Assembly (NCBI GenBank): GCA_913064945.1
Contig: CAJYAN010000004.1
Coordinates: 174,001-238,000, forward strand
Reading direction: 5' to 3'
DNA: 64,000 nt
Origin: an uncultured Gammaproteobacteria bacterium
GTDB lineage: Bacteria; Pseudomonadota; Gammaproteobacteria; UBA6429; Thiohalophilaceae
Position numbers and translations under genes: made by a program. Below are positions 1 through 64,000 of the stretch, piece by piece. Positions within the stretch are counted from its first letter, which is position 1; every line of letters starts with the position of its first letter. The notes under the pieces were generated by a model. It did not search any database and was not told the origin of the DNA. It worked only from the letters and a program-made list of their open reading frames with translations.

Positions 1-111
1 AATAAGGTTATTAGTACCTTACGTGAGCGTTATCCGCATCAATTCAGCCTGCAAGTTTTGGTTTGCGACTTTGAAGGCAATAAACTAGCCGAAGCGGCAG
101 ACGGTAATTAA
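1..111 (+). CDS. cbiD: C-terminal fragment, probable cobalt-precorrin-5B C1-methyltransferase (CbiD)
   Basis: An open frame runs from base 1 to a TAA at 109-111 and gives about 36 residues ending in a D-F-E-G-N-K-L-A stretch. The tail resembles the C-terminus of CbiD, which methylates C1 of the corrin ring in the anaerobic cobalamin pathway. The stop overlaps the ATG of the next gene by one base, so the two are almost certainly co-transcribed. Only the tail is visible, so the family call rests largely on context; another cobalamin-pathway enzyme is possible. Confidence 0.45.
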   Translation, partial: NKVISTLRERYPHQFSLQVLVCDFEGNKLAEAADGN

Positions 112-1397
112 TGATGAGTCAGGTTTGTCGTATTATTGGTGTCCTTGATAATGGTGCGGAAGGTATAACGCCTCAGGCGCTGCAGCACATACAGCAGGCC
201 GAGGTCATTATTGGTGGCACACGTGTCTTACAACTATTCAGTGATAGTTATACCAGGGATACTCAACTGTATGATCTCACCACGAAGTTAATGCAGGTGC
301 CGGAGTGGATTCAGCAGGGTCTTGCTGAGAACAGGAATGTCGTAGTCCTGGCGACCGGCGACCCAATGTGCCATGGCCTGGGTCGGTTTCTTATTAACAG
401 GCTTGGACTGGAACAGTGTGAAATTATTCCAAACGTCTCTACTATTCAAATGGCCTTTGCTCGCTTAGGGTTAAGCTGGCAGGACATCAAGATATGTTCC
501 GTGCATAGCAAAGATGCTGGCGAATGGCTTGAAGGTGCGGCCCCTTCCCATGGCCTGTATAAACTTTTACAGATGATCAGACAACACGATACGCTGGCGG
601 TGCTGACCAGCCCGGAGAATACACCGGCGCGTATCGCCCGCATGCTGCAAATCGAAGGCTTGGCCGGAGAGTATGTCATGCATATAGTTAGTAGCATTCT
701 CAAGCCTGATGAATCCATCGTGGTAAATATTGCAATCAATGACGTGGTGCAACAGGATTTTCCTGAGCTCAATGTTGTGGTGATTCAGGCCAGGGAGAAA
801 ATAGCCGACCCGGTCATGTTTGGGATGCCCGATAACAGCTTTCAGCAGCGCAAGCCGGATAAGGGCCTGATCACCAAGCGTGAGGTACGTGCCGTATCAC
901 TGGCCAATATGCAGCTGCGACGTAACAGCGTCGTCTGGGATATCGGCGCCGGTTCCGGCGCAGTGGGGATTGAAGCGGCACGCCTGTGTGTCGATGGTCA
1001 TGTCTATGCGATTGAAAAGAATGAGGCGGATGCAGCCAATGCCCTAGTCAATAAACGTCAGATGCAGGTCAGCAATTACACTTTAATTAATTGTAAGGCG
1101 CCGGAAGGTCTGAATGACTGGGATGACCCCGATGCGGTATTTATTGGTGGCTCAGGTGGTGAGCTGGCAGCCTTAATCGAACTTTGTTTGCAACGTCTTC
1201 AACCCAACGGTCACCTGGTTATGAATTTTGTTACCTTTGAAAATCTGCATACAGCTACCGGCATGCTGAAACAATTAGGTGTTGAGTATGTGATTGTTCA
1301 ACTCAACGCTGCACGTAGTCAGCCTATTTTAAATATGCAACGCCTGGCGGCAGAGAACCCGGTCTGGATCGTCACCGTCTGCAAAGGTAAAAACTGA
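111..1397 (+). CDS. cbiET: Fused CbiE/CbiT precorrin-6Y (precorrin-7/8) methyltransferase-decarboxylase
   Basis: 428-residue fusion of the two activities that methylate C5 and C15 of the corrin ring and remove the C12 acetate carboxyl during cobalamin synthesis. The N-terminal ~210 residues are a tetrapyrrole methylase (CbiE; G-D-P-M near residue 85). The C-terminal half is a Rossmann SAM methyltransferase (CbiT) with the SAM loop D-I-G-A-G-S-G at about residues 277-283 and a second G-G-S-G-G loop. The fusion equals CobL of the aerobic pathway and is common in proteobacteria. Tandem ATGs at 111 and 114 leave the exact start open. Its stop overlaps the cbiL start (TGATG). Confidence 0.93.
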   Translation: MMSQVCRIIGVLDNGAEGITPQALQHIQQAEVIIGGTRVLQLFSDSYTRDTQLYDLTTKLMQVPEWIQQGLAENRNVVVLATGDPMCHGLGRFLINRLGLEQCEIIPNVSTIQMAFARLGLSWQDIKICSVHSKDAGEWLEGAAPSHGLYKLLQMIRQHDTLAVLTSPENTPARIARMLQIEGLAGEYVMHIVSSILKPDESIVVNIAINDVVQQDFPELNVVVIQAREKIADPVMFGMPDNSFQQRKPDKGLITKREVRAVSLANMQLRRNSVVWDIGAGSGAVGIEAARLCVDGHVYAIEKNEADAANALVNKRQMQVSNYTLINCKAPEGLNDWDDPDAVFIGGSGGELAALIELCLQRLQPNGHLVMNFVTFENLHTATGMLKQLGVEYVIVQLNAARSQPILNMQRLAAENPVWIVTVCKGKN

Positions 1398-2179
1398 TGT
1401 CGAATAAAGGACGCCTATATGGTGTTTCGCTGGGACCTGGCGACCCCGGTTTGATTACACGTCGTGCCTGGGAATGCCTGCAACAGGATGCTGTCTGGAC
1501 CTATCCGAAGCGCAATAAGAAGAGTGACAGCTACGCACTCGATATCGTTGTACGTGCAGGGCTTGAACTACCGAGCGAGCATCAGGAATTGATTTTCCCG
1601 ATGACACATGACGAGAAGAAACTGGCCAGGCACTGGCTGGCAGCAGCGGAGTCGGTGTTGAGTTATTTGCAGCAGGGTCAAGATGTCATGTTTTTGGTGG
1701 AGGGTGATGCCTCGACGTATTCTACCTTTGGCCACCTGGCGCGTACGGTACAGGCCATGGATGATAAAGTCGAGCTTGAGATTATTGCCGGTGTTTCTTC
1801 CTTTCATGCGGCTGCGGCAAAGACGCAAATACCGCTCTCGGATGTTGACGATACCATTGCCATTATCCCGGCGGGTTATGGGATTGGTATGATCGAAAAG
1901 CTATTAAACGATTTTGATACCCTGGTTTTGTTAAAAGTTAAACCCTTAATGGACGACATTATTGATTTACTGGGCCGCAAGGGCCTGTTGGAGAGCAGTT
2001 GTTTTATTGAAAAGGCCGGCTCGCCGGAAGAGCGTGTCGTAGAGGATATAAAAAGCCTGCGTGGCGAGAAGGTCAATTACCTGTCGCTATTATTAATTAA
2101 GAATCCGCAACGACAGCGCAGCGAAGTAATTCGCGGTTGTCGCAAAAAGTCTACCGTGCCAGAGGAACAATCTACATGA
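1397..2179 (+). CDS. cbiL: Precorrin-2 / cobalt-factor II C20-methyltransferase
   Basis: 260-residue tetrapyrrole methylase that transfers a methyl group from SAM to C20 of (cobalt-)precorrin-2, one of the first corrin-specific steps. The fold signature G-P-G-D-P-G is at residues 13-18, with the G-D-A-S-T-Y-S-T segment around 102-109 and the family's R-R-A-W-E start region. Length fits CbiL/CobI. It starts one base inside the cbiET stop and ends in an ATGA overlap with cbiG, so translational coupling across the operon is likely. Sequence alone does not decide whether it prefers the cobalt-loaded or metal-free substrate; the CbiG and CbiH neighbours favour the early-cobalt route. Confidence 0.93.
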   Translation: MSNKGRLYGVSLGPGDPGLITRRAWECLQQDAVWTYPKRNKKSDSYALDIVVRAGLELPSEHQELIFPMTHDEKKLARHWLAAAESVLSYLQQGQDVMFLVEGDASTYSTFGHLARTVQAMDDKVELEIIAGVSSFHAAAAKTQIPLSDVDDTIAIIPAGYGIGMIEKLLNDFDTLVLLKVKPLMDDIIDLLGRKGLLESSCFIEKAGSPEERVVEDIKSLRGEKVNYLSLLLIKNPQRQRSEVIRGCRKKSTVPEEQST

Positions 2180-2922
2180 ATAATAGTGTCGAACCAAGAG
2201 TTGCATTACTGGCGATCACCAAGCACGGTGCCAATCAGGTTACCGGCCTGGCGGCACACTTGCCACAGGCGGATGTTGTCGTCGCGGAGAAATTTGCCGA
2301 GCTCATGACTACGGTGCCAAATCAAGTGAATGCCTATAGCGGTGCGCTAAGCGCGCAGATCAGCACGCTCTTTGCCCAGTATGATCAAATCATTTTTTTT
2401 GTCTCCCTCGGTGCCGTCGTGCGCCTGGTCGCACCGCACCTGAAATCCAAAGACGAAGACCCGGGTATTCTGGTGGTTGATGATGCGGCGCAGTTTGTTA
2501 TCCCGGTGCTGTCGGGTCATGTCGGTGGTGCAAATGCCTATGCTGAATTAGTGGCAAATTTATTAGGTGCAACAGCCGTGGTCACCACGGCCTCTGATGT
2601 GGGTAAGACCATTCCGGTGGATATTCTGGGGCGTGAGCTGGGTTGGAAAGTTGAAGCACCGAAGATCAATATCACGCGTGTCTCGGCGCACGTGGTGAAT
2701 GAAGAGCCGATTGCTTTTGTGCAGGAGGCGGGTGCGAGAAACTGGTGGACACGGCCGACACCACTACCAAAGAATATCAGTTTGTTTGACAATTTTACTG
2801 ATGTTGACCTGGCCAAGTTCAAGGCGGTGTTATGGGTGACAGAGTCCGTTATTGACGAAGGTACGTGGGCACAGTTGCAGGAGCGCCTGGTCGTCTATCG
2901 GCCACCAGCAGGACAGGTGTGA
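2176..2922 (+). CDS. cbiG: CbiG, N-terminal and central domains (cobalt-precorrin-5A hydrolase)
   Basis: 248 residues. CbiG opens the delta-lactone of cobalt-precorrin-5A and releases acetaldehyde in the anaerobic cobalamin pathway. The N-terminal domain carries F-F-V-S-L-G-A-V-V-R followed by V-I-P-V-L-S-G-H-V-G-G-A-N, the diagnostic CbiG region with the conserved G-H and G-G-A-N. The ATG at 2176 overlaps the cbiL stop (ATGA) and follows an AGAGGAAC ribosome site; an upstream in-frame ATG at 2137 lies within cbiL and is less likely. The usual C-terminal (CobE-like) domain is missing here and is encoded by the next gene, so CbiG is split. Confidence 0.88.
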   Translation: MNNSVEPRVALLAITKHGANQVTGLAAHLPQADVVVAEKFAELMTTVPNQVNAYSGALSAQISTLFAQYDQIIFFVSLGAVVRLVAPHLKSKDEDPGILVVDDAAQFVIPVLSGHVGGANAYAELVANLLGATAVVTTASDVGKTIPVDILGRELGWKVEAPKINITRVSAHVVNEEPIAFVQEAGARNWWTRPTPLPKNISLFDNFTDVDLAKFKAVLWVTESVIDEGTWAQLQERLVVYRPPAGQV

Positions 2923-3320
2923 GCAGGGTCATCCTCGGTATGGGCTGTGACCGTGGCACCACACTGGCAACACTGGAGGCGGCCATCGATGAGGCGCTGT
3001 CGACTATCGAGCTGGAGCGAGGCGCGATCAAGGTGTTGGCGACGATTGATAAAAAGCGTGATGAGCAGGGTTTATTACAGCTGGCTGAGAAATATCACTG
3101 GCAGATGCAATTTTTTACGGCTGAACAGTTGGCTCAGGTGGACGTTCCCAACCCATCTGCCGTGGTATTAAAGTATATGGGGACACCGGCGGTGGCAGAG
3201 GCGGCGGCGATGTTGGCGGCCAAAGCCGGTGTTAGTGAGTTATTAATTGAAAAACACAAATACCGTGGTAGTGATGGTAAGAATGCGACGGTGTCGGTAG
3301 TGAGGTTGAGTAATGAGTAA
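2919..3320 (+). CDS. CbiG C-terminal domain / CobE-like protein
   Basis: 133 residues with the CbiG_C/CobE signature: G-M-G-C-D-R-G-T near the N-terminus, A-T-I-D-K-K-R-D-E in the middle, and a C-terminal E-K-H-K-Y-R-G-S-D-G-K-N-A-T-V-S stretch. The start is taken as GTG at 2919, which overlaps the cbiG stop (GTGA) and has AGGAC about 8 bases upstream; an in-frame ATG at 2865 would extend into cbiG without such a site. In most anaerobic-pathway organisms this domain is fused to CbiG. Here it is a separate, translationally coupled cistron like stand-alone CobE. Its stop overlaps cbiH by 8 bases. Confidence 0.8.
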   Translation: MSRVILGMGCDRGTTLATLEAAIDEALSTIELERGAIKVLATIDKKRDEQGLLQLAEKYHWQMQFFTAEQLAQVDVPNPSAVVLKYMGTPAVAEAAAMLAAKAGVSELLIEKHKYRGSDGKNATVSVVRLSNE

Positions 3321-4674
3321 TAAAGGTAAAATTTTTCTGGTAGGTTTTGGCCCTGGGAGTAAGGAACATATGACACAGAGGGCACGTGAGGCGATTGCCG
3401 AGTCTGATGTGGTGATCGGTTACTCGACCTATATTCAACTGGTCAAAGAACTGCTTGATGGCAAGGAGGTCGTGCGTAAGGGGATGACCGAAGAAATTGA
3501 CCGTTGTGTCGAAGCCTATGAGCAGGCCGTACAGGGCAAAACCGTCGCACTGGTATCCTCCGGTGATATTGGCGTCTACGGTATGGCTGGCCCGACCTAT
3601 GAAGTGTTGTTGCAATCTGGCTGGACACCGCAGAGTGATATCGAAGTCGAGACCGTCCCCGGCACGACCGCGCTATCGGCATGTGCCTCTCTAGTGGGTG
3701 CGCCGCTGACACATGACTTTTGCTCCATCTCCCTGTCCGACTTATTAACGCCCTGGCCAACGATTGCCAAACGTATTGATGCCGCTGGGCGTAGTGACTT
3801 TGTCGTCGCTCTTTATAATCCCAAGAGTGGTCGACGCACCCAGCAGATTGTCGAGGCGCAACGAATCCTGTTGCAATATCGTAAAGCAGAGACACCAGTT
3901 GCCATCGTCAAGTCGGCCTATCGGGATATGCAGGATGTGCAAATGACGACGCTGGATAAAATGTCTGAACATAAGATCGGTATGTTGAGTACGGTACTGA
4001 TCGGTAACAGCAGTACCTTTATGCAGGAAGGCCTGATGATCACCCCGCGTGGTTATGCCAATAAATATGACAATATTACCGGTGAAACCAAAGATGGCGA
4101 AAAGGCTGGTCGCTCGCTTACCATGGGTCTTATCAGCTGGAAGTCGGTGGTGCGTGAGTACCTCAATAACGAACCGCATCACTCCTTGCGCGATGTGGCG
4201 CGCTTCTTTAATGCCCCAATGGGTGAAATTGTCTCAGCCATTGGAGAGGCAGATGCGGATGTGACTACCGGCGGCTATAAGGCGCTGGCCATTGCCCCGG
4301 ACAAGATCGAACAGGCAATCGAAGTCAGCAAAGGCTTTGGCAAACTGCGTGCCGTGGTCAGGGCCGAAGGTGGCGCGATTTCTGAATTGATGATTAATAG
4401 CAATGACTTCGAACAACGCGGTGACTGGCTCAATATCGAGAACGAACACTTTCACTTTCATGTGAACTGGCCGCAGGTGACCTCTGCCTGGCTGGTACGA
4501 CATGATAGCAAGCTGTTGGGTGTACAGTTCTTTAACCCGCAGAATGAAACCGTATTTAATTTATCCGTCGTTAAACAGGATGGCGAGTTTAGTCAAGACG
4601 TCGTTGAAAAATACAATCATGCCTGGAACGAACTGGGTATACGTGCAATACAGGAGAAAGCAGTCAATGAGTAG
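3313..4674 (+). CDS. cbiH: Precorrin-3B C17-methyltransferase CbiH/CobJ fused to a ChuX/HutX-like heme-binding domain
   Basis: 453 residues, against about 240-250 for plain CbiH/CobJ. Residues 1 to ~250 are the tetrapyrrole methylase that methylates C17 and contracts the ring (F-G-P-G-S at 12-16, G-D-I-G-V-Y-G-M, L-Y-N-P-K-S, G-N-S-S-T and the closing T-P-R-G-Y). Residues ~275-453 are extra. They align by eye with the whole ChuX/HutX/HemS heme-carrier domain: an opening helix like ChuX S-L-Q-E-F-L-K-T-E-P, then G-K-L-R-A-V-V-R, then D-W-L-N-I and a His-rich strand (H379, H381, H383), then V-Q-F-F-N near the end. The extra domain may hold a corrinoid intermediate; that is inference. The stop overlaps the next gene by 8 bases. 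Confidence 0.88.
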   Translation: MSNKGKIFLVGFGPGSKEHMTQRAREAIAESDVVIGYSTYIQLVKELLDGKEVVRKGMTEEIDRCVEAYEQAVQGKTVALVSSGDIGVYGMAGPTYEVLLQSGWTPQSDIEVETVPGTTALSACASLVGAPLTHDFCSISLSDLLTPWPTIAKRIDAAGRSDFVVALYNPKSGRRTQQIVEAQRILLQYRKAETPVAIVKSAYRDMQDVQMTTLDKMSEHKIGMLSTVLIGNSSTFMQEGLMITPRGYANKYDNITGETKDGEKAGRSLTMGLISWKSVVREYLNNEPHHSLRDVARFFNAPMGEIVSAIGEADADVTTGGYKALAIAPDKIEQAIEVSKGFGKLRAVVRAEGGAISELMINSNDFEQRGDWLNIENEHFHFHVNWPQVTSAWLVRHDSKLLGVQFFNPQNETVFNLSVVKQDGEFSQDVVEKYNHAWNELGIRAIQEKAVNE

Positions 4675-5017
4675 TGAATTGGAAAAACCCAAAATGATGG
4701 ATTACAAGCGACACATGCTGGTATGTGTGGGGCCGCGTTGTACGGAAGAAGGCGAGTCGGAAGAACTCTTCAGCATGCTGGCAGAAAAATTCAAGGCCGC
4801 GGGGATCGATAATGGTGAGATGCGGGTCAAACGCACACGCACCAGTTGCTTTGCAACCTGTAAGTCTGGTCCGATTATTTGCGTGCAGCCAGACGGTATC
4901 TGGTACTACAACGTTACCGAGGAAAATCTGGATCGGATTATCGAGCAACACCTGGTTGGTGGCTTGCCGGTGGAAGACCTGATCTATCATCGCGGGCCTG
5001 AGTGTGCCTCTGCCTGA
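4667..5017 (+). CDS. Thioredoxin-like (2Fe-2S) ferredoxin of the cobalamin operon
   Basis: 116 residues. The start is ATG 4667, 8 bases inside cbiH, with AGGAGAAAG at 4651-4659; a longer in-frame start at 4502 lies wholly within cbiH. The protein matches the thioredoxin-like 2Fe-2S ferredoxin family: M-L-V-C-V-G-P-R-C in the N-terminal third and S-C-F-A-T-C about 35 residues later give four cysteines in the expected spacing. Such ferredoxins often sit at the end of cobalamin operons and are thought to supply electrons for ring contraction or cobalt reduction. No partner is proven here. It is the last intact gene of the run. Confidence 0.82.
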   Translation: MSSELEKPKMMDYKRHMLVCVGPRCTEEGESEELFSMLAEKFKAAGIDNGEMRVKRTRTSCFATCKSGPIICVQPDGIWYYNVTEENLDRIIEQHLVGGLPVEDLIYHRGPECASA

Positions 5018-5024
5018 GCAGGAT

Positions 5025-5656
<632 letters not shown>

Positions 5657-5942
5657 TAGTCGGTGTAAACCTGTTTGTGTCAGATTTTAGCGGTCAGAGA
5701 GGGTGACTTTTGCCGCCGAAAAATTGGCGCAGCCTATATGACCTCGCCTGGTATAGCCCGGACCAGTTATGTCTGTACGTAATATAATTAAGTACTATCA
5801 TGCACTTAGCCATGTGATATGAGTCGTCTTAAAAAGCAGCATCTAATACCATATTAAATGGCATACTACGTGCTTGTATAAGTAGTATCTGTAATGACTG
5901 GCAGGTAGGCTAGAATAGTATTGAAATCAGGAAGAAAATGCG
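5657..5942. other. Intergenic spacer upstream of parA-like gene
   Basis: 286 bases between the bluB remnant and the ParA gene. The last ~180 bases are AT-rich and probably hold the promoter of the ParA gene; no operator or terminator could be assigned. A short dyad (TACTAC ... GTAGTA) lies near 5866-5887. Confidence 0.3.
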
Positions 5943-6656
5943 TTGACAGAATCACTCCAAAAAATCATTGTGCTTAACTCCAAAGGTGGCTGCGGTAAAA
6001 CCACGATCGCGACCAATCTGGCGAGTTTATACAGCCGGGAGGGCTATGCGACGGCCCTGATGGATTATGACCCGCAGGCTTCCAGTCTACGCTGGCTTCG
6101 GGTTCGGCCTAAAGAATCTCCCCCCATCTACGCCGTACCGGCTGCCGAACGGCAAAAATCCACAACCACGCTGGCCTGGCAAATACGTGTACCACCTGAG
6201 ACGCAGCGTATTATTATCGACGCCCCGGCCGGGGTAGATGATTTTCAGTTACAGAATTTTGTCCGCCAGGCGGATACCATTCTTATTCCTGTGTTGCCCT
6301 CACCGATTGACATCCATGCCGCCACGCGTTTTATCGAGTGCCTGTTACTGGTTGGCAAGGTTCGTCAGTATGGGGTGCGTGTTGGTGTTGTTGCCAATCG
6401 TGTCAAACAAAACACCCGAATTTATAAATCACTGCAACGCTTTCTGGATACGTTGAAACTACCGTTAATCACCACCTTGCGTGATACCCAGCATTACGTG
6501 CGAGCTGCCGAACGCGGCATAGGTGTACATGAACTCTGGGATAAACGCGCCGATATCGACCGCGAACAGTGGCAGCCTCTCTGGCAATGGCTGGAAAACA
6601 GCACCACCTTCGACACGACTACAACCACTTCTGTGACCAATTCCGCAGTAATGTAA
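5943..6656 (+). CDS. ParA/MinD-family P-loop ATPase
   Basis: 237 residues. The deviant Walker A motif K-G-G-C-G-K-T-T is at about residues 15-22, D-Y-D-P-Q-A-S (Walker A-prime) around 41-47, and I-I-I-D-A-P-A-G (Walker B) around 90. These mark the ParA/Soj family that dimerises on ATP and positions DNA or protein cargo. The start is TTG at 5943, with AGGAAGA about 9 bases upstream; no in-frame ATG is available. No parB follows, so it is an orphan positioning ATPase and not a chromosome-partition pair. The next gene on the same strand is a membrane signalling protein 74 bases away. Cargo is unknown. Confidence 0.85.
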   Translation: MTESLQKIIVLNSKGGCGKTTIATNLASLYSREGYATALMDYDPQASSLRWLRVRPKESPPIYAVPAAERQKSTTTLAWQIRVPPETQRIIIDAPAGVDDFQLQNFVRQADTILIPVLPSPIDIHAATRFIECLLLVGKVRQYGVRVGVVANRVKQNTRIYKSLQRFLDTLKLPLITTLRDTQHYVRAAERGIGVHELWDKRADIDREQWQPLWQWLENSTTFDTTTTTSVTNSAVM

Positions 6657-6730
6657 ACGGTTTTAAACTTCGCTCCGGCCTGTTCGACACACACTTGTAA
6701 GATTCACCATTCTAACAGCCAGGCCGAACC

Positions 6731-7921
6731 ATGCGTTTATCACATCAAATAACGTTGTTGATCTCGTTTGTCATGTTCCTGATGTTAATGGCCACTGTCT
6801 ATATCAGTATTCATGGTAGTCGTCAGTATTTGCTGGAACAGATGCGCCTCGATGGACAACATGCGGGTCGCACCCTGGCAAATGAGATCAGCCCAGTTCT
6901 GTCAGCCGGGGAACGCTCGCTGGCGGAGGCGATGCTGAATTCTGTTTTCAATCGTGGTACTTACCAGAGAATTCAAATCAGGGCATTGGACGGCAAGGTG
7001 CTATTTGAGCGTCATGTGCCAGTCGTGGTGCGAGGTGTGCCCACCTGGTTCATGGCCCTCATTGCCGTGGAGGTGCCTACGGTGACGTCGCCGGTGGTGG
7101 ACGGTGTGACTCGAATCGCGACGGTGGAAATGAGTCCACAGCCCGGCAATGCCTATCGAGTCTTGTGGAAAATGACCTTATCAAATCTAACCTGGGTTAT
7201 TGCCCTGGCTGTCATTGGCGTGATACTCCTTGGCTTGATCATCGCCAGCGCCTTACGTCCGCTGACACAGGTCAAGCGACAGGCGGACGCAATCGCCCGG
7301 CAAAATTATTCGCTGCAGACGAAGCTTCCCTTTGCCCGTGAACTGCGTCAGTTGGTGGTGGCGATGAATGATATGGCAGAGAAACTGGAGCATGCGATGG
7401 TTGCACAGCTGGATCATGTGATCGAACTGTCCAACCAGGTGAGGACTGATGCCGGGAGTGGTCTGCTTAATCGTGAAGGCTTTGATGAAAGACTGCATCG
7501 CGCCCTTAAACAGGACATCAATCTGCAGGGACAACTACTCATAATTCGAATCCGCGGTCTGGAACGACTCAACCAGTTTTTCAGTTTTAAACGGGGTAAC
7601 GAGGAGTTGCACAAGATCATTAGCAAACTTAAACAACTCTCGGCAAACCAATGGGATATGGCGCGTCTCGCCGGTGCCGATCTGGTGGTATTCATCCCCG
7701 ACGTATCAGACCATGATCTGGAGCAGCGCTGCACAGAACTATTGAAGACACTCAATGCTGTTAGTGAAGACCTGCAGTGTGTCATTGGCGGAATAAGTAT
7801 TACAGCGGGCCATGACAGGGAAAGTTTACTCAAGCAGGCCAATCAAGCCCTGCAGCAGGCAGTAGAAGCAAATGACCGCGTTGAGTGTCAGAGTCCCAAG
7901 TTGCGTAGCAGTGGTCTGTGA
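6731..7921 (+). CDS. LapD-like membrane protein: periplasmic sensor, HAMP and degenerate GGDEF domain
   Basis: 396 residues. One membrane helix near residues 7-27, a periplasmic LapD/MoxY-type domain to about 150, a second helix (~157-175), a HAMP linker with A-L-R-P-L-T, then a GGDEF-like domain. The active-site loop reads R-L-A-G-A-D-L-V-V-F where cyclases have R-x-G-G-D/E-E-F, so it should not make cyclic di-GMP. LapD proper continues into an EAL domain that binds the nucleotide; here the protein stops before any EAL. It may therefore be a partner or decoy of another signalling protein. Whether the ParA gene upstream is functionally linked is unknown. Confidence 0.78.
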   Translation: MRLSHQITLLISFVMFLMLMATVYISIHGSRQYLLEQMRLDGQHAGRTLANEISPVLSAGERSLAEAMLNSVFNRGTYQRIQIRALDGKVLFERHVPVVVRGVPTWFMALIAVEVPTVTSPVVDGVTRIATVEMSPQPGNAYRVLWKMTLSNLTWVIALAVIGVILLGLIIASALRPLTQVKRQADAIARQNYSLQTKLPFARELRQLVVAMNDMAEKLEHAMVAQLDHVIELSNQVRTDAGSGLLNREGFDERLHRALKQDINLQGQLLIIRIRGLERLNQFFSFKRGNEELHKIISKLKQLSANQWDMARLAGADLVVFIPDVSDHDLEQRCTELLKTLNAVSEDLQCVIGGISITAGHDRESLLKQANQALQQAVEANDRVECQSPKLRSSGL

Positions 7922-8052
7922 GCATGAGGATGACCGTTATCCTGTTGTGTGAAAAATAGAGCGATTAAACTTTCAGAAACTAGCACTTAGCACCTTTTCG
8001 AGGTCCATCAAGTGTATCGACGCTTCGCTACGACAAACCTGGCACCTGGATT

Positions 8053-8706
8053 TTATCGCAACGACATAATCTCCCAGCCACGCATCTCCGCATGCTGAGC
8101 CAGAGTATCGTCCGGGTTGACGGCAACCGGATGGGTAACGGCCTCTAGTAAGGGGATATCGTTGCGTGAATCACTATAGAAGTAGCTACCTTGCATGTCG
8201 TGCCGGGTCTGCGCCAGCCAGCTGTTCAGACGCAGAACCTTACCCTCCTGAAAGCAGGGGATGCCGCTGGGCTGACCGCTGTAATGACCATTGATGATCT
8301 CGGCCTCGGTGGCCAGTAAGTCGTCGACGCCAAGTCGAGAGGCAATGGGTTCGGTGACGAAACGATTGGTGGCGGTAATGATGAGGAGAAAATCACCAGC
8401 CTGACGATGTCTGTCCAGCAGGGCCTCAGCCTTGGGTAATATAATGGGTTCGATGTACTGCTGCATAAAGCGCTGATGCAGCTCCTGTAATCGTGTCATG
8501 CTCATCTTTGTCAGGGGCTTCAGGCTGAAACTGAGGAACGCATTAATATCCAGCTCGCCCTGTTGATAGGCCTCATAAAAACGCCGGTTCTCCTGCTCGT
8601 ACCAGTCGCCGTCCACAAGCTGTTGCTGGACCAGAAACTGGCCCCAAAGATAGTCACTATCCCCTGCCAGCAGGGTGTTATCAAGGTCAAAAATTGCCAG
8701 GGCCAA
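8053..8706 (-). CDS. HAD-superfamily (subfamily IB) phosphohydrolase, SerB-like
   Basis: 217 residues with all HAD motifs: I (F-D-L-D-N-T-L-L, residues 6-13, nucleophile Asp and acid Asp), II (I-T-A-T-N near 111), III Lys in E-G-K-V-L-R, and IV (S-D-S-R-N-D, about 178). This pattern belongs to the IB group that includes phosphoserine phosphatase and lipid phosphatases, and the substrate cannot be read from sequence. The start is TTG at 8706 with AGGAG 8 bases upstream. It lies back-to-back with rppH, an arrangement seen beside rppH-ptsP in other gammaproteobacteria. Confidence 0.85.
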   Translation of the reverse strand: MALAIFDLDNTLLAGDSDYLWGQFLVQQQLVDGDWYEQENRRFYEAYQQGELDINAFLSFSLKPLTKMSMTRLQELHQRFMQQYIEPIILPKAEALLDRHRQAGDFLLIITATNRFVTEPIASRLGVDDLLATEAEIINGHYSGQPSGIPCFQEGKVLRLNSWLAQTRHDMQGSYFYSDSRNDIPLLEAVTHPVAVNPDDTLAQHAEMRGWEIMSLR

Positions 8707-8906
8707 AGGGAAAACTCCTATAAAAATACCATCATACCAAGTGAAACGGGTATCCGGGGGCTAGTTATTCATATGAATGTCAGTAAGCACCAACAATTCT
8801 TCGTAAGGCTATGATTATAATATAAAATTTATGTCAGTTTGCTGCATTCTCTCATGTGTGAAACAATGCCTTATAAGCTAGAAACCGCTGTCAAAGTGAG
8901 ACTCAA

Positions 8907-9386
8907 GTGATTGATACGGAAGGATACAGACCCAATGTTGGCATCATACTTTGCAATGATGTCGGCGAGCTATTCTGGGCTCGTCGCGTGGGTGAAGATT
9001 CCTGGCAGTTCCCGCAGGGCGGTATTCAGAAACATGAGAGCCCCGAAGAGGCTCTGTATCGTGAGCTGGAAGAGGAAATTGGTCTGACCTCGTCTGATGT
9101 GCAGGTGATGGGTTGCACCAATGACTGGCTGCGCTACGAGATTCCTCGACGCTATATTCGCCGTTATCCTCGTCGTCGTACCTGTATTGGCCAGAAACAG
9201 GTGTGGTATTTATTACGGCTTGTCAGTAGCGAACAAAGGGTCCGCCTGGACCACAGCGAAAAGCCGGAATTTGATTGCTGGCGCTGGATTGATTACTGGT
9301 CACCGGCAGAACAGGTTGTCTTTTTCAAACAACAGGTGTATCGCCGAGCCTTGCAGGAACTGGCACCGCTGGTGCAAACTGTTTAA
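8907..9386 (+). CDS. rppH: RNA pyrophosphohydrolase RppH (NudH)
   Basis: 159-residue Nudix hydrolase that removes pyrophosphate from the 5' end of mRNAs and so triggers RNase E decay. The Nudix box is visible: [12 protein letters not shown] followed by R-E-L-E-E-E-I-G, about residues 38-60, preceded by W-Q-F-P-Q-G. The family start [10 protein letters not shown] is present. The start is GTG at 8907, and length equals E. coli RppH within a few residues. ptsP follows about 90 bases later in the same direction, as in Pseudomonas and Escherichia. Confidence 0.94.
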
Positions 9387-9478
9387 CGGGTATTATCACT
9401 TTAATTAAATGCGGGATTTTCTATCCGGTACTTTTCCACTGCCGTGCTCGTCAGAAGACGAGGACTTTAAGGACAAGA

Positions 9479-11749
9479 ATGCTCAACCAGCTGCGACGTA
9501 TTATACAGGAAGTCAATAGTGCCCGAAATCTGGATCAGGCTCTGTCGATTATTGTGCAACGCGTCAAGGAGACCATGCAGGTTGAAGTCTGTTCAGTCTA
9601 TCTCAAGGCCGAAGAGGAGCAGCAGCTGGTACTGATGGCCACCGAAGGCCTGCGTCAGGAGTCGGTGGGCCTGATACGGCTTGCCGCCGATGAGGGGCTG
9701 GTCAGTCTGGTGGCGACTCGCGAAGAACCGGTCAACCTGGCGCACGCCCCGGAGCACCCGCAATACCGTTATTTCCCTGCCTCCGGCGAGGAACAGTTTG
9801 CCGGTTTTCTTGGCGTACCGATTATTCATCACCGTAGTATTCTCGGTGTGCTGGTCGTGCAGCAACGCCGCGCCGAACAATTTGATGAAGACCATGTAAC
9901 CCTACTGATCACCATCGCGGCGCAGCTGGCTGGTGCCATTGCCCATGCCGATGCCAGTGGTGAAATCGAGCGGCTGCTGGGAAATCATGATGATGCCTTG
10001 CCCTCCAAGCCCATTAAGGGGCAGCCCGGTGCGCCGGGGGTGGGGATTGGTACCGCCATGGTGATGTATCCCGCCGCCGACCTGGAGGCTACCCCGGATC
10101 GGCTGGCAGAAAACATTGAGCAGGAAATCGAAAACTTCCGCAGTGCCATTATTGCGGTTAAAGCAGAGATTCAACAACTGTCTGACAGGCTGAAAAGTGC
10201 CCTGCCGCAGGAAGACTTTGCCCTGTTCGAGGCCTATCGCCTGATGCTGGAGAGCCGCTCACTGAACGAAGTGACAATTGAACGCATTCGTGCCGGACAA
10301 TGGGCGCCCGGTGCCCTGCGTCAGACGGTCATGGAACAGTTGAAGGTCTTTCATGAAATGGATGACCCTTATTTACGTGAGCGGGGTGAAGACCTGCGAG
10401 ACCTTTCGCTACGTGTCATGGCCCATCTGCAGGAGGGGCACGCGCACAATGGTGAATACCCGGATAACACCATCCTGATGGGACATGAGATCAGCGCCTC
10501 GATGCTGGCCGAAGTGCCACAGGGAAAATTGAAAGCGGTGGTCTCGGTGCGTGGCTCACGGACCTCGCATGTGGCGATTCTGGCCAGGGCCCTCGGCATC
10601 CCGGCCGTGATGGGGGCCAAGGACCTGCCGGTTGGGCGTATCGATCGGTTACACGTAATTGTCGATGGCTACGGTGGCCAGGTCTATATCGCACCTAGCA
10701 AAACCGTTGAAATCGAATACCGGCGGCTGGCAAAAGAAGAAGACACCTTAAAATCCGAGCTGATGGCGCTGAAGGAAGAGCCTGCTGTCACGCAGGATGG
10801 TGAACACATCTCGCTATACGCCAATACCGGTCTGTTGTCGGATATCACGCCATCGCTCAATAGTGGTGCCGAGGGTATTGGTCTGTATCGCACCGAATTT
10901 CCCTTCATGATTCGACAGCGCTTTCCCGGCGAGGATGAGCAGTATCAGGTTTATCGCCAGGTGCTGGAAGCCTTCAACCCTCGGCCGGTAACTCTTCGTA
11001 CCCTGGATATCGGCGGGGATAAGTCCTTACCCTATTTTCCCATTGAGGAAGACAATCCCTTCCTCGGCTGGCGAGGCATTCGGATTACCCTCGACCACCC
11101 GGAAATTTTTCTGGTCCAGGTACGCGCCATGATGCGTGCCAACGTGGGGATCAATAATTTACAAATCATGCTGCCCATGATCTCCGATGTCTCGGAAGTG
11201 GATGAAGCCATGGCGCTCATGCAGCGAGCGCATCGTGAAATCTGTGAGGAGGGCGCCGCCGCGCAGATGCCCCGAATCGGCGTCATGGTCGAGGTTCCCT
11301 CGGCAGTCTATCAAATGGAGGGTCTGGCGCGACGCGTCGATTTCTTTTCCATCGGCAGTAATGACTTAACGCAATATCTGCTGGCCGTGGATCGAAATAA
11401 CGCCCAGGTCGCCGACCTGTATGACTCACTACACCCGGCCGTACTGCGGGCTGTACAGCAGATTATCAATGGCGCACACGCGCACCATAAACCGGTCAGC
11501 GTCTGTGGAGAAATGGCCGGCGACCCGGCGGCGACTATTCTGCTGGTGGCTATGGGTGTCGATAGTTTGAGTATGAGTGCCTCGAGTCTGTTGCGCGTCA
11601 AGTGGGTTATTCGAAACTTGACCCGTGCACGGGCACAGGAGATCCTGGCCAGGGTCCTTTCTATGGAGAAGACTGCGGAGATTCGTGATTATTTACATGA
11701 GTGTCTTGACGTGGCGGGCCTGGGAGGCCTGATCCGGGCCGGGCGTTAG
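9479..11749 (+). CDS. ptsP: PTS-Ntr enzyme I PtsP (phosphoenolpyruvate-protein phosphotransferase with GAF domain)
   Basis: 756 residues. An N-terminal GAF domain (~1-150) senses nitrogen signals (glutamine in other bacteria). The enzyme I part follows: the swivelling phosphohistidine domain with S-R-T-S-H-V-A-I (active His near 364), then the PEP-binding barrel with R-T-E-F, D-I-G-G-D-K, S-I-G-S-N-D-L-T-Q-Y and the C-G-E-M-A-G-D loop (catalytic Cys near 676). It passes phosphate from PEP to NPr and then EIIA-Ntr, a regulatory and not sugar-importing chain. Start ATG 9479. Neither NPr nor EIIA-Ntr is in this window. Confidence 0.95.
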   Translation: MLNQLRRIIQEVNSARNLDQALSIIVQRVKETMQVEVCSVYLKAEEEQQLVLMATEGLRQESVGLIRLAADEGLVSLVATREEPVNLAHAPEHPQYRYFPASGEEQFAGFLGVPIIHHRSILGVLVVQQRRAEQFDEDHVTLLITIAAQLAGAIAHADASGEIERLLGNHDDALPSKPIKGQPGAPGVGIGTAMVMYPAADLEATPDRLAENIEQEIENFRSAIIAVKAEIQQLSDRLKSALPQEDFALFEAYRLMLESRSLNEVTIERIRAGQWAPGALRQTVMEQLKVFHEMDDPYLRERGEDLRDLSLRVMAHLQEGHAHNGEYPDNTILMGHEISASMLAEVPQGKLKAVVSVRGSRTSHVAILARALGIPAVMGAKDLPVGRIDRLHVIVDGYGGQVYIAPSKTVEIEYRRLAKEEDTLKSELMALKEEPAVTQDGEHISLYANTGLLSDITPSLNSGAEGIGLYRTEFPFMIRQRFPGEDEQYQVYRQVLEAFNPRPVTLRTLDIGGDKSLPYFPIEEDNPFLGWRGIRITLDHPEIFLVQVRAMMRANVGINNLQIMLPMISDVSEVDEAMALMQRAHREICEEGAAAQMPRIGVMVEVPSAVYQMEGLARRVDFFSIGSNDLTQYLLAVDRNNAQVADLYDSLHPAVLRAVQQIINGAHAHHKPVSVCGEMAGDPAATILLVAMGVDSLSMSASSLLRVKWVIRNLTRARAQEILARVLSMEKTAEIRDYLHECLDVAGLGGLIRAGR

Positions 11750-11771
11750 TTGTTGGTGAAATCACAAAGTA

Positions 11772-13577
11772 GTGAATGGAAAATACAAAAGCGATATGAA
11801 GCCGGGACAACAACAGCAGACCAGCGATCGTAAACTTAATCTGCGCGACATCGTGCTTGACTTAATTGAGGCTCAGCGTGTCGATCAACAATGCGCGGAA
11901 GAATTTCTAACCGTGTCGCGTAGTAGTGGCCTTGATATTCACCCGCTGGTAATCCTGGCGCAACAGGATTGGGTCGATGAGAAAACCCCGGCCAAGAAAC
12001 TGAGCCTGGAAAAACTGGTACAGTGGCTGGCCGACAAGGTTGCGCTACCCTATTATCGCGTTGATCCTCTCAAGGTCGATGTCGCCTCGGTCACGGCGGT
12101 GATGTCCTCGGCCTATGCCACACGTTATAAAATCCTGCCGGTATTTGTCGACAGGGAAAAAGTCGTTATCGCCACGGCTGAGCCCTTCGTGCGTAGCTGG
12201 GAAGATGAGCTGTCGCATATTACCAGTCTGCGTATTGAAAGAGTGGTTGCCAACCCGGTCGACATCTCGCGCTTTCTCAATGAATTTTACAGTGTTAGTC
12301 GTTCTATCCAGCACGCTACCGGTGATAACGAATCGATCCCCGGCGTTAACAATCTTGAGCAGCTGATCGAACTGGGGGAGTCGGGGCGGCTGGATACCGA
12401 TAACCAGTCGGTCATTCACATTGTGGACTGGTTGTTACAATATGCCTTTGCACAACGCGCCAGTGATATTCATCTCGAACCACGTCGTGACATTAGCAAT
12501 ATTCGTTTTCGTATCGATGGCATGCTGCACAACGTCTATGATATGCCGACGCCGGTTATGAATGTTGTCACCAGCCGCCTCAAGGTTCTGGGTCGCATGG
12601 ACGTGGTCGAAAAGCGTCGTCCGCAGGATGGTCGCGTCAAGACCAAGTCACCGGATGGTAGTGAGATCGAATTGCGTCTTTCTACCATGCCGACGGCCTT
12701 CGGCGAGAAGCTGGTCATGCGTATTTTTAATCCGGATGTACTGGTCAAGGACTTCGCCGCGCTGGGCTTTAGTGAGAAGGACAGCAACGAATGGAATAAA
12801 ATGGTCAGTCAGCCACACGGTATTATTCTGGTAACCGGGCCAACCGGCTCCGGTAAGACCACGACCTTGTATTCTACGCTCAAACAACTGGCCCGCCCCG
12901 AGGTCAACGTCTGTACCGTCGAAGACCCTATCGAAATGGTGGTGCCGGAATTTAATCAGATGCAGGTGCAGCACAATATTGGTCTCAACTTTGCGGCCGG
13001 TATTCGCACCCTGATGCGTCAGGACCCGGACATTATTATGGTCGGCGAGATTCGTGACAAAGAGACCGCCGAGATGGCCATCCAGGCGGCGCTAACCGGC
13101 CACCTGGTGTTATCTACCCTGCACACCAATGACGTGGCGGGTAGTATTCCGCGCCTGCGCGAAATCGGCGTACCGGCCTATTTAATCAATGCTACCGTCA
13201 TTGGTGTTATGGCGCAGCGGCTGATCAGAACCCTCTGCCCGCATTGCAAAGCCCCGATAGTCATTGATGAACATCTATGGCTGGCCATGACCAGGCCGTG
13301 GAAGATCAATGGCAAAGGTCATTTTTATGAGGCGGTCGGTTGCGATGAATGTCGTCACACTGGTTTTCTTGGTCGTATCGGAATTTATGAAATGATGCCC
13401 ATGACCAATACCCTGCGTGCTGCCATTGGGCCTGACAGTGACGCGGTCCATATTCGCAAACTGGCCGTCAAGGAAGGTATGGCGCAGTTACGTATCGCCG
13501 GTGCGCGCATGGTGGCCATGGGGCTGACGACGCTGGACGAGGTGATGAAAGTCGTACCACCCAATGACGAGAGCTAA
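11772..13577 (+). CDS. GspE/PilB-family secretion ATPase (orphan)
   Basis: 601 residues if GTG 11772 is used, 593 if ATG 11796; neither has a convincing ribosome site. An N-terminal GspE_N-type domain (~1-190) precedes a hexameric ATPase core. Walker A G-P-T-G-S-G-K-T-T is near 356-364, the Asp box and I-M-V-G-E-I-R-D Walker B near 425, and the His box T-L-H-T-N-D near 455. A zinc tetracysteine (C-P-H-C then C-D-E-C) follows, as in T2SS and type IV pilus ATPases. Such ATPases power pseudopilin or pilin assembly from the cytoplasmic face. No other secretion or pilus gene is nearby, so which machine it drives is unknown. Confidence 0.86.
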   Translation: MNGKYKSDMKPGQQQQTSDRKLNLRDIVLDLIEAQRVDQQCAEEFLTVSRSSGLDIHPLVILAQQDWVDEKTPAKKLSLEKLVQWLADKVALPYYRVDPLKVDVASVTAVMSSAYATRYKILPVFVDREKVVIATAEPFVRSWEDELSHITSLRIERVVANPVDISRFLNEFYSVSRSIQHATGDNESIPGVNNLEQLIELGESGRLDTDNQSVIHIVDWLLQYAFAQRASDIHLEPRRDISNIRFRIDGMLHNVYDMPTPVMNVVTSRLKVLGRMDVVEKRRPQDGRVKTKSPDGSEIELRLSTMPTAFGEKLVMRIFNPDVLVKDFAALGFSEKDSNEWNKMVSQPHGIILVTGPTGSGKTTTLYSTLKQLARPEVNVCTVEDPIEMVVPEFNQMQVQHNIGLNFAAGIRTLMRQDPDIIMVGEIRDKETAEMAIQAALTGHLVLSTLHTNDVAGSIPRLREIGVPAYLINATVIGVMAQRLIRTLCPHCKAPIVIDEHLWLAMTRPWKINGKGHFYEAVGCDECRHTGFLGRIGIYEMMPMTNTLRAAIGPDSDAVHIRKLAVKEGMAQLRIAGARMVAMGLTTLDEVMKVVPPNDES

Positions 13578-13580
13578 GAC

Positions 13581-13973
13581 CTATTGCAGCGAGTGTAAAT
13601 GGCGACCGACCCGACCTATTAATTCTGCATGCTGAAATGGTTGTACGATGTAGTCATTGGCGCCGGCACTAAGGGCGCTACTGATTTCATCACCGACATA
13701 ATCGGATGACAGCATTAATATAGGAATATCCTGCCAGCCTGTTTGTGAGCGACACATGACAATCATTTCATTGCCCTGCTGGTAGCTTAAACGTGAGTTC
13801 AGAATAATGAGTTGCGGTGGACTGTAGTGGAGGCTCTCATGCAGCTGTTCATCGCTGGTAACGGAAATCACTTTATAACCTTCGCGAGAGAGCAGGAAAT
13901 CGAGTAAATACGCCGTAGGCTCATTGTTCTCCACGACCAGGATAGTCCCCTGGGAAAGTGTCTTTAGATTCAT
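13581..13973 (-). CDS. Receiver-domain protein lacking the phosphoacceptor Asp (pseudo-receiver)
   Basis: 130 residues covering a single CheY-like fold (V-V-E-N-N-E near 13-18, closing Q-P-F at 111-113). Three conserved positions are altered: Asn59 (L-I-I-L-N-S) is where the phosphorylated Asp should be, Asn16 replaces one acidic-pocket residue, and Gln111 replaces the switch Lys. Phosphorylation by a kinase is therefore not expected. The protein may act as a constitutive or ligand-gated binding module. It is convergent with the GspE-type gene, with a gap of 3 bases, and no kinase is adjacent. Confidence 0.8.
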   Translation of the reverse strand: MNLKTLSQGTILVVENNEPTAYLLDFLLSREGYKVISVTSDEQLHESLHYSPPQLIILNSRLSYQQGNEMIVMCRSQTGWQDIPILMLSSDYVGDEISSALSAGANDYIVQPFQHAELIGRVGRHLHSLQ

Positions 13974-14206
13974 AGAAGGACCGCTCTAACCTATTGTTTA
14001 TTATTTAATTATCCTAACCATTTACCAGCCTCCCTGCGGTTCCCTTATGTCTCTTAAGAATCGGCATAGCCACCCTAATCTTTAGCAAAATATTCATATT
14101 AATTGTGACCCAATGGTCGCTTTCGCTGGAACCGGATCACAAATCCGCAGCGATGACCAGGTAAATTTTACTTGTACACAACCATCGAGCAGCGCACTAT
14201 TTTGGC

Positions 14207-15268
14207 ATGGATACTCTGACGCATGCCCTGAGTGGAATGCTGCTGGCACGCGCCACAGCAGGGACTTCGACCACTTCCGCCAAACCACAACTACCGCTGC
14301 ATGTGCGCATGTGGTGCGGTTTTCTGGCGGCCGCCTTTCCCGATGCGGATTTTGTCAGTCGTTACTTCGGTTCGCTCAGTTATCTGGAACACCATCGCGG
14401 TGTCACACATTCGATTTTGATGTTGCCACTATGGGCGATATTGCTCGCCGTGATTTTTTCGCTGCTATGGCGTCATCGCTATAGCTGGAAACTATTTTAC
14501 GGTATCAGCGCCATGTCGATCCTGCTGCACATCCTGGCGGACGTTATTACCGCCTATGGCACCATGGTCTTCGCACCCTTTAGTGACTGGCGACTGTCAT
14601 TGCCGACAACCTTTATTCTCGACCCGTATTTTACCGGCATTATTGTCATTGCCCTGATCCTGGCGTGGCGTTTGAAGGCGCGTGGACGGCGTATCGCCAT
14701 CGCAGGGCTTGTGACGCTGGCCAGCTATATCGGCGTACAGGGTTTCTGGCATCAACAGGCCATGCAGATTGCGGAACAAAAGGTGAAATCGCTGGGGATT
14801 ACCAATGCACATGTCTCTGTCTTACCGCAGCCGCTCTCTCCGCGACACTGGAAGTTAATTATTGCATCAGGTCAGGAATATCACATCGCCTATGTAAACC
14901 TGGCGAAGACGAAAGTGAAAACTGCGGCCGCTTCACAAGGTATGTTTTCTAAAATCAATGCCCTGTATCGCCCCGCCAAACACCTGCAGTGGACGACCGC
15001 TTACCAATATGGTGATACAGACGCGACCCGGCAACTGGCCGAAGCCGCCTGGTCATTGCCGGCGTTAAGAGCACTACGGCGTTTTATGGAATACCCCTCT
15101 CTGTTTGATGTTGACCATCGTCAGGAAGGGCTGTGTGCCTGGTTTGTCGATCAACGCTTCGTCTTAAAAGGCCTGCGTGCGCCGTTTCGTTTTGGTGCCT
15201 GTCGTCAGAGCGCGGGGCAGTGGCAGGCGTATCGTTATGCGGGAGATAAAATTATACCGGTGTTGTAA
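14207..15268 (+). CDS. Inner-membrane metal-dependent hydrolase (YdjM / DUF457-like)
   Basis: 353 residues. The opening M-D-T-L-T-H-A-L-S-G, F-P-D-A-D, H-H-R-G-V-T-H-S and H-I-L-A-D-V patterns are the metal-ligand signature of the YdjM/DUF457 membrane hydrolases. Four to five hydrophobic helices follow in the first ~200 residues, and the C-terminal ~150 residues are soluble. The physiological substrate of the family is unsettled; YdjM is a LexA-regulated gene in E. coli. ATG 14207 is chosen because it gives the canonical family N-terminus. No LexA site was seen in front of it here. Confidence 0.75.
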   Translation: MDTLTHALSGMLLARATAGTSTTSAKPQLPLHVRMWCGFLAAAFPDADFVSRYFGSLSYLEHHRGVTHSILMLPLWAILLAVIFSLLWRHRYSWKLFYGISAMSILLHILADVITAYGTMVFAPFSDWRLSLPTTFILDPYFTGIIVIALILAWRLKARGRRIAIAGLVTLASYIGVQGFWHQQAMQIAEQKVKSLGITNAHVSVLPQPLSPRHWKLIIASGQEYHIAYVNLAKTKVKTAAASQGMFSKINALYRPAKHLQWTTAYQYGDTDATRQLAEAAWSLPALRALRRFMEYPSLFDVDHRQEGLCAWFVDQRFVLKGLRAPFRFGACRQSAGQWQAYRYAGDKIIPVL

Positions 15269-15298
15269 GAATAGGGACGAGGTTCTAGGTTCGAGGTG

Positions 15299-15712
15299 CT
15301 AGGACCTGTTTAGTAGCCGTGGCCAGCGATCATGTACGGCATCTGCCAGCTCGGGGGTGACAGTTACTACGTAGATGCGTTGCTCCTGATGGTCGCGGGC
15401 GACGAGTCCCTGGATGTACTGGCCTTTGGTCAGGTCATACCAGTGACTATGACTCTCCATGTCTTTTTCCATAAAGCTTTTAATGTCGAGTTTGACGGGG
15501 ATCGGAAACCAGCGGTCCCAGCGGCCGGCGTAGATCGAATCGAGACGCGCCCAGCCACCTAGTGGCAAGATGCCTTTTTGTTCCTTACGCCGACCCCAAG
15601 GTAGCAATTCGATGGCACCGGATTTTTTCCTGACCGGTAGGGTGGCCTTGGGGTTGGGAAAGTAGACCCGTACATCCTGTCCACCGATGCTGTAATAAAC
15701 GCCGCCGCACAT
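15299..15712 (-). CDS. Compact SRAP-family (YedK/HMCES-like) protein
   Basis: 137 residues from the ATG at 15712, which puts the catalytic Cys at position 2 (M-C-G-G-V-Y-Y-S). SRAP proteins crosslink to abasic sites in single-stranded DNA through Cys2 and shield them. Later landmarks A-R-L-D-S-I, H-W-Y-D-L and the C-terminal V-H-D-R-W-P match the SRAP order N-A-R, F-Y-E-W and H-x-R-M-P, but the protein is much shorter than the ~220-residue YedK. A longer in-frame reading to 15769 would translate part of a palindromic repeat and is rejected. lexA-dinB lie upstream on the same strand, which suits a DNA-damage role. Confidence 0.62.
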   Translation of the reverse strand: MCGGVYYSIGGQDVRVYFPNPKATLPVRKKSGAIELLPWGRRKEQKGILPLGGWARLDSIYAGRWDRWFPIPVKLDIKSFMEKDMESHSHWYDLTKGQYIQGLVARDHQEQRIYVVTVTPELADAVHDRWPRLLNRS

Positions 15713-15746
15713 GATCGTTAAAAAACCGGAGGGCAAGCAATGTTGG

Positions 15747-15812
15747 GTAGGGTGGGCAGTGCCCACCAAACGATATTGTTACGTGTCTTCTGGTGGGCGA
15801 TGCCCACCCTAC
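15747..15812. repeat. Palindromic repeat element 1 (GTAGGGTGGGCA type)
   Basis: GTAGGGTGGGCAGTGCCCACC-type arm at 15747-15767 is mirrored by a GGTGGGC ... CCACCCTAC arm at 15792-15812 with a 24-base loop; each arm is itself palindromic. This resembles dispersed extragenic palindromes seen across proteobacteria. It abuts the start of the SRAP gene. Confidence 0.75.
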
Positions 15813-15874
15813 TTAAGGGTAAGGGGATATTTGGCAGGTGATAGATACTTAAAAATATCGCTACCAGGTTTTTT

Positions 15875-15944
15875 GTCATTGCGAGCGAAGCGCGGCAATC
15901 CAGTCCTGTTACGACAATCAGATTGCTTCGTACCTCGCAATGAC
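15875..15944. repeat. Palindromic repeat element 2 (GTCATTGCGAG type)
   Basis: GTCATTGCGAG...GCAATC at 15875-15900 is mirrored by GATTGC...CTCGCAATGAC at 15921-15944 with about 20 bases between the arms. The arms carry the widely dispersed GTCATTGCGAG motif. It has no coding content. Confidence 0.75.
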
Positions 15945-15961
15945 ATGCTGGTCTTGTGTTT

Positions 15962-16074
15962 GTCATGCCGGCCTCAGAGCTGATAGGTGGTGAGACCATG
16001 ATTTGGTCCAGGTCAGCTTTCCGACTGTACTAGTATCTCCTTCTTCCGGTGCGCTGTTTGATACCCGGAATGAC
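15962..16074. repeat. Palindromic repeat element 3 (GTCATGCCGG ... CCGGAATGAC ends)
   Basis: Imperfect terminal inverted repeats GTCATGCCGG (15962-15971) and CCGGAATGAC (16065-16074) bound about 93 bases of non-coding sequence. The ends resemble the GTCATTCCGG class of small mobile or extragenic repeats. It is the third palindromic element in about 330 bases. Confidence 0.55.
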
Positions 16075-16105
16075 AAGCATAAATTATTTACATCACGCAT
16101 TGTCA

Positions 16106-17323
16106 TTAAATGGTTTTACGATGACCAAAGGGCTTCCATGCCGGGGCGATCACATTCGGCATGGACGAGCGATCTAACAGTCGTCCCGGTGCCAGGGAAA
16201 ACTCACCATAGCGGGTATTAATCGCATCCATGACGTTATTCTTTTTGCGCTGATCCTGCGGTGTACCCTCGCTAAACAATTCCAGTTGTTGTTGCGATGA
16301 TTTTGGATCCAATGCGGTGATCTGGACCTGGCGAATACCTTCTCCGCGCCAGTGGTAGCGCAATAACTTTTGTGCCAGCGCATAAATGACCTGGCCATCA
16401 TCCGTCGGGAAGAGGCTGTGGGCCTTGACGCCGATCCATTCATCCGCCAGCAGACCGAGATAAAATTTTTGTGACAGCATCTGGTGACGGCGCAGACGTG
16501 CGCCGACCTTTTCACTCATGTGTAACAGGTAGACTAATAACGTATGTCGATCGCGTGTGTTCGGTGGCATGACCTTGCCGTGGCCAATGCTCTTTGGTGC
16601 TGCGACCGTGGTGATGACTTTCTCCGGGTCCTTGCCCTGCGCCATGTACCAGATGCGTTTACCGGGGTTACCAAAGCGTTGTCCCAGCACACCAATCGGC
16701 AAGTTTTTCATATCGCCACAGGTATAAACGCCTCGCGCGGCAAGAAAGTTACCAATGCCTTTGGCAATACCGCACAATTCGGTGACGGCTACATCACGTA
16801 AGGTTTGTTCGCTCTCCCATGGTGGTATGACGGTCAGGCCATCGGGTTTGTTGAGCTTGGCGGCATACTTGGCCGTGGTCTTGTCACCACTGACACCGAC
16901 GGAACACAATACCCCCGAGGCGTCAAAGACAATCTCTTTTGTCATCTGTGCAATGCGCTCGGGTGAACCGTGCAATTTTTGACAATGGGTCACATCCAAA
17001 AAGGCTTCATCGACGGAAAATATTTCCAGGTCCGGGGTAATGTCCTGCAGGGCCTGCATGATGTTGGTAGAGACCTCGGCATAACGTTCGGGGCGGGCGG
17101 GGCATTGAATCAGGTCAGGGCACAACTCGCGCGCCTGTCTCAACCGCATACCGGTCTTAATGCCATAGGCCCGTGCTTCATACGAGCAGGTGATAATGCA
17201 GGTGCCGACGGCACCGTTGGTAATCGCCACCGGGCGACCACGCCACTCGGGGCGATCCAGTTGTTCGATCGACGCAAAGAAGGCGTTCATGTCGACCAGG
17301 ATAATCGCACGTTGCCAGATCAT
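16106..17323 (-). CDS. dinB: Y-family translesion DNA polymerase (DinB/Pol IV-like)
   Basis: 405 residues. The N-terminal V-D-M-N-A-F-F-A-S-I-E-Q contains the first catalytic Asp and the steric-gate region, S-Y-E-A-R follows, and S-V-D-E-A-F-L-D supplies the Asp-Glu pair. K-T-T-A-K-Y-A-A and the helix-hairpin-helix region I-A-K-G-I-G complete the core, and D-P-E-K-V fits DinB better than UmuC. It copies damaged templates with low fidelity. The start codon at 17323 overlaps the lexA stop by 4 bases, so both are one LexA-controlled transcript. No UmuD, ImuA or DnaE2 gene is present. Confidence 0.86.
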   Translation of the reverse strand: MIWQRAIILVDMNAFFASIEQLDRPEWRGRPVAITNGAVGTCIITCSYEARAYGIKTGMRLRQARELCPDLIQCPARPERYAEVSTNIMQALQDITPDLEIFSVDEAFLDVTHCQKLHGSPERIAQMTKEIVFDASGVLCSVGVSGDKTTAKYAAKLNKPDGLTVIPPWESEQTLRDVAVTELCGIAKGIGNFLAARGVYTCGDMKNLPIGVLGQRFGNPGKRIWYMAQGKDPEKVITTVAAPKSIGHGKVMPPNTRDRHTLLVYLLHMSEKVGARLRRHQMLSQKFYLGLLADEWIGVKAHSLFPTDDGQVIYALAQKLLRYHWRGEGIRQVQITALDPKSSQQQLELFSEGTPQDQRKKNNVMDAINTRYGEFSLAPGRLLDRSSMPNVIAPAWKPFGHRKTI

Positions 17324-17928
17324 GCTTCATACAGCCGTAGCTGGCCAACGACAACGCCCTGGATCTGAATGCGTTCCGGGTCATAGGTCATGACTGAAAA
17401 ACGGGCATTGGCTGGAATCAACTGGATCTGTCCATTGGGTAGACGCTTAAAGCGTTTCAGGCTTGTCTCGTCACGATCAATAAGCGCAACGACAATATCG
17501 CCGTTACGGGCATTGTTCTGTTGTTTGACGATTATGGTGTCACCACTCAGGATACCGGCCTCGCACATGGAGTCGCCCTGTACGCGCAGGGCAAAGCGGT
17601 CCTTGCCCAACAGCATCTCGGCGACATCGATCTGCTCGTGATTGGCAATGGCCTCAATGGGCAGACCGGCGGCAATGCGACCGAGGAGTGGCAGGGTGGT
17701 GCTCGGGTGATCGAGCAGGCACAGACTACGCCAGCTATGTTCAGTTTGTTCCAGGTAGTCCTTATCGATTAATGCCTTCACGGTGCGATGCATCGCGCCC
17801 TTGGACTGGATACCTAACGCCTCCATCAGCTCACTGATCAACGGCCCCTCACCGTTGCGGGCAATATGCAGGCGTATCGCCTCAAGGGTGCGTTGTTCGC
17901 TGGGGGTAAGGTGGTTTCGGCTTGTCAT
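17320..17928 (-). CDS. lexA: LexA repressor (SOS regulator)
   Basis: 202 residues. An N-terminal winged helix (~1-70) precedes the S24 self-cleavage domain: cleavage bond A87-G88 (R-I-A-A-G-L-P), nucleophile Ser120 (G-D-S-M) and general base Lys158 (S-L-K-R-F). RecA-assisted autocleavage induces the SOS genes. The start is ATG 17928. An upstream in-frame TTG at 17937 lies within the operator and the -10 box and is rejected. The recognition region (I-S-E-L-M-E-A-L-G-I-Q-S-K-G-A-M-H-R) differs from E. coli LexA, matching a different operator. It is followed by dinB with a 4-base overlap. Confidence 0.92.
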   Translation of the reverse strand: MTSRNHLTPSEQRTLEAIRLHIARNGEGPLISELMEALGIQSKGAMHRTVKALIDKDYLEQTEHSWRSLCLLDHPSTTLPLLGRIAAGLPIEAIANHEQIDVAEMLLGKDRFALRVQGDSMCEAGILSGDTIIVKQQNNARNGDIVVALIDRDETSLKRFKRLPNGQIQLIPANARFSVMTYDPERIQIQGVVVGQLRLYEA

Positions 17929-17964
17929 AGTTCTCAAAATAGAGAACTTTTAGATAAAGATCAA
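17929..17964 (-). promoter_or_regulatory. lexA-dinB promoter and LexA operator
   Basis: A perfect palindrome AGTTCTC-N6-GAGAACT occupies 17929-17948 and ends one base before the lexA ATG. On the minus strand a TTGATC -35 (17959-17964) and TATTTT -10 (17936-17941) are 17 bases apart, and the operator covers the -10. The palindrome differs from the E. coli CTGT-N8-ACAG box, so it is a predicted site for this LexA type. The -10 lies so close to the ATG that the transcript would have almost no leader. Confidence 0.72.
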
Positions 17965-18344
17965 GGTGATTTTAAGTGATTGTTTTTAAATAAATAATTT
18001 TGCTAATAACAAGAAAAAATAATGAGTACAAACATCGCTGAGCTTGACGATAATGGAGTGTATGTAAATTCGTAAGTTCGTAGCCGTTATCGATTTATGC
18101 GAGTACCACACTATGAATAAGAAAATTATTCCGGCTGCCAAGGCGGTAGAGTTTGAGATACTTGCGGCTTAGTGGGGTAAGCTTAAGGGTGTGACAGCAA
18201 GACCAAAAAGCCAAAAAACGAGGTCAGTGACGGAGATGTCCCCGGGAACCCTCTGGGCCAGAGAGCCATTATTGCTAATCTTTGAAAACAGTCTTCTCTG
18301 AAGGCATATAATTTTATTTATACCAACTGATATTGGGGCGCACT
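17965..18344. other. Spacer between lexA and a secreted-protein gene
   Basis: About 380 bases with no convincing gene. Two tiny frames beginning MSTNIAEL (from 18022) and MNKKII (from 18113) end after 17 and 19 codons and look like remnants or chance. The last 60 bases probably contain the promoter of the rightward gene. Confidence 0.4.
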
Positions 18345-18893
18345 ATGAAGCAGTTATTCAGTATCCTATTATTATTCGTTTTTACGCAATGTGTGTTGGC
18401 GAGCGACGATGTAGTTATTATTGATGGTGAGTCGTTTGCCAATACGTTTGTGGGTAGTCCACCCAATGGCGATAAGCTTGTTGAGTTTATGCGCAAAGGC
18501 GAAACCTTTGAAAATTGGACGAAGTTGGTTGGTTATCGATATCAACACTTATCCAGGCTTGACAATGATCCGCAAAAGGCGGCGTTAGGACTTGAGCGAA
18601 TCGTAAAGCAGAATAACCCTAAAGCTCAGACACGAGTCATCACGAATAAACGAACAAACGAGGCTATTATTGATTTTCTGACATGGCCAAAGGATGGTAA
18701 ATACATGGAGTTTAATGTATTTCGATATGCTAAAAGCCTCGATGGTAACGCCGTTATATCTTTGCAGTTGGCATATCGATTCACGGATACCTCGGCGCAG
18801 GGAATTAAAAAAATAAAGAAAATTCGTGCCGCCTGGGTTAGTCAGGCGGCTACTTATGACATGAGTAAAATTCACGCTTATCTTAACCCGTAA
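18345..18893 (+). CDS. Secreted/periplasmic protein of unknown function
   Basis: 182 residues from ATG 18345, beginning with a classical signal peptide (hydrophobic 5-16, likely cleavage after V-L-A-S near 20). The mature part has G-E-T-F-E-N-W-T-K-L-V and F-L-T-W-P-K-D-G-K-Y, which recall a conserved family of uncharacterised periplasmic proteins in gammaproteobacteria. No catalytic motif is evident. A TTG at 18333 could add four residues, but it would lengthen the signal peptide without a ribosome site. It stands alone between lexA and a methyltransferase-fold gene. Confidence 0.7.
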   Translation: MKQLFSILLLFVFTQCVLASDDVVIIDGESFANTFVGSPPNGDKLVEFMRKGETFENWTKLVGYRYQHLSRLDNDPQKAALGLERIVKQNNPKAQTRVITNKRTNEAIIDFLTWPKDGKYMEFNVFRYAKSLDGNAVISLQLAYRFTDTSAQGIKKIKKIRAAWVSQAATYDMSKIHAYLNP

Positions 18894-18952
18894 GTGAGGG
18901 CTAAAGTAGTCGATGTGATTTTTTGTGAGCCAAATGAGAGACTAAAGTGTTG

Positions 18953-19723
18953 ATGTCGCCTGCGCTAATTAATCAGTTGTCTCGTGGTAAATTTGTCTAC
19001 CGTTGTAAGGATGAATGGGGCGATATTCTGGTAATGGATAAAGGCGACGACAGGATCCTGACGTTTGATAGTATCCATGAGCAAAGCCGTCTCAATAAAA
19101 AACAGCCAGCTTTATTGGTGCATCTCTACACTCGCGCGATGTTGCTGGGCCTGGCACTTATCGCACCACGACATGTTACCATGTTAGGTCTGGGGAGTGG
19201 TTGTCTGCTACAGGCCTTTGACAAGATGCTGACCGCAACCGCCATTTCAGTTGTGGAGTATCGAACGTTGGTAGTCGAGGTGGCAAAGAAATATTTCTGG
19301 CTGCCGACGTCGGACAATATTGCCATTGCGGTCGCAGATGCAGAGACTTATCTGGAGGCGTCCGCGACAGCCTCGACAGATATTATATTTTCCGATCTCT
19401 ATAATGCCGAGGATATGCACCCGCTACAATTACAGACGTCATTTCTGCTCGATTGCCACCGTGTGCTCACAGAGGGTGGCTGGCTGGTTGCCAATTTCCA
19501 TCACCTGCCGGATACGACCTCGGAATTTTTTACGACGTTGGAAAAATATTTCGAGGAAATACTGATTTTCACTATTCCAACTGAAAATTATATTATCTAT
19601 GCAGGCAAACAACGTCTGGTAGCGGATCTGGACAGTTACGTGTCGCGCACGGGGCAATTCCCGCACAGTGACAAGCTTCACTATGAAAAATTATTTCGTC
19701 GGCTTGTGCGATTGACGATTTAA
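18953..19723 (+). CDS. Spermidine-synthase-like SAM-fold enzyme
   Basis: 256 residues from ATG 18953; GTG 18947 is an alternative. The Rossmann SAM-binding loop M-L-G-L-G-S-G-C-L-L is near residues 77-86, then V-V-E-Y-R supplies the acidic ribose ligand, and D-I-I-F-S-D-L-Y-N is the spermidine-synthase-type catalytic strand. The order fits the SpeE family, which transfers aminopropyl groups from decarboxylated SAM. Many SpeE-like proteins without a dedicated decarboxylase neighbour have other or unknown substrates, so the exact reaction is uncertain. Confidence 0.72.
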   Translation: MSPALINQLSRGKFVYRCKDEWGDILVMDKGDDRILTFDSIHEQSRLNKKQPALLVHLYTRAMLLGLALIAPRHVTMLGLGSGCLLQAFDKMLTATAISVVEYRTLVVEVAKKYFWLPTSDNIAIAVADAETYLEASATASTDIIFSDLYNAEDMHPLQLQTSFLLDCHRVLTEGGWLVANFHHLPDTTSEFFTTLEKYFEEILIFTIPTENYIIYAGKQRLVADLDSYVSRTGQFPHSDKLHYEKLFRRLVRLTI

Positions 19724-19863
19724 GTGATTTTTGTCTGATTCTTAGGGTCGGACCTACGTAACATATTGAAGTGTATAGATTAACAGCCAAATATATGGCT
19801 GATGGTAGGCTTAAACAGTCTTCTTTAGGTTTGAAGTGATGGCTTTAAAGATGGGGGATATTA

Positions 19864-20901
19864 ATGAAAATAACAAGAACTGACATTGATGCAGCGGTTG
19901 AAGACAATATTCTCAGTACTGAACAGGCAGATAATCTTTTTAACTTTTTAAAAGATCGCCCCAGTGTCGGGCCGAGTTTTGATTTTACCCATGTGCTGTA
20001 TTATCTGGGCGGTATGATTGCCATCGGTGCCATGACGCTGTTTATGAACCTGGGCTGGGAGTCATTCGGTGGCTGGGGCGTTTTTGTTATAGCCTTGGTT
20101 TATGGTGTGATAGGGCTGAAGCTTACCAAGGTCTTCCAGAGCAGGGGCTATGCTATCCCCGCCGGTATCTGTGCGGTGTTTGCCGTTGGTATGACGCCAT
20201 TAGCAATTTACGGTCTACAACAGGCATTAGGTTTCTGGCCGGATGATTCGGTTTACCGTGATTACCATCGCTATATAAAATGGCACTGGATCTATATGGA
20301 GCTTGGCACCCTGGCGGCAGGCATGGTGGTGGCATGGCGTTATCAATATCCGTTTCTGATTATGCCGATTGCCGTCACGCTGTGGTATATGTCCATGGAC
20401 TTAGCCCCCATGCTGGCTGGTATGGATCGACCCGATTATGAATTCCGCGCGCTCGTCTCAATGTATTTTGGTTTGCTCATGGTCTTCCTGGCCTTTTGGG
20501 TTGATATTCGCGCGCGGCACACGGCGGACTATGCCTTCTGGTTGTATCTGTTTGGCGTCATGGCCTTCTGGGGAGGCATGTCGATGCAACACTCGGATAG
20601 TGAGTTGAATAAGTTTATTTACTTCTGTATCAACCTTGTCATGATTGGCATAGGCGTCATCGTCGTCAGACGTGTCTTTGTCATTTTCGGTGCGCTCGGC
20701 GGTAGTTTCTATTTAGGACATCTCGCCTCCAGCGTTTTTAGAGATAGCTGGCTGTTTCCGGTATCGTTGACGGCTATTGGTCTACTGATTATTTATTTGG
20801 GTATATTCTGGCAGAGGCATGAGAAAGCACTGACACAAAAGATGCAGAGCCTACTGCCAAATGCCTTACGTGAACTTCTGAGATCAAAAGTGGACAGCTA
20901 G
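19864..20901 (+). CDS. DUF2157-like polytopic membrane protein
   Basis: 345 residues. A short cytoplasmic N-terminal helix pair (T-D-I-D-A-A-V-E-D-N-I-L-S-T-E-Q-A) resembles the DUF2157 start, followed by about eight to ten hydrophobic helices between residues 40 and 320 and a basic C-terminal tail. The function of the family is not known. Its 3' end overlaps the convergent AEC carrier gene by 18 bases, with no terminator visible between them. Confidence 0.6.
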   Translation: MKITRTDIDAAVEDNILSTEQADNLFNFLKDRPSVGPSFDFTHVLYYLGGMIAIGAMTLFMNLGWESFGGWGVFVIALVYGVIGLKLTKVFQSRGYAIPAGICAVFAVGMTPLAIYGLQQALGFWPDDSVYRDYHRYIKWHWIYMELGTLAAGMVVAWRYQYPFLIMPIAVTLWYMSMDLAPMLAGMDRPDYEFRALVSMYFGLLMVFLAFWVDIRARHTADYAFWLYLFGVMAFWGGMSMQHSDSELNKFIYFCINLVMIGIGVIVVRRVFVIFGALGGSFYLGHLASSVFRDSWLFPVSLTAIGLLIIYLGIFWQRHEKALTQKMQSLLPNALRELLRSKVDS

Positions 20902-21822
20902 TCCCGTGAGCAGCATTGATGACAGCAAGGGCATGACAAGAAAGGCGAGCAGGGTCTGAAAGGAAATGATCGAGGCCATGGCTTCAGTGTCGCCGCCCAA
21001 TTGTCGTGCCAGGATATAGGATGAGGAGGCGGTCGGAGTCATAAAGGCAATGAGTACCACCCCTGCGGCAATGCCATTTAAACCGGTGAAGTGAATCAAC
21101 AAGGCGGCCGTCAACGGTTTTACCCCGAACTGCACCAGACAGGAAATTATGATGGCATTTACGTGGCCATGGACCGTGCGAGGCCTTAGCGCGGCACCCA
21201 CGGCCAGGAGTCCAAAGGGCAGGGCCGCCCGGCCAATGACCTCAGAAATATTGTCGCTGACGCCGGGTAGGCCAATCCCCGTCAAACTGAGGAACCAGCC
21301 AATTGCACAACCGATGATTAGCGGGTTGCCAACAATAGTACGGATAAAGGGTGCTATGCCGCGTAGTCCAGCCTTGCCCCATACGGCGAACGCGGCGATA
21401 CAAAAGAGATTGATCAGGACTATCATAAAGCCAGCGGCGACGGAACTAAGGGCCAGGCCGCTGATGCCAAACAGACCCTGGGCGATGGAGAGTGCGATAT
21501 AAGTATTAAAGCGGATCCCGCCCTGGAAAATTGAGGTAAACGTGGCCGGGCTTTCGGTCGGTCGAAGGCGATAGTAAAACACCAACACCAGGGCAGAAAC
21601 AACAAGTGTCATGCTAACGACAAATAAAATGCTCGGCCAGGGGGAGCCTCCCAGCGTTTGCCTGCCAAGGGTGTGAATAAGCAAGGCGGGAAATAATATA
21701 AAGTAGGTCAGTTTTTCCATGCCGGCCCAGGCGGCCTCGGGTAGAAACTGGGTACGCTTCAGGCCATAACCAAGCATGATTAGCGCCAGGATCGGGGCAA
21801 GGGCAGTGGCAAAGGTATTCAC
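20884..21822 (-). CDS. AEC-family (auxin efflux carrier) transporter
   Basis: 312 residues with ten predicted membrane helices in two repeats, the layout of the AEC/bile-acid-arsenite superfamily. Landmarks are the N-terminal L-A-P-I-L-A-L-I-M-L-G-Y-G, N-P-L-I-I-G-C-A-I-G-W in the middle, and M-T-P-T-A-S-S-S-Y-I-L-A-R-Q near the end. Bacterial members export or import dicarboxylates such as malate and malonate; the substrate here is unknown. It converges with and overlaps the DUF2157-like gene. Confidence 0.85.
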   Translation of the reverse strand: MNTFATALAPILALIMLGYGLKRTQFLPEAAWAGMEKLTYFILFPALLIHTLGRQTLGGSPWPSILFVVSMTLVVSALVLVFYYRLRPTESPATFTSIFQGGIRFNTYIALSIAQGLFGISGLALSSVAAGFMIVLINLFCIAAFAVWGKAGLRGIAPFIRTIVGNPLIIGCAIGWFLSLTGIGLPGVSDNISEVIGRAALPFGLLAVGAALRPRTVHGHVNAIIISCLVQFGVKPLTAALLIHFTGLNGIAAGVVLIAFMTPTASSSYILARQLGGDTEAMASIISFQTLLAFLVMPLLSSMLLTGLAVHF

Positions 21823-22699
21823 AAACAGCAGTCCCTACAGATAAACAACTCCCACAGCATACCTTTGCTGTTAAATGATTCGCAACCACGATATGTGGTG
21901 CCTTTGATGAGCATGGAGGCTGACGACAGCATCGCAGGCGGAGAGTGGTGGCCCCTCAGGAATAGTCCGCGGGTGGTCATAGTGATAGTCAACGGCGTAA
22001 AGTGTGCGTATTAGTATATGGGAAACTAAACCTCACTACGGGCTTCGGTATCGGGCAATCCGCCAGAATGAGCCTGAACCCTGTCTCTCAATCGGTCCCG
22101 GGCGACATGACATCATTTCTTGAGTATGACCTCGCGACAGTAAAGGCAGGTTCGTGATAGACATTGCCGTTGGCATGGAAGAGGATACGCGCAATTACTT
22201 CGACCGTGAGATTGCCGGTGTCAAAAATGATCAGCTTCAGGATTTATCTAACCATGGCGGTAGAGTAAATCGGCGAGTCGAACTTTGCTATTTCAGTCCA
22301 GCGAACTGCTGGAAGAGGCGTGATGCGAGGGAATGTCGAGCAGTGTACATAATGATGCTGTGTCACATACGGAACTGGAGTGGCGTGATTCAATGCTCAT
22401 TGGTGCTAGTGTCCCTGTGGAAGGTGCCCCTCGTGTCACGGCATTCAGGCGATGCGGACGCAGCCGAACGTGGTCAAACGCCATCAGCGCATGGTGTCGA
22501 CACCGTTCAGCGATAACGTATCACTTTGCGGAAGGGGCAGTTCGAAGTCGATTCGCCCGGTCGGTCCACTAAGGGACGACCGACGGGGAGAATCCTCGGG
22601 TATTTTGCGCTAATATTAAAGTGATAAATGATTATAAGTGATACAGGCCTTAAGGATGAACAAAGGACGGGGTTAAAAACAATAACAAGGAATGCCAGT
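21823..22699. other. Long non-coding stretch
   Basis: About 880 bases without a gene that can be supported. Frames of up to 120 codons (22154-22516) show no recognisable family and odd composition, so they are not called. A perfect GTCGGTC/GACCGAC dyad without a T-run lies at about 22559-22585. The region may hold degraded coding sequence. Confidence 0.4.
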
Positions 22700-23266
22700 A
22701 TGCTTAAAAATATCATGACAATAGGGCTTGCCGTGGTAGTTGGGTTTGGGGCCATGTACGCCTATGGCAGGTTTTTTGATGACAGTCGCCAGACCAGAGT
22801 AACCGTAAACTCGATCAAAAAGATTGCCGAGTCGGCGGCAATTGAATACAACATGTCGGTGATTAAAGAACAAACGAAAAAAAAGAAGTTTATTGAATGG
22901 AAGGACGCAAAGTTTCTGGTCTTACTTACCGGCAAAATCAGGGGTAGTGTTGATCTCAATAATGCTACTGTGAGAATCGACAAAGAGAAGAAAACAGTCG
23001 ATATCAAGTTTAGAAAAAACGCCGTCAAAATATCCAACCCGGAAATCGGTCCGGATGATATCAAAATTATCACTGTCTCGGACCCGAATATTTTTCATAA
23101 GCTCAACGACAGGGATCGCAATAAAGGCCAGACAGCGGCCATTAAGCTGCTGCGACAATCGGTTTTGGATAAAGGAATCGTGCAACAAACCAAAAATCAG
23201 GCGACGTTGGTGTTGCAAAACTTCCTGGCAGCACTGGACTATAAAAGTAGTATTTCTTTCCTATAA
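22700..23266 (+). CDS. DUF4230-family membrane-anchored protein
   Basis: 188 residues from ATG 22700, with AAGGA 9 bases upstream; the longer in-frame reading from 22628 has no such site. One membrane helix at about 5-22 is followed by an extracytoplasmic domain. G-K-I-R-G-S-V-D-L-N-N-A-T-V then alternating charged strands with N-P-E-I fits DUF4230, a family of unknown role. It lies alone, followed by about 235 bases before the ferritin-like gene. Confidence 0.68.
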   Translation: MLKNIMTIGLAVVVGFGAMYAYGRFFDDSRQTRVTVNSIKKIAESAAIEYNMSVIKEQTKKKKFIEWKDAKFLVLLTGKIRGSVDLNNATVRIDKEKKTVDIKFRKNAVKISNPEIGPDDIKIITVSDPNIFHKLNDRDRNKGQTAAIKLLRQSVLDKGIVQQTKNQATLVLQNFLAALDYKSSISFL

Positions 23267-23502
23267 TGATAAGTCCTGATTTGAGGCTTAAAGACTATTC
23301 GCTGCCGATTTGTGCGCTGTGCGAAAATCTGCCATCGGGAGGACGATAGACGAACTTGTCGGGCCGAACTGTGGTCTACTACAGACACAAGAATGCCCCG
23401 TGACACGTTTGGCCAGACAAGTCATGGGGACGATACGCTATCTGACAGTCAATGACGGGCATGACCATGGTCGTCTTAACCGTTTTAACAAGGAGCAGTA
23501 GA

Positions 23503-24450
23503 ATGGGTAGCCTGTTTGAGTCACGCGGACACTCCGCTAAAATAAACGCTCTTGCCAGCAAAGCTGAGCAAGATGAACCTGATGTCATGACTTCTTCTAT
23601 CGGCAAGTCGATAACCCGGGTGCGTGGCAGGCAGCGGAATGAGACACACTGGTGCGTAGCGGATATTGAATGGCAGCATATCGACCACGCACGTATCCGC
23701 GATAACCTGGCGCTTTACTACGTCGTTACAGGGGCGTCGTTTGTTGAGACAGCCGCAGACCTGTATACCTCCAACCTGGTGGAATTCTTTCCTGACCCTG
23801 AGGCCCAACAATGGTTAATCAACTACTGGCAACCGGAGGAATTGCAGCATGGACTGGCCTTGCGTACGTATGTTGAAACGGTCTGGCCGGAGCTTGACTG
23901 GGCCTCTGGCTATCAGCAATTTTTAGCCGAATATTCGCAACTCTGTACAGTGGAGGCGCTCGAATCCAGCCGTGCTCTGGAAATGGTGGCGCGTTGTGTT
24001 ATCGAGGCGGGCACATCTACTTTCTATAGCACGTTGCAACGTATTAGTGATGAGCCTGTCTTGAAGACCTTGACGGGATTGATCGCTCAGGATGAAGTTA
24101 GTCATTACAATCATTTCCGGCATTTCTTCGAAGCCTACCAGCAGCAGGAACACATTGGTCGCATGGGGGTCGTGCATTCGCTTTATAAGCGTTTAGGCGA
24201 AGTAGAAAGTGAAGACGCCTATATCGGCCTTAAACACGCCTGGCTCATGCGCCATCCCGGACAGCCCTTTAGCGACGTACAGTTTCAGGCAATTTCGCTG
24301 ACGTTACGGCCGTTAATGATGGCACACTACCCCTATCGCATGGCACTCAAAATGCTGTTGCGACCACTGGCCCTGAATCGTACCCTGGTAAAATATTCAA
24401 TGCCTGTGCTGGAACTGGCTGCCCGGCGGCTAATGTTTAGAAAGCATTAA
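23503..24450 (+). CDS. Diiron ferritin-like protein, acyl-ACP-desaturase-like
   Basis: 315 residues from ATG 23503, with AAGGAG upstream. Six metal ligands can be placed: Glu82, Glu113 and His116 (P-E-E-L-Q-H) in the first helix pair, and Glu168, Glu198 and His201 (Q-D-E-V-S-H) in the second. The spacings (31, 55 and 30 residues between the Glu positions) resemble plant-type soluble acyl-ACP desaturases. A di-iron oxidase or desaturase acting on an acyl chain is plausible but not shown. The first ~35 residues are low in known motifs. A bactofilin gene follows about 220 bases later. Confidence 0.68.
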   Translation: MGSLFESRGHSAKINALASKAEQDEPDVMTSSIGKSITRVRGRQRNETHWCVADIEWQHIDHARIRDNLALYYVVTGASFVETAADLYTSNLVEFFPDPEAQQWLINYWQPEELQHGLALRTYVETVWPELDWASGYQQFLAEYSQLCTVEALESSRALEMVARCVIEAGTSTFYSTLQRISDEPVLKTLTGLIAQDEVSHYNHFRHFFEAYQQQEHIGRMGVVHSLYKRLGEVESEDAYIGLKHAWLMRHPGQPFSDVQFQAISLTLRPLMMAHYPYRMALKMLLRPLALNRTLVKYSMPVLELAARRLMFRKH

Positions 24451-24670
24451 AGTGTTACTGGTAACAACAAGCTGAAGTTGTGCTTGAATGATAGAGGTAT
24501 GGAATGCCGCTTCAGGGGATTGACGGACTGACCGGCGGTTAAGCGAATTCGCCAGATGTGATGCAGTTCAAACTATCCGGTTTCAAGTGACTTCATAATT
24601 CTTCGACACAGATGTTTGATTCCAGCCAGGAAAATAACTTTTTATCCAGACACGTATTTTGGAGAACGCC

Positions 24671-25183
24671 ATGATTGATATGAAACAAATTAAGGAAAAT
24701 GTCTCAAACCGGATCAAGCCGCATCAGACAGCGGAAATTCCGGCTGACTTCCCCGTACGTGAAAGCAAACCGGTCGTCAGTGCGCGTGATAATACCGCGG
24801 CTATTGGGGCATCAATTCGCATCAAGGGAGATGTGAGTGGTGATGAAAACCTGGTGATTCAGGGACATGTCGAAGGCACAATCAAGCTACAGGGTCACAA
24901 TGTCACAATTAGCAAGACCGGCAAGGTCAGGGCAAATATCGAGGCCAACCAGATTATTGTCGAGGGTGAATTACAGGGCGATATGCTGGGCGAGGAGAAA
25001 GTTATCATCCGTGAGACCGGTAATGTGTATGGCAATATCATCGCGCCGCGGGTGACACTCGAAGATGGCGCGATGTTCAAGGGCAGCATTGAAATGGAGC
25101 CACGCCAAAAGGGGATGGCTGCGCCCGCACCTGCCAGCAATACACTGTCGGGGAGCGATAATACGGATCGTAAGACCGCTTAG
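24671..25183 (+). CDS. Bactofilin (polymer-forming cytoskeletal protein)
   Basis: 170 residues from ATG 24671, with GGAG 6 bases upstream. The central ~100 residues form the right-handed beta-helix of bactofilins: I-G-A-S-I-R-I-K-G-D-V-S-G-D-E-N, then I-Q-G-H-V-E-G-T-I and later G-N-V-Y-G-N-I-I-A-P. Flanking tails are flexible, and the C-terminal one is Pro/Ala-rich. Bactofilins polymerise without nucleotide and scaffold cell-wall or polar structures. The next gene begins 11 bases after its stop, so the two are probably one operon. Confidence 0.92.
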   Translation: MIDMKQIKENVSNRIKPHQTAEIPADFPVRESKPVVSARDNTAAIGASIRIKGDVSGDENLVIQGHVEGTIKLQGHNVTISKTGKVRANIEANQIIVEGELQGDMLGEEKVIIRETGNVYGNIIAPRVTLEDGAMFKGSIEMEPRQKGMAAPAPASNTLSGSDNTDRKTA

Positions 25184-25194
25184 GTGCTTTTATT

Positions 25195-25818
25195 ATGATG
25201 CCGATGCGTGCGGTTAATACCGCCGCCGAACAGGATGCGCGTTATCAGATGAATAGCCCGCTCCTGTTTGGCGCGCTGCAGGCGCTGTCGCCGGACTCGT
25301 CTATCGGACTACTGGACCTGGCCCCCGCCAATGCCAGTCTGCTGGATTATTTTGCCGAGTATTACTGTAAATTATATTTACCTGGCTGCCGGGATGAACT
25401 GCTGAGCCTGGACACAGGGATTGATAGCGGGCAGCCGCCATTGGCGGTAACCATGGCAAGCCTGCTACCCTTACGACAAGCACAGGGTAGACCGCTGGAC
25501 CTTGTCCTGCTCTGGGATTTACCGAATTATCTGGATCAGTCGGTATTGTCGGCGCTCATTAGTTACCTTGCGACACATTCTAGCCGAGATACAGTGCTGC
25601 ACACGTATGTCCATACTCGTCAGACAATGCCGGACGCGCCTGGCGACTATCGCCTGACGGTAGAACAAAAGGTGAAGGTGGAAATATCGACGGCGTGGAA
25701 TACCGGCAGTCCGGGATTCTATCTGGAATTGATCAACAAGGTCTTCACTCCATTTCGCGTCGATCGGGGCATGTTACTGGCCAATGGTCTGCAGGAATAT
25801 ATTCTACGCAGGGCCTGA
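25195..25818 (+). CDS. Unknown protein co-transcribed with bactofilin, possible degenerate Rossmann fold
   Basis: 207 residues; ATGs at 25195, 25198 and 25204 are all possible starts. No family is recognised with certainty. The succession I-G-L-L-D-L-A-P-A-N-A, then P-L-D-L-V-L-L-W-D-L-P-N-Y-L, then a strand ending in H-T-Y-V-H-T-R looks like the skeleton of a class I methyltransferase. The glycine-rich SAM loop is absent (D-L-A-P-A-N-A instead of G-x-G-x-G). It may be a non-catalytic partner of the bactofilin. It converges on aceB, with 27 bases between stops. Confidence 0.6.
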   Translation: MMPMRAVNTAAEQDARYQMNSPLLFGALQALSPDSSIGLLDLAPANASLLDYFAEYYCKLYLPGCRDELLSLDTGIDSGQPPLAVTMASLLPLRQAQGRPLDLVLLWDLPNYLDQSVLSALISYLATHSSRDTVLHTYVHTRQTMPDAPGDYRLTVEQKVKVEISTAWNTGSPGFYLELINKVFTPFRVDRGMLLANGLQEYILRRA

Positions 25819-25845
25819 ATGTGCGTCATAGTGGCTTCTCCCTAT

Positions 25846-27471
25846 TCAATGTTGTTGTTTATTCTGTTCAATTTTCAGTAGTTGTGTATAGGCGGGTAAT
25901 GTCAGGAATTCAGCAAACTCACGATCCAGACATAAATGCTCGAAGATTTCACGTGCTATCTGGAAGTAACCGCTCGTAAAATGATCGGCATCGACCGCAT
26001 TTTGTAGCGGCGGCATTTCTTCATCAAAGATTTGACACAGGCGTGCGCTATCTAAGGGGATATCACCGATGATGGCGTGATGATGTCGCCATTGCCAGAT
26101 CTGCGCGCGGGAAATCTCGGCGGTAGCGGCATCTTCCATCAGGTGATAAATCGGTACCGCCCCAGTACCGCCCAACCAGGCCGCCAGATACTGGATGCCA
26201 ACGCGTATGTTGTAACGCAGTCCCGCGTCGGTGCGGTCACCCGTAGGAACTTCGACCAGATCGGCGGCGCTAACCTGCACATCGTCGCGCTTACGTTCGA
26301 TTTGATTTTCTGCAGGCATGTGGGCATCGAAGACCTCGCGCGCGACGGACACCAGCGCGGGGTGCGCCACCCAGGTACCGTCATGACCGTCCTGTACTTC
26401 GCGCAGTTTGTCGGCGCGTACGTTTTCAGTCACTACCAGGTCGGCCGCCTCATCATTTTTAATCGGGAGTTGTGCAGCCATACCGCCCATGGCATGCACG
26501 TTGCGCCGGTGACAGGTTTGAATGAGCAGTTGTGAATAGGCACGCATGAAGGGCTGAGTCATCGTAACCTGTTGTCTGTCAGGGAGTATATACTCGGGAC
26601 GATTTCGGAAACGCTTAATGAAGCTGAAAATATAGTCCCAGCGGCCACAGTTAAGACCGGCAGAGTGTTGCCTCAATTCATAGAGGATCTCGTGCATCTC
26701 AAAGGCTGCCGGAAGAGTCTCGATCAACACCGTGGCCTTGATACTGCCGCGTGCGATGCCGAGACGGTCTTGTGCGTGATTAAAAATATCGTTCCATAAG
26801 CGCGCTTCCAGATGACTTTCCATCTTCGGTAAATAGAAATAGGGTCCACTGCCGTTTTCGAGCAGTAGCCGGGCGTTGTGATAAAAATACAGACCGAAAT
26901 CGAACAGCGCGGCGGGTACAGGCTCGCCGCTGACGTACATGTGTTGTTCCCATAAGTGCCAGCCGCGTGGACGAACCAGCAGCACCGCAGGCTTGTCATT
27001 TAATACATAGTGTTTACCACTGACGGGGTCGTCATAGTCAAGTTGGCGTGTGATGGCATTGTGCAGATTGTGTTGACCCTCGATGAGGTTGGTCCAGGTT
27101 GGTGTAGTGGCATCTTCAAAATCGGCCATATAGCACTTTGCCCCTGAATTGAGGGCATTGATCACCATTTTGCGATCCGTTGGCCCGGTAATCTCGACAC
27201 GGCGGTCCAGTAGATCATCTGGTAGCGGCGCCACCTGCCAGTCGTCATCACGTACTGAGCGTGTTTGCGGTAAAAAATCCAGTGCTTCGCCCTTATCCAG
27301 CTGTGACTGACGTAGCTGTCGTGCGGCGAGGCATGCCTTCACGCGAGGGGCAAAGCGGGTGGCCAATGTTGTTACCAGATTGAGCGCCTCGGGAGTCAGT
27401 ATGTCCTCACGTGCCATCTCACTTGGCCGGGCCTTATGAGGTTCGATGAGCTCATACGTGGCGGCGGGCAT
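25846..27471 (-). CDS. aceB: Malate synthase A
   Basis: 541 residues, normal for the A-form that condenses glyoxylate with acetyl-CoA to malate. Visible landmarks are the [10 protein letters not shown] segment, [12 protein letters not shown] (catalytic and metal residues), G-R-W-D-Y-I-F, and the G-M-A-A-Q-L-P and G-T-W-V-A-H-P stretches. The start ATG at 27471 follows GAGGAATTA. It is the last gene of a run dctP-dctQ-dctM-aceB, 45 bases after dctM. No isocitrate lyase is present, so its glyoxylate may come from the imported substrate. Confidence 0.95.
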
Positions 27472-27516
27472 TACTAATTCCTCGCGTCAGCCTGCGGAGA
27501 TGATCGACCGTCTAAC

Positions 27517-29055
27517 TTAGCCATAGACCAGCCGTGGCAACATGGTGATGAGGCCCGGGATCAGGATACACAGTATTAAACCAAACGCCTGGATCGCCAG
27601 GAAGACCAATGATGATTTGAAAATTGTCGCCATACTGATCTCGGGCGGACAGACACCACGCAGGTAGAACAGGGCATAACCAAAGGGGGGACTCAAGAAC
27701 GACATTTGCATGTTCACCAGATATAACACGCCAAACCACAGGACGACGTCGCTGCCCGGTACGGCGGGCAGGCCGAAGAGTCCGGCGAAGGTCAGTGATT
27801 TAATGATCGGCACAAAAATCGGCACCGTCAGTAGCAGGATCCCGACCCAATCTAAAAACATACCGAGGAAAATTAAAATCACCATCATCAACAACAAAAT
27901 GCCATAGGGGTGCAGACCGGTGCCGAGAATAGACTCGGTGATGAAGGCCTGGCCACCTTGCAGAATAAAAAAGCCGACAAAAATTGATGCGCCAAAAATG
28001 ATCCACAATACCATGGCCGAGGCGCGTGCCGTGGTGATAGACGCCTCACGCAAGACCTGCAGATTGAAACGCCGGTGCATTGCGGCGACGATCATGGCAC
28101 CGAAGGAGCCGATGCCGGCGGCCTCGACCGGCGTGGCGATGCCACCGAACAGCAGGCCGAGGACGAGGAACACCAGAAAGATTGGTGCGATCAAATTGAG
28201 CAACAGGCGCAGTTTCTGCGGTGTGTTGACCCGTTCTGAAATTGGCAACGCGGGCCCCATTCTGGGATTAAGCCAGGCACGCAGCAGGACATAGGAAATA
28301 TACATCCCGGAGAGTAGTAGACCGGGGAGCACCGAACCAAGATAGAGTCGACCGACGGACTGTTGGGCAACGACCGCGTAAAGAATAGCGAGGATCGATG
28401 GCGGGATGAGTATTCCCAGTGTGCCACCGGCCATGATCGAGCCCAGGGCAATTTTATGATCATAGTTGCGTTTGAGCATGGCCGGTAATGCGATAATCCC
28501 CATCGTGACCACGGCGGCACCGATGACGCCGACCATGGCGGCGAGAATGGTCGAGGCGATGATGGTAGCCGCCGCCAGACCGCCGTTTAGTCCCCCCATC
28601 CATTTATAGACAACATCGAACATTTCCTCGATCAGGCCGGCACGTTCGAGCATCGAGGCCATGAAAATGAAGAGCGGAATGGCGGCGAGATCCGGGTTGG
28701 TCATTAAGGGAAAAATACGCGTCGGGATGATGTTCAACATGGTCTGGCCACCGACCAGATAAATAAACACGACACCGAGTCCGCCAACCACGAAGGCCAT
28801 GGGTAGGCCCATCATCAAGAGTAGAGCCAACGAGCCGAACATCAAAAAGGTTAGTTTGCCAATCGCGACATCCGCGAGGCTGCCACTCAGGGTAAACAGA
28901 AAGTGTTGATCGCCATAGGGGTCATAAAACAAAATGTTGATCAATTCGATCACGACAACAAAACTCACCGTGACGGTGGCGAGTATTAATGCGTAATGCC
29001 AGAATTTTCCCCACTTGCCGTGGCTGGCTCTGTCCTCAACAACAAAAGTACTCAT
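27517..29055 (-). CDS. dctM: TRAP transporter large permease (DctM)
   Basis: 512 residues and about 12-14 hydrophobic helices, longer than minimal DctM (~430) because of an N-terminal extension with one extra helix. The core segments G-L-P-M-A-F-V-V-G-G, A-I-P-L-F-I-F-M-A and the closing P-P-F-G-Y-A-L-F-Y are typical. It is the ion-coupled transport subunit of a tripartite ATP-independent periplasmic transporter. Its start overlaps the dctQ stop by 4 bases. Confidence 0.92.
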   Translation of the reverse strand: MSTFVVEDRASHGKWGKFWHYALILATVTVSFVVVIELINILFYDPYGDQHFLFTLSGSLADVAIGKLTFLMFGSLALLLMMGLPMAFVVGGLGVVFIYLVGGQTMLNIIPTRIFPLMTNPDLAAIPLFIFMASMLERAGLIEEMFDVVYKWMGGLNGGLAAATIIASTILAAMVGVIGAAVVTMGIIALPAMLKRNYDHKIALGSIMAGGTLGILIPPSILAILYAVVAQQSVGRLYLGSVLPGLLLSGMYISYVLLRAWLNPRMGPALPISERVNTPQKLRLLLNLIAPIFLVFLVLGLLFGGIATPVEAAGIGSFGAMIVAAMHRRFNLQVLREASITTARASAMVLWIIFGASIFVGFFILQGGQAFITESILGTGLHPYGILLLMMVILIFLGMFLDWVGILLLTVPIFVPIIKSLTFAGLFGLPAVPGSDVVLWFGVLYLVNMQMSFLSPPFGYALFYLRGVCPPEISMATIFKSSLVFLAIQAFGLILCILIPGLITMLPRLVYG

Positions 29056-29741
29056 GTGCGTCTGTGCTCCCCGAGGTGTTGATAGAGTCGAATGTCCTTG
29101 ATCAATTTCGATATACCGGCAAGGGCGAGAATGACGGCGCCGATCACCATCATGGCCTTCACAGGATAGTATTGAACTCGCCAGGTTTCATCCGTGACCT
29201 CAAGCATGGATAGTGAGTCAGAAAAAAATCGCCAGGAGGTGCCGATCAGGGCGAGGGAGAAAATAAAGAAAAACACAGAGGTAAAAATATCGACACCGAC
29301 CTGTGCCCGTTTATTCAGTTTGATGTAGACCACGTCGACGCGCACATGATCACCGTGTAGCAAGGCAAAGCCGCCGGCCAGTAGATATTGCATGCCGAAT
29401 AACAGGTATGACGATTGGTGCACCCAGATAGTGGGCGCATCAAACAGATAACGTGATATCACTTCATAGAAGTAGGCGCAGACGGCGTTGACCGTCCATA
29501 ACGCGACAAACACACCGGACTGTTCACTGAGCCAGTCAAACATGCGGCTAACGCGATTACCCGGTGCGTGCAGTGCCGGGTCTTCTTCAGCCAGATAGGC
29601 CAGTGCCGTTTCTTCATCCGGCGTGGGCGGCTTGTTGGTTGTTGCTGTATCGCGGGTTAACCACATGAACAACAGCGGCATGATCGCTAACCAGCCCCAG
29701 TACAACCAGTGGGGCATGACAAAATTTGCAGATTCGGACAT
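29052..29741 (-). CDS. dctQ: TRAP transporter small permease (DctQ)
   Basis: 229 residues with about five helices, including one at the extreme N-terminus (L-Y-W-G-W-L-A-I-M-P-L-L-F), so larger than the four-helix core. The family segment around L-F-G-M-Q-Y-L-L-A-G-G and H-V-R-V-D-V is present. DctQ pairs with DctM in the membrane and helps dock the binding protein. The start ATG at 29741 follows GGGAGCG. It lies 78 bases after dctP. Confidence 0.9.
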   Translation of the reverse strand: MSESANFVMPHWLYWGWLAIMPLLFMWLTRDTATTNKPPTPDEETALAYLAEEDPALHAPGNRVSRMFDWLSEQSGVFVALWTVNAVCAYFYEVISRYLFDAPTIWVHQSSYLLFGMQYLLAGGFALLHGDHVRVDVVYIKLNKRAQVGVDIFTSVFFFIFSLALIGTSWRFFSDSLSMLEVTDETWRVQYYPVKAMMVIGAVILALAGISKLIKDIRLYQHLGEHRRT

Positions 29742-29819
29742 GGTCGCTCCCTATTTAAGACTCAAGTTACGCAACGGGCGGCTACTATTGCCGCCCGCTG
29801 TCAGCTTGCGGTTTGAGGC

Positions 29820-30953
29820 TTACAGGCTCAGACCCTTGATATCGTCGGGTGTGATGTAGCCCATATAGGGATTAAGCATGTAGTCGAGATGGATCTTGAA
29901 GACGCGCTTGGCATCGGCATTTTTCTTGGCCCATTCAAACCACACCGGCACAGCTGCCTGGCGGAAACGTTTGACATCCTCCGCAGAGAGCCGCGAGATG
30001 GTCGTGCCCGCCTTGAGGAATTTATCCATCGCTGCAAGGTCGGCGCGTTGAATCGTCGTGTAGTGATGTACCGAGTAAGTCTGTACCTGTTCTTCGACAA
30101 AACTCTGCATTTTCTTCGGCAGGCGTTTCCAGGCCCCCATGTTGACGGTGAGATCCATCAGGTCGACCGGCTGGTACAGAGAGGTTTGTCCTGGTTGTCC
30201 CATACAGATGATGTATTTGGTGATCTCGGCAAATCCCAGATCCCAGTTGATCGCCGGTCCGACATAATCGGCGGCGTCGATGGTGCCCTTCTCCAGTGCC
30301 GGATAGATATCCGAGCCGGGCATACTGGTGGTGCTAACACCGAATTTTTCAAAGACCTCGGCGACCATGCCGCCAGGCAGGCGGATCTTCATCCCCTTGA
30401 GCTGTTCAAGGCTGTTGACCGGAGTCTTGGAGTGAATGATATTGGCATCGTGCTGGATGGGGCCGACATAGAACAGGCCGAATTTGCTGTAGATCTCGCG
30501 GGTCAGTTCCAGCAGGCCGAGACCGTAGAACATGGTTTCCCATTGCGAGGGCTGGTCGGGACCCGCCGGGTAGGACGAGAGGAACACCGAGGCGGGAATC
30601 TTGCCCGACCAGTACAGGCTGAATGGATTCATCGCCTGCAACACGCCAGTGCGTACGGCATCGAATAAGGCATTGTTGTCGGCGGCCACGGCCTTGGCAG
30701 GAAAGGGTTTGAAGTTTAGTTCGCCAGCAGATTTCTCCTTGATACCGTTACACCACGTCTCGAACAACTTGTAGCCGGTGGTACCAGCATCCCATACGGA
30801 TTGAACCTTCCACACATGTCCCTTGGCCGCCTCGGCATTGCGAATATAAGGTGCCCCCAGGACCGTCGCGGCACCAAGGGCCGCGGATGTCTTGAGAAAG
30901 TGGCGGCGTGATTCAGGTTTGGCGGTGTTTGGGTTTTCTGACTTTTTTTTCAT
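29820..30953 (-). CDS. dctP: TRAP transporter solute-binding protein (DctP family), Tat-exported
   Basis: 377 residues from ATG 30953, which has a strong AGGAGG 9 bases upstream; a start further out at 30995 lacks one. The twin-arginine signal S-R-R-H-F-L-K near residues 15-21 and an A-E-A-A cleavage region near 43 indicate export in folded form. The mature protein shows the DctP sequence K-I-R-L-P-G-G and L-E-K-G-T-I-D-A-A-D-Y-V-G-P. The latter resembles keto- and hydroxy-acid binders such as TakP more than succinate binders, though the ligand is not provable by eye. First gene of the operon. Confidence 0.9.
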   Translation of the reverse strand: MKKKSENPNTAKPESRRHFLKTSAALGAATVLGAPYIRNAEAAKGHVWKVQSVWDAGTTGYKLFETWCNGIKEKSAGELNFKPFPAKAVAADNNALFDAVRTGVLQAMNPFSLYWSGKIPASVFLSSYPAGPDQPSQWETMFYGLGLLELTREIYSKFGLFYVGPIQHDANIIHSKTPVNSLEQLKGMKIRLPGGMVAEVFEKFGVSTTSMPGSDIYPALEKGTIDAADYVGPAINWDLGFAEITKYIICMGQPGQTSLYQPVDLMDLTVNMGAWKRLPKKMQSFVEEQVQTYSVHHYTTIQRADLAAMDKFLKAGTTISRLSAEDVKRFRQAAVPVWFEWAKKNADAKRVFKIHLDYMLNPYMGYITPDDIKGLSL

Positions 30954-31632
30954 TTTAGTTTTCCTCCTGGCAGATGGTCGAACGCAATCAGTCAATTAAT
31001 GCACATGACGTTGACATATGAAATGATATTGCATCGGTACGGTGAAAGTAACTCAGAGGCGTGTGTGCGACACGTCGTCCGAGGGTGGGGGTGATATAAA
31101 CGGTGGCTGGTAAGTCGTCTGACATTGATGCAGACGAGGGTGGGGAGACGCTTTGTCAGCTCAGCAGGTGTCACTCTTGATTCGGCATGCCCGAGCGAAT
31201 TCATTATGTTATTAGTCATCCCGCGAGTGCATAATTAATAATTGTAGCTACTACTATGGTTGGTGAATGTCGGATAAGCAAGTTCCTGCCGTCAGGAATC
31301 AAAACATCATATTCTATTAATATAATTAAATTGTTATTCAGTTATGTTTGACCCGTAATTGCACCAGGATTTAACTGCGTGGCGGCGACCTGATGTCAGG
31401 CTAAAGAAATATCCTGGTGAATCGTTGCGGCGAAGCACAAGGGGAAATTAGCAAGCGGTTAGGTCGCCACGGAAAAATCACGCCTCGCCATTCGAACGCG
31501 TCGTCAATTAAAGATGACTAACGTCGGATCTTGATTAAGAGCAAATAATTACACTGTCTCGATACTTTATCAGCTGCTAGCGCGTGGCGATTCAAGTCAG
31601 GGCGCAGGCGCGACGCGTGGTAAACAGTGAAA
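30954..31632. other. Upstream region of the TRAP operon
   Basis: About 680 bases with no supported gene. An AT-rich block lies around 31290-31340. The promoter of the leftward TRAP-aceB operon should lie in the first ~250 bases, but no clear boxes were assigned. Confidence 0.35.
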
Positions 31633-31842
31633 CTATTCGGTGGACTTTTGAAGGAGTTTTGCCTGTTCATCGATTGATTCCTGCAAAGCGTTAGCGGCCT
31701 GCTTGGCTTTATCGACGTGTTCCACGGCTTGCTGCTTTACGGTTTTATCGCCGTCCATTTTGATAACAGTATTAGAGGCATTATAGGTATAAGCCAGCCA
31801 TAATATGATTGCGAGGCCGACAACTAGATAGAGTAAACGCAT
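31633..31842 (-). CDS. Small single-pass membrane protein of unknown function
   Basis: 69 residues: a hydrophobic helix at 3-20 and a charged, Ala/Gln-rich amphipathic tail (K-Q-Q-A-V-E-H-V-D-K-A-K-Q-A-A) likely to form a coiled coil outside the membrane. AGGAG sits 6-7 bases before the ATG, which supports translation. No family is recognised. It is about 110 bases downstream of the TlpA-like gene on the same strand and could be the tail of that transcript. Confidence 0.55.
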   Translation of the reverse strand: MRLLYLVVGLAIILWLAYTYNASNTVIKMDGDKTVKQQAVEHVDKAKQAANALQESIDEQAKLLQKSTE

Positions 31843-31952
31843 GTATGACTCCTGTAGGATTGCTATAGTCAGGGATGGTTATAAGCGCATGTAAATCTGG
31901 CCTTCACTCCGGGAAGCTGAAATATCCAGCAGGATACATCGAACGCTTAGCA

Positions 31953-32489
31953 CTATTTAGCCTCGATAATCTTTAAGAGTGCCTTTCGGAAAACCGGATC
32001 GTCCCAGTCACGTCCGCCGTTGATCCGATGGGTGACATTACCTTTTTTATCCAGAATAAAAGTGCTCGGTAAACCAAACACTTTCCACTGGTCGACAATC
32101 TTTGATTGTGAATCGAAGAGAATGGGAAATTTGAGTGTAAAATTTCCTAAAAAGGGTGCAACAGTATCCCAGGATTCACCGATATTTACGGCCAGAATAA
32201 CAAATCCTTTATCCTTGAATGCTTCATAAGTACGCTGCATTGAGGGTAATTCTTTTCTGCATGGAGGGCACCAGGAGGCCCAAAAATTAACTGCCACCAC
32301 TTTGCCCCTGTAATCTTCCAAACGTATTTTTTTGTCATTTAAATTGACTAATTCAAATGAAGGTGCAGGGAAAATCTGTTTTACCGGTTCAATACTGTTT
32401 TCGGTTGCAGCGACCTGTAGACCTATACTGGCCAACATCGTCATGAGTATAAACTGACTAACAATATAAGACGTTGCTGATTTTACCAT
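31953..32489 (-). CDS. TlpA/ResA-like periplasmic thioredoxin
   Basis: 178 residues: an N-terminal signal or anchor helix (~8-27) and a TlpA-type thioredoxin fold with F-W-A-S-W-C-P-P-C-R at about 90-99, and a cis-Pro site in F-G-L-P-S-T-F. The W-C-P-P-C active site is typical of periplasmic reductases that keep cytochrome c, cytochrome oxidase or sulfur-protein thiols reduced. It is the third gene of a leftward group after a DsrE-family protein and a lipoprotein, 19 bases after the latter. Confidence 0.88.
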   Translation of the reverse strand: MVKSATSYIVSQFILMTMLASIGLQVAATENSIEPVKQIFPAPSFELVNLNDKKIRLEDYRGKVVAVNFWASWCPPCRKELPSMQRTYEAFKDKGFVILAVNIGESWDTVAPFLGNFTLKFPILFDSQSKIVDQWKVFGLPSTFILDKKGNVTHRINGGRDWDDPVFRKALLKIIEAK

Positions 32490-32508
32490 TGTAATATACT
32501 CCTGGACT

Positions 32509-33168
32509 TTATTTGTCTAATCTTCGATCATCTGGACACTTGAGGTTGTGGATGATTGCATCTCGTGGTTCGTCATTCTCATACCATTTTACATATAAAT
32601 TAAATACAGTGCCTGGCGGAAGACTGAATGCTGTCATGCCCTGAAACCAGTCTGTGGGTTTATGCACCTGTATTTTCGGAAATTGTGACCAGCGAAAGGC
32701 AATTCTACCCGTCTTTGAAATATTCATTTTTTTCCACAATTTTTGCCAGTCTTGTACAAGTTGGAGCGGTATTTTCTTGTCTTTGTAAACGACTCGCCAG
32801 TCAGACAGATTTATTTTTAATATAAGGTCCTTGGAGTTATTATTTAAGATGGTTTGAAAAATACAGGCGGTTGCATATCGACTTGCCGCTGCGGGCGGGA
32901 ATTCTCTCGCCAGATAAAATGAACGTGTTTGATCAGGAATGCGTTGCGCGAATTCGAACCGTATGCCACTAGCAGACTCGGCAATCCAGCGGGAAGCACC
33001 TACGGCGTCTTTGTCTGTGGATTGATGTTGCGAGATATTACCGACAGGATTAGCAGCGCACCCACTCACGATTGAAAGGATCAATGCAAGTAGCAGTGAA
33101 CGACACTTGGTTTGTTGTAATGATTTAAACAGATTTTTGTTTGCAAGCAGAATATTAGAAATAAGCAT
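32509..33168 (-). CDS. Putative outer-membrane lipoprotein of unknown function
   Basis: 219 residues from ATG 33168, with GGGGAAG upstream; a start at 33189 would add seven residues. A lipobox-like L-S-I-V-S-G-C at about residues 31-37 follows a hydrophobic stretch, predicting lipid attachment at that Cys. The rest is predicted beta-rich with F-P-P-A-A-A-S-R-Y-A-T-A-C and several tryptophans; no family was recognised. It sits between a DsrE-family protein and a TlpA thioredoxin, so a shared periplasmic task is likely. Confidence 0.6.
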   Translation of the reverse strand: MLISNILLANKNLFKSLQQTKCRSLLLALILSIVSGCAANPVGNISQHQSTDKDAVGASRWIAESASGIRFEFAQRIPDQTRSFYLAREFPPAAASRYATACIFQTILNNNSKDLILKINLSDWRVVYKDKKIPLQLVQDWQKLWKKMNISKTGRIAFRWSQFPKIQVHKPTDWFQGMTAFSLPPGTVFNLYVKWYENDEPRDAIIHNLKCPDDRRLDK

Positions 33169-33228
33169 TACTTCCCCTAAGATTAACAACGAAACGCTTA
33201 TGTCAGCGCATTACATGTGTTTAGTTTA

Positions 33229-33259
33229 CCTCTCCCGGAATATTTAATCCTGGGAGAGG
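33229..33259 (-). terminator. Intercistronic hairpin between dsrE-like and lipoprotein genes
   Basis: CCTCTCCC (33229-33236) and GGGAGAGG (33252-33259) form a perfect 8-base stem with a 15-base loop, downstream of the DsrE-like gene. No T-run follows on the minus strand. It is therefore more likely an mRNA-stability or partial-termination element than a strong terminator. Confidence 0.45.
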
Positions 33260-33290
33260 ATATGGTCATTAGATTTTTTTAGCTTGTCTT

Positions 33291-33797
33291 TTACCTTACC
33301 GGGACTATAGCATAGCCCTTGTTCTGATAGGCAATAAGGGCAATCCAGCTATTTCCAATGACCGTGATAGAGGGATCAATGCTTTTTGTATCAACTTTCA
33401 AAGCCTTGGCCGCAACGGCACACTGTACCAGTTTCATATTTGGCGTCGCCGCCAGTTTGTGTATTTTGTCTGTAATATCATCTGCTACTTCAGTATCTTC
33501 AAGTTTTATCTTACTTCGGTCTTTTGACATATAAATTGTTGCCGGTCCTCGAAAGGCCAGGACAAACTCAGGTGTCACACCCTGCCGCTGCATAGATTTT
33601 GCAGTGTCACTAATTAGATTTAGATAAAAGTTGAGTTTTTTAGGCTTAGCTGTCGTGATATCGAAAACTGCTTTAGCGCTCTTTAGCCCCTCCAGGGCGG
33701 CCTTGTCATTTGGACTGATGTCGGCTGCCCAGCAAAGTGAGTTTGTTACAAGAAGCACTAATATAGAAAGATAGGATGTGAGAAGTCTTGATATCAT
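33291..33797 (-). CDS. Exported DsrE-family protein
   Basis: 168 residues: signal peptide (cleavage after C-W-A-A near 25), then a DsrE/DsrF-like domain with L-N-L-I-S-D-T-A-K-S-M and V-L-A-F-R-G-P-A-T, and a cysteine (V-Q-C-A-V-A) near 126 where active DsrE members have their sulfur-accepting Cys. Cytoplasmic DsrE proteins relay sulfane sulfur; the exported, signal-peptide-bearing branch is poorly understood. It leads a leftward group with a lipoprotein and a TlpA thioredoxin. Confidence 0.75.
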   Translation of the reverse strand: MISRLLTSYLSILVLLVTNSLCWAADISPNDKAALEGLKSAKAVFDITTAKPKKLNFYLNLISDTAKSMQRQGVTPEFVLAFRGPATIYMSKDRSKIKLEDTEVADDITDKIHKLAATPNMKLVQCAVAAKALKVDTKSIDPSITVIGNSWIALIAYQNKGYAIVPVR

Positions 33798-34809
33798 TTT
33801 ATACCCCCAATGATTATTATTAACGCTTAGAAAATACTTATATGCTTATATGCTTGTTCTAAACAGGCGCGTAGTACTAACTTATAGTAGCTATAAGTAA
33901 ATTTATCTACACATAAAAAATATTGTGTATATTCGCCGGATGGAACGCCAGAGAGGAACCGTCAATACGGATGTGCTTCGGCGTGTCGAACGAGAGCGAT
34001 GTTATGCATGCCAGCAAGCGTAAACTCATTACCAGTCGGGAGGTGTGTGTCGCACGCATCAGATGATGTCCGCATCACCACCATGCTCGATCCAGTCGTG
34101 GCTCTTTTTTGGTAGTCAGGCCGCTGCACAATGGCCATTCTTATTTTATTGCAGTGACATCGTCACGCCCATAGACCCGGCGTGTCAGGTAGTGAAGACC
34201 TGCCTGCGTAGCTTCTTGCACCATTATGTCTTGCATATCGATGAAATCGGAAAAGGTCTTGACGAGCACCGAACGCATAAAGCCTTGATTGTCAGCCTTG
34301 GCAGAAGCGGCACAGGTGTGGTGCGATAGCCACAACCTCGTGAGGCGCGAACTACTCTCGAGATTGCCATGCCAATATTGAAGAATCGTCATTTTTCAGT
34401 GTTCCCGCACAATGAGCAATGACTAAAATTTTATGGATATGCCTCATATAGTGACCCCGACATACGGCCCGCACCAATATTTCCTGGGACGCCTATATTG
34501 ACTTAAAAAGTAATCATATATGACGTATTCGTAGTTTGAGACAGGCATGATTCGCTGCTGTGTCTTAGTGCTTGCGGCGGGAGGAGCCGCTGCCGTACTG
34601 ATGCATTAACGACAGCGTAAAGATAGCGATGGCCCCGCCCTTGACCGCGTGCCTATGATAAAGTTCCCAGACAAATTTTTGGTCCATAATTTAACAGGCG
34701 ACGGCATGTTTTTCGAATATTAGATTTCCTTTATGTTCTCTAATTTTCAGGAAAAGTTTCAGTGGACTTGGATTAGCAGGGCGTTTATTCTGCGTTTTCA
34801 TAATTCGAT
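33798..34809. other. Long spacer before ctaG
   Basis: About 1 kb with no supported gene. The first ~120 bases are AT-rich and contain a repeated TATATGCTT, probably the promoter zone of the leftward dsrE-like gene. Frames at 34045-34329 (+) and 34141-34392 (-) show no family. A 39-codon minus-strand frame at 34565-34686 lacks a ribosome site. Degraded sequence is possible. Confidence 0.4.
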
Positions 34810-35688
34810 TTGTCAGTCAATAACAAAATAATGTCGTCGCTACTAACGTATCTGAGTCCCTGGGAATTTTCACCGACGGTATTGATCGCCTGTATAGTCT
34901 CCAGCTGGCTATTCATACGTGGCATGCGTCAACGACGGCGTGATGGATTGCGAACCGGCTTTTGGCGGAGCCTGAGTTTTTTTCTGGGACTGATCCTGAT
35001 CTATGCTGTGATGCAGACGTATGTTGATTATCTCTCGCAACATATGTTCTGGGTACATCGTTTGCAACATCTGATACTGCATCATCTCGCACCGTTTTTT
35101 ATTGCCCTGGCTTATCCACATGCCGTTCTCGGCAGCGGTATTCCGTTACGCTGGCGGCAGAAGGTATTATTACCCCTGTGGAATAGTTGGCCGATACGCA
35201 CAGGCTATGGGTTTTTACAAAATCCGATTGTAGCCCCAACCTTGTTCGTGGGACTGATCTATTTCTGGTTGCTACCAGGTCTGCATTTCGATGCCATGTT
35301 GAGTACGACACTGTATAAAATTATGAACTGGAGTATGTTGCTCGATGGACTGCTTTTCTGGTGGTTAATGCTGGACAACCGCATGCCGAATGAATCAGTT
35401 ACCTTGCGGCACTCGATACGAATTTTTATTTTGTTCGCGGCAATGATTGCGCAAATACTGATCGGTGCTCATATCACTCTGTCAAAGACGGTCCTCTATG
35501 ATGTCTATAGTGTCTGTGGCCGCGCCTGGCCAATCAGCCCGCTCACGGATCAGGAGATTGGTGGTTTGACGACCTGGATCCCGGCAGCCATGATGAGTGT
35601 TCTTGGTATTTTGCTGGTGATTCGTCTATGGATGAAACATAGTACGGCACAATATATTCTGGATACCGAGCAAGGTAAGGAGAAATAA
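34810..35688 (+). CDS. ctaG: Cytochrome c oxidase assembly factor CtaG (caa3-type)
   Basis: 292 residues if TTG 34810 is used, 285 if ATG 34831; no good ribosome site picks between them. Seven or so helices carry the CtaG/CtaA-associated pattern: W-V-H-R-L-Q-H-L-I-L-H-H-L-A-P, then L-H-F-D-A-M-L, and L-L-D-G-L-L-F-W-W-L near the middle. The histidine-rich first motif may bind copper. This family helps deliver copper to cytochrome oxidase in bacteria using the caa3-type CtaG. The SCO gene 4 bases downstream fits that role. No oxidase genes are in the window. Confidence 0.85.
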   Translation: MSVNNKIMSSLLTYLSPWEFSPTVLIACIVSSWLFIRGMRQRRRDGLRTGFWRSLSFFLGLILIYAVMQTYVDYLSQHMFWVHRLQHLILHHLAPFFIALAYPHAVLGSGIPLRWRQKVLLPLWNSWPIRTGYGFLQNPIVAPTLFVGLIYFWLLPGLHFDAMLSTTLYKIMNWSMLLDGLLFWWLMLDNRMPNESVTLRHSIRIFILFAAMIAQILIGAHITLSKTVLYDVYSVCGRAWPISPLTDQEIGGLTTWIPAAMMSVLGILLVIRLWMKHSTAQYILDTEQGKEK

Positions 35689-35692
35689 AACT

Positions 35693-36331
35693 ATGGGGGA
35701 TTTTCGTAACCTGTTTCGAATTACCTGTCGCGCAGGTTTGTTGAGTATCGGGATACTATTGTTATCCGCCTGTCATAGCGAACCACCCTGGGCAACCAAA
35801 AATATTACCGGTCTGATGCCGACGCTGGAATTCACATTGACAGAAGCCAATCGAAATAAAATTGTGCACGCGCAGGATTATCGTGGCGAGATCTTGTTAA
35901 TGTATTTTGGTTACACGCATTGCCCGGATGTCTGCCCCCTGACGTTGAGTCGCCTCAAGAGCGCATTGGCTAAGCTGGGTGATGCAGCACAACAGGTTCG
36001 CGTTCTTTTTGTCAGCGTGGATCCCGGTCGTGATAGTATCGAAGATCTCAAGCGCTATACCGAATATTTTGGTCCGGAGGTTTTGGGCCTGCGCGGTGAC
36101 CAAACGGCCTTGCGAGAATTGACGAAAAAATATCGAGTAACCTATGGCTACAATAAACCAAATGCCAATGGTGATTACGATGTTTCTCACAGTAGCGCTG
36201 TCTATGTTTTTGATCGCAAGGGGGAGGCACGTCTGTTAATTCGTCCGACGGACGCGGTCGCGTCGATTAGCATCGATTTGAAACGTCTACTCACAGAAGG
36301 TATCCCCGTAGCATCGCAAAGCAAGCAATAG
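35693..36331 (+). CDS. SCO1/SenC-family copper chaperone lipoprotein
   Basis: 212 residues. Lipobox L-L-L-S-A-C near residues 22-27 anchors the protein to the membrane. The thioredoxin-like domain has the copper site T-H-C-P-D-V-C-P (Cys-x3-Cys) and a distant conserved His in V-S-H-S-S-A-V-Y, plus F-V-S-V-D-P-x-R-D. SCO proteins metallate the CuA centre of cytochrome oxidase. It starts 4 bases after ctaG, so the two form a copper-delivery pair. Confidence 0.93.
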   Translation: MGDFRNLFRITCRAGLLSIGILLLSACHSEPPWATKNITGLMPTLEFTLTEANRNKIVHAQDYRGEILLMYFGYTHCPDVCPLTLSRLKSALAKLGDAAQQVRVLFVSVDPGRDSIEDLKRYTEYFGPEVLGLRGDQTALRELTKKYRVTYGYNKPNANGDYDVSHSSAVYVFDRKGEARLLIRPTDAVASISIDLKRLLTEGIPVASQSKQ

Positions 36332-36564
36332 TAATAAAATCGGTCAGGCACTGTGCAAATACGCAGTACACCTGACTAATAGGCACAGTTCAACATTTTG
36401 CTGGTACGGCCTTGACCCTTATTATCACAGGGTCTTATCGAGCCAACAAGGTTACCATGAGATAAATTCACGACATCGTCATTATCCCTGGTGTTCTATC
36501 GACAATTTTCGTCGGCGGCGCTATAGTTTTGCGATTCAAATTTACCCTGGATTAGGAATGCTGC

Positions 36565-37866
36565 ATGTGTAATTGCCGTAGGTTGTCGTTGGCACTGAGC
36601 GTGCGTATTGTGTTTTATGGTGTTGTTGGCAGCCTAGCCAGCGTGACAGCGGTACAGGCATTGACTCTGGATGAGTATTTTACTGCAGCCTTGCAGCGCA
36701 GTGAAACGACCGCGATTCAGCTAGAACAGGTGCATCAGGCAGAAGAGCGCTACCAACAGGCTGATGCTGCATTACTGCCGACCATCAATGGTATTGCCAG
36801 TACTACCTGGCAGGATCCCCTGCCGGGCAGTAGCCCACAGACTATCTCCAGTCTCAGTCGACAAAACCTCTCGCGAATAACACTTACTCAACCACTGTTT
36901 CGTGGGATGCGCGAATATGCCGCACTGCGTCAGAATCGTGACCTGCTAACAGCACAAAAGCTGGAATATCGTCATGCACAACGTTTGTTATATATCGATG
37001 TGTTGCAGAATTTTTATACTATCCTGGCGCTGGAGAGTGATATTAAGAATTACCAGCGCGAGATTCGATTCAATCAGCAACGTCAGACCGATTTACGTGA
37101 CCGGGTGCGTATTGGACGTTCACGGGAGAGCGCTCTACTGAATGTACAGAGTACTATCAGTACATTGCGCGCCACTATCCAGCAATTACGTGGTCAATTG
37201 CAGGTGGCGCGTACTGCCTTAAATTTTCTGAGTGGCCTCGAAGCCACTATTACGTTGACAGATACGACAACATTACCGGAGCAATTGCAACCACTAGGGC
37301 GTTATCTCGACGGTATTCAAAAAAGGGCCGACGTCCAGGCCGCAAAACAACGTCTGGTGGCGGCGACAGAAGGTGTGAGCATCGCGCGGGGTGAGCACTG
37401 GCCGAGTGTCGATCTTAATGCCAATTATTATCTGGAGCGTCCAGGTTATCTGAATGACTCCAAGTGGGATGTGCAACTGGCATTGACGATACCTATCTAT
37501 ACAGGGGGTACGATCAGCTCACGGGTGCGTGAGGCGGGCTCCATACGGAATCAGGCGGAACTCTCACAAACGCTGATGTTGCGTCAGGCGAAGCAGGAAA
37601 TACGTTCATTATACCAGAATGTCTATCAGGACCTGACGCAGTTGCAGGCGCTGAAAAATGCGACCACCGCTGCGCGGAAAAATTATGAGGCGCAATTGCA
37701 TGACTATCAGTTAGACCTGGTCAGTAATCTTGATGTCATACAGGCGTTAACCAGTTACCAGCAAAATCAGCGTACCCTGGACCGCGCCCGTCTGACATCC
37801 AGGAGTGATTATCTGCAATTGCTGGCATCATCGGTTCAACTTCCTGTATTGAATAGAAAACCATGA
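36565..37866 (+). CDS. TolC-family outer-membrane efflux protein
   Basis: 433 residues: signal peptide (~1-32), then two TolC repeats of long helices (A-L-Q-R-S-E-T-T-A-I-Q-L-E-Q-V-H and a second copy near 230-330), with D-L-R-D-R-V-R-I-G-R between. It forms the trimeric outer-membrane duct for drug or metabolite export. An AGGA site precedes ATG 36565. The stop overlaps the RND gene start (ATGA), but no membrane-fusion (adaptor) gene lies between or beside them. Confidence 0.88.
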   Translation: MCNCRRLSLALSVRIVFYGVVGSLASVTAVQALTLDEYFTAALQRSETTAIQLEQVHQAEERYQQADAALLPTINGIASTTWQDPLPGSSPQTISSLSRQNLSRITLTQPLFRGMREYAALRQNRDLLTAQKLEYRHAQRLLYIDVLQNFYTILALESDIKNYQREIRFNQQRQTDLRDRVRIGRSRESALLNVQSTISTLRATIQQLRGQLQVARTALNFLSGLEATITLTDTTTLPEQLQPLGRYLDGIQKRADVQAAKQRLVAATEGVSIARGEHWPSVDLNANYYLERPGYLNDSKWDVQLALTIPIYTGGTISSRVREAGSIRNQAELSQTLMLRQAKQEIRSLYQNVYQDLTQLQALKNATTAARKNYEAQLHDYQLDLVSNLDVIQALTSYQQNQRTLDRARLTSRSDYLQLLASSVQLPVLNRKP

Positions 37867-40800
37867 GCCTATCCGATATTTCCATTCGTCGCCCGGTATT
37901 TGCCTGGATGTTAATGGCTGGGCTAATCCTGTTTGGTCTATTGTCACTCTCGCGCATGGGAATTAGTCAGCTACCCGATGTCGACTTCCCGGTCGTGAGC
38001 ATTAAGGTAAACTACCCGGGCGCGGCACCGGAAATTGTCGAAACCAATGTGGTGGATATCCTTGAAGATGCAGTAATGACGGTCGAAGGCGTGCGGAGCG
38101 TCACCTCGACGACACGCCAGGGCTCCGCCAGAATAACGGTAGAATTCGAGCTGTCGCGTAATATTGCTGCTGCCTTGCAAGAGGTACAAACCAAGGTAGC
38201 AGGCGCACAGCGAAATCTGCCACCGGACCTCGAGTCGCCGATCATTAGCAAGACCAATCCAGAAGACCAGCCCATTCTGTGGATGTCTGTAACCAGTAAT
38301 CAGGATTCTCTGCCGAAACTGATGCGCTATGTCAAAGACACCCTCAAGGATCGTTTTTCATCGCTACCCGGTGTTGGTGAGATATTATTCGGTGGCTATA
38401 TCGACCCGAATCTTCGGGTATGGGTCAATCCCAGGGCACTAGACCATTATAATCTGGCAATTACCGATGTCCTCAATGCTATTAAGTCTGAACATTCAGA
38501 ACTACCGGCGGGCCAACTCTCGACTGGGCGCAAGGAATATGACGTCCGTACGATTGGCGAAGCCACGACTCCCAGGGAGTTTGGCAATATTGTTATTAAC
38601 CAGCGTGGTGGACAACCGATCTATTCACGTATTTTACTCAAGCAGGTTGCGCGTATTGAAGATGGCCTTGATGATGTTCGGCGTATCTCACGCGCTAACG
38701 GCGAGCGGGCCGTTGGTATCGGTATACGCAAGCAGCGTGGTGCCAATACCGTAGCAGTAGCACATGCGGTCAAACAACGCATGGCGGAGGTAGCCAAACA
38801 GTTACCCAAGGGCATGTCCATAGATATCAATTTTGACCGCACGCGTTTCATCGAAGACTCGGTGAATGAATTTAAGATTGCCCTGCTAATGTCGGCACTG
38901 GCAACGTCACTGGTGTGCTGGTTGTTTCTGGGAAGCTGGACTTCAACGCTGAATGTGCTGATGGCGATACCAACATCGATTATCGGTACATTTATAATTC
39001 TGTATTTTTTTGGTTTTACGCTCAATACCTTTACCTTACTAGGTCTGAGTCTGGCCATTGGTATTGTGGTGGATGATGCCATTATGGTGCTGGAAAATAT
39101 TGTGCGTCACCAGGAGATGGGCGAGAACCGCATCGAGGCCGCGCTTAACGGTACGCGTCAGGTCACCTTTGCCGCTCTGGCCGCGACACTTGCCGTGGTA
39201 GCAATTTTTCTACCGGTTGCGTTTATGTCAGGCGTCATTGGTAAATTCTTTTTCCAGTTTGGTGTCACCATGACGGCAGCGGTATTAATATCGTTGCTGG
39301 AGGCCCTGACGTTGACCTCGATGCGTGCCTCGCAGTTTGTCGAGATGGGGAGTCGTAACTCACGCATCGGGCGCGCCGCTAACGCCGTGTTCCAGTGGCT
39401 TAGTAGATTGTATAAACGCACTCTTGGTTTTACCCTGCGACACCCGTGGTGGATGGTCATCAGTTCACTCATCTTTTTCGGCCTGTCATTCAATGCAGTG
39501 CGGTTTATCAATAAAGAATTTATGCCGGTGCAGGATCAAAGTACGTTCATTATCCGCGGCCGAACCTCAATCGACTCGTCTCTCCAGTATACGGACAGCC
39601 TGTGTAAACAGGCGGAAAAGATTGTCATGGCGCGCCCGGAGGTCCGCCGTGTCTATGTCGCTGTGGGCGGTTTTGGTAGCGGCGGCCAGTCAAACCTGTT
39701 TAATATGTTTGTTAGTTTAAAGAACAAAGGTGAACGCGGTATTGATCCAAAAGTCGGGCATGAGCTCAGTCAACAGGAATTAATGGCCATCATACGTAAA
39801 GAGCTACGTACGTTGAAGGTGCGTGTTTCCATACAGGACCTGTCGCAACGTGGCTTTAGTGCCTCACGTGGTTTTCCGGTGGAAATGAGTATTCAGGGAC
39901 GTGACTGGAACAAATTGGTGGAATACACAAAAGCCATTGAAGCTAAACTCGATGCAACTGGTCTGGTCACGGATACCGACGATGATTACCTGTTGGGCAA
40001 ACCCGAGATACGCATTATTCCTGACCGTCACAAGGCCGCTGAACGAGGTGTCAGTATTCAATCTATTTCACAGACCGTCAATGCCATGGTTGGAGGAGTC
40101 GTAGCCGGTCAGTATTCCTCTGGTGGACATCGTTATGATGTACGGGTACGTCTCAGTGACAAGCAACTTGAAAATATCGACCAGCTGAAAAAACTCTATG
40201 TGCGTAACAATCGCGGTGAACTGGTAAAACTGGCCGATGTTGTCAAAATTAAAAAAACAACAGGGCTGGCACAGATCAATCGTAATAATCGTGAGCGGGC
40301 TATTCGCATTTTTGCCAATGTCACTCCCGGCAAGTCACAGCAGGCGGCCCTCGCGGCAGCACATGCCGTCGCCAAAGAGGTCCTGCCGTCCGGATATCAT
40401 GCCGTCTTTACCGGAGGTTCACAGGCCTTCCAGGAATCCTTTCATGGGCTCTGGTTTGTCTTGCTATTGGGTATTGTCGTCTCTTACATGGTGCTGGCAT
40501 CGCAATTTAATAGCTTTATACATCCGGTGACGGTATTGATGGCGCTACCATTTAGTGTCTCCGGTGCTTTTCTGTCCCTCTGGTTGTTTGACCAGTCGCT
40601 GAACATTTTCAGCTTCATCGGCCTGATTTTGCTCATGGGAATCGTGAAAAAGAATTCGATTCTATTGGTCGATTTTACCAATCAGGTGCGCGCCCGGGAC
40701 GGAGTTTCGGTGCGCGAGGCCCTGCAGGAAGCCTGTCCGGTCCGCCTGCGACCAATCCTGATGACTTCTATGGCAACAATTGCGGCGGCCTTGCCGCTGG

Positions 40801-40994
40801 CCTTAGCGATTGGCCCCGGTGCAGAATTACGTGCACCAATGGCCATTGCTGTAATTGGTGGGGTGCTGGTTTCAACCCTCCTGACTTTGTTGGTCGTTCC
40901 AGCCGTGTATGAACTACTGTCACGTTTTGAGCGTACACCTAAAATGAGTGCGCCAGACGATGCTGATTCAGCGCCAGTCATTTATGAGCAGTGA
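37863..40994 (+). CDS. RND-family (HAE-1/AcrB-like) efflux permease
   Basis: 1043 residues, the usual size for AcrB/MexB relatives. It opens with S-D-I-S-I-R-R-P-V-F-A and contains the twin proton-relay aspartates D404-D405 in G-I-V-V-D-D-A-I. Twelve helices arranged 1+5 and 1+5 flank two large periplasmic loops. N-P-E-D-Q-P-I-L-W-M and the G-L-I-L-L-M-G-I-V-K-K-N-S-I segment are typical of the family. It exports lipophilic compounds using proton motive force. The substrate is unknown, and the periplasmic adaptor it needs must come from elsewhere. Confidence 0.93.
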   Translation: MSLSDISIRRPVFAWMLMAGLILFGLLSLSRMGISQLPDVDFPVVSIKVNYPGAAPEIVETNVVDILEDAVMTVEGVRSVTSTTRQGSARITVEFELSRNIAAALQEVQTKVAGAQRNLPPDLESPIISKTNPEDQPILWMSVTSNQDSLPKLMRYVKDTLKDRFSSLPGVGEILFGGYIDPNLRVWVNPRALDHYNLAITDVLNAIKSEHSELPAGQLSTGRKEYDVRTIGEATTPREFGNIVINQRGGQPIYSRILLKQVARIEDGLDDVRRISRANGERAVGIGIRKQRGANTVAVAHAVKQRMAEVAKQLPKGMSIDINFDRTRFIEDSVNEFKIALLMSALATSLVCWLFLGSWTSTLNVLMAIPTSIIGTFIILYFFGFTLNTFTLLGLSLAIGIVVDDAIMVLENIVRHQEMGENRIEAALNGTRQVTFAALAATLAVVAIFLPVAFMSGVIGKFFFQFGVTMTAAVLISLLEALTLTSMRASQFVEMGSRNSRIGRAANAVFQWLSRLYKRTLGFTLRHPWWMVISSLIFFGLSFNAVRFINKEFMPVQDQSTFIIRGRTSIDSSLQYTDSLCKQAEKIVMARPEVRRVYVAVGGFGSGGQSNLFNMFVSLKNKGERGIDPKVGHELSQQELMAIIRKELRTLKVRVSIQDLSQRGFSASRGFPVEMSIQGRDWNKLVEYTKAIEAKLDATGLVTDTDDDYLLGKPEIRIIPDRHKAAERGVSIQSISQTVNAMVGGVVAGQYSSGGHRYDVRVRLSDKQLENIDQLKKLYVRNNRGELVKLADVVKIKKTTGLAQINRNNRERAIRIFANVTPGKSQQAALAAAHAVAKEVLPSGYHAVFTGGSQAFQESFHGLWFVLLLGIVVSYMVLASQFNSFIHPVTVLMALPFSVSGAFLSLWLFDQSLNIFSFIGLILLMGIVKKNSILLVDFTNQVRARDGVSVREALQEACPVRLRPILMTSMATIAAALPLALAIGPGAELRAPMAIAVIGGVLVSTLLTLLVVPAVYELLSRFERTPKMSAPDDADSAPVIYEQ

Positions 40995-41041
40995 ACATTG
41001 GTAATTGTTACATTTTCCTGTTAATACTAACAAAAAGCTTT

Positions 41042-42112
41042 ATGCAAACATTATTAAAAAAAATATTCTGCGTTGGCATCCTGTTAATACAGACGGGCGT
41101 GATTCATGCGGCCGTAGTAATCCAGTATCATCACGTTGACGAGCACACGCCTGCCTCTACCAGTGTCATGCCCGAGAGATTTGCAGAACATATGGCCTAC
41201 CTGGCTAACAATGGCTTTAAGGTTTGGCCTCTTCCGCGACTCGTCAAAGCGCTGCAGCAGGCAGAGACGATCCCCGATAAAGTTATCGCGATTACCTTTG
41301 ATGATGGTTACCAATCTGTTTATCGCCAGGCACTGCCGGTACTGCAGAGGTACCATTATCCGTTTACTGTTTTTATTAATCCTGAATTAGTGGGTGGTTC
41401 CGGCTACATGAACTGGGATGAGTTACGTGTATTGGCGAAGCAGGCTGGTACCATCGCCAACCACACGGCCAGCCATCCCCACCTTATTCGGTTCTTACCC
41501 AATGAAACCGGGGCGCAGTGGCAACTGCGTATTCAGCACGAGATCACCGATGCGGAGAAAATAATCCAGAAAAAAATCGGCTACACACCGGGACTACTGG
41601 CCTACCCCTATGGTGAATATGATCACCGTGTTGAACAGATCGTCCGCTCACTTGGCCTGGTGGCCTTTGCGCAAAATTCTGCTGCCTTTGATCAAAGTGT
41701 TAATTGGCAGGCCATTCCGCGATTTGCCTTTGGTGGACGCTATACGGAGATGAAAGGTTTTATTGACAAGGTGAATAGCCTGCCAATGCCGTTAGTCGAT
41801 GCCTATGTTAGTGACGAGCGGGGACAACGTCTCAGCGAGCCATTGTTACCGATAAATATGTCCCGGCCAATAGTAACCTTGCAATTGAAAACCCGCGTGG
41901 TGGCTCAAGCGATACATTGTTTTGCCAGTGGTCAGGGGAAGATTGTGGTACAGCGCCATGGAAATAGTATCAGCACCCAACCGACGCTTGATCTACCCGT
42001 GGGGCGCTCCCGGATCAATTGCACCGCCGCCTCCGGACAGCCAGGGCGATTTTACTGGTACTCAGAATTTTTTATGCGTAAACAGCCAGATGATAGCTGG
42101 TATAAAGAATAG
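41042..42112 (+). CDS. Polysaccharide deacetylase (NodB-like) with C-terminal extension
   Basis: 356 residues from ATG 41042, which gives a clean signal peptide (hydrophobic 8-20, cleavage after I-H-A). A GTG at 40991, overlapping the RND stop, would add 17 residues. The carbohydrate-esterase-4 motifs are present: A-I-T-F-D-D-G-Y, N-H-T-A-S-H-P (metal His pair) and A-Y-P-Y-G-E-Y-D. The first ~230 residues are catalytic; about 120 more are an unassigned domain, possibly carbohydrate-binding. It should remove N- or O-acetyl groups from a cell-surface polysaccharide and is probably co-transcribed with the RND gene. Confidence 0.85.
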   Translation: MQTLLKKIFCVGILLIQTGVIHAAVVIQYHHVDEHTPASTSVMPERFAEHMAYLANNGFKVWPLPRLVKALQQAETIPDKVIAITFDDGYQSVYRQALPVLQRYHYPFTVFINPELVGGSGYMNWDELRVLAKQAGTIANHTASHPHLIRFLPNETGAQWQLRIQHEITDAEKIIQKKIGYTPGLLAYPYGEYDHRVEQIVRSLGLVAFAQNSAAFDQSVNWQAIPRFAFGGRYTEMKGFIDKVNSLPMPLVDAYVSDERGQRLSEPLLPINMSRPIVTLQLKTRVVAQAIHCFASGQGKIVVQRHGNSISTQPTLDLPVGRSRINCTAASGQPGRFYWYSEFFMRKQPDDSWYKE

Positions 42113-42136
42113 CAAGCGAGAATGCCGGTGAAGATA

Positions 42137-42868
42137 CTATTCAAAGTGGTTAGAGCGAATGACCGCGCGTAAATCGTCAACATAGGCCTGACCTCGCTGC
42201 GAGTAATTCTCCAGACCGGCGACCAGATTCAGGCCAGACAGGGCTTTGCCTTCGGCACGAGTTCTGGCACGCAGCTGTCGAAGTTCCTGATAAGCGGCAT
42301 GTTTATTGATGTTTTCAAAATACGTTTTTATCGAATCTTCCGGACTATCGAAATACTTTACCTCGTGTTTAGCGTCTTCATTGCGGGCAATAGGCACCAT
42401 GCCACAGCCTTTTTTGAAACACCATTGGCCGAAAAAATTATTACCGGTTTGTACAAAGCGAGAAGTTCCCCAGGCTGATTCCAGTGCGGCCTGGGCAAGT
42501 ACCATCGAGGTGGGGATTTGATCGAGATGCAGTAGTAATTTTCTGGCGAGTGTTTTGAGTTTATCGGCCTGAAAGTCGAGGTCATAGCGTTCTGCCCACA
42601 TTTTTAGCTGGTGGCGTTGCCAATAATCTGGCGCCTTGCCAGCTCGCATGTTGGTGTAGATTGTCACAAGCGTCTGACGTTCCTCTGCCCGTTCCTGGTT
42701 GAGCTGATCAATGGCCGGTTTAAGATAATCAACGAAGGCCTTTTTACGGGCGGTAATATCGGTAATCGCCGCAAAGTTTGGCGGTTGATCAATGTAATCC
42801 ATCAGCAAATCGATGCTAAATATGAGTGCGAGGGAAAACGCGATAAAAATACTGATTTTTTTTAACAT
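42137..42868 (-). CDS. Bax-like N-acetylglucosaminidase (GH73) membrane protein
   Basis: 243 residues: an N-terminal anchor helix (5-23), a basic linker, and a glucosaminidase domain with A-L-E-S-A-W-G-T-S-R-F (catalytic Glu near 134), N-N-F-F-G-Q-W-C-F and Y-F-D-S-P-E-D-S-I-K-T-Y. This is the pattern of E. coli Bax and FlgJ-type muramidases that trim peptidoglycan. It ends 24 bases from the convergent deacetylase gene; a shared envelope role is possible but unproven. Confidence 0.85.
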   Translation of the reverse strand: MLKKISIFIAFSLALIFSIDLLMDYIDQPPNFAAITDITARKKAFVDYLKPAIDQLNQERAEERQTLVTIYTNMRAGKAPDYWQRHQLKMWAERYDLDFQADKLKTLARKLLLHLDQIPTSMVLAQAALESAWGTSRFVQTGNNFFGQWCFKKGCGMVPIARNEDAKHEVKYFDSPEDSIKTYFENINKHAAYQELRQLRARTRAEGKALSGLNLVAGLENYSQRGQAYVDDLRAVIRSNHFE

Positions 42869-42959
42869 AAATTATCACATGTTAAGTGCCGTAGCACATC
42901 ATCGTCCTACTCAGGACTGTTCAGCTTTTCAACGGGGGGTGCAACAGTACAGTCTATAG

Positions 42960-43457
42960 CTAAAAGCCCCATGTCAGGCCGGTATTGTAACTGGTATCCG
43001 TCATTTTGACACCCTGGGATGGCTCACTGTCATGCGTGATATCCAGTGAGACACGGAAGTGCAGGTTTGCACTAATTTTGAAGTCAAGTCTGGATTGCAG
43101 TAAGGCACGATAGTCAGAGACTTTATTGAGTCGATGTTGATAATAAATGGCATTTGCCCATAGAATCGTGGATGTTGCCCTGTAGCGGGATAGAAAATAA
43201 AAGTTTGCTCGTGTCTGTTTGGAGATCCCTGCGTTAGTAAGACCGGCACGATACTGAATATTTTCTTTTGAATAAAATGCGCCAACCCCAAGATAAGCCT
43301 TATGCGAAGCAGTTGGCCAGATAGCAAAGCGTAATCCGCCTCCCAGAAGACCTCGATAGGACAGACGTGTGAACTGGCTTTGTTCCAGTTGTACAAAGGC
43401 ATCCCCGTCAAGCTTCTGGTGATTTTGATCGAAGTCAGACCTGATGCTGGTTACACT
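42960..43457 (-). pseudogene. 5'-truncated DUF481/outer-membrane beta-barrel gene
   Basis: A continuous minus-strand frame of about 165 codons ends with TAG at 42960-42962 and is open from 43457, just after an in-frame TAA at 43458-43460, with no Met, Val or Leu start near its 5' end. Its translation is beta-barrel-like with alternating aromatics: Y-R-G-L-L-G-G-G-L-R-F, Y-L-G-V-G-A-F-Y-S-K-E and a C-terminal T-G-L-T-W-G-F ending in Phe. This fits the C-terminal part of a DUF481-type salt-stress or outer-membrane protein. The N-terminal half, signal peptide and start are missing. Confidence 0.62.
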
Positions 43458-43508
43458 TTATAAAATAGCTTCCAGGCAAGACATCGAAGCGTCAGGTGAA
43501 GAAAAAAA

Positions 43509-44342
43509 CTAAGCAAAGACGGCCAGCACCTCGCCAGCATGCTGACGCTTCTGACCGTTGCAACTAATGAATCGTCGCACATCAAAGAATTTCTTTTTAC
43601 TCGCAGTTTGATAAATCTTGCGGGTTAGCTTGGTATCGTGATTTGAAATTAGTACGGGTATACCGCGTAGCAGGCATTCGTCCGCCAGTTCAGCGAGTCT
43701 GTGTTGCTGCTGCAGATCGAAGCCAGCAGCACTATAGGTCGTAAAATTCGCCGAGTCGGACAGGGGGACGTATGGCGGGTCGCAATAAATAACGTCCCCC
43801 GGTTTGGTGGTGGTAATGATTTTCTGAAAGTCCTGATGCTTGAAGACGGCTTTTTTTGCCTTGAGATGAAAGTGCAGCATTTCAGCCGCCGGGTAGTAGG
43901 GACGTTTATAGCGGCCAAACGGGACATTAAATCCACCTTTGCGATTATAACGACATAAGCCGTTATAACCATGACGATTGAGATAAATAAATAAGGCAGA
44001 TTTACGCCGTACATCCTCGGTGGTATTGAACTCCTGTCGAAACTGGTAATAGTTTTCGGCGTTATTGTATTTTCCGGCGAACAGGTCTTGCGCATAATGA
44101 ATAAATCCAGGACCTTCTTTCTTCAGAATGTTATAGAGATTAATCAAGTCCAGATTGCTGTCGGCCAGTAAGTAGCGATCATAATCGCTATTCAGGAACA
44201 GGGCACCTGATCCGACGAAGGGTTCAACCAGACGTTTGCCTGCAGGCAGGTGCTGTTGAATGTGTTCGAGAATTCGATACTTATTCCCCGCCCATTTTAA
44301 AAACGGGCGCACGGGTTTTTTGGCAGAGCGTGAGTTTGTCAT
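43509..44342 (-). CDS. dam: DNA adenine methyltransferase Dam (GATC)
   Basis: 277 residues. F-L-K-W-A-G-N-K (SAM motif I), V-E-P-F-V-G-S-G-A-L-F, and the catalytic D-P-P-Y of group alpha adenine methylases are present, as is the family's F-R-x-E-F-N and L-N-R-H-G-Y-N-G-L-C-R-Y-N region. It matches E. coli Dam in length and methylates N6 of A in GATC for mismatch repair and replication timing. It lies 4 bases after argA, transcribed leftwards with it. Confidence 0.93.
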   Translation of the reverse strand: MTNSRSAKKPVRPFLKWAGNKYRILEHIQQHLPAGKRLVEPFVGSGALFLNSDYDRYLLADSNLDLINLYNILKKEGPGFIHYAQDLFAGKYNNAENYYQFRQEFNTTEDVRRKSALFIYLNRHGYNGLCRYNRKGGFNVPFGRYKRPYYPAAEMLHFHLKAKKAVFKHQDFQKIITTTKPGDVIYCDPPYVPLSDSANFTTYSAAGFDLQQQHRLAELADECLLRGIPVLISNHDTKLTRKIYQTASKKKFFDVRRFISCNGQKRQHAGEVLAVFA

Positions 44343-44346
44343 CTGC

Positions 44347-45666
44347 CTAGAGTTCGCATATAAAGACTTTGGATTTGCGCTGGTAGTTGTACATTGCCTG
44401 TCTCTTTACCGGCAATTGCTTAATGTCGGCCGGTTTAAAGCCGCGTTCACGAAACCAGTGCGCGGTCTTGGTCGTGAGGACAAATAGACGTTGTATGGCG
44501 AGTTTTACAGCCTGTTTCCTTATATATTGGAATAAGGCATCGCCGCGTCCGGCATCGCGATATTGGGGATGCACTGCCAGACAGGCGAGTTCAGCAACAC
44601 CTTCTTCAATATAGGGGTACAGTGCCGCGCAGGCGACAACGAGTCCATCGCGTTCCACGACAGTGAAGTAATCAATTTCCATTTCCAGGCTTTCGCGTGA
44701 GCGTCGCACCAGGGCACCGCTATTTTCCAGTGGCTCGATCAGCTCGAGGATGCCGCCGACATCTTCGATACTGGCCTGGCGAGTATCTTCAAAGGTCTCG
44801 GGTGTAATGAGGGTGCCGCAACCATCGCGGGTAAAGAGTTCCAGCAACAGGCCACCTTCGACCTCCCGGCCAATGAGGTGAGCACGGGGTACGCCGGACT
44901 GACAGGCATGGGCACAACTGCCGAGGGTCTTGATCACAGCAGAGGACAGCTTGCGCTTACCCTGGAGCAGGTCTTCGGTCTGCTTAACGGTAAGTTCGCG
45001 AATGATTTTTTTACGGCTATCGGTAATGCCTTTGCCATCGGTGAGGTAGATAAGCTTTTCCGCACCCAGTTCGATGGCGGCGGCAGTGGCGACATCTTCC
45101 ATGGCGAGGTTAAATGTCTCACCAGTAGGCGAATAGCCCAGCGGTGGTAGCAGCACAATGGCATCGTTATCCAGGTGCCAGTGAATGGCCTCAGTATCTA
45201 TTTTGCGTACTTCACCGGTGTGTTGGTAGTCGACTCCATCGATGACGCCGAGTGGCTGTGCTGTGAGCAGGTTACCGGAGACGACGCGAATCTGGGCTTT
45301 TTCCATAGGGGTATTGGCCAGCCCCATAGAGAGCAGGGCCTCGATCTCACTGCGTACGCTGCCGACGGCCTCTTTGACACAGACGAGGGCATTGGCATCG
45401 GTAATGCGGAGGCCGTTGACGTATTCCATGTCGGCATCTTGTGACCGTAGGCGTTGCTCGATCTGTGGCCGCGCCCCATGCACCAGGACCAGCCGTACAC
45501 CCAGGCTATTGAGCAGGGCGATGTCATGTACCAGGGTGGCAAACTGGGCATCCGCCAGCACCTCGCCACCAAAGGCGATGACAAAGGTGCGGCCACGGAA
45601 GGCATTAATATAAGGTGCCGAATCGCGAAACCATTGGACATAGCTGGTGGTGGGTGTCTGGTTCAT
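44347..45666 (-). CDS. argA: N-acetylglutamate synthase ArgA (kinase-like domain + GNAT)
   Basis: 439 residues. An N-terminal amino-acid-kinase-like regulatory domain (residues ~1-290; I-A-F-G-G-E-V and L-V-H-G-A-R) precedes a GNAT domain (~295-439) with P-Q-Y-R-D-A-G-R-G-D-A-L-F acetyl-CoA loop. It makes N-acetylglutamate, the first step of arginine synthesis, and classical ArgA is feedback-inhibited by arginine. Its companion genes argE, argF and argD are also in this window but in separate transcripts. Confidence 0.94.
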   Translation of the reverse strand: MNQTPTTSYVQWFRDSAPYINAFRGRTFVIAFGGEVLADAQFATLVHDIALLNSLGVRLVLVHGARPQIEQRLRSQDADMEYVNGLRITDANALVCVKEAVGSVRSEIEALLSMGLANTPMEKAQIRVVSGNLLTAQPLGVIDGVDYQHTGEVRKIDTEAIHWHLDNDAIVLLPPLGYSPTGETFNLAMEDVATAAAIELGAEKLIYLTDGKGITDSRKKIIRELTVKQTEDLLQGKRKLSSAVIKTLGSCAHACQSGVPRAHLIGREVEGGLLLELFTRDGCGTLITPETFEDTRQASIEDVGGILELIEPLENSGALVRRSRESLEMEIDYFTVVERDGLVVACAALYPYIEEGVAELACLAVHPQYRDAGRGDALFQYIRKQAVKLAIQRLFVLTTKTAHWFRERGFKPADIKQLPVKRQAMYNYQRKSKVFICEL

Positions 45667-45890
45667 ATGATTGTTGTTATTAAAAGGTTGTAATGCGCAA
45701 ACTATAGCGCGAATTCAGATAAAAGGTAAATTATTTTAACAAAATCAATAAGCTAAATAGAACGCCTGCCGCCTGGAGGATAGTACAAGGTCTATCAACG
45801 CAAGAGGCAGAGATTGAGCTTGTTGTTCTGTGTTTATGGTGTCTTTGGGGTAAAGATACGATTCAAGTATTAATTCCACCCTTTTTATAA

Positions 45891-45919
45891 ACGTCATACA
45901 GATTTCACGTACCTGTCAT
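45891..45919 (+). promoter_or_regulatory. Predicted Pho box upstream of the lipid-remodelling operon
   Basis: Three 7-base units, ACGTCAT (45891-45897), ATTTCAC (45902-45908) and CTGTCAT (45913-45919), are each separated by exactly 4 bases, the arrangement of the PhoB-binding Pho box (CTGTCAT repeats). It ends 37 bases before ATG 45957 and overlaps an in-frame ATG at 45918, which argues that 45918 is not the translation start. Confidence 0.7.
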
Positions 45920-45956
45920 GGGATCTTCATGCGGCGTATCCATAGTCCACCCTGTC

Positions 45957-47183
45957 ATGCCGTTGTTACCAATACAAGCGTTAACCAAGTGCGCCACGCT
46001 GCCATTGCGTGTCGCGATGGTAACGGAGACCTATCCGCCCGAGGTCAATGGGGTCGCTATGACTCTGCAGCGCCTGACAATGGGATTGATCCAGCTTGGT
46101 CACCAGGTAACGCTAATCCGCCCCCGACAACATACCTACGACCGGCCAGGGTGTTGCAAACAGCCGCGGACGGTCCTGGTCAAGGGGGCCACCTTGCCGG
46201 GCTATACCGAAATTCGTCTTGGCCTGACTAGTAAAGCGCGGATGTTACGCCAGTGGCAGGAAGATTGCCCGCAAGTGATTTATATTGCGACCGAGGGCCC
46301 GCTCGGCAGTGCAGCGCTGCGCGCCGCCAGACAACTGAACATCCCGGTGGTGACCGGTTTCCATACCAACTTTCACCAGTATACCCGTCATTACCGACTC
46401 AGCTGGCTGGAGCCGGTGGTCTGGTCGTATCTAAAAAAATTCCACAACCAGACTTACGCCACACTGGTGCCAAATCGCAAACTGGCGGATGCCCTGGAGC
46501 AGGCGGGTATTAACAATACTCGCATTCTTTCCCGCGGTGTAGATTGTCAGATGTATGACACGGCTCGCCGTGATCGACAATTGCGTTCTAACTGGGGTGT
46601 CGATGATGATGGTATTGTCATGCTCTACGTTGGTCGCATGGCGAATGAAAAGAACCTGATGCTGGCGGTGGAAAGTTACAAGAGTCTATGTCAGCAGGGT
46701 AATGTGGTCAGGTTTGTCATGATCGGTGATGGTCCACTCTATGAGAGCCTGTCACGCCAGCATCCGGAGATTATTTATTGCGGCTTCCAGCGTGGCAAGG
46801 ATCTGGCCCGTTATTATGCCTCGGCCGATGTGTTTGTCTTTCCAAGTGAGACTGAGACCTTTGGTAATGTGGTGCTCGAGGCCATGGCCAGTGGTCTGGC
46901 AATTGTGGCCTACAATTATGCCGCCGCGCAGATGCATTTAGAGGATGGGCTAAATGCCCGGCTGGTGACGCCGGGTGACCGCGAGGCGTTTATTACGGCG
47001 GTTTGTGAACTGGTCAAACAGCCGGAGGGTATTCGACGTCTGCGCGCCGGTGTCAGAGCGGTGGCCCTCGGCATTGATTGGTGCCATATCATTGATGAGT
47101 TTGTCAGTCTGTTAGTGGCGGCGGCCGATACCTCGCTGTCGGCGCAATCCCCTGACTTTCACAAAAAGTTCAACCACAGGTAA
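45957..47183 (+). CDS. GT4-family glycosyltransferase, candidate diacylglycerol glycosyltransferase
   Basis: 408 residues from ATG 45957 (421 if the 45918 ATG inside the Pho box were used). V-T-E-T-Y-P-P-E-V-N-G-V-A (N-terminal acceptor loop), Y-V-G-R-M-A-N-E-K-N-L and the E-x7-E box S-E-T-E-T-F-G-N-V-V-L-E-A-M mark GT4 retaining glycosyltransferases. This is the family that includes SqdX/MgtA and the Agt glucosyltransferases that use diacylglycerol under phosphate starvation. The Pho box in front, the PlcP-type gene 59 bases downstream and olsBA behind it support that role; the sugar donor is unknown. Confidence 0.8.
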   Translation: MPLLPIQALTKCATLPLRVAMVTETYPPEVNGVAMTLQRLTMGLIQLGHQVTLIRPRQHTYDRPGCCKQPRTVLVKGATLPGYTEIRLGLTSKARMLRQWQEDCPQVIYIATEGPLGSAALRAARQLNIPVVTGFHTNFHQYTRHYRLSWLEPVVWSYLKKFHNQTYATLVPNRKLADALEQAGINNTRILSRGVDCQMYDTARRDRQLRSNWGVDDDGIVMLYVGRMANEKNLMLAVESYKSLCQQGNVVRFVMIGDGPLYESLSRQHPEIIYCGFQRGKDLARYYASADVFVFPSETETFGNVVLEAMASGLAIVAYNYAAAQMHLEDGLNARLVTPGDREAFITAVCELVKQPEGIRRLRAGVRAVALGIDWCHIIDEFVSLLVAAADTSLSAQSPDFHKKFNHR

Positions 47184-47242
47184 GCCAGTTGTCATATTGG
47201 CGATTAATACTCATGCTAAATAAATAACATGGTTGTGTAGCT

Positions 47243-48058
47243 ATGACACCCATCTATCCCATGTTTGAAAATCGTTATCGCAGTATCTGGTTGTCGGATA
47301 TCCATCTTGGTTATCGCGGTTGCAAGGCGGAATATTTGCTGGACTTCCTCCAGACGGTCGAGTGTGAACGCCTCTATCTGGTCGGGGATATTGTCGATAT
47401 CTGGTCAATGAAAAAGAGTCTTTATTGGCCATCGTCACACAGCGATGTGTTGCGGGCCATTTTTGACAAGGCGCGGGCAGGGACTCAGGTGATTTATGTC
47501 CCGGGCAATCATGACGAAGCGTTACGCGACTATGATGGCATGCTTTTTGGCAACATCAAGGTTCGGAAAAATCACCTGCACACGACGGCTGACGGTCGTC
47601 GCATGTTAATCATGCATGGTGACGAGTTTGATAGTGTTATCCAGTGCAGCCGTTTGGTGTCGCTTATTGGTTGTATCAGCTATGACGTCCTGTTGTATAT
47701 CAATCGTATGCTCAATCATCTGCGTCGTCGCCTGGGTTTTTCCTACTGGTCGCTGGCAAGCTTCCTCAAGTCTCGTGTTGGTAGTGCCATGCAACATGTG
47801 AATAATTTTGAGAAGGCCGCTGTCTATGAAGCGCAACGACATGCCGCGCAAGGTGTCATTTGCGGCCATATCCACCACGCCGAGGCCAGAGAGATCGATG
47901 GCATCCTTTACTGTAATACCGGCGATTGGGTGGAGAATTGTACGGCGTTAGTGGAAAAGCAGGATGGCGGTATTGAGCTGTTACATTGGACGGAACAGAA
48001 AAGCTGCCTTAAAAGCATTACGCCAGACGAGTTTGATATAAACAGGAAGGTCGCGTAA
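47243..48058 (+). CDS. plcP: PlcP-type phospholipase C (metallophosphoesterase)
   Basis: 271 residues. Calcineurin-like metal motifs appear in order: S-D-I-H-L-G, V-G-D-I-V-D, P-G-N-H-D, M-H-G-D and G-H-I-H-H. The family is often labelled LpxH-like (UDP-diacylglucosamine hydrolase). However, R-G-C-K-A-E after motif 1 and Y-C-N-T-G-D-W-V-E-N-C-T-A-L-V-E near the C-terminus match the PlcP branch, which removes phospholipid head groups to give diacylglycerol during phosphate limitation in rhizobia and marine bacteria. Context supports this: GT4 genes on both sides and a Pho box upstream of the run. Confidence 0.78.
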   Translation: MTPIYPMFENRYRSIWLSDIHLGYRGCKAEYLLDFLQTVECERLYLVGDIVDIWSMKKSLYWPSSHSDVLRAIFDKARAGTQVIYVPGNHDEALRDYDGMLFGNIKVRKNHLHTTADGRRMLIMHGDEFDSVIQCSRLVSLIGCISYDVLLYINRMLNHLRRRLGFSYWSLASFLKSRVGSAMQHVNNFEKAAVYEAQRHAAQGVICGHIHHAEAREIDGILYCNTGDWVENCTALVEKQDGGIELLHWTEQKSCLKSITPDEFDINRKVA

Positions 48059-48084
48059 ATGACGAGGCTGTCAGAGGGGGGGCG

Positions 48085-48615
48085 ATGAATGCAAACAAAA
48101 TTATGCAACGTTGTTATGGTGTGGACCTGCGTCTGGTAGAGATTAGCAACCGCTTGTCATTACGCCGAGGCGTACGACCATTATTTGCCAGTATCAGTCG
48201 TCTCGGCGACGGCCTGTTCTGGTACTGCCTGATATTATTCCTGCCATTGATGTTTGGCCGGCAGGCGCTTAGCACCAGTCTGCAGATGACGGTGGCCGGA
48301 TTGCTGGCATTGATGATCTATAAGTGGATTAAGCAACTCACAGAACGTGCGCGTCCCTTTGCCGTGAGTTCGAGTATCTCTCTGGGCACAGCGCCCCTGG
48401 ATAAGTACAGTTTTCCTTCTGGCCATACACTTCACGCGGTGACATTTTGTCTGCTTGCCATACACGCGTATCCAGTGCTGGCCTGGGGACTAATCCCGGT
48501 GACGTTTCTAATCGCACTGTCTCGCGTTGTCCTGGGACTGCATTATCCTACCGATGTTCTGGCCGGTGCCACGATTGGCACTACATTAGCAACTGTCATC
48601 GTTCTGCTCTGGTAA
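48085..48615 (+). CDS. PAP2-family membrane phosphatase
   Basis: 176 residues with the three PAP2 motifs: K-x6-R-P-like in K-W-I-K-Q-L-T-E-R-A-R-P, P-S-G-H in S-F-P-S-G-H-T-L-H, and S-R-V-V-L-G-L-H-Y-P-T-D. Five hydrophobic helices make it an inner-membrane enzyme. PAP2 proteins remove phosphate from phosphatidate, undecaprenyl pyrophosphate or related lipids. Lying 26 bases after plcP and 13 before a glycosyltransferase, it could convert phosphatidate to diacylglycerol for glycolipid synthesis; this is inference. Confidence 0.85.
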   Translation: MNANKIMQRCYGVDLRLVEISNRLSLRRGVRPLFASISRLGDGLFWYCLILFLPLMFGRQALSTSLQMTVAGLLALMIYKWIKQLTERARPFAVSSSISLGTAPLDKYSFPSGHTLHAVTFCLLAIHAYPVLAWGLIPVTFLIALSRVVLGLHYPTDVLAGATIGTTLATVIVLLW

Positions 48616-48628
48616 TGAAGGAAGCTGC

Positions 48629-49837
48629 TTGAATATTTTGATGCTGTCTGATGTGTATTTTCCACGCGTCAATGGCGTGTCCACCTCGATAAAGACATTT
48701 ACCCATTCACTACGCAAAGCCGGCCATCGCGTCATCCTGGCCGTCCCTGAGTATGGTGTCTCAAGGCTTGTCTATTACGATAAGCTTGAAGATATTTACC
48801 GTATCCCGGCGCACCGCGTTATCCTGGATAAGGAAGACCGTTTACTGAATAGTCGTTACTTCGAGGAGCTGTTGCACCTGTTACAGGCCGAGAAGATTGA
48901 TGTTTTGCATATTCACACACCCTTTCGTGCTCACTACTGGGGCGTGCGCCTGGCGCGTGCGCTGGCCTGTCCCTGTGTGGCAACCTACCATACGTTTTTT
49001 GAAGAGTATCTGCATCACTACATCCCGCTGGTGCCACGCCGCTGGTTGCGGGCGGTAGCGCGACGTTTTACTGTTAGTCAATCACGTCAGGTCGATCAAT
49101 TAGTCGTGCCTTCGACGGCAATGCACGCCCTGTTGCAGGAATATGGTGTCAGTGATGCTATGCAGGTAATACCCACGGGTTTAAATTTGGCAGAGGTCTC
49201 GGGTGGCGACGGGCGACGCTTCCGCGAGGCACTCGGCATTGATGCAAACCGCCCGGTGATTGGCCATATTGGCCGACTCGCGCATGAAAAAAATATTGTC
49301 TTCCTGTTACAGGTATTAAATGAGCTCCGAGAAAAAACCCCGGACATCCTGCTACTCGTCGCCGGAGAGGGACCGGCCAAAAAAGATCTGCTTCGACAGG
49401 CAAATCGCATGGGACTGACGAAAAATATTATATTTGTCGGTTATCTATCGCGTGAACAGTCATTATGGGATTGCTACTGTGCCGCCGATGTCTTCGTCTT
49501 TTCATCCCGCACGGAGACACAGGGGCTGGTCCTGCTGGAGGCAATGGCGAGCGGCGTGCCCGTCGTGTCGACAGCCATTCTCGGTACAAAAGATATTTTA
49601 CTGCAGCAACGCGGTGCCCTGATTGCGGCAGACGCGGTTGATGACTTTAGTCAGAAAGTGGCCTTATTACTCTCGAACCCATTGTTACGTGCGACGCTGA
49701 GCCGTGAGGCACAGGCCTATGTGCACGAATGGTCAGACGATGAAATGGCGGCAAGACTGGAGCAATTTTATCGACGTGTCCTGCAGCAAGAGGCACTCCT
49801 GACGGACGAGGCCCTGCTGACAGAGAGCGGCCAATGA
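48629..49837 (+). CDS. Second GT4-family glycosyltransferase
   Basis: 402 residues from TTG 48629, with AAGGAAGC just upstream; the next Met (48641) is further from the site. M-L-S-D-V-Y-F-P-R-V-N-G-V-S-T is the N-terminal acceptor loop, I-G-R-L-A-H-E-K-N the middle signature, and S-R-T-E-T-Q-G-L-V-L-L-E-A-M the E-x7-E box. It is similar in type to the first GT4 gene but clearly not a recent duplicate. The two enzymes may act in sequence to make a di-hexosyl lipid, or use different donors. It is part of the rightward lipid run. Confidence 0.8.
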   Translation: MNILMLSDVYFPRVNGVSTSIKTFTHSLRKAGHRVILAVPEYGVSRLVYYDKLEDIYRIPAHRVILDKEDRLLNSRYFEELLHLLQAEKIDVLHIHTPFRAHYWGVRLARALACPCVATYHTFFEEYLHHYIPLVPRRWLRAVARRFTVSQSRQVDQLVVPSTAMHALLQEYGVSDAMQVIPTGLNLAEVSGGDGRRFREALGIDANRPVIGHIGRLAHEKNIVFLLQVLNELREKTPDILLLVAGEGPAKKDLLRQANRMGLTKNIIFVGYLSREQSLWDCYCAADVFVFSSRTETQGLVLLEAMASGVPVVSTAILGTKDILLQQRGALIAADAVDDFSQKVALLLSNPLLRATLSREAQAYVHEWSDDEMAARLEQFYRRVLQQEALLTDEALLTESGQ

Positions 49838-49950
49838 TGATAGTACGGCATACAGCGGGTGTTCACACAAGCTTCATTTAACTGCAAGAAAACCGACACA
49901 TTCCTCATCTATTTTTACATGAAGACATTACCGCGAATGAGGAAAATGAA

Positions 49951-50715
49951 ATGCCTACTGAAGCCCCGCCGTTTAAAGCGCAACAAAATGAAAACCGATT
50001 TGTTGTGACGCTGGCCACTGCACACGATAATATTGAAGCCTGCCTGCGTCTGCGTTATCAGGTCTTCGCCGAAGAACACGGTGCACAATTGAGCAGTGCG
50101 GCGACCGGCCTGGATAAGGACCTCTTCGATGATTATTGTAAACACCTGATGGTCTATGACAACCAGACGAAACAGGTTGTGGCAACCACTCGTTTGATTT
50201 CAGACGTCGATACCAGATTTACCAATGGTTTTTATTCTGAAACTGAATTTAACCTGGAAAATATTCTGGCTGTGCCTGGTCGATTTATGGAAGTGGGTCG
50301 GACCTGTATTCATCCGGAGTATCGACGCGGTGCGGTGTTGGCCTTGTTGTGGCAGGGCATTGCCCGCATCGTGAGCCTCTGTAAAATTGATTATTTGATT
50401 GGCTGCGCCAGCATCCCACTGACTGGAGGTGATCGCTATATCGCCTCCGTCATGCATCACTTGCGTAGCCATCATTTTATCCCAGCAGATAAGCGCGTGC
50501 AGCCACGGGTAGCACTGCCGCAGGCCGAATCCGTTGACGTCGATGACGTCATCCTGCCGACCCTGTTAAAAGGCTACTTACGCCAGGGGGCGTTGATCTG
50601 TGGTGAACCTTACTGGGATGCGCAGTTTGGTGTGGCCGATGTCTTTGTCCTGCTGGATACGGATAAGATTGCTTCGCGTTACCAGAAGCATTTTATTGAA
50701 CGACTATTGGCCTGA
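49951..50715 (+). CDS. olsB: Ornithine N-acyltransferase OlsB (GNAT-like)
   Basis: 254 residues from ATG 49951, with GAGG upstream. It carries the OlsB/GNAT-like core F-M-E-V-G-R-T-C-I-H-P-E-Y-R-R-G followed by L-L-W-Q-G-I-A and L-I-G-C-A-S-I. In other bacteria OlsB attaches a 3-hydroxyacyl chain from acyl carrier protein to ornithine, forming lyso-ornithine lipid. A PlsC/OlsA-type gene starts 4 bases after its stop, the standard olsBA order. PEP-CTERM/autoinducer-type acyltransferases share the fold, so the pairing is the main support for ornithine lipid. Confidence 0.82.
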   Translation: MPTEAPPFKAQQNENRFVVTLATAHDNIEACLRLRYQVFAEEHGAQLSSAATGLDKDLFDDYCKHLMVYDNQTKQVVATTRLISDVDTRFTNGFYSETEFNLENILAVPGRFMEVGRTCIHPEYRRGAVLALLWQGIARIVSLCKIDYLIGCASIPLTGGDRYIASVMHHLRSHHFIPADKRVQPRVALPQAESVDVDDVILPTLLKGYLRQGALICGEPYWDAQFGVADVFVLLDTDKIASRYQKHFIERLLA

Positions 50716-50719
50716 GATC

Positions 50720-51523
50720 ATGATGCTTTCAAGTCTACGTTGTGCCGTGCGTTGTTGTCGGGTCGCAGCTCACTTCGCCACCGGGGTCTATAAAATTCAG
50801 GCCCTGAAGCGTCGGCACGGTGAACAATGGCATACCAGCAAGATTGGCCGCCGGGCGATTCGACAGTGGATGCAACAGGCCTGTCGCATTATTGGCCTGC
50901 AAATTCAAATTACGGGAAATTTGCCTGAGCAGAACGGCCAGTTATATATCGCTAACCATGTCTCCTGGCTGGATATCATTGCGATTGCCTCGGTGACGGA
51001 TTGTAAATTTCTTGCCAAGGCGAGCATTCGTCACTGGCCGGTTATCGGCTGGTTCACGGCCTCGATGGGTAGCCTGTTTATCCGCCGTCATAACCGTCGC
51101 GCCTTCCACAAAAGTTTGCAGCGAGTGCAGGAGCGCCTACAGCAGGGTGCCAGTATCTGTATTTTTCCAGAAGGTACCACCAGTGATGGTCGACATGTGT
51201 TGCCGTTTCATAGTGGCCTGTTACAGTCTGCGATTGATGCCGAAGTCGCAGTACAACCTCTGGTACTCAAGTATGAAAACGCAGACGGCGAGTATGAAGA
51301 ACACGCACCTTATTATGGTAATCACGTGTTTGTCCTGCATATGCTGAAACTGCTTTGCCGACCGCAAACGCAGCTGAAATTGACCGTTTTACCCGCTATG
51401 CCACAGCAGACCGGGGCCGATCGACAAATGCTGGCCCGTGTACTTGAGCAACGCTTTAGCCGTGAGCTGGTCACACACCTGGAAAAAGTTGATCATCGTG
51501 TCGTGTTAGATCCGAGTTACTAG
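50720..51523 (+). CDS. olsA: Lyso-ornithine lipid O-acyltransferase OlsA (PlsC-like)
   Basis: 267 residues from ATG 50720 (ATG 50723 also possible); a start inside olsB at 50600 is rejected because it would overlap by over 100 bases. The acyltransferase motifs N-H-V-S-W-L-D (H-x4-D) and F-P-E-G-T-T-S-D-G-R are present, with a hydrophobic N-terminal region. OlsA adds the second acyl chain to lyso-ornithine lipid; PlsC phosphatidate synthases share the motifs. Placement directly after olsB favours OlsA. Last gene of the Pho-box-led run. Confidence 0.8.
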   Translation: MMLSSLRCAVRCCRVAAHFATGVYKIQALKRRHGEQWHTSKIGRRAIRQWMQQACRIIGLQIQITGNLPEQNGQLYIANHVSWLDIIAIASVTDCKFLAKASIRHWPVIGWFTASMGSLFIRRHNRRAFHKSLQRVQERLQQGASICIFPEGTTSDGRHVLPFHSGLLQSAIDAEVAVQPLVLKYENADGEYEEHAPYYGNHVFVLHMLKLLCRPQTQLKLTVLPAMPQQTGADRQMLARVLEQRFSRELVTHLEKVDHRVVLDPSY

Positions 51524-51537
51524 GATCGCACTAACGG

Positions 51538-52695
51538 TTACAGCGGCTTCACACAGTAATGCTGGATGGCGTGCCGGAGAAAGGCCACCGTGGGTTGCAG
51601 GCTGCTTTGTTCGATAAATTCATTGGGTTGATGGGCCTGGTCGATACTGCCTGGTCCCAGAATAATGGTCTGCATCCCCAGTTGCTGGAAGTAGGGACCT
51701 TCGGTACAAAAGGCAACGCTCTCGGCAGCATAACCGGTCATGGACTCCGCATACCTGACCAGTCCGGCATCGGCCGGGGTCTCCATGGCTTCAGTGCCTT
51801 TAAACAGGGGCGTCACGCGTGAGTTGAGTTGTCGCTGCGCGGCAATACGGCCGACGCGCTGGCTCAGTTCATGACGTAGTTCCGCCAGTGGCATGCCGGG
51901 CAGGGGACGCAGGTCGATATGTAATTCACAGTCGCCGCAGATTCGGTTTGGGTTATCACCACCGTGAATATGACCAAGGTTGAGGGTGGGATAGGGAATG
52001 ACAAAGGCCTGGCTGTGATATTTTGCCTGAAGTTCATCGCGCCACTGCAGTATCTCCGTGATCACCGCGTGCATGCCTTCAAGGGCATTATTGCCTAATG
52101 CCGGATTACTGGAGTGACCGGACTGACCCTGTAGATGAATGGCCTCCATCATGATGCCCTTGTGGGCGCGGATCGGTCGCATGCCAGTGGGTTCACCGAC
52201 AATGGCGTAACGTGCCTTGGGACGGCCCAACATGACCAGTTCTTCGGCACCGTTCATGCTGCTCTCTTCATCGGCGGTGGCGAGGATAATCAGTGGTTGT
52301 TGCAGGTCACCGGCCTTAAAGTCCCTGGCGGCTTCAATTGCGAGGGCGAGAAAACTTTTCATGTCGGCGGTGCCCAGACCATAAAACCGATGATCGCCCT
52401 CTGTCAGCGTAAAGGGATCAGAGCTCCAGCGGCCTTCGTCATAGGGGACGGTGTCGGTGTGCCCGGCGAGGACCAGACCGCCCGGTCCCGTGCCGAGCGT
52501 GGCAATCAGGTTGGCCTTGTTTGCTTGTGTCTTTAGAGGCAGCACCTCGACGCTAAAACCAAGTGTTTGCAGCCAGTCGGCGAGTAAGTGAATGACCCCC
52601 AGGTTGCTCTGATCAAAAGCGGGAGTGACACTGCTGACAGAGGGCGCGCCAATAATGCCTTGCAGCATTTGAATAAGTGTGGGTGTGGTCTTCAT
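51538..52695 (-). CDS. argE: Acetylornithine deacetylase ArgE
   Basis: 385 residues from ATG 52695 (GTG 52701 is an alternative). An M20 zinc peptidase: L-A-G-H-T-D-T-V-P (metal His-Asp), G-T-A-D-M-K-S-F (bridging Asp), T-A-D-E-E-S-S (catalytic Glu pair) and V-G-E-P-T-G-M. It removes acetyl from N-acetylornithine in the linear arginine pathway, agreeing with a stand-alone ArgA at 44.3 kb. It runs leftwards against the olsA gene, with 14 bases between stops. Confidence 0.93.
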   Translation of the reverse strand: MKTTPTLIQMLQGIIGAPSVSSVTPAFDQSNLGVIHLLADWLQTLGFSVEVLPLKTQANKANLIATLGTGPGGLVLAGHTDTVPYDEGRWSSDPFTLTEGDHRFYGLGTADMKSFLALAIEAARDFKAGDLQQPLIILATADEESSMNGAEELVMLGRPKARYAIVGEPTGMRPIRAHKGIMMEAIHLQGQSGHSSNPALGNNALEGMHAVITEILQWRDELQAKYHSQAFVIPYPTLNLGHIHGGDNPNRICGDCELHIDLRPLPGMPLAELRHELSQRVGRIAAQRQLNSRVTPLFKGTEAMETPADAGLVRYAESMTGYAAESVAFCTEGPYFQQLGMQTIILGPGSIDQAHQPNEFIEQSSLQPTVAFLRHAIQHYCVKPL

Positions 52696-52956
52696 CGGCA
52701 CAAGATAACGCCGGCACAGGACGCTATCAAGTCATAATGAAAAATATAAATGCCGACGAGATTTGAACAGGCACACCGGGTATGCTCAGTCGCACGACTG
52801 GGGAAACCTGTAACGCATCGCGTCGTTATCAGGGCAGCAGGGGCCAGCTAAAATAGATATCTCCACGGCCTTGACGGCGATGTGCACTTTGCGATTCATA
52901 CGGTTATTCATAGCATGGGCGACGAGATATCGACCGGACAGATCCGCCCAGAGACA

Positions 52957-53628
52957 CTAAAACTCCCAACTGTCCTTTTTGCGACGGCGTAGATTGGGTG
53001 CCAGCAGTCCCAGCAGGATGCCCCCCAGGAGGACCCCGGCACCGGCAATGAACCACTCGCGGTCGGTGCGGTCCTTGAGTAACTGGTTTTCCTGCTTGAG
53101 TAAATGTAACTGGTTGCCGAGCGAGATGGTCTGCTCCTTCAGGTCACGGTTTTCCTTGTCCAGCAGGATTGGCTTGGCGGCAACCTGATTGAGTCGCTTG
53201 AGTTCTGTCTCGGCCTGATTCTGTGATTTACTGAGTTCACCGACCTGGCCGCTCAAATGACGATTATCTTTTTGCAGGCTCTCCAGGCGCGAACTGAGCG
53301 CGGTATTTTTTTCCTGAAGTTTCGCCACCTGTGCCTGTGTGGTGGCGAGCTGTTCATGCGCTGTCGGTTCGTTTGACAGATATTGGGTGCGGACCCAGCC
53401 CTCGGTACCATCGGCGGCGCGGACACGGGTGTAACCAGTCTCGGTCTCTTCCAGCACATCTAATCGATCACCGCTGGAGAGGGTCTTGATAATCTGGAAG
53501 CTATTGCCCTGGCCGGTACGCAGGGTGATCACCAGCTGGTCACTCACGTAGGCCGTCTTGGCCAGCACCAGCGCCGGGCTCAAGGTAAAAATCAGGCTGC
53601 AGATGATTGTTAATTGATTGAATCGCAT
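52957..53628 (-). CDS. SH3-domain, coiled-coil membrane-anchored protein (TIGR04211/YgiM-like)
   Basis: 223 residues: signal peptide (~1-23), a bacterial SH3 domain (L-R-T-G-Q-G-N-S-F and G-W-V-R-T-Q-Y-L), a ~100-residue Gln/Leu-rich coiled coil (L-Q-K-D-N-R-H-L-S-G-Q-V), a C-terminal membrane helix (~195-212) and a basic tail R-R-R-K-K. This order defines the SH3-and-anchor family, represented by YgiM in E. coli, whose role is unclear. It lies between argE and phoB but is transcribed away from phoB. Confidence 0.85.
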   Translation of the reverse strand: MRFNQLTIICSLIFTLSPALVLAKTAYVSDQLVITLRTGQGNSFQIIKTLSSGDRLDVLEETETGYTRVRAADGTEGWVRTQYLSNEPTAHEQLATTQAQVAKLQEKNTALSSRLESLQKDNRHLSGQVGELSKSQNQAETELKRLNQVAAKPILLDKENRDLKEQTISLGNQLHLLKQENQLLKDRTDREWFIAGAGVLLGGILLGLLAPNLRRRKKDSWEF

Positions 53629-53759
53629 ATGTTTTTCTCGTTAATTCTGTATGGTCATATATATAGTATATTGGAAATGAATTCTACAGTGATTTACCAT
53701 TAAATCGCTGCGTGTTTTATCACAAAATGTTGTATCGTGCCGTGGCCGCGATACACTCG

Positions 53760-53804
53760 GTGTCATACGACTGTCATATATTTAGTTTGTAATATGACTG
53801 TCAT
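53760..53804 (+). promoter_or_regulatory. Predicted Pho box upstream of phoB
   Basis: GTGTCAT (53760-53766), then 4 bases, then CTGTCAT (53771-53777) give two adjacent Pho-box units in perfect 11-base register. A further CTGTCAT is at 53798-53804 out of register. This points to PhoB autoregulation of phoBR. The phoB ATG follows at 53835. Confidence 0.72.
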
Positions 53805-53834
53805 GAGTCATAAAGTAGTGGAAGACAGTCAGTC

Positions 53835-54533
53835 ATGAGTCAAAATAGTGTAAGTGTACTCCTCGTTGAAGATGAAGAGGCCATTCGTGAAATGGTCAAT
53901 TTTTCACTGACGCGTGCCGGATTTTCGGTGACTGAGGCCGCCGATGCCAGTGTAGCGCAGAGTCTAATCGGTCAACAGCTGCCCGATATTGTGTTGCTCG
54001 ACTGGATGCTGCCGGGAATCAGCGGTATTGACCTGGCGCGTCGCTGGCGGCAGGATGGCCGTACTCAGCATGTACCGATTATTATGTTGACCGCGAGGGG
54101 TGAAGAAGAGGACAAATTGCGTGGTTTTGATATCGGGGTTGATGATTATATCACCAAACCCTTTTCAACCCAGGAACTGATTGCCCGCATGAAGGCCATT
54201 TTGCGTCGACATAGTAAGCCTGACGCCGATACCGTCCTGGTCGCCAGGAGTCTGAAGCTCGATACGGTAGGACATCGCGTCAGCGTGGATGGCGATTCCC
54301 TGACGCTGGGACCAACAGAATATCGCCTTTTACAGTTTTTTATGTCACACCCGGAACGGGTCTTTACCCGTAGTCAGCTACTGGATCAGGTCTGGGGTGA
54401 TGATGTTTATATTGAGGAACGCACGGTAGATGTACATATCAGACGTCTGCGAAAATTACTGGAGCCCTATGCCTGTGCCAAGTTTGTTCAAACAGTGCGT
54501 GGTGCTGGTTATCGTTTTTCACAACAGGTCTAG
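53835..54533 (+). CDS. phoB: Phosphate regulon response regulator PhoB
   Basis: 232 residues: receiver domain with acidic pocket V-E-D-E-E, phospho-Asp in L-L-D-W-M-L-P (near 55) and switch Lys in K-P-F, then an OmpR-type winged helix with F-T-R-S-Q-L-L-D-Q-V-W-G and V-D-V-H-I-R-R-L-R. W-M-L-P-G-I-S-G at the phosphorylation site and the recognition helix strongly match PhoB. phoR follows 6 bases later. It binds Pho boxes such as those found at 45.9, 53.8 and 57.2 kb. Confidence 0.95.
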   Translation: MSQNSVSVLLVEDEEAIREMVNFSLTRAGFSVTEAADASVAQSLIGQQLPDIVLLDWMLPGISGIDLARRWRQDGRTQHVPIIMLTARGEEEDKLRGFDIGVDDYITKPFSTQELIARMKAILRRHSKPDADTVLVARSLKLDTVGHRVSVDGDSLTLGPTEYRLLQFFMSHPERVFTRSQLLDQVWGDDVYIEERTVDVHIRRLRKLLEPYACAKFVQTVRGAGYRFSQQV

Positions 54534-54539
54534 TCTCCC

Positions 54540-55853
54540 TTGCAAAACGCGCTGCGCATAGAAATTGGTCGCCTGCTGGCCATCATTGCCTTTGCGGCGT
54601 TTCTGGGACTGTTTTTCGGTTATACCAAAATCCTTGTCTTGCTGGCACTGTCAGGCTATCTCATCTGGCACGCCTATTACCTCTGGGTGCTGGCACGCTG
54701 GCTATCCAAAGACAAGAAATACACACCGCCACCGGCCTACGGTATCTGGGGGGCGATTTTCGATGAAATCTATCGTCTGCTAAAACGACAGCGGCAACGG
54801 AACAAGCGTTTTTCGGAGTGGCTACACCGCTTCCGCGAAAGCACCAATGCCCTGCCGGAGGCCGTGGTCATTCTGCAAGAAGATGGTGAAATAGAATGGT
54901 GGAATAGTAATGCGGGCGACTGGTTGCGCCTGCGCTACCCACAGGATGTGGGGCAGCGTATTACCAATTTGATTCGTCTGCCGGAATTTTCCAACTTCTG
55001 GAATAACGGTAAGGAAGGTGATGCGGTCGAGATGCGTGGCCCGAATAATATGCAGCAGCATCTGCGTGTACGTCTCATTCCCTACGGCAATCAGCAAAAA
55101 CTGCTACTCCTGCGTGATGTCACGGTATTTTTCAGTGTCGAGAATATGCGTCGTGACTTTATTGCCAATATCTCCCATGAACTTCGCACCCCGTTGACCG
55201 TGCTAAGTGGTTATCTGGAAAACATGACAGTCGACGACGCTGGGCAGAAAAGCATTGAACCTGAATTGCTGGAGATGTCGGTAAACCGTATGCAACAACA
55301 GGTACAACGAATGTCGCGTCTGGTTGAAGACCTGTTGGTGCTGTCGAGACTGGAGTCCCCGGGGACAAATAAAAAAGAAAGTCTGGTCGAGGTGCCACAG
55401 TTACTGGCGGCATTGCAGGATGAGGCGCAGGTGATTAGCCAGGGCCGACACCAGATTATGTCCGAAGTGGATAACACGCTCTGTATTTATGGTACCCCCG
55501 GCGAGCTGGATTCGCTGTTTCGTAATCTGGTGATTAATGCGATTAACTACACGCCTAGCGGCGGGGCGGTGCGGATCCGCTGGTACCTGGATGGCGAGCA
55601 GCCCTGTTTTGAGGTGCATGATACCGGTGTGGGAATTGCCCGGCATCATATTCCGCGTTTGACGGAGCGCTTTTACCGTATTGATGTGGCGCGTTCACGC
55701 GAAACCGGAGGCTCTGGTCTGGGACTGGCCATTGTCAAACATGTCTTGCAGCGTCATAACGGCGTGCTATACATCGATAGTGAAGTGGGTCGTGGCTCGA
55801 CCTTTCGTTGCCTGTTCCCCAAAGAGCTGATCGCGCAGCGCGAGACATCATAG
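54540..55853 (+). CDS. phoR: Phosphate regulon sensor kinase PhoR
   Basis: 437 residues from TTG 54540 (no nearby ATG). Two N-terminal helices (~10-25 and 30-50) with almost no periplasmic loop, as in PhoR, then a basic linker, a PAS domain (~95-190; A-V-V-I-L-Q-E-D-G-E-I), the dimerisation/phospho-His segment I-S-H-E-L-R-T-P-L-T, and the catalytic domain with N-A-I-N-Y-T and G-G-S-G-L-G-L-A-I. It phosphorylates PhoB when phosphate is scarce; PhoU and Pst normally tell it that phosphate is sufficient. Confidence 0.93.
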   Translation: MQNALRIEIGRLLAIIAFAAFLGLFFGYTKILVLLALSGYLIWHAYYLWVLARWLSKDKKYTPPPAYGIWGAIFDEIYRLLKRQRQRNKRFSEWLHRFRESTNALPEAVVILQEDGEIEWWNSNAGDWLRLRYPQDVGQRITNLIRLPEFSNFWNNGKEGDAVEMRGPNNMQQHLRVRLIPYGNQQKLLLLRDVTVFFSVENMRRDFIANISHELRTPLTVLSGYLENMTVDDAGQKSIEPELLEMSVNRMQQQVQRMSRLVEDLLVLSRLESPGTNKKESLVEVPQLLAALQDEAQVISQGRHQIMSEVDNTLCIYGTPGELDSLFRNLVINAINYTPSGGAVRIRWYLDGEQPCFEVHDTGVGIARHHIPRLTERFYRIDVARSRETGGSGLGLAIVKHVLQRHNGVLYIDSEVGRGSTFRCLFPKELIAQRETS

Positions 55854-56289
55854 CGGCAGGGTACTGCGCCGCGCAGGCGGGGAATGTCCAGGTGACCTGC
55901 CAACGGCCAGGCGGACGGCAGTCTACAGCGATGCTATCTTTGTGCCTCCCACGGCAGAGATGACCGGGCCACTCCGGGTTTAAAATATCGTGTTAAGGCA
56001 GCGTCGGGGAACCCTGGCGGCAACTGTACTGACAATATCGGGAAGGCTCGATAGCCGATACGCGCCTGATATGAAGAGTTGATTTTAGAATTGAAAGACC
56101 GTTACTCTATTGGACTAATGATAGACACCGGCAGTAGACGACCCGAGTCCCGTGCAGGGACATTATTGTCAAAGGGGAGTGATTGCCGTTGCGGTGCGCT
56201 CAAAATGCGCTACCCAATGGGCAGGTAGTAGATCCGGAATTCGTATGCCGATCACGACGCTTAACATGAAATTATGAAAGGAAAAGGCC
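55854..56289. other. Spacer between phoR and phoU
   Basis: About 435 bases with no supported gene; in many relatives pst genes or a direct junction occupy this place. The sequence has no Pho box that could be recognised. A promoter for phoU is expected in the last ~150 bases. Confidence 0.35.
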
Positions 56290-57009
56290 ATGGACAAATT
56301 CAATATCGGACATCACATCTCACAACAGTTTAATGCTGAACTGGAAGATATTCGCACACGCGTCATGCAAATGGGTGGCCTGGTCGAACAACAGTTACGG
56401 GATGCGGTTAAGTCGCTGGTCGAAATGGATGAAGCACTGGCGGAGATTGTTGTTACCAATGACTACAAAATCAATGCGCTGGAAGTTTCCATTGACGAAG
56501 AGTGTACCCAGATCCTGGCGCGTCGCCAGCCGACCGCCAGTGACCTGCGTCTGGTAATTGCCGTCATCAAGACCATTACCGATCTGGAACGTATCGGTGA
56601 TGAGGCTGAGCGTATTGGTCGCATGGCAATGCGATTCTCCTCGGAAAAAGGCAGCACCCGCATGTTGATGGGGATCCAGCATCTTGGTGAACACGTCATT
56701 AATATGCTGCACGACAGTCTGGATGCCTTTGCCCGTACCGATACGGAATCAGCCCTGACCGTTGCACGGAGTGACGCCAAGGCCGATCAGGAATACGAGA
56801 GCATTCTTCGTAATGTCATGACCTATATGATGGAAGACCCACGCTCCATTCCGCTGATGGTTGACATTATGTGGTCCGCACGCGCCCTGGAGCGTATTGG
56901 CGACCGCAGTCAGAATATTTGTGAGTACATTCTCTATCTGGTTAAAGGTAAAGACGTTCGTCATACCAGCCTGGACAAGGTAGAAAAAGACGCGCGTGGC
57001 GAAAACTAA
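56290..57009 (+). CDS. phoU: Phosphate-specific transport accessory protein PhoU
   Basis: 239 residues, two three-helix repeats carrying the metal-cluster E-x3-D pattern (E-R-I-G-D-E-A in the first and E-R-I-G-D-R-S in the second). PhoU is a peripheral protein that links the Pst transporter with PhoR and turns the Pho response off. ATG 56290 follows AAAGGAAAAGG. A factor-independent terminator follows the stop. No pst genes are in the window. Confidence 0.95.
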   Translation: MDKFNIGHHISQQFNAELEDIRTRVMQMGGLVEQQLRDAVKSLVEMDEALAEIVVTNDYKINALEVSIDEECTQILARRQPTASDLRLVIAVIKTITDLERIGDEAERIGRMAMRFSSEKGSTRMLMGIQHLGEHVINMLHDSLDAFARTDTESALTVARSDAKADQEYESILRNVMTYMMEDPRSIPLMVDIMWSARALERIGDRSQNICEYILYLVKGKDVRHTSLDKVEKDARGEN

Positions 57010-57032
57010 GTTCTAGCCAATGATCCAAATAG

Positions 57033-57064
57033 CCTCGCCATGTTCTGCATCGCGAGGTTTTTTT
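57033..57064 (+). terminator. Rho-independent terminator of phoU
   Basis: CCTCGC (57033-57038) pairs with GCGAGG (57052-57057), a 6-base stem with a 13-base loop, and is followed by a run of seven T. It lies 24 bases after the phoU stop. Confidence 0.8.
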
Positions 57065-57237
57065 ATTTTCACTGCTGATTCATTGTTGTAAAGTCTTTTG
57101 CCCCTCGACTGGAGTTAGACGTATGACGGGGAGTGTCCATGCTGGTATTTCTGCCTGAGCATCAGTTAATCATAAAAGCTTTTTAATAATTTCTCTTTCC
57201 CCGCCTTTGGCGCTTGGCAGGCTGGCAGATCATAAAA

Positions 57238-57266
57238 CTGTCATATTGTGTTTATGCCAGTGTCAT
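57238..57266 (+). promoter_or_regulatory. Predicted Pho box upstream of porin gene
   Basis: CTGTCAT (57238-57244), TGTTTAT (57249-57255) and GTGTCAT (57260-57266) are three units, each separated by 4 bases: the same architecture as at 45.9 kb. They sit 83 bases before the porin ATG, leaving room for a -10 box and leader. Confidence 0.8.
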
Positions 57267-57349
57267 ATTCATACCGCAATATCTCCCTCCGTTGTTGATG
57301 AACAACACTCTGAGTGATTTTTACAACTTAAAACTTTTGCGGAGAACTT

Positions 57350-58435
57350 ATGAACAAGAAAATTATTGCCATGGCAGTGAGCACCGCCCTGGCCATGCCC
57401 GGTCTGGTCAGTGCAGTAGAGGTGGCTGGTAAGGCGCTTCAAGTCTATGGCCAGGTGCATATGAGCGTTGATTCTGCGACAAACCATGATGCAAGTGGTA
57501 ATAGTGTTAGCAAATTGAACATGTCCAGTAACTCTTCACGTCTGGGGTTTAAAGGTAATGGCGCTCTCGGTGGTGGTCTAAGCGGTTTTTATAAAATTGA
57601 AGCGGCAATATATGCCACGGTAGGTGACGGTGCACATGATTTTGCACACCGTGCTTCTATCGTCGGTCTGAAGGGTGATTTTGGCTCTCTGGCGCTCGGC
57701 TATCAGGATACCGTATACAAGGACACCTTTAAGAAATTCGATGTCATGGGTAATTCCATTGGCGATTCCCGAAATATCCTGGGTGAAGGGAAGTTTGATA
57801 AGCGCGCTAAAAATGGCCTCTATTATTATTCACCGAAGATGGGTGCCTTACAGTTGGGCCTTGGCTATTCAACTGCCTGGGAAAACAAGGCCATCAATGG
57901 TCAGAACAATAATAATAACTCTCTGACTGATGTTGTTTTGTCCTATAAAGCCGATGCGCTGAGCCTGGCTGTCGGGTATGAACAGCAGAAGCTCATTGGC
58001 GTCTCTGCGGTTAACAATGAATCCACTCAAACCATTACGGGTACCCGTTTGGTCGGTGGTTACAAGACCGGCCCCATGGACATTCGCCTGGTTTATGAGC
58101 ATGCGACAAACTCCGGTACGGATAAAAGTGCAAGTCTTAACCGTAATAACTATGGTGCCGCGTTGGTGTACAAGGTGGGAGGTCCCGGTTCTGTTATCTT
58201 ACAGTACATGAAAGCGGGTAAATCGGACGCGGGTAATGATGGTGCTAACCAGATTACCGTCGGTTACAGCTATGCGCTGGCGAAGAACTCAAAGACTTAT
58301 ATCATGTATGACAAAATCAGCAACGATGCCGGGGCAAGTTACGGAATTGGCGCTGGCCATGATCTTAGTTACAAAAACGCTGTGAATGGTAAGGACGTGA
58401 GTGCCATCTCTGTGGGTTATGTCTATAAGTTTTAA
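57350..58435 (+). CDS. General bacterial porin, likely phosphate-starvation-induced
   Basis: 361 residues: signal peptide with cleavage after V-S-A near residue 22, then a 16-strand-type barrel (alternating aromatics, S-R-L-G-F-K-G near the N-terminus, S-V-G-Y-V-Y-K-F with terminal Phe at the C-terminus). It belongs to the Gram-negative porin family and would form trimers in the outer membrane. A three-unit Pho box 83 bases upstream suggests it is a PhoE/OprO-like route for phosphate or polyphosphate. The pore selectivity itself was not read from sequence. Confidence 0.9.
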   Translation: MNKKIIAMAVSTALAMPGLVSAVEVAGKALQVYGQVHMSVDSATNHDASGNSVSKLNMSSNSSRLGFKGNGALGGGLSGFYKIEAAIYATVGDGAHDFAHRASIVGLKGDFGSLALGYQDTVYKDTFKKFDVMGNSIGDSRNILGEGKFDKRAKNGLYYYSPKMGALQLGLGYSTAWENKAINGQNNNNNSLTDVVLSYKADALSLAVGYEQQKLIGVSAVNNESTQTITGTRLVGGYKTGPMDIRLVYEHATNSGTDKSASLNRNNYGAALVYKVGGPGSVILQYMKAGKSDAGNDGANQITVGYSYALAKNSKTYIMYDKISNDAGASYGIGAGHDLSYKNAVNGKDVSAISVGYVYKF

Positions 58436-58524
58436 TCACGTTATGGACTTACCGCACATGGACGTGTGGTGAGACAGGGATGTTGTTGACTCCACTAAAA
58501 AAGCAATTGGTTGAAGTAATATTA

Positions 58525-58548
58525 CCCCGCTACGGCGGGGCTTTTTTT
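58525..58548 (+). terminator. Rho-independent terminator of the porin gene
   Basis: CCCCGC-TACG-GCGGGG (58525-58540) forms a perfect 6-base GC stem with a 4-base loop, followed by C and seven T. It also separates the porin from the convergent Sel1-repeat gene. Confidence 0.88.
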
Positions 58549-58553
58549 GCTGT

Positions 58554-59126
58554 TTAATAGTTCGACCAGCGTTTGGCCTCCTGTGGGTCCTTTTTCAGGC
58601 CAAACAGACCTTCAGCGTAGGCATGTGATAATGCCTGTCGGGCTGCCAGGTAGCCTTGTTGGGCTGATTTTTTCCAGAGACTTATGCCAACATCCTGTTC
58701 CTTGTTACCGGCGATACCAAGCACATAGAGAGCCCCCAGATTATATTCGGCCGCCGCATGGTCTTTATCGGCAGCGACGGTCCACCACATGAGAGCATCA
58801 CGGGAGCTTTTAACGACACCAAGGCCTTCATAGAAAATGACCCCCAGGTTGTATTGTGCATCGGCATTACCCTGGCGAGCCGCTTTTTTGAACCATTGCA
58901 TTGCAGTGCGTGGATTCTTTTTTACCCCATAGCCATTGAGATAGAGCAGCCCCATATTGTACTGAGCATCGGCATTACCCTGTTTTGCCAGTGGTAACCA
59001 GCGTTGCCGTGCAGTCTGGTAGAGTTTTGCCTGATAGGCATTGAGGCCATCTTGCAGGGGGCCGGCGGCGAGATAGGTTGCCGGTAATAACAGCAGTAGA
59101 AGACTAAAGACGAATTGTTTTTGCAT
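58554..59126 (-). CDS. Exported Sel1-like (TPR-type) repeat protein
   Basis: 190 residues: signal peptide (cleavage near residue 21, L-A-A-G) and four Sel1 repeats of about 36 residues, e.g. N-A-D-A-Q-Y-N-M-G-L-L-Y-L-N-G-Y-G-V, repeated at N-A-D-A-Q-Y-N-L-G and A-A-A-E-Y-N-L-G. Such solenoids bind partner proteins in the periplasm. It is 42 bases downstream of argF on the same strand; a functional link is not evident. Confidence 0.88.
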   Translation of the reverse strand: MQKQFVFSLLLLLLPATYLAAGPLQDGLNAYQAKLYQTARQRWLPLAKQGNADAQYNMGLLYLNGYGVKKNPRTAMQWFKKAARQGNADAQYNLGVIFYEGLGVVKSSRDALMWWTVAADKDHAAAEYNLGALYVLGIAGNKEQDVGISLWKKSAQQGYLAARQALSHAYAEGLFGLKKDPQEAKRWSNY

Positions 59127-59168
59127 ACTCTATTGATAGCAGAGAATTCAGAAAATGGAAACCTGTGG

Positions 59169-60077
59169 TTAACGTGTTGGGTTAAACAAATATTCCAGCA
59201 AGGCCTTTTGTGCATGCAGGCGATTCTCGGCCTCATCCCAGACAACGCTTTGCGGACCATCGATGATATCGGCAGTGACCTCCTCGCCGCGATGGGCGGG
59301 TAGGCAATGCATGAAGAGGGCATCGGGTTTGGCGAGTTTCATTAATTCGGCATTGACCTGAAAACCGACAAAGCTTTGTTCCCGTATATGCTGTTCCTCT
59401 TCCTGGCCCATACTGGCCCAGACATCGGTGGCAACCAGATCGGCATGACAGACGGCCTCGCTGGGATCGTGACTGAGTTTGATGCAATCACCGGCAGCAT
59501 TCATTACATCACGATTGGGTTCATAACCTGCCGGTGTGGCGATCTGAAGCGTAAAGTCAAACTGACGTGCGGCATTAATGTAAGAGTGGCACATATTATT
59601 ACCATCGCCGATCCAGGCGACGGTTTTGCCGGCAATATCACCACGGTGTTCAATATAAGTTTGTATGTCGGCGAGTAGCTGGCAGGGGTGATACATGTCG
59701 GTCAGGGCATTGATAACCGGGACAGAAGAATGCGCCGCAAATTTTTCGAGATTATCATGTTCAAAGGTGCGAATCATAATCATGTCGACCATGCGGGACA
59801 GGACCCGGGCGCTGTCTTCAATGGGTTCGCCGCGACCTAGCTGTGTATCACGAGGCGAAAGAAAAATGGCGTGACCACCAAATTGTGCCATGGCCGCTTC
59901 GAACGAGACCCGTGTGCGAGTGGAGGATTTGTCAAAGATCATTGCCAGGGTTTTATTTTTCAACAACTCGGGCGCATTACCTTTTTGATACTCCTGCTTT
60001 AGCGCTATGGCGCGTTGAATTAGTGACTTGAGCTGGGTTTTTTCAATATCGAGTAAGGTCAGAAAATGCACGGTCAT
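59169..60077 (-). CDS. argF: Ornithine carbamoyltransferase ArgF
   Basis: 302 residues. The carbamoyl-phosphate motif S-S-T-R-T-R near 52-57, the H-P-C-Q loop near 130, and the ornithine-binding [11 protein letters not shown] near 258-270 are intact. It makes citrulline from ornithine and carbamoyl phosphate. It follows argD by 18 bases, forming argD-argF. Confidence 0.95.
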
Positions 60078-60095
60078 CAGAGGACTCCTGTCCGG

Positions 60096-61271
60096 TTAGC
60101 CTTGCAGAAAATTCGCAATTAACTGGCTAACCTTGGTTGTGATTTGATCAGCGTCGGTATCGGTGATAATGAGCGCAGGTAGGAGGCGCACGACGCGCTC
60201 GGCTGTGACATTGATCAGAATGCCATTATCAATACCCTGTTTTACCAGTTCGGTACAGGGACGATCCAGTTCAATGCCGAGCATTAAGCCTTTATGGCGT
60301 ATCTGTACGACACCTTTTATATTGGCGAGCCTTGCCTGGAAATCAGCGGCGATACGATCGCCCAGAACCGTCGCGCGCTGTTCCAGTTTATCGCCCTCCA
60401 TGGTTTCGATCACCGCCAGCGCCGCGCTACAGGCGAGGGGATTGCCACCATAGGTCGAACCATGATTGCCGGGCATGAATACCTCGGCTGCCTTGCCGCG
60501 TGCCAGACAGGCACCAATCGGAACACCATTACCGAGCGCCTTGGCGAGGGTCATGACATCAGGCTGGATCGCATTATGCTGATGGGCAAACCAGCGGCCG
60601 GTACGGCACATGCCGGTCTGGATTTCGTCCAGCATCAGTAGCCAGTCGTGCTGATCGCAGATATTCCGCAGTGTATTTAAATACTGACTGTCCGGTATAC
60701 GAATGCCGCCTTCACCGGTAATCGGTTCGACCAGGATGGCGACGACATTGGTATTATTTTGTGCGACACGTTGCACCGCCTCGACATCATCGTAGGGGAC
60801 GCGCACGAAGCCCTGTACCAGCGGTTCGAATCCGGCCTGAATTTTGCGATTGCCAGTCGCCGAGAGTGTGGCCATGGTCCGGCCATGAAAGCTACCGTCC
60901 ATGACAATAATCGTCGGGACATCGATGCCTTTGCTATGACCGTATTTCCTGGCCAGTTTAATGGCGGCCTCGTTGGCCTCGGCACCGGAGTTGCTGAAAA
61001 AGACACGGTCCATAGCGGAGAGACGGCACAGACTATCCGCCAGTTGTGACTGTTTGGCGATGCTATAAATATTCGAGGTATGCAGCAGTTGACCCGCCTG
61101 CTCACAAATGGCCGCCGTGATGGCCGGGTGGGCATGGCCGAGTGCCGTGACGGCGATACCACCCAGGGCATCCAGGTATTCTTTACCATTGTTGTCCCAC
61201 AGGCGTGCGCCCTTTCCATGGGAAAAGGTGACGGCCTGTCGGACATAGGTCTGCATAATGTGATCGGTCAT
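60096..61271 (-). CDS. argD: Acetylornithine aminotransferase ArgD
   Basis: 391 residues. Class III PLP aminotransferase: N-S-G-A-E-A-N-E-A-A near 100, L-D-E-I-Q-T-G-M, the PLP Lys in T-L-A-K-A-L-G-N-G-V and S-T-Y-G-G-N-P-L-A near the end. It moves an amino group from glutamate to N-acetylglutamate semialdehyde in arginine synthesis and may also serve lysine synthesis. It leads a leftward argD-argF pair. Confidence 0.95.
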   Translation of the reverse strand: MTDHIMQTYVRQAVTFSHGKGARLWDNNGKEYLDALGGIAVTALGHAHPAITAAICEQAGQLLHTSNIYSIAKQSQLADSLCRLSAMDRVFFSNSGAEANEAAIKLARKYGHSKGIDVPTIIVMDGSFHGRTMATLSATGNRKIQAGFEPLVQGFVRVPYDDVEAVQRVAQNNTNVVAILVEPITGEGGIRIPDSQYLNTLRNICDQHDWLLMLDEIQTGMCRTGRWFAHQHNAIQPDVMTLAKALGNGVPIGACLARGKAAEVFMPGNHGSTYGGNPLACSAALAVIETMEGDKLEQRATVLGDRIAADFQARLANIKGVVQIRHKGLMLGIELDRPCTELVKQGIDNGILINVTAERVVRLLPALIITDTDADQITTKVSQLIANFLQG

Positions 61272-61483
61272 GTTGTGCGTCTACCACTGTCGCAAAAACA
61301 AAAGCAGCCTGTCGGGAAAGCCCGCAGAGACTGCCGGAAAAGCTGACTATTCTAGAGTGATGTGCTGTTGGCGGCAAATCCTACGCCAAAATAAGTGATA
61401 AAAAAATAATCAGATTGTGTCGGCGTACGCCGGTCCGGCGGGGAAATCCAGGATAAATGTAATTGGTTTTGTGTTCGGACAAT

Positions 61484-61510
61484 AAAAAAAGGGGACGCAT
61501 GGCGTCCCCT
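61484..61510 (-). terminator. Rho-independent terminator of sodB
   Basis: On the minus strand AGGGGACGCC-ATG-style stem GGGGACGC/GCGTCCCC (centred at 61491-61510) is followed by a run of seven T at 61484-61490, directly after the sodB stop at 61530. Confidence 0.9.
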
Positions 61511-61529
61511 TTGTGCTGCCTGGTGTGGA

Positions 61530-62108
61530 TTAAGCCAGGTTTTTGGCGACAAAATCCCAGTTGACCAGATTCCAGAACGCCTCGACATACTTGGGACGGG
61601 CGTTGCGGTAGTCGATATAATAGGCATGTTCCCAGACATCGCAGGTGAGTAGCGGGGTCTGACCGGCAGTTAACGGGCTGGCGGCATTGCTGGTGTTGAC
61701 GATAGCGATGCTGCCATCGCTATTTTTCACCAGCCAGGTCCAGCCAGAGCCGAAGTTGGTCACACAGGAAGTAGAGAATTTTTCCTTGAAGTCGGCAAAC
61801 GAGCCAAAAGTCGAGTTAATGGCTTCGGCCACTGCACCACTGGGCTCGCCACCGCCGTTGGGGCTCAGGCAGTTCCAGTAAAAGGTGTGATTCCAGACCT
61901 GTGCGGCATTGTTGAACAGACCTGCCTTAGCCTTCATGATGATATCTTCAAGACTGGCGTCAGCAAATTCAGTACCGGCGATTAGATTATTCAGGTTGGT
62001 CACATAGGTCTGATGATGTTTGCCATAGTGGTATTCCAGGGTCTCTGCAGAGATATGTGGTTCTAGAGCGTCTTTGGCGTAAGGCAGTTCCGGCAGTGTA
62101 TGTGCCAT
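61530..62108 (-). CDS. sodB: Iron superoxide dismutase SodB
   Basis: 192 residues with metal ligands in H-P-H-like Y-H-Y-G-K-H-H (near 27-32), N-H-T-F-Y-W near 74, and D-V-W-E-H-A-Y near 157-163. [14 protein letters not shown] followed by N-G-G-G-E-P is characteristic of the Fe-type enzyme. It destroys cytosolic superoxide. Strong AAGGAG before ATG 62108; a terminator follows the stop. Confidence 0.95.
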
Positions 62109-62277
62109 TGTATAATTTCTCCTTTTTAAGAATTATGATGAACCCCATCGGGTCTGGCCGTCATGCGATGGCGCTGTAGCATGACAAAGAATAAAGTTAT
62201 TTTACAGTGGCACCTGTTATTAACCAAGTGGATTTATAGGTTAAAGTGTCGGCAAATGTTATATAAGTTCCTGATCG

Positions 62278-63822
62278 ATGAATGCCATTGAATTAAGTCT
62301 GTTTTCCAGCCGCATTGCCGCGATCTGCGATGAGATGGGGGCAGTGCTGCAGCGGGCGGCTTTTTCGCCGAACATCCGGGATCGACTGGATTTTTCCTGT
62401 GCAATTTTCGATGCCGGTGGTGAGCTCTGTGCCCAGGCGGCACATATCCCGGTGCACCTGGGCAGTATGGCCTATGCCATGGCCGATATTGTTAGTCAAA
62501 TCGACTGGCAGGTCGGAGATATGGTCATTGTGAATGACCCTTTTCTCGGTGGCACCCATCTGCCCGATGTGACCTTGATAGCCCCTGTGTTTATCGAGAC
62601 CCGGCTATTGGGTTTTGTGGCCAATCGTGCCCACCATGCTGATATCGGTGCTGAGTCGCCGGGCTCGATGCCCATCTCCACCTGTCTACAGGAAGAGGGC
62701 CAGATCATCCCGCCGCAAAAACTGCTTCGCGCCGGTCAGCTGGACCAGGCCTTTCTCGAAGGGCTATTGGCGGCGACTCGTGGCGATGGACATGAAGGCC
62801 GTGGAGACCTGAGCGCGCAGATCAGTGCCAATCACTGTGGTGTCAGTCGCCTGTCGGCGCTGATGACGCAAATGCGGGTAGTGAAGTTTTGTGAGGCATT
62901 GGCCGACTTACAGAATTATGCCGCGCGGCTGGCGAGTCATGCCCTGGAGGCGATCCCGGATGGTGTGTATGAGTTTTGCGATTACCTGGACGATGATGGT
63001 GTGGCTCAGCAGGATATCGAAATTCGGGTGAAAGTTACCGTGCGGCATCAGCACGTGCATGTTGATTTCACGGGAACTGCCGGTCAGGTGAGCGGTAACG
63101 TCAATTGCCCGCTCTCGGTGGCCGCTGCGGGTGTTTATTATGTATTTCGATGTCTGATGCCGGTACAGACGCCGGCCTGTGCCGGCAGTTTTCGCCCCAT
63201 TACCATCAATGCCCCCGAGGGCTGTCTGTTAAATGCCCGGCGACCGGCCGCTGTTGCCGCTGGTAATGTCGAGACCAGTTCACGTATTGTCGATGTGGTC
63301 ATGGGGGCGCTGGCCAAGGCTATTCCGGATAATCTGGCTGCCGCCAGTCAGGGTAGTATGAATAATCTGGCCATGGGTGGTGAGGTCAACGACAGGTACT
63401 GGGATTATTATGAAACCATCGGAGGAGGCATGGGTGCCAACAAGGCACACGCAGGCCTGTCGGCGGTACAGACGCACATGACCAATACGCTGAACACCCC
63501 CATCGAAGTGCTGGAGAGTCGTTTTCCCCTACGCGTGCGTCGCTATGCCGTACGTCAGAGTTCCGGTGGTCAAGGTCAGCACCGTGGTGGTGATGGCATA
63601 CTACGTGAGTACGAATTCCTGCACCCGGCCACGGTAACGTTGATCACCGAGCGACGACGCCATCGTCCCTGGGGGCTGCATGGCGGTGGCGCAGGTGAGG
63701 CAGGGCTGAATCAATTGAATGGTCAAACCCTGGCGGCGAAAACAAGCTTCAAAGTTGAACGCGGCGATAGATTGACGATCCAGACCCCCGGTGGTGGGGG
63801 ATGGGGTATAAAAAACAAGTAA
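62278..63822 (+). CDS. hyuB: Hydantoinase B/oxoprolinase family protein (HyuB)
   Basis: 514 residues, usual for HyuB subunits. [21 protein letters not shown] and the C-terminal [13 protein letters not shown] are family landmarks. HyuB normally works with HyuA (ATP-dependent ring opening of hydantoins, oxoproline or ketone carboxylation). No hyuA is adjacent: sodB is divergent on the left and an amidotransferase follows on the right. Its substrate is therefore open. Confidence 0.88.
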
Positions 63823-63898
63823 CCAGGGTCGAGGTTCGGGGGACTAGGTGTTGGCTTCCTCGTGACTCATCCCTCGCAAACTCGGAGCTATTTTTAAG

Positions 63899-64000
63899 AT
63901 GTGCGGAATTTGTGGCGAACTAAATTTTAAACAGGCGGCCGACATCCATGCGGTCAAGCGCATGTTGCCGAAGCTGGAGAGTCGCGGCCCGGATTTTGAA
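63899..64000 (+). CDS. N-terminal fragment, class II amidotransferase / asparagine-synthase family
   Basis: The first 34 codons (M-C-G-I-C-G-E-L) are present before the window ends. Cys2 is the glutaminase nucleophile, and S-R-G-P-D follows near residues 29-33 as in AsnB and N-acetylglutaminylglutamine amidotransferases. The C-G-I-C-G-E opening favours the latter group slightly. The synthetase domain lies outside the window. Confidence 0.72.
   Translation, partial: MCGICGELNFKQAADIHAVKRMLPKLESRGPDFE

Follow-up and report, generated by a model that had tools for sequence, protein, structure and literature searches.

A six-gene run behind a Pho box

The window (the whole stretch of 64,000 nucleotides that was analysed) carries six consecutive open reading frames on the + strand, in the order GT4-A, plcP, PAP2, GT4-B, olsB and olsA, which span 45957-51523 and have a Pho box 5' of them. 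The gaps between the genes are 59, 26, 13, 113 and 4 bp, and the encoded domains are, in run order, GT4, metallophosphoesterase, PAP2, GT4, OlsB-type GNAT (Acetyltransf_5) and PlsC-type acyltransferase. The features are as follows:

45891..45930, + strand: Pho box, four CTGTCAT-like units in 11-bp phase
45957..47183, + strand: GT4-A, predicted Agt2-type diacylglycerol glycosyltransferase, start uncertain (identity to PA0842/Agt2, tree)
47243..48058, + strand: plcP, predicted PlcP-type phospholipase C (identity, tree, metallophosphoesterase motifs)
48085..48615, + strand: PAP2 phosphatase, proposed phosphatidate phosphatase (Pfam PF01569 79.9 bits, motifs, gene linkage)
48629..49837, + strand: GT4-B, glycosyltransferase of a third GT4 clade (TTG start; clade support 100)
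49951..50715, + strand: olsB-type ornithine N-acyltransferase (best NCBIfam match OlsB)
50720..51523, + strand: olsA-type lyso-ornithine-lipid O-acyltransferase (best NCBIfam match OlsA)
53835..54533, + strand: phoB (TIGR02154 340 bits, above cut-off)
54540..55853, + strand: phoR (NF008235 440 bits and TIGR02966 419 bits, both above cut-off)
56290..57009, + strand: phoU (NF008332 348 bits, above cut-off)

For GT4-A we took the ATG at 45957 as the start, the longest frame beginning at 45918, within the Pho box. Two - strand genes separate the olsA end of the run from phoB, phoR and phoU. An earlier note on this DNA had described plcP, PAP2, two GT4 genes and olsBA running in one direction with phoBR beyond them, and both points held: the six + strand genes are open and have matching domains, and phoB and phoR exceed their family cut-offs.

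The Pho box was scored against the consensus CTGTCAT repeated every 11 bp, with window positions on both strands, and the 289-bp intergenic stretch dinucleotide-shuffled 2000 times, as controls. Three units at 45891-45919 scored 16/21, a value reached at 2 of 127,944 window positions and in none of the shuffles (0/2000), and four units at 45891-45930 scored 20/28 (2 of 127,922 positions; 0/2000 shuffles). The three-unit box proposed earlier is therefore beyond chance, and a fourth unit extends it to 45930. The best two-unit score was only 11/14, attained at 13 window positions (among them 48593, within the terminal part of PAP2; P 0.02 by shuffling), and the case for the box thus depends on its phased repeats. 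A two-unit box scoring 13/14 lies at 53760, upstream of phoB.

Among homologues, with loci of both strands scored, Pho-like sites were enriched 5' of GT4-A (7/29 vs 25/1450 control stretches), olsB (10/29 vs 24/1450) and plcP (4/27 vs 14/1350). The majority of scored homologues had no such site directly upstream (absent from 27/29 for GT4-B and 23/27 for plcP), partly because many are internal genes.

It is possible, if rather doubtful, that the run comprises two or more transcription units, with the Pho box serving only GT4-A to GT4-B and olsBA having its own promoter. The 113-bp gap 5' of olsB and a sigma-70-like match (9/12; 49817-49844, + strand) where GT4-B ends would suit such a division, as would the modules of relatives, which often have their own Pho-like site (in G138, plcP, PAP2 and olsB each have theirs). 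However, no further site within the run attains the three-unit score of the box at 45891, and no terminator-like site was listed in the gap before olsB. The terminator scan as a whole was at shuffle level (6 sites vs 5.7), and the sigma-70 scan returned 13 promoter-like sites vs 6.6 (sd 2.7) in shuffled sequence; neither scan can be interpreted gene by gene.

The metallophosphoesterase groups with PlcP

The metallophosphoesterase is 46.7% identical to the P. aeruginosa protein encoded beside agt1 and 23.8% identical to E. coli LpxH. Grouping with LpxH would speak against the PlcP call of the earlier note; in our tree, 34 PlcP rows and 8 LpxH rows split at 100/100, with the window protein on the PlcP side. 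The protein also did not reach either of two LpxH models (34.2 bits, cut-off 134; 31.2 bits, cut-off 190), on which E. coli LpxH scored 364 and 389 bits, and the same genome encodes a separate LpxH that is 49.6% identical to the E. coli enzyme. The motifs DIH, GDIVD, GNHD, HGD and GHIH are present, and their metal-site residues are invariant in a 19-row alignment. By sequence, then, this enzyme is PlcP, and LpxH was ruled out by the tree and the sub-cut-off scores. A PlcP-like protein from S. meliloti pSymB was not accepted as the characterised S. meliloti PlcP.

OlsB and OlsA scored 154 and 140 bits, below their equivalog cut-offs (320 and 300), each still being the best NCBIfam family. OlsA contains HX4D and FPEG motifs and also passes TIGR00530, a general lysophosphatidate-acyltransferase model (115 vs a cut-off of 102.95 bits). 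Several relatives, too, have olsB and olsA adjacent, as in the window with its 4-bp gap.

GT4-A is an Agt2-type glycosyltransferase by identity and tree

GT4-A shares 47% identity over 381 aa with P. aeruginosa PA0842, which we recognised as Agt2 by the cerN-plcH-plcR order (PMC5150637), and in a quick tree it falls in a 39-row set with PA0842 (SH-aLRT 99). Agt2 is proven to synthesise glucuronosyl-diacylglycerol (GADG) from UDP-glucuronate (PMC8528852). The window's genome has a gene resembling UDP-glucose-6-dehydrogenase (476 bits vs TuaD, whose model cut-off of 700 it does not reach). Neither GT4-A nor GT4-B, which are only 30% identical to each other, is Agt1, a candidate ruled out by the tree, where the Agt1 set (97) stands apart from both.

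The top NCBIfam profile for GT4-A was NF053787 (155 bits), which would point to a GpgS-type enzyme making N-acetylglucosaminyl phosphatidylglycerol, a phosphorus lipid. We consider this identity very improbable and rejected it: the cut-off is 480, and proven Agt2 itself scores 135 on NF053787, no better than GT4-A, so the match has no discriminating power. The P. aeruginosa gene gpgS has gpgD and gpgF after it (PMC12713373), whereas no deacetylase or flippase family matched among the six genes of the run.

The PAP2 phosphatase is linked to glycosyltransferases

The PAP2 protein has five hydrophobic segments and all three signature motifs of PAP2 phosphatases, KX6RP, PSGH and SRX5HX3D. In a linkage survey of 370 genomes, a PAP2 homologue lay directly after the GT4-A homologue on one strand in 34 of the 40 genomes with both (about 0.1-0.2 genome expected by chance); the window differs in that plcP sits between the two. 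Pairing with GT4-B was seen in 14/30 genomes with both. From this linkage we infer that PAP2 probably supplies diacylglycerol from phosphatidate.

That PAP2 instead dephosphorylates undecaprenyl diphosphate, phosphatidylglycerol phosphate or lipid A, either saving phosphate or recycling the carrier, seems unlikely by comparison. It would agree with the top NCBIfam matches, which were undecaprenyl-diphosphatase SepP (62 bits, 250 needed) and PgpB (39 bits), neither of them anywhere near its cut-off, with no phosphatidate phosphatase as a top profile, and with the 21 of 67 PAP2 places that adjoin neither glycosyltransferase. Against it stands the pairing with the Agt2-type enzyme and with GT4-B, both of which are expected to need diacylglycerol.

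GT4-B belongs to a third GT4 clade

In the tree, GT4-B lies apart from the Agt1 and Agt2 sets, in a third GT4 clade (support 100) for which we found no characterised member. It did not reach the alpha-monoglucosyldiacylglycerol synthase model NF049988 (122.8 bits vs a cut-off of 400). Its predicted structure (pLDDT 89.5) is a good model whose closest solved structures are the GT-B fold neighbours MshA, PimB' and BshA (16-23% identity), which indicate neither sugar nor acceptor.

The earlier note had read the two glycosyltransferases as suggesting a di-hexosyl lipid, a proposal that found no specific support, as the relative of GT4-A makes a monoglycosyl (glucuronosyl) lipid and GT4-B occurs without a found first-sugar enzyme in 11 of 44 genomes. 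GT4-A and GT4-B might yet act in series to give a di-glycosyl diacylglycerol, which we regard as having well under even odds. Both are in the run, their identity is low, and GT4-B is usually found with a single first-sugar enzyme (either GT4-A or Agt1 in 33 of the 44 genomes, both in only one). However, neither enzyme was found in the other 11, an absence that is not firm for GT4-A because only the four best candidates per genome were scored, and in three of these 11 genomes (G057, G196 and G262) 15-18 bp separate the GT4-B match from the plcP match, suggesting diacylglycerol as the acceptor. On these grounds, GT4-B may use diacylglycerol itself.

Parts of the cluster recur in other genomes

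Of the 370 genomes, only the window's own has all five of the searched genes lying together. Subsets recur in Thiocapsa imhoffii, Halochromatium glycolicum and other gammaproteobacteria, and linked combinations also in betaproteobacteria. olsB was no more than 6 kb from GT4-A in 10/20 genomes, and PlcP no more than 6 kb from GT4-B in 16/35 (about 0.1-0.2 genome expected by chance for each). PlcP and olsB were this close in only 4 of the 36 genomes with both.

In the window's family, G010, G012 and G007 have the first four genes in identical order (GT4-A-plcP-PAP2-GT4-B) with Pho-like sites upstream. Unlike the window, none of them shows a close match to olsBA within the stretch that was fetched; in G010 and G007 there is only a distant olsB-like gene downstream, 3' of GT4-B, which we did not count as olsB (39 bits in the former, no match to any NCBIfam model in the latter). 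In Halochromatium glycolicum L054 and in the genomes G245, G261, G282, G367 and G168, genes like those of the window stand in the order olsB, olsA, GT4-A, PAP2 on one strand, with neither GT4-B nor plcP within the run; plcP is 5-7 kb off in L054, G261 and G282 and was not found in the fetched stretch of G245, G367 and G168. One Acinetobacter record has an agt2-like-PAP2 pair with an upstream Pho-like site.

Comparison with known systems

P. aeruginosa likewise encodes PlcP, an Agt2-type enzyme and OlsBA (olsA being PA4351; PMC5150637), but in unlinked loci, whereas the window has them in one run that adds PAP2 and GT4-B and lacks Agt1. There, plcP lies beside agt1, and agt2 beside plcHR with no PAP2 among its annotated neighbours. 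Pho boxes precede both P. aeruginosa glycosyltransferase operons, and low phosphate raises PlcP and Agt2 protein levels as well as the olsBA operon (PMC8528852, PMC9804370). The earlier note's statement that other bacteria handle the two routes separately thus found no support, given this joint response of unlinked genes and the linked combinations in other gammaproteobacteria and in betaproteobacteria. Its view that the diacylglycerol and ornithine-lipid routes are combined in the run is supported by gene content.

Marine plcP arrangements (types 1-6) resemble the window in having plcP adjoin glycosyltransferases under Pho-box control, and the main-text section on them names btaAB, agt and other glycosyltransferases but not olsBA or PAP2 (PMC4796936). 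We found no description in the literature of such a one-run arrangement that also includes a further lipid phosphatase and an uncharacterised glycosyltransferase. The parts are already known; new are their gathering in one run, the recurrence of GT4-A with PAP2 and the proximity of olsB to GT4-A.

A proposed Pho-controlled route to phosphorus-free lipids

Taking the computed families, clades, Pho site and recurring linkage together, we propose that this is a PhoB-controlled run making phosphorus-free membrane lipids (probability roughly 0.8). Points that tell against it are the sub-cut-off OlsB and OlsA scores, the SepP match of PAP2, the gap before olsB, the many homologues lacking an upstream Pho-like site and the small number of genomes with PlcP close to olsB. 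On phosphate shortage, PhoB would bind the box at 45891-45930. PlcP, judging from its clade, would strip phosphorylated head groups off phospholipids to leave diacylglycerol, and PAP2 would probably convert phosphatidate to extra diacylglycerol, in which case newly made lipid would enter the route too. GT4-A, by analogy with Agt2, would move glucuronic acid, or perhaps glucose, from a UDP-sugar onto diacylglycerol, while GT4-B might form a second glycolipid, its acceptor being somewhat more likely diacylglycerol than a pre-formed glycolipid. OlsB and OlsA would acylate ornithine to give ornithine lipid.

A wider reading, which we offer tentatively and at a little below even odds, is that the pairing of PAP2 with the Agt2-type glycosyltransferase is a conserved, Pho-linked module across the Gammaproteobacteria, with PAP2 as a dedicated phosphatidate phosphatase, such that phosphorus-free glycolipid would be made de novo and not only via PlcP recycling. 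olsBA would be a frequent partner, GT4-B would make a glycolipid not yet known, and the window would gather all parts in one operon. In a P. aeruginosa plcP mutant some GADG remains, its diacylglycerol source unexplained (PMC8528852); the module would be one general answer, limited by P. aeruginosa agt2 itself adjoining plcH and not PAP2. PlcP renovation and diacylglycerol from phosphatidate have been presented as alternatives (PMC4796936), with phosphatidate phosphatases in cyanobacteria vs PlcP in marine heterotrophs, and with phosphatidate phosphatase homologues apparently lacking in Phaeobacter MED193 and SAR11 HTCC7211. As the run holds both PlcP and PAP2, the question of alternatives would be directly testable here. 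If the module is real, a glucuronosyl lipid would also be predicted in Acinetobacter.

A Pho-box-led run of six lipid genes

The six genes of the lipid run (window, G000:C4:174001-238000; genome of 3.2 Mb in 22 contigs) stand on one strand with intergenic gaps of 59, 26, 13, 113 and 4 bp, and Pfam and NCBIfam agreed with the gene calls of the earlier note. GT4-A and GT4-B denote the first and second GT4 glycosyltransferase.

44347-45666, argA
45891-45930, Pho box
45957-51523, + strand, GT4-A (start at 45957 uncertain), metallophosphoesterase (plcP), PAP2, GT4-B, olsB and olsA, in that order
51538-52701, opposite strand, argE
53835-57009, phoB, phoR and phoU
57227-57266, four-unit Pho box
57350-58435, Porin_4 gene
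59169-61271, argF and argD

Pho boxes were scored as CTGTCAT units spaced every 11 bp. The box heading the run matched 16/21 positions over 45891-45919 and 20/28 over 45891-45930; only 2 of ~128,000 window positions score as high, the second at 57227-57238 before the porin gene, and 0/2000 dinucleotide shuffles of the intergenic stretch attained 16/21 or 20/28, bearing out the three-unit box that had been proposed. The two-unit score of the site alone is unremarkable (11/14, P 0.02). Sites within 250 bp upstream of homologues were compared with random stretches of the same loci (the best-scoring fetched matches, some mutually related), and were enriched for GT4-A (7/29; control 25/1450), olsB (10/29; 24/1450), plcP (4/27; 14/1350; one more locus was too short), PAP2 (2/9; 12/450) and GT4-B (2/29; 15/1450); most homologue loci scored lack such a site.

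The phoB, phoR and phoU genes lie just beyond the run, as the earlier note had said of phoBR; two genes of the opposite strand, argE and one with an SH3 domain, come in between. A PhoR match (40-50% identity) also lies within ~5 kb of plcP in L277 (genome G138), L163-L165 (G078, G211, G308) and L024 (G053), from three other families, so the window is not alone in having phoBR near lipid-renovation genes. Just past phoU, the Porin_4 gene is likely a phosphate-starvation porin; its Pho box scores 20/28, as high as the box heading the lipid genes.

The run is flanked by argA and argE, the latter convergent with olsA and ending 14 bp past it, and argF and argD follow 6.5 kb past argE, placing ornithine-making genes on both sides of an ornithine-lipid cluster. 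In four other genomes (G003, G005, G071, G302), too, argA is a direct neighbour of lipid genes of this kind or no more than a few kb from them; this closeness may be inherited position only.

PlcP and Agt2-type identities

The metallophosphoesterase is of PlcP type, as first read. Its sequence identity is 46.7% to the product of the gene next to P. aeruginosa agt1 and 23.8% to E. coli LpxH, and its catalytic motifs are intact. LpxH identity is excluded: the protein scores 34 bits on an LpxH model (cut-off 134), and a tree of 34 PlcP-like and 8 LpxH-like rows split the sets at 100/100. The genome also encodes an LpxH of its own, which shares 49.6% identity with the E. coli protein.

By its sequence, GT4-A is an Agt2-type glycosyltransferase. 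A search of plasmid records returned a P. aeruginosa protein with 47% identity to it across 381 residues; the gene for this protein comes immediately after cerN, plcH and plcR. Given the PAO1 map in the relevant part of PMC5150637 (plcR, PA0843; plcH, PA0844; cerN, PA0845; within PA0842-PA0847), we take this protein as PA0842, named Agt2. A passage of PMC8528852 has Agt2 making glucuronosyl-diacylglycerol (GADG) from UDP-glucuronate and using UDP-glucose to some extent. In a quick GT4 tree (116 rows, from 148 after removing rows at least 72% alike), with labels assigned by best match, each label formed one set: Agt2-like (39 rows including GT4-A, SH-aLRT 99), Agt1-like (39 rows, 97) and GT4-B (38 rows, 100). 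Two nucleotide-sugar dehydrogenases in the genome exceed the family cut-off, one resembling UDP-glucose 6-dehydrogenase.

PlcH is able to release diacylglycerol; with agt2 following plcH-plcR (L261:5089-9230), the P. aeruginosa Agt2-type gene too adjoins a diacylglycerol-releasing enzyme. A plasmid-labelled A. baumannii record (L264:4774-6728) carries an Agt2-like gene then PAP2, with an upstream Pho-like site of 17/21; the terms GADG, glucuronic and glycosyltransferase are absent from the main text of an A. baumannii aminolipid study (PMC11828411).

Gene linkage across the class

Five window proteins were searched against 370 class genomes at least 85% complete, and matched in 65 (OlsB), 106 (PlcP), 44 (GT4-B), 45 (GT4-A) and 66 (PAP2), the window's own included. 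Of the 40 genomes with both GT4-A and PAP2, 39 have the two no more than 6 kb apart on one strand and 34 have them as same-strand neighbours, always with GT4-A upstream; in the window itself plcP separates the two. PAP2 and GT4-B are same-strand neighbours in 14/30 genomes (GT4-B downstream in 12), and 46/67 PAP2 places adjoin GT4-A or GT4-B, with 21/67 next to neither. OlsB lies within 6 kb of GT4-A in 10/20 genomes and of PlcP in only 4/36. The chance expectation is ~0.1-0.2 genome for each of the pairs above. Links of at most 6 kb chain all five genes only in the window's genome and four of five in G007, G138, G325 and G261; many assemblies are fragmented, so links may be missed.

Among 58 relatives including the window's genome, 24 had a strong PlcP match, and neighbourhoods were read in 20 of the other 23. 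The order GT4-A-plcP-PAP2-GT4-B repeats within the family (G010, G012, G007); G003 carries plcP-PAP2-GT4-B-olsB-olsA beside argA, its contig ending inside olsA, and in G020, G016, G018 and G005 plcP-agt1 faces PAP2-GT4-B. In G022 plcP is divergent from an OlsF-like gene (L044:2344-5246; bifunctional ornithine-lipid synthase-like, 434 bits, cut-off 620), and G011 and G028 have a similar weak olsB match adjoining plcP. An olsB match of at least 150 bits occurs in 4/80 named loci: Thiocapsa imhoffii (olsB-olsA-GT4-A-plcP), Halochromatium glycolicum (olsB-olsA-GT4-A-PAP2, plcP 5.6 kb away), a Comamonadaceae genome (olsB-plcP-agt1) and a Burkholderiales genome (olsB-plcP). The earlier note had the diacylglycerol and ornithine-lipid routes combined here and separate elsewhere; both are in the window's run, but joined subsets occur in T. 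imhoffii, H. glycolicum and G003.

GT4-B occurs in 44/370 genomes, 20 with GT4-A, 14 with Agt1 (counted from 44% identity upwards with E no higher than 1e-57) and one with both. In 11/44 neither was found among the best five GT4-B and best four GT4-A candidates per genome, a scope that leaves these absences not firm; in 3 of the 11, GT4-B and plcP matches lie 15-18 bp apart. No characterised member of the GT4-B set was found, and the GT4-B structure model (pLDDT 89.5) matches GT4 enzymes of GT-B fold, which does not discriminate the acceptor.

A putative route to phosphorus-free lipids

From homology we infer that PlcP and PAP2 would both supply diacylglycerol, that GT4-A and GT4-B would glycosylate it and that OlsBA would make ornithine lipid. 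Gene linkage is the one basis on which PAP2 would act on phosphatidate; its closest NCBIfam models concern other lipid phosphates and score far below cut-off. OlsB and OlsA are best family matches, yet below cut-off, and OlsA also exceeds the cut-off of a general acyltransferase model. The whole run would be under PhoB; a promoter-like match at 49817-49844 leaves room for olsBA as a separate transcript.

Passages of PMC8528852 and PMC9804370 describe glycolipids made by PlcP, Agt1 and Agt2, and upregulated olsBA, in P. aeruginosa at low phosphate; parts of PMC4796936 describe plcP adjoining glycosyltransferases or btaAB in marine bacteria, and parts of PMC9239053 plcP neighbourhoods in methanotrophs. 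Searches of open-licence full text turned up no account of a link between olsBA or PAP2 and plcP or agt2. The earlier note's observation is confirmed and its interpretation borne out in part. The lipid run is a gathered form of a regulon otherwise scattered, and its parts worth testing are PAP2 and GT4-B, a glycosyltransferase for which no characterised member was found.
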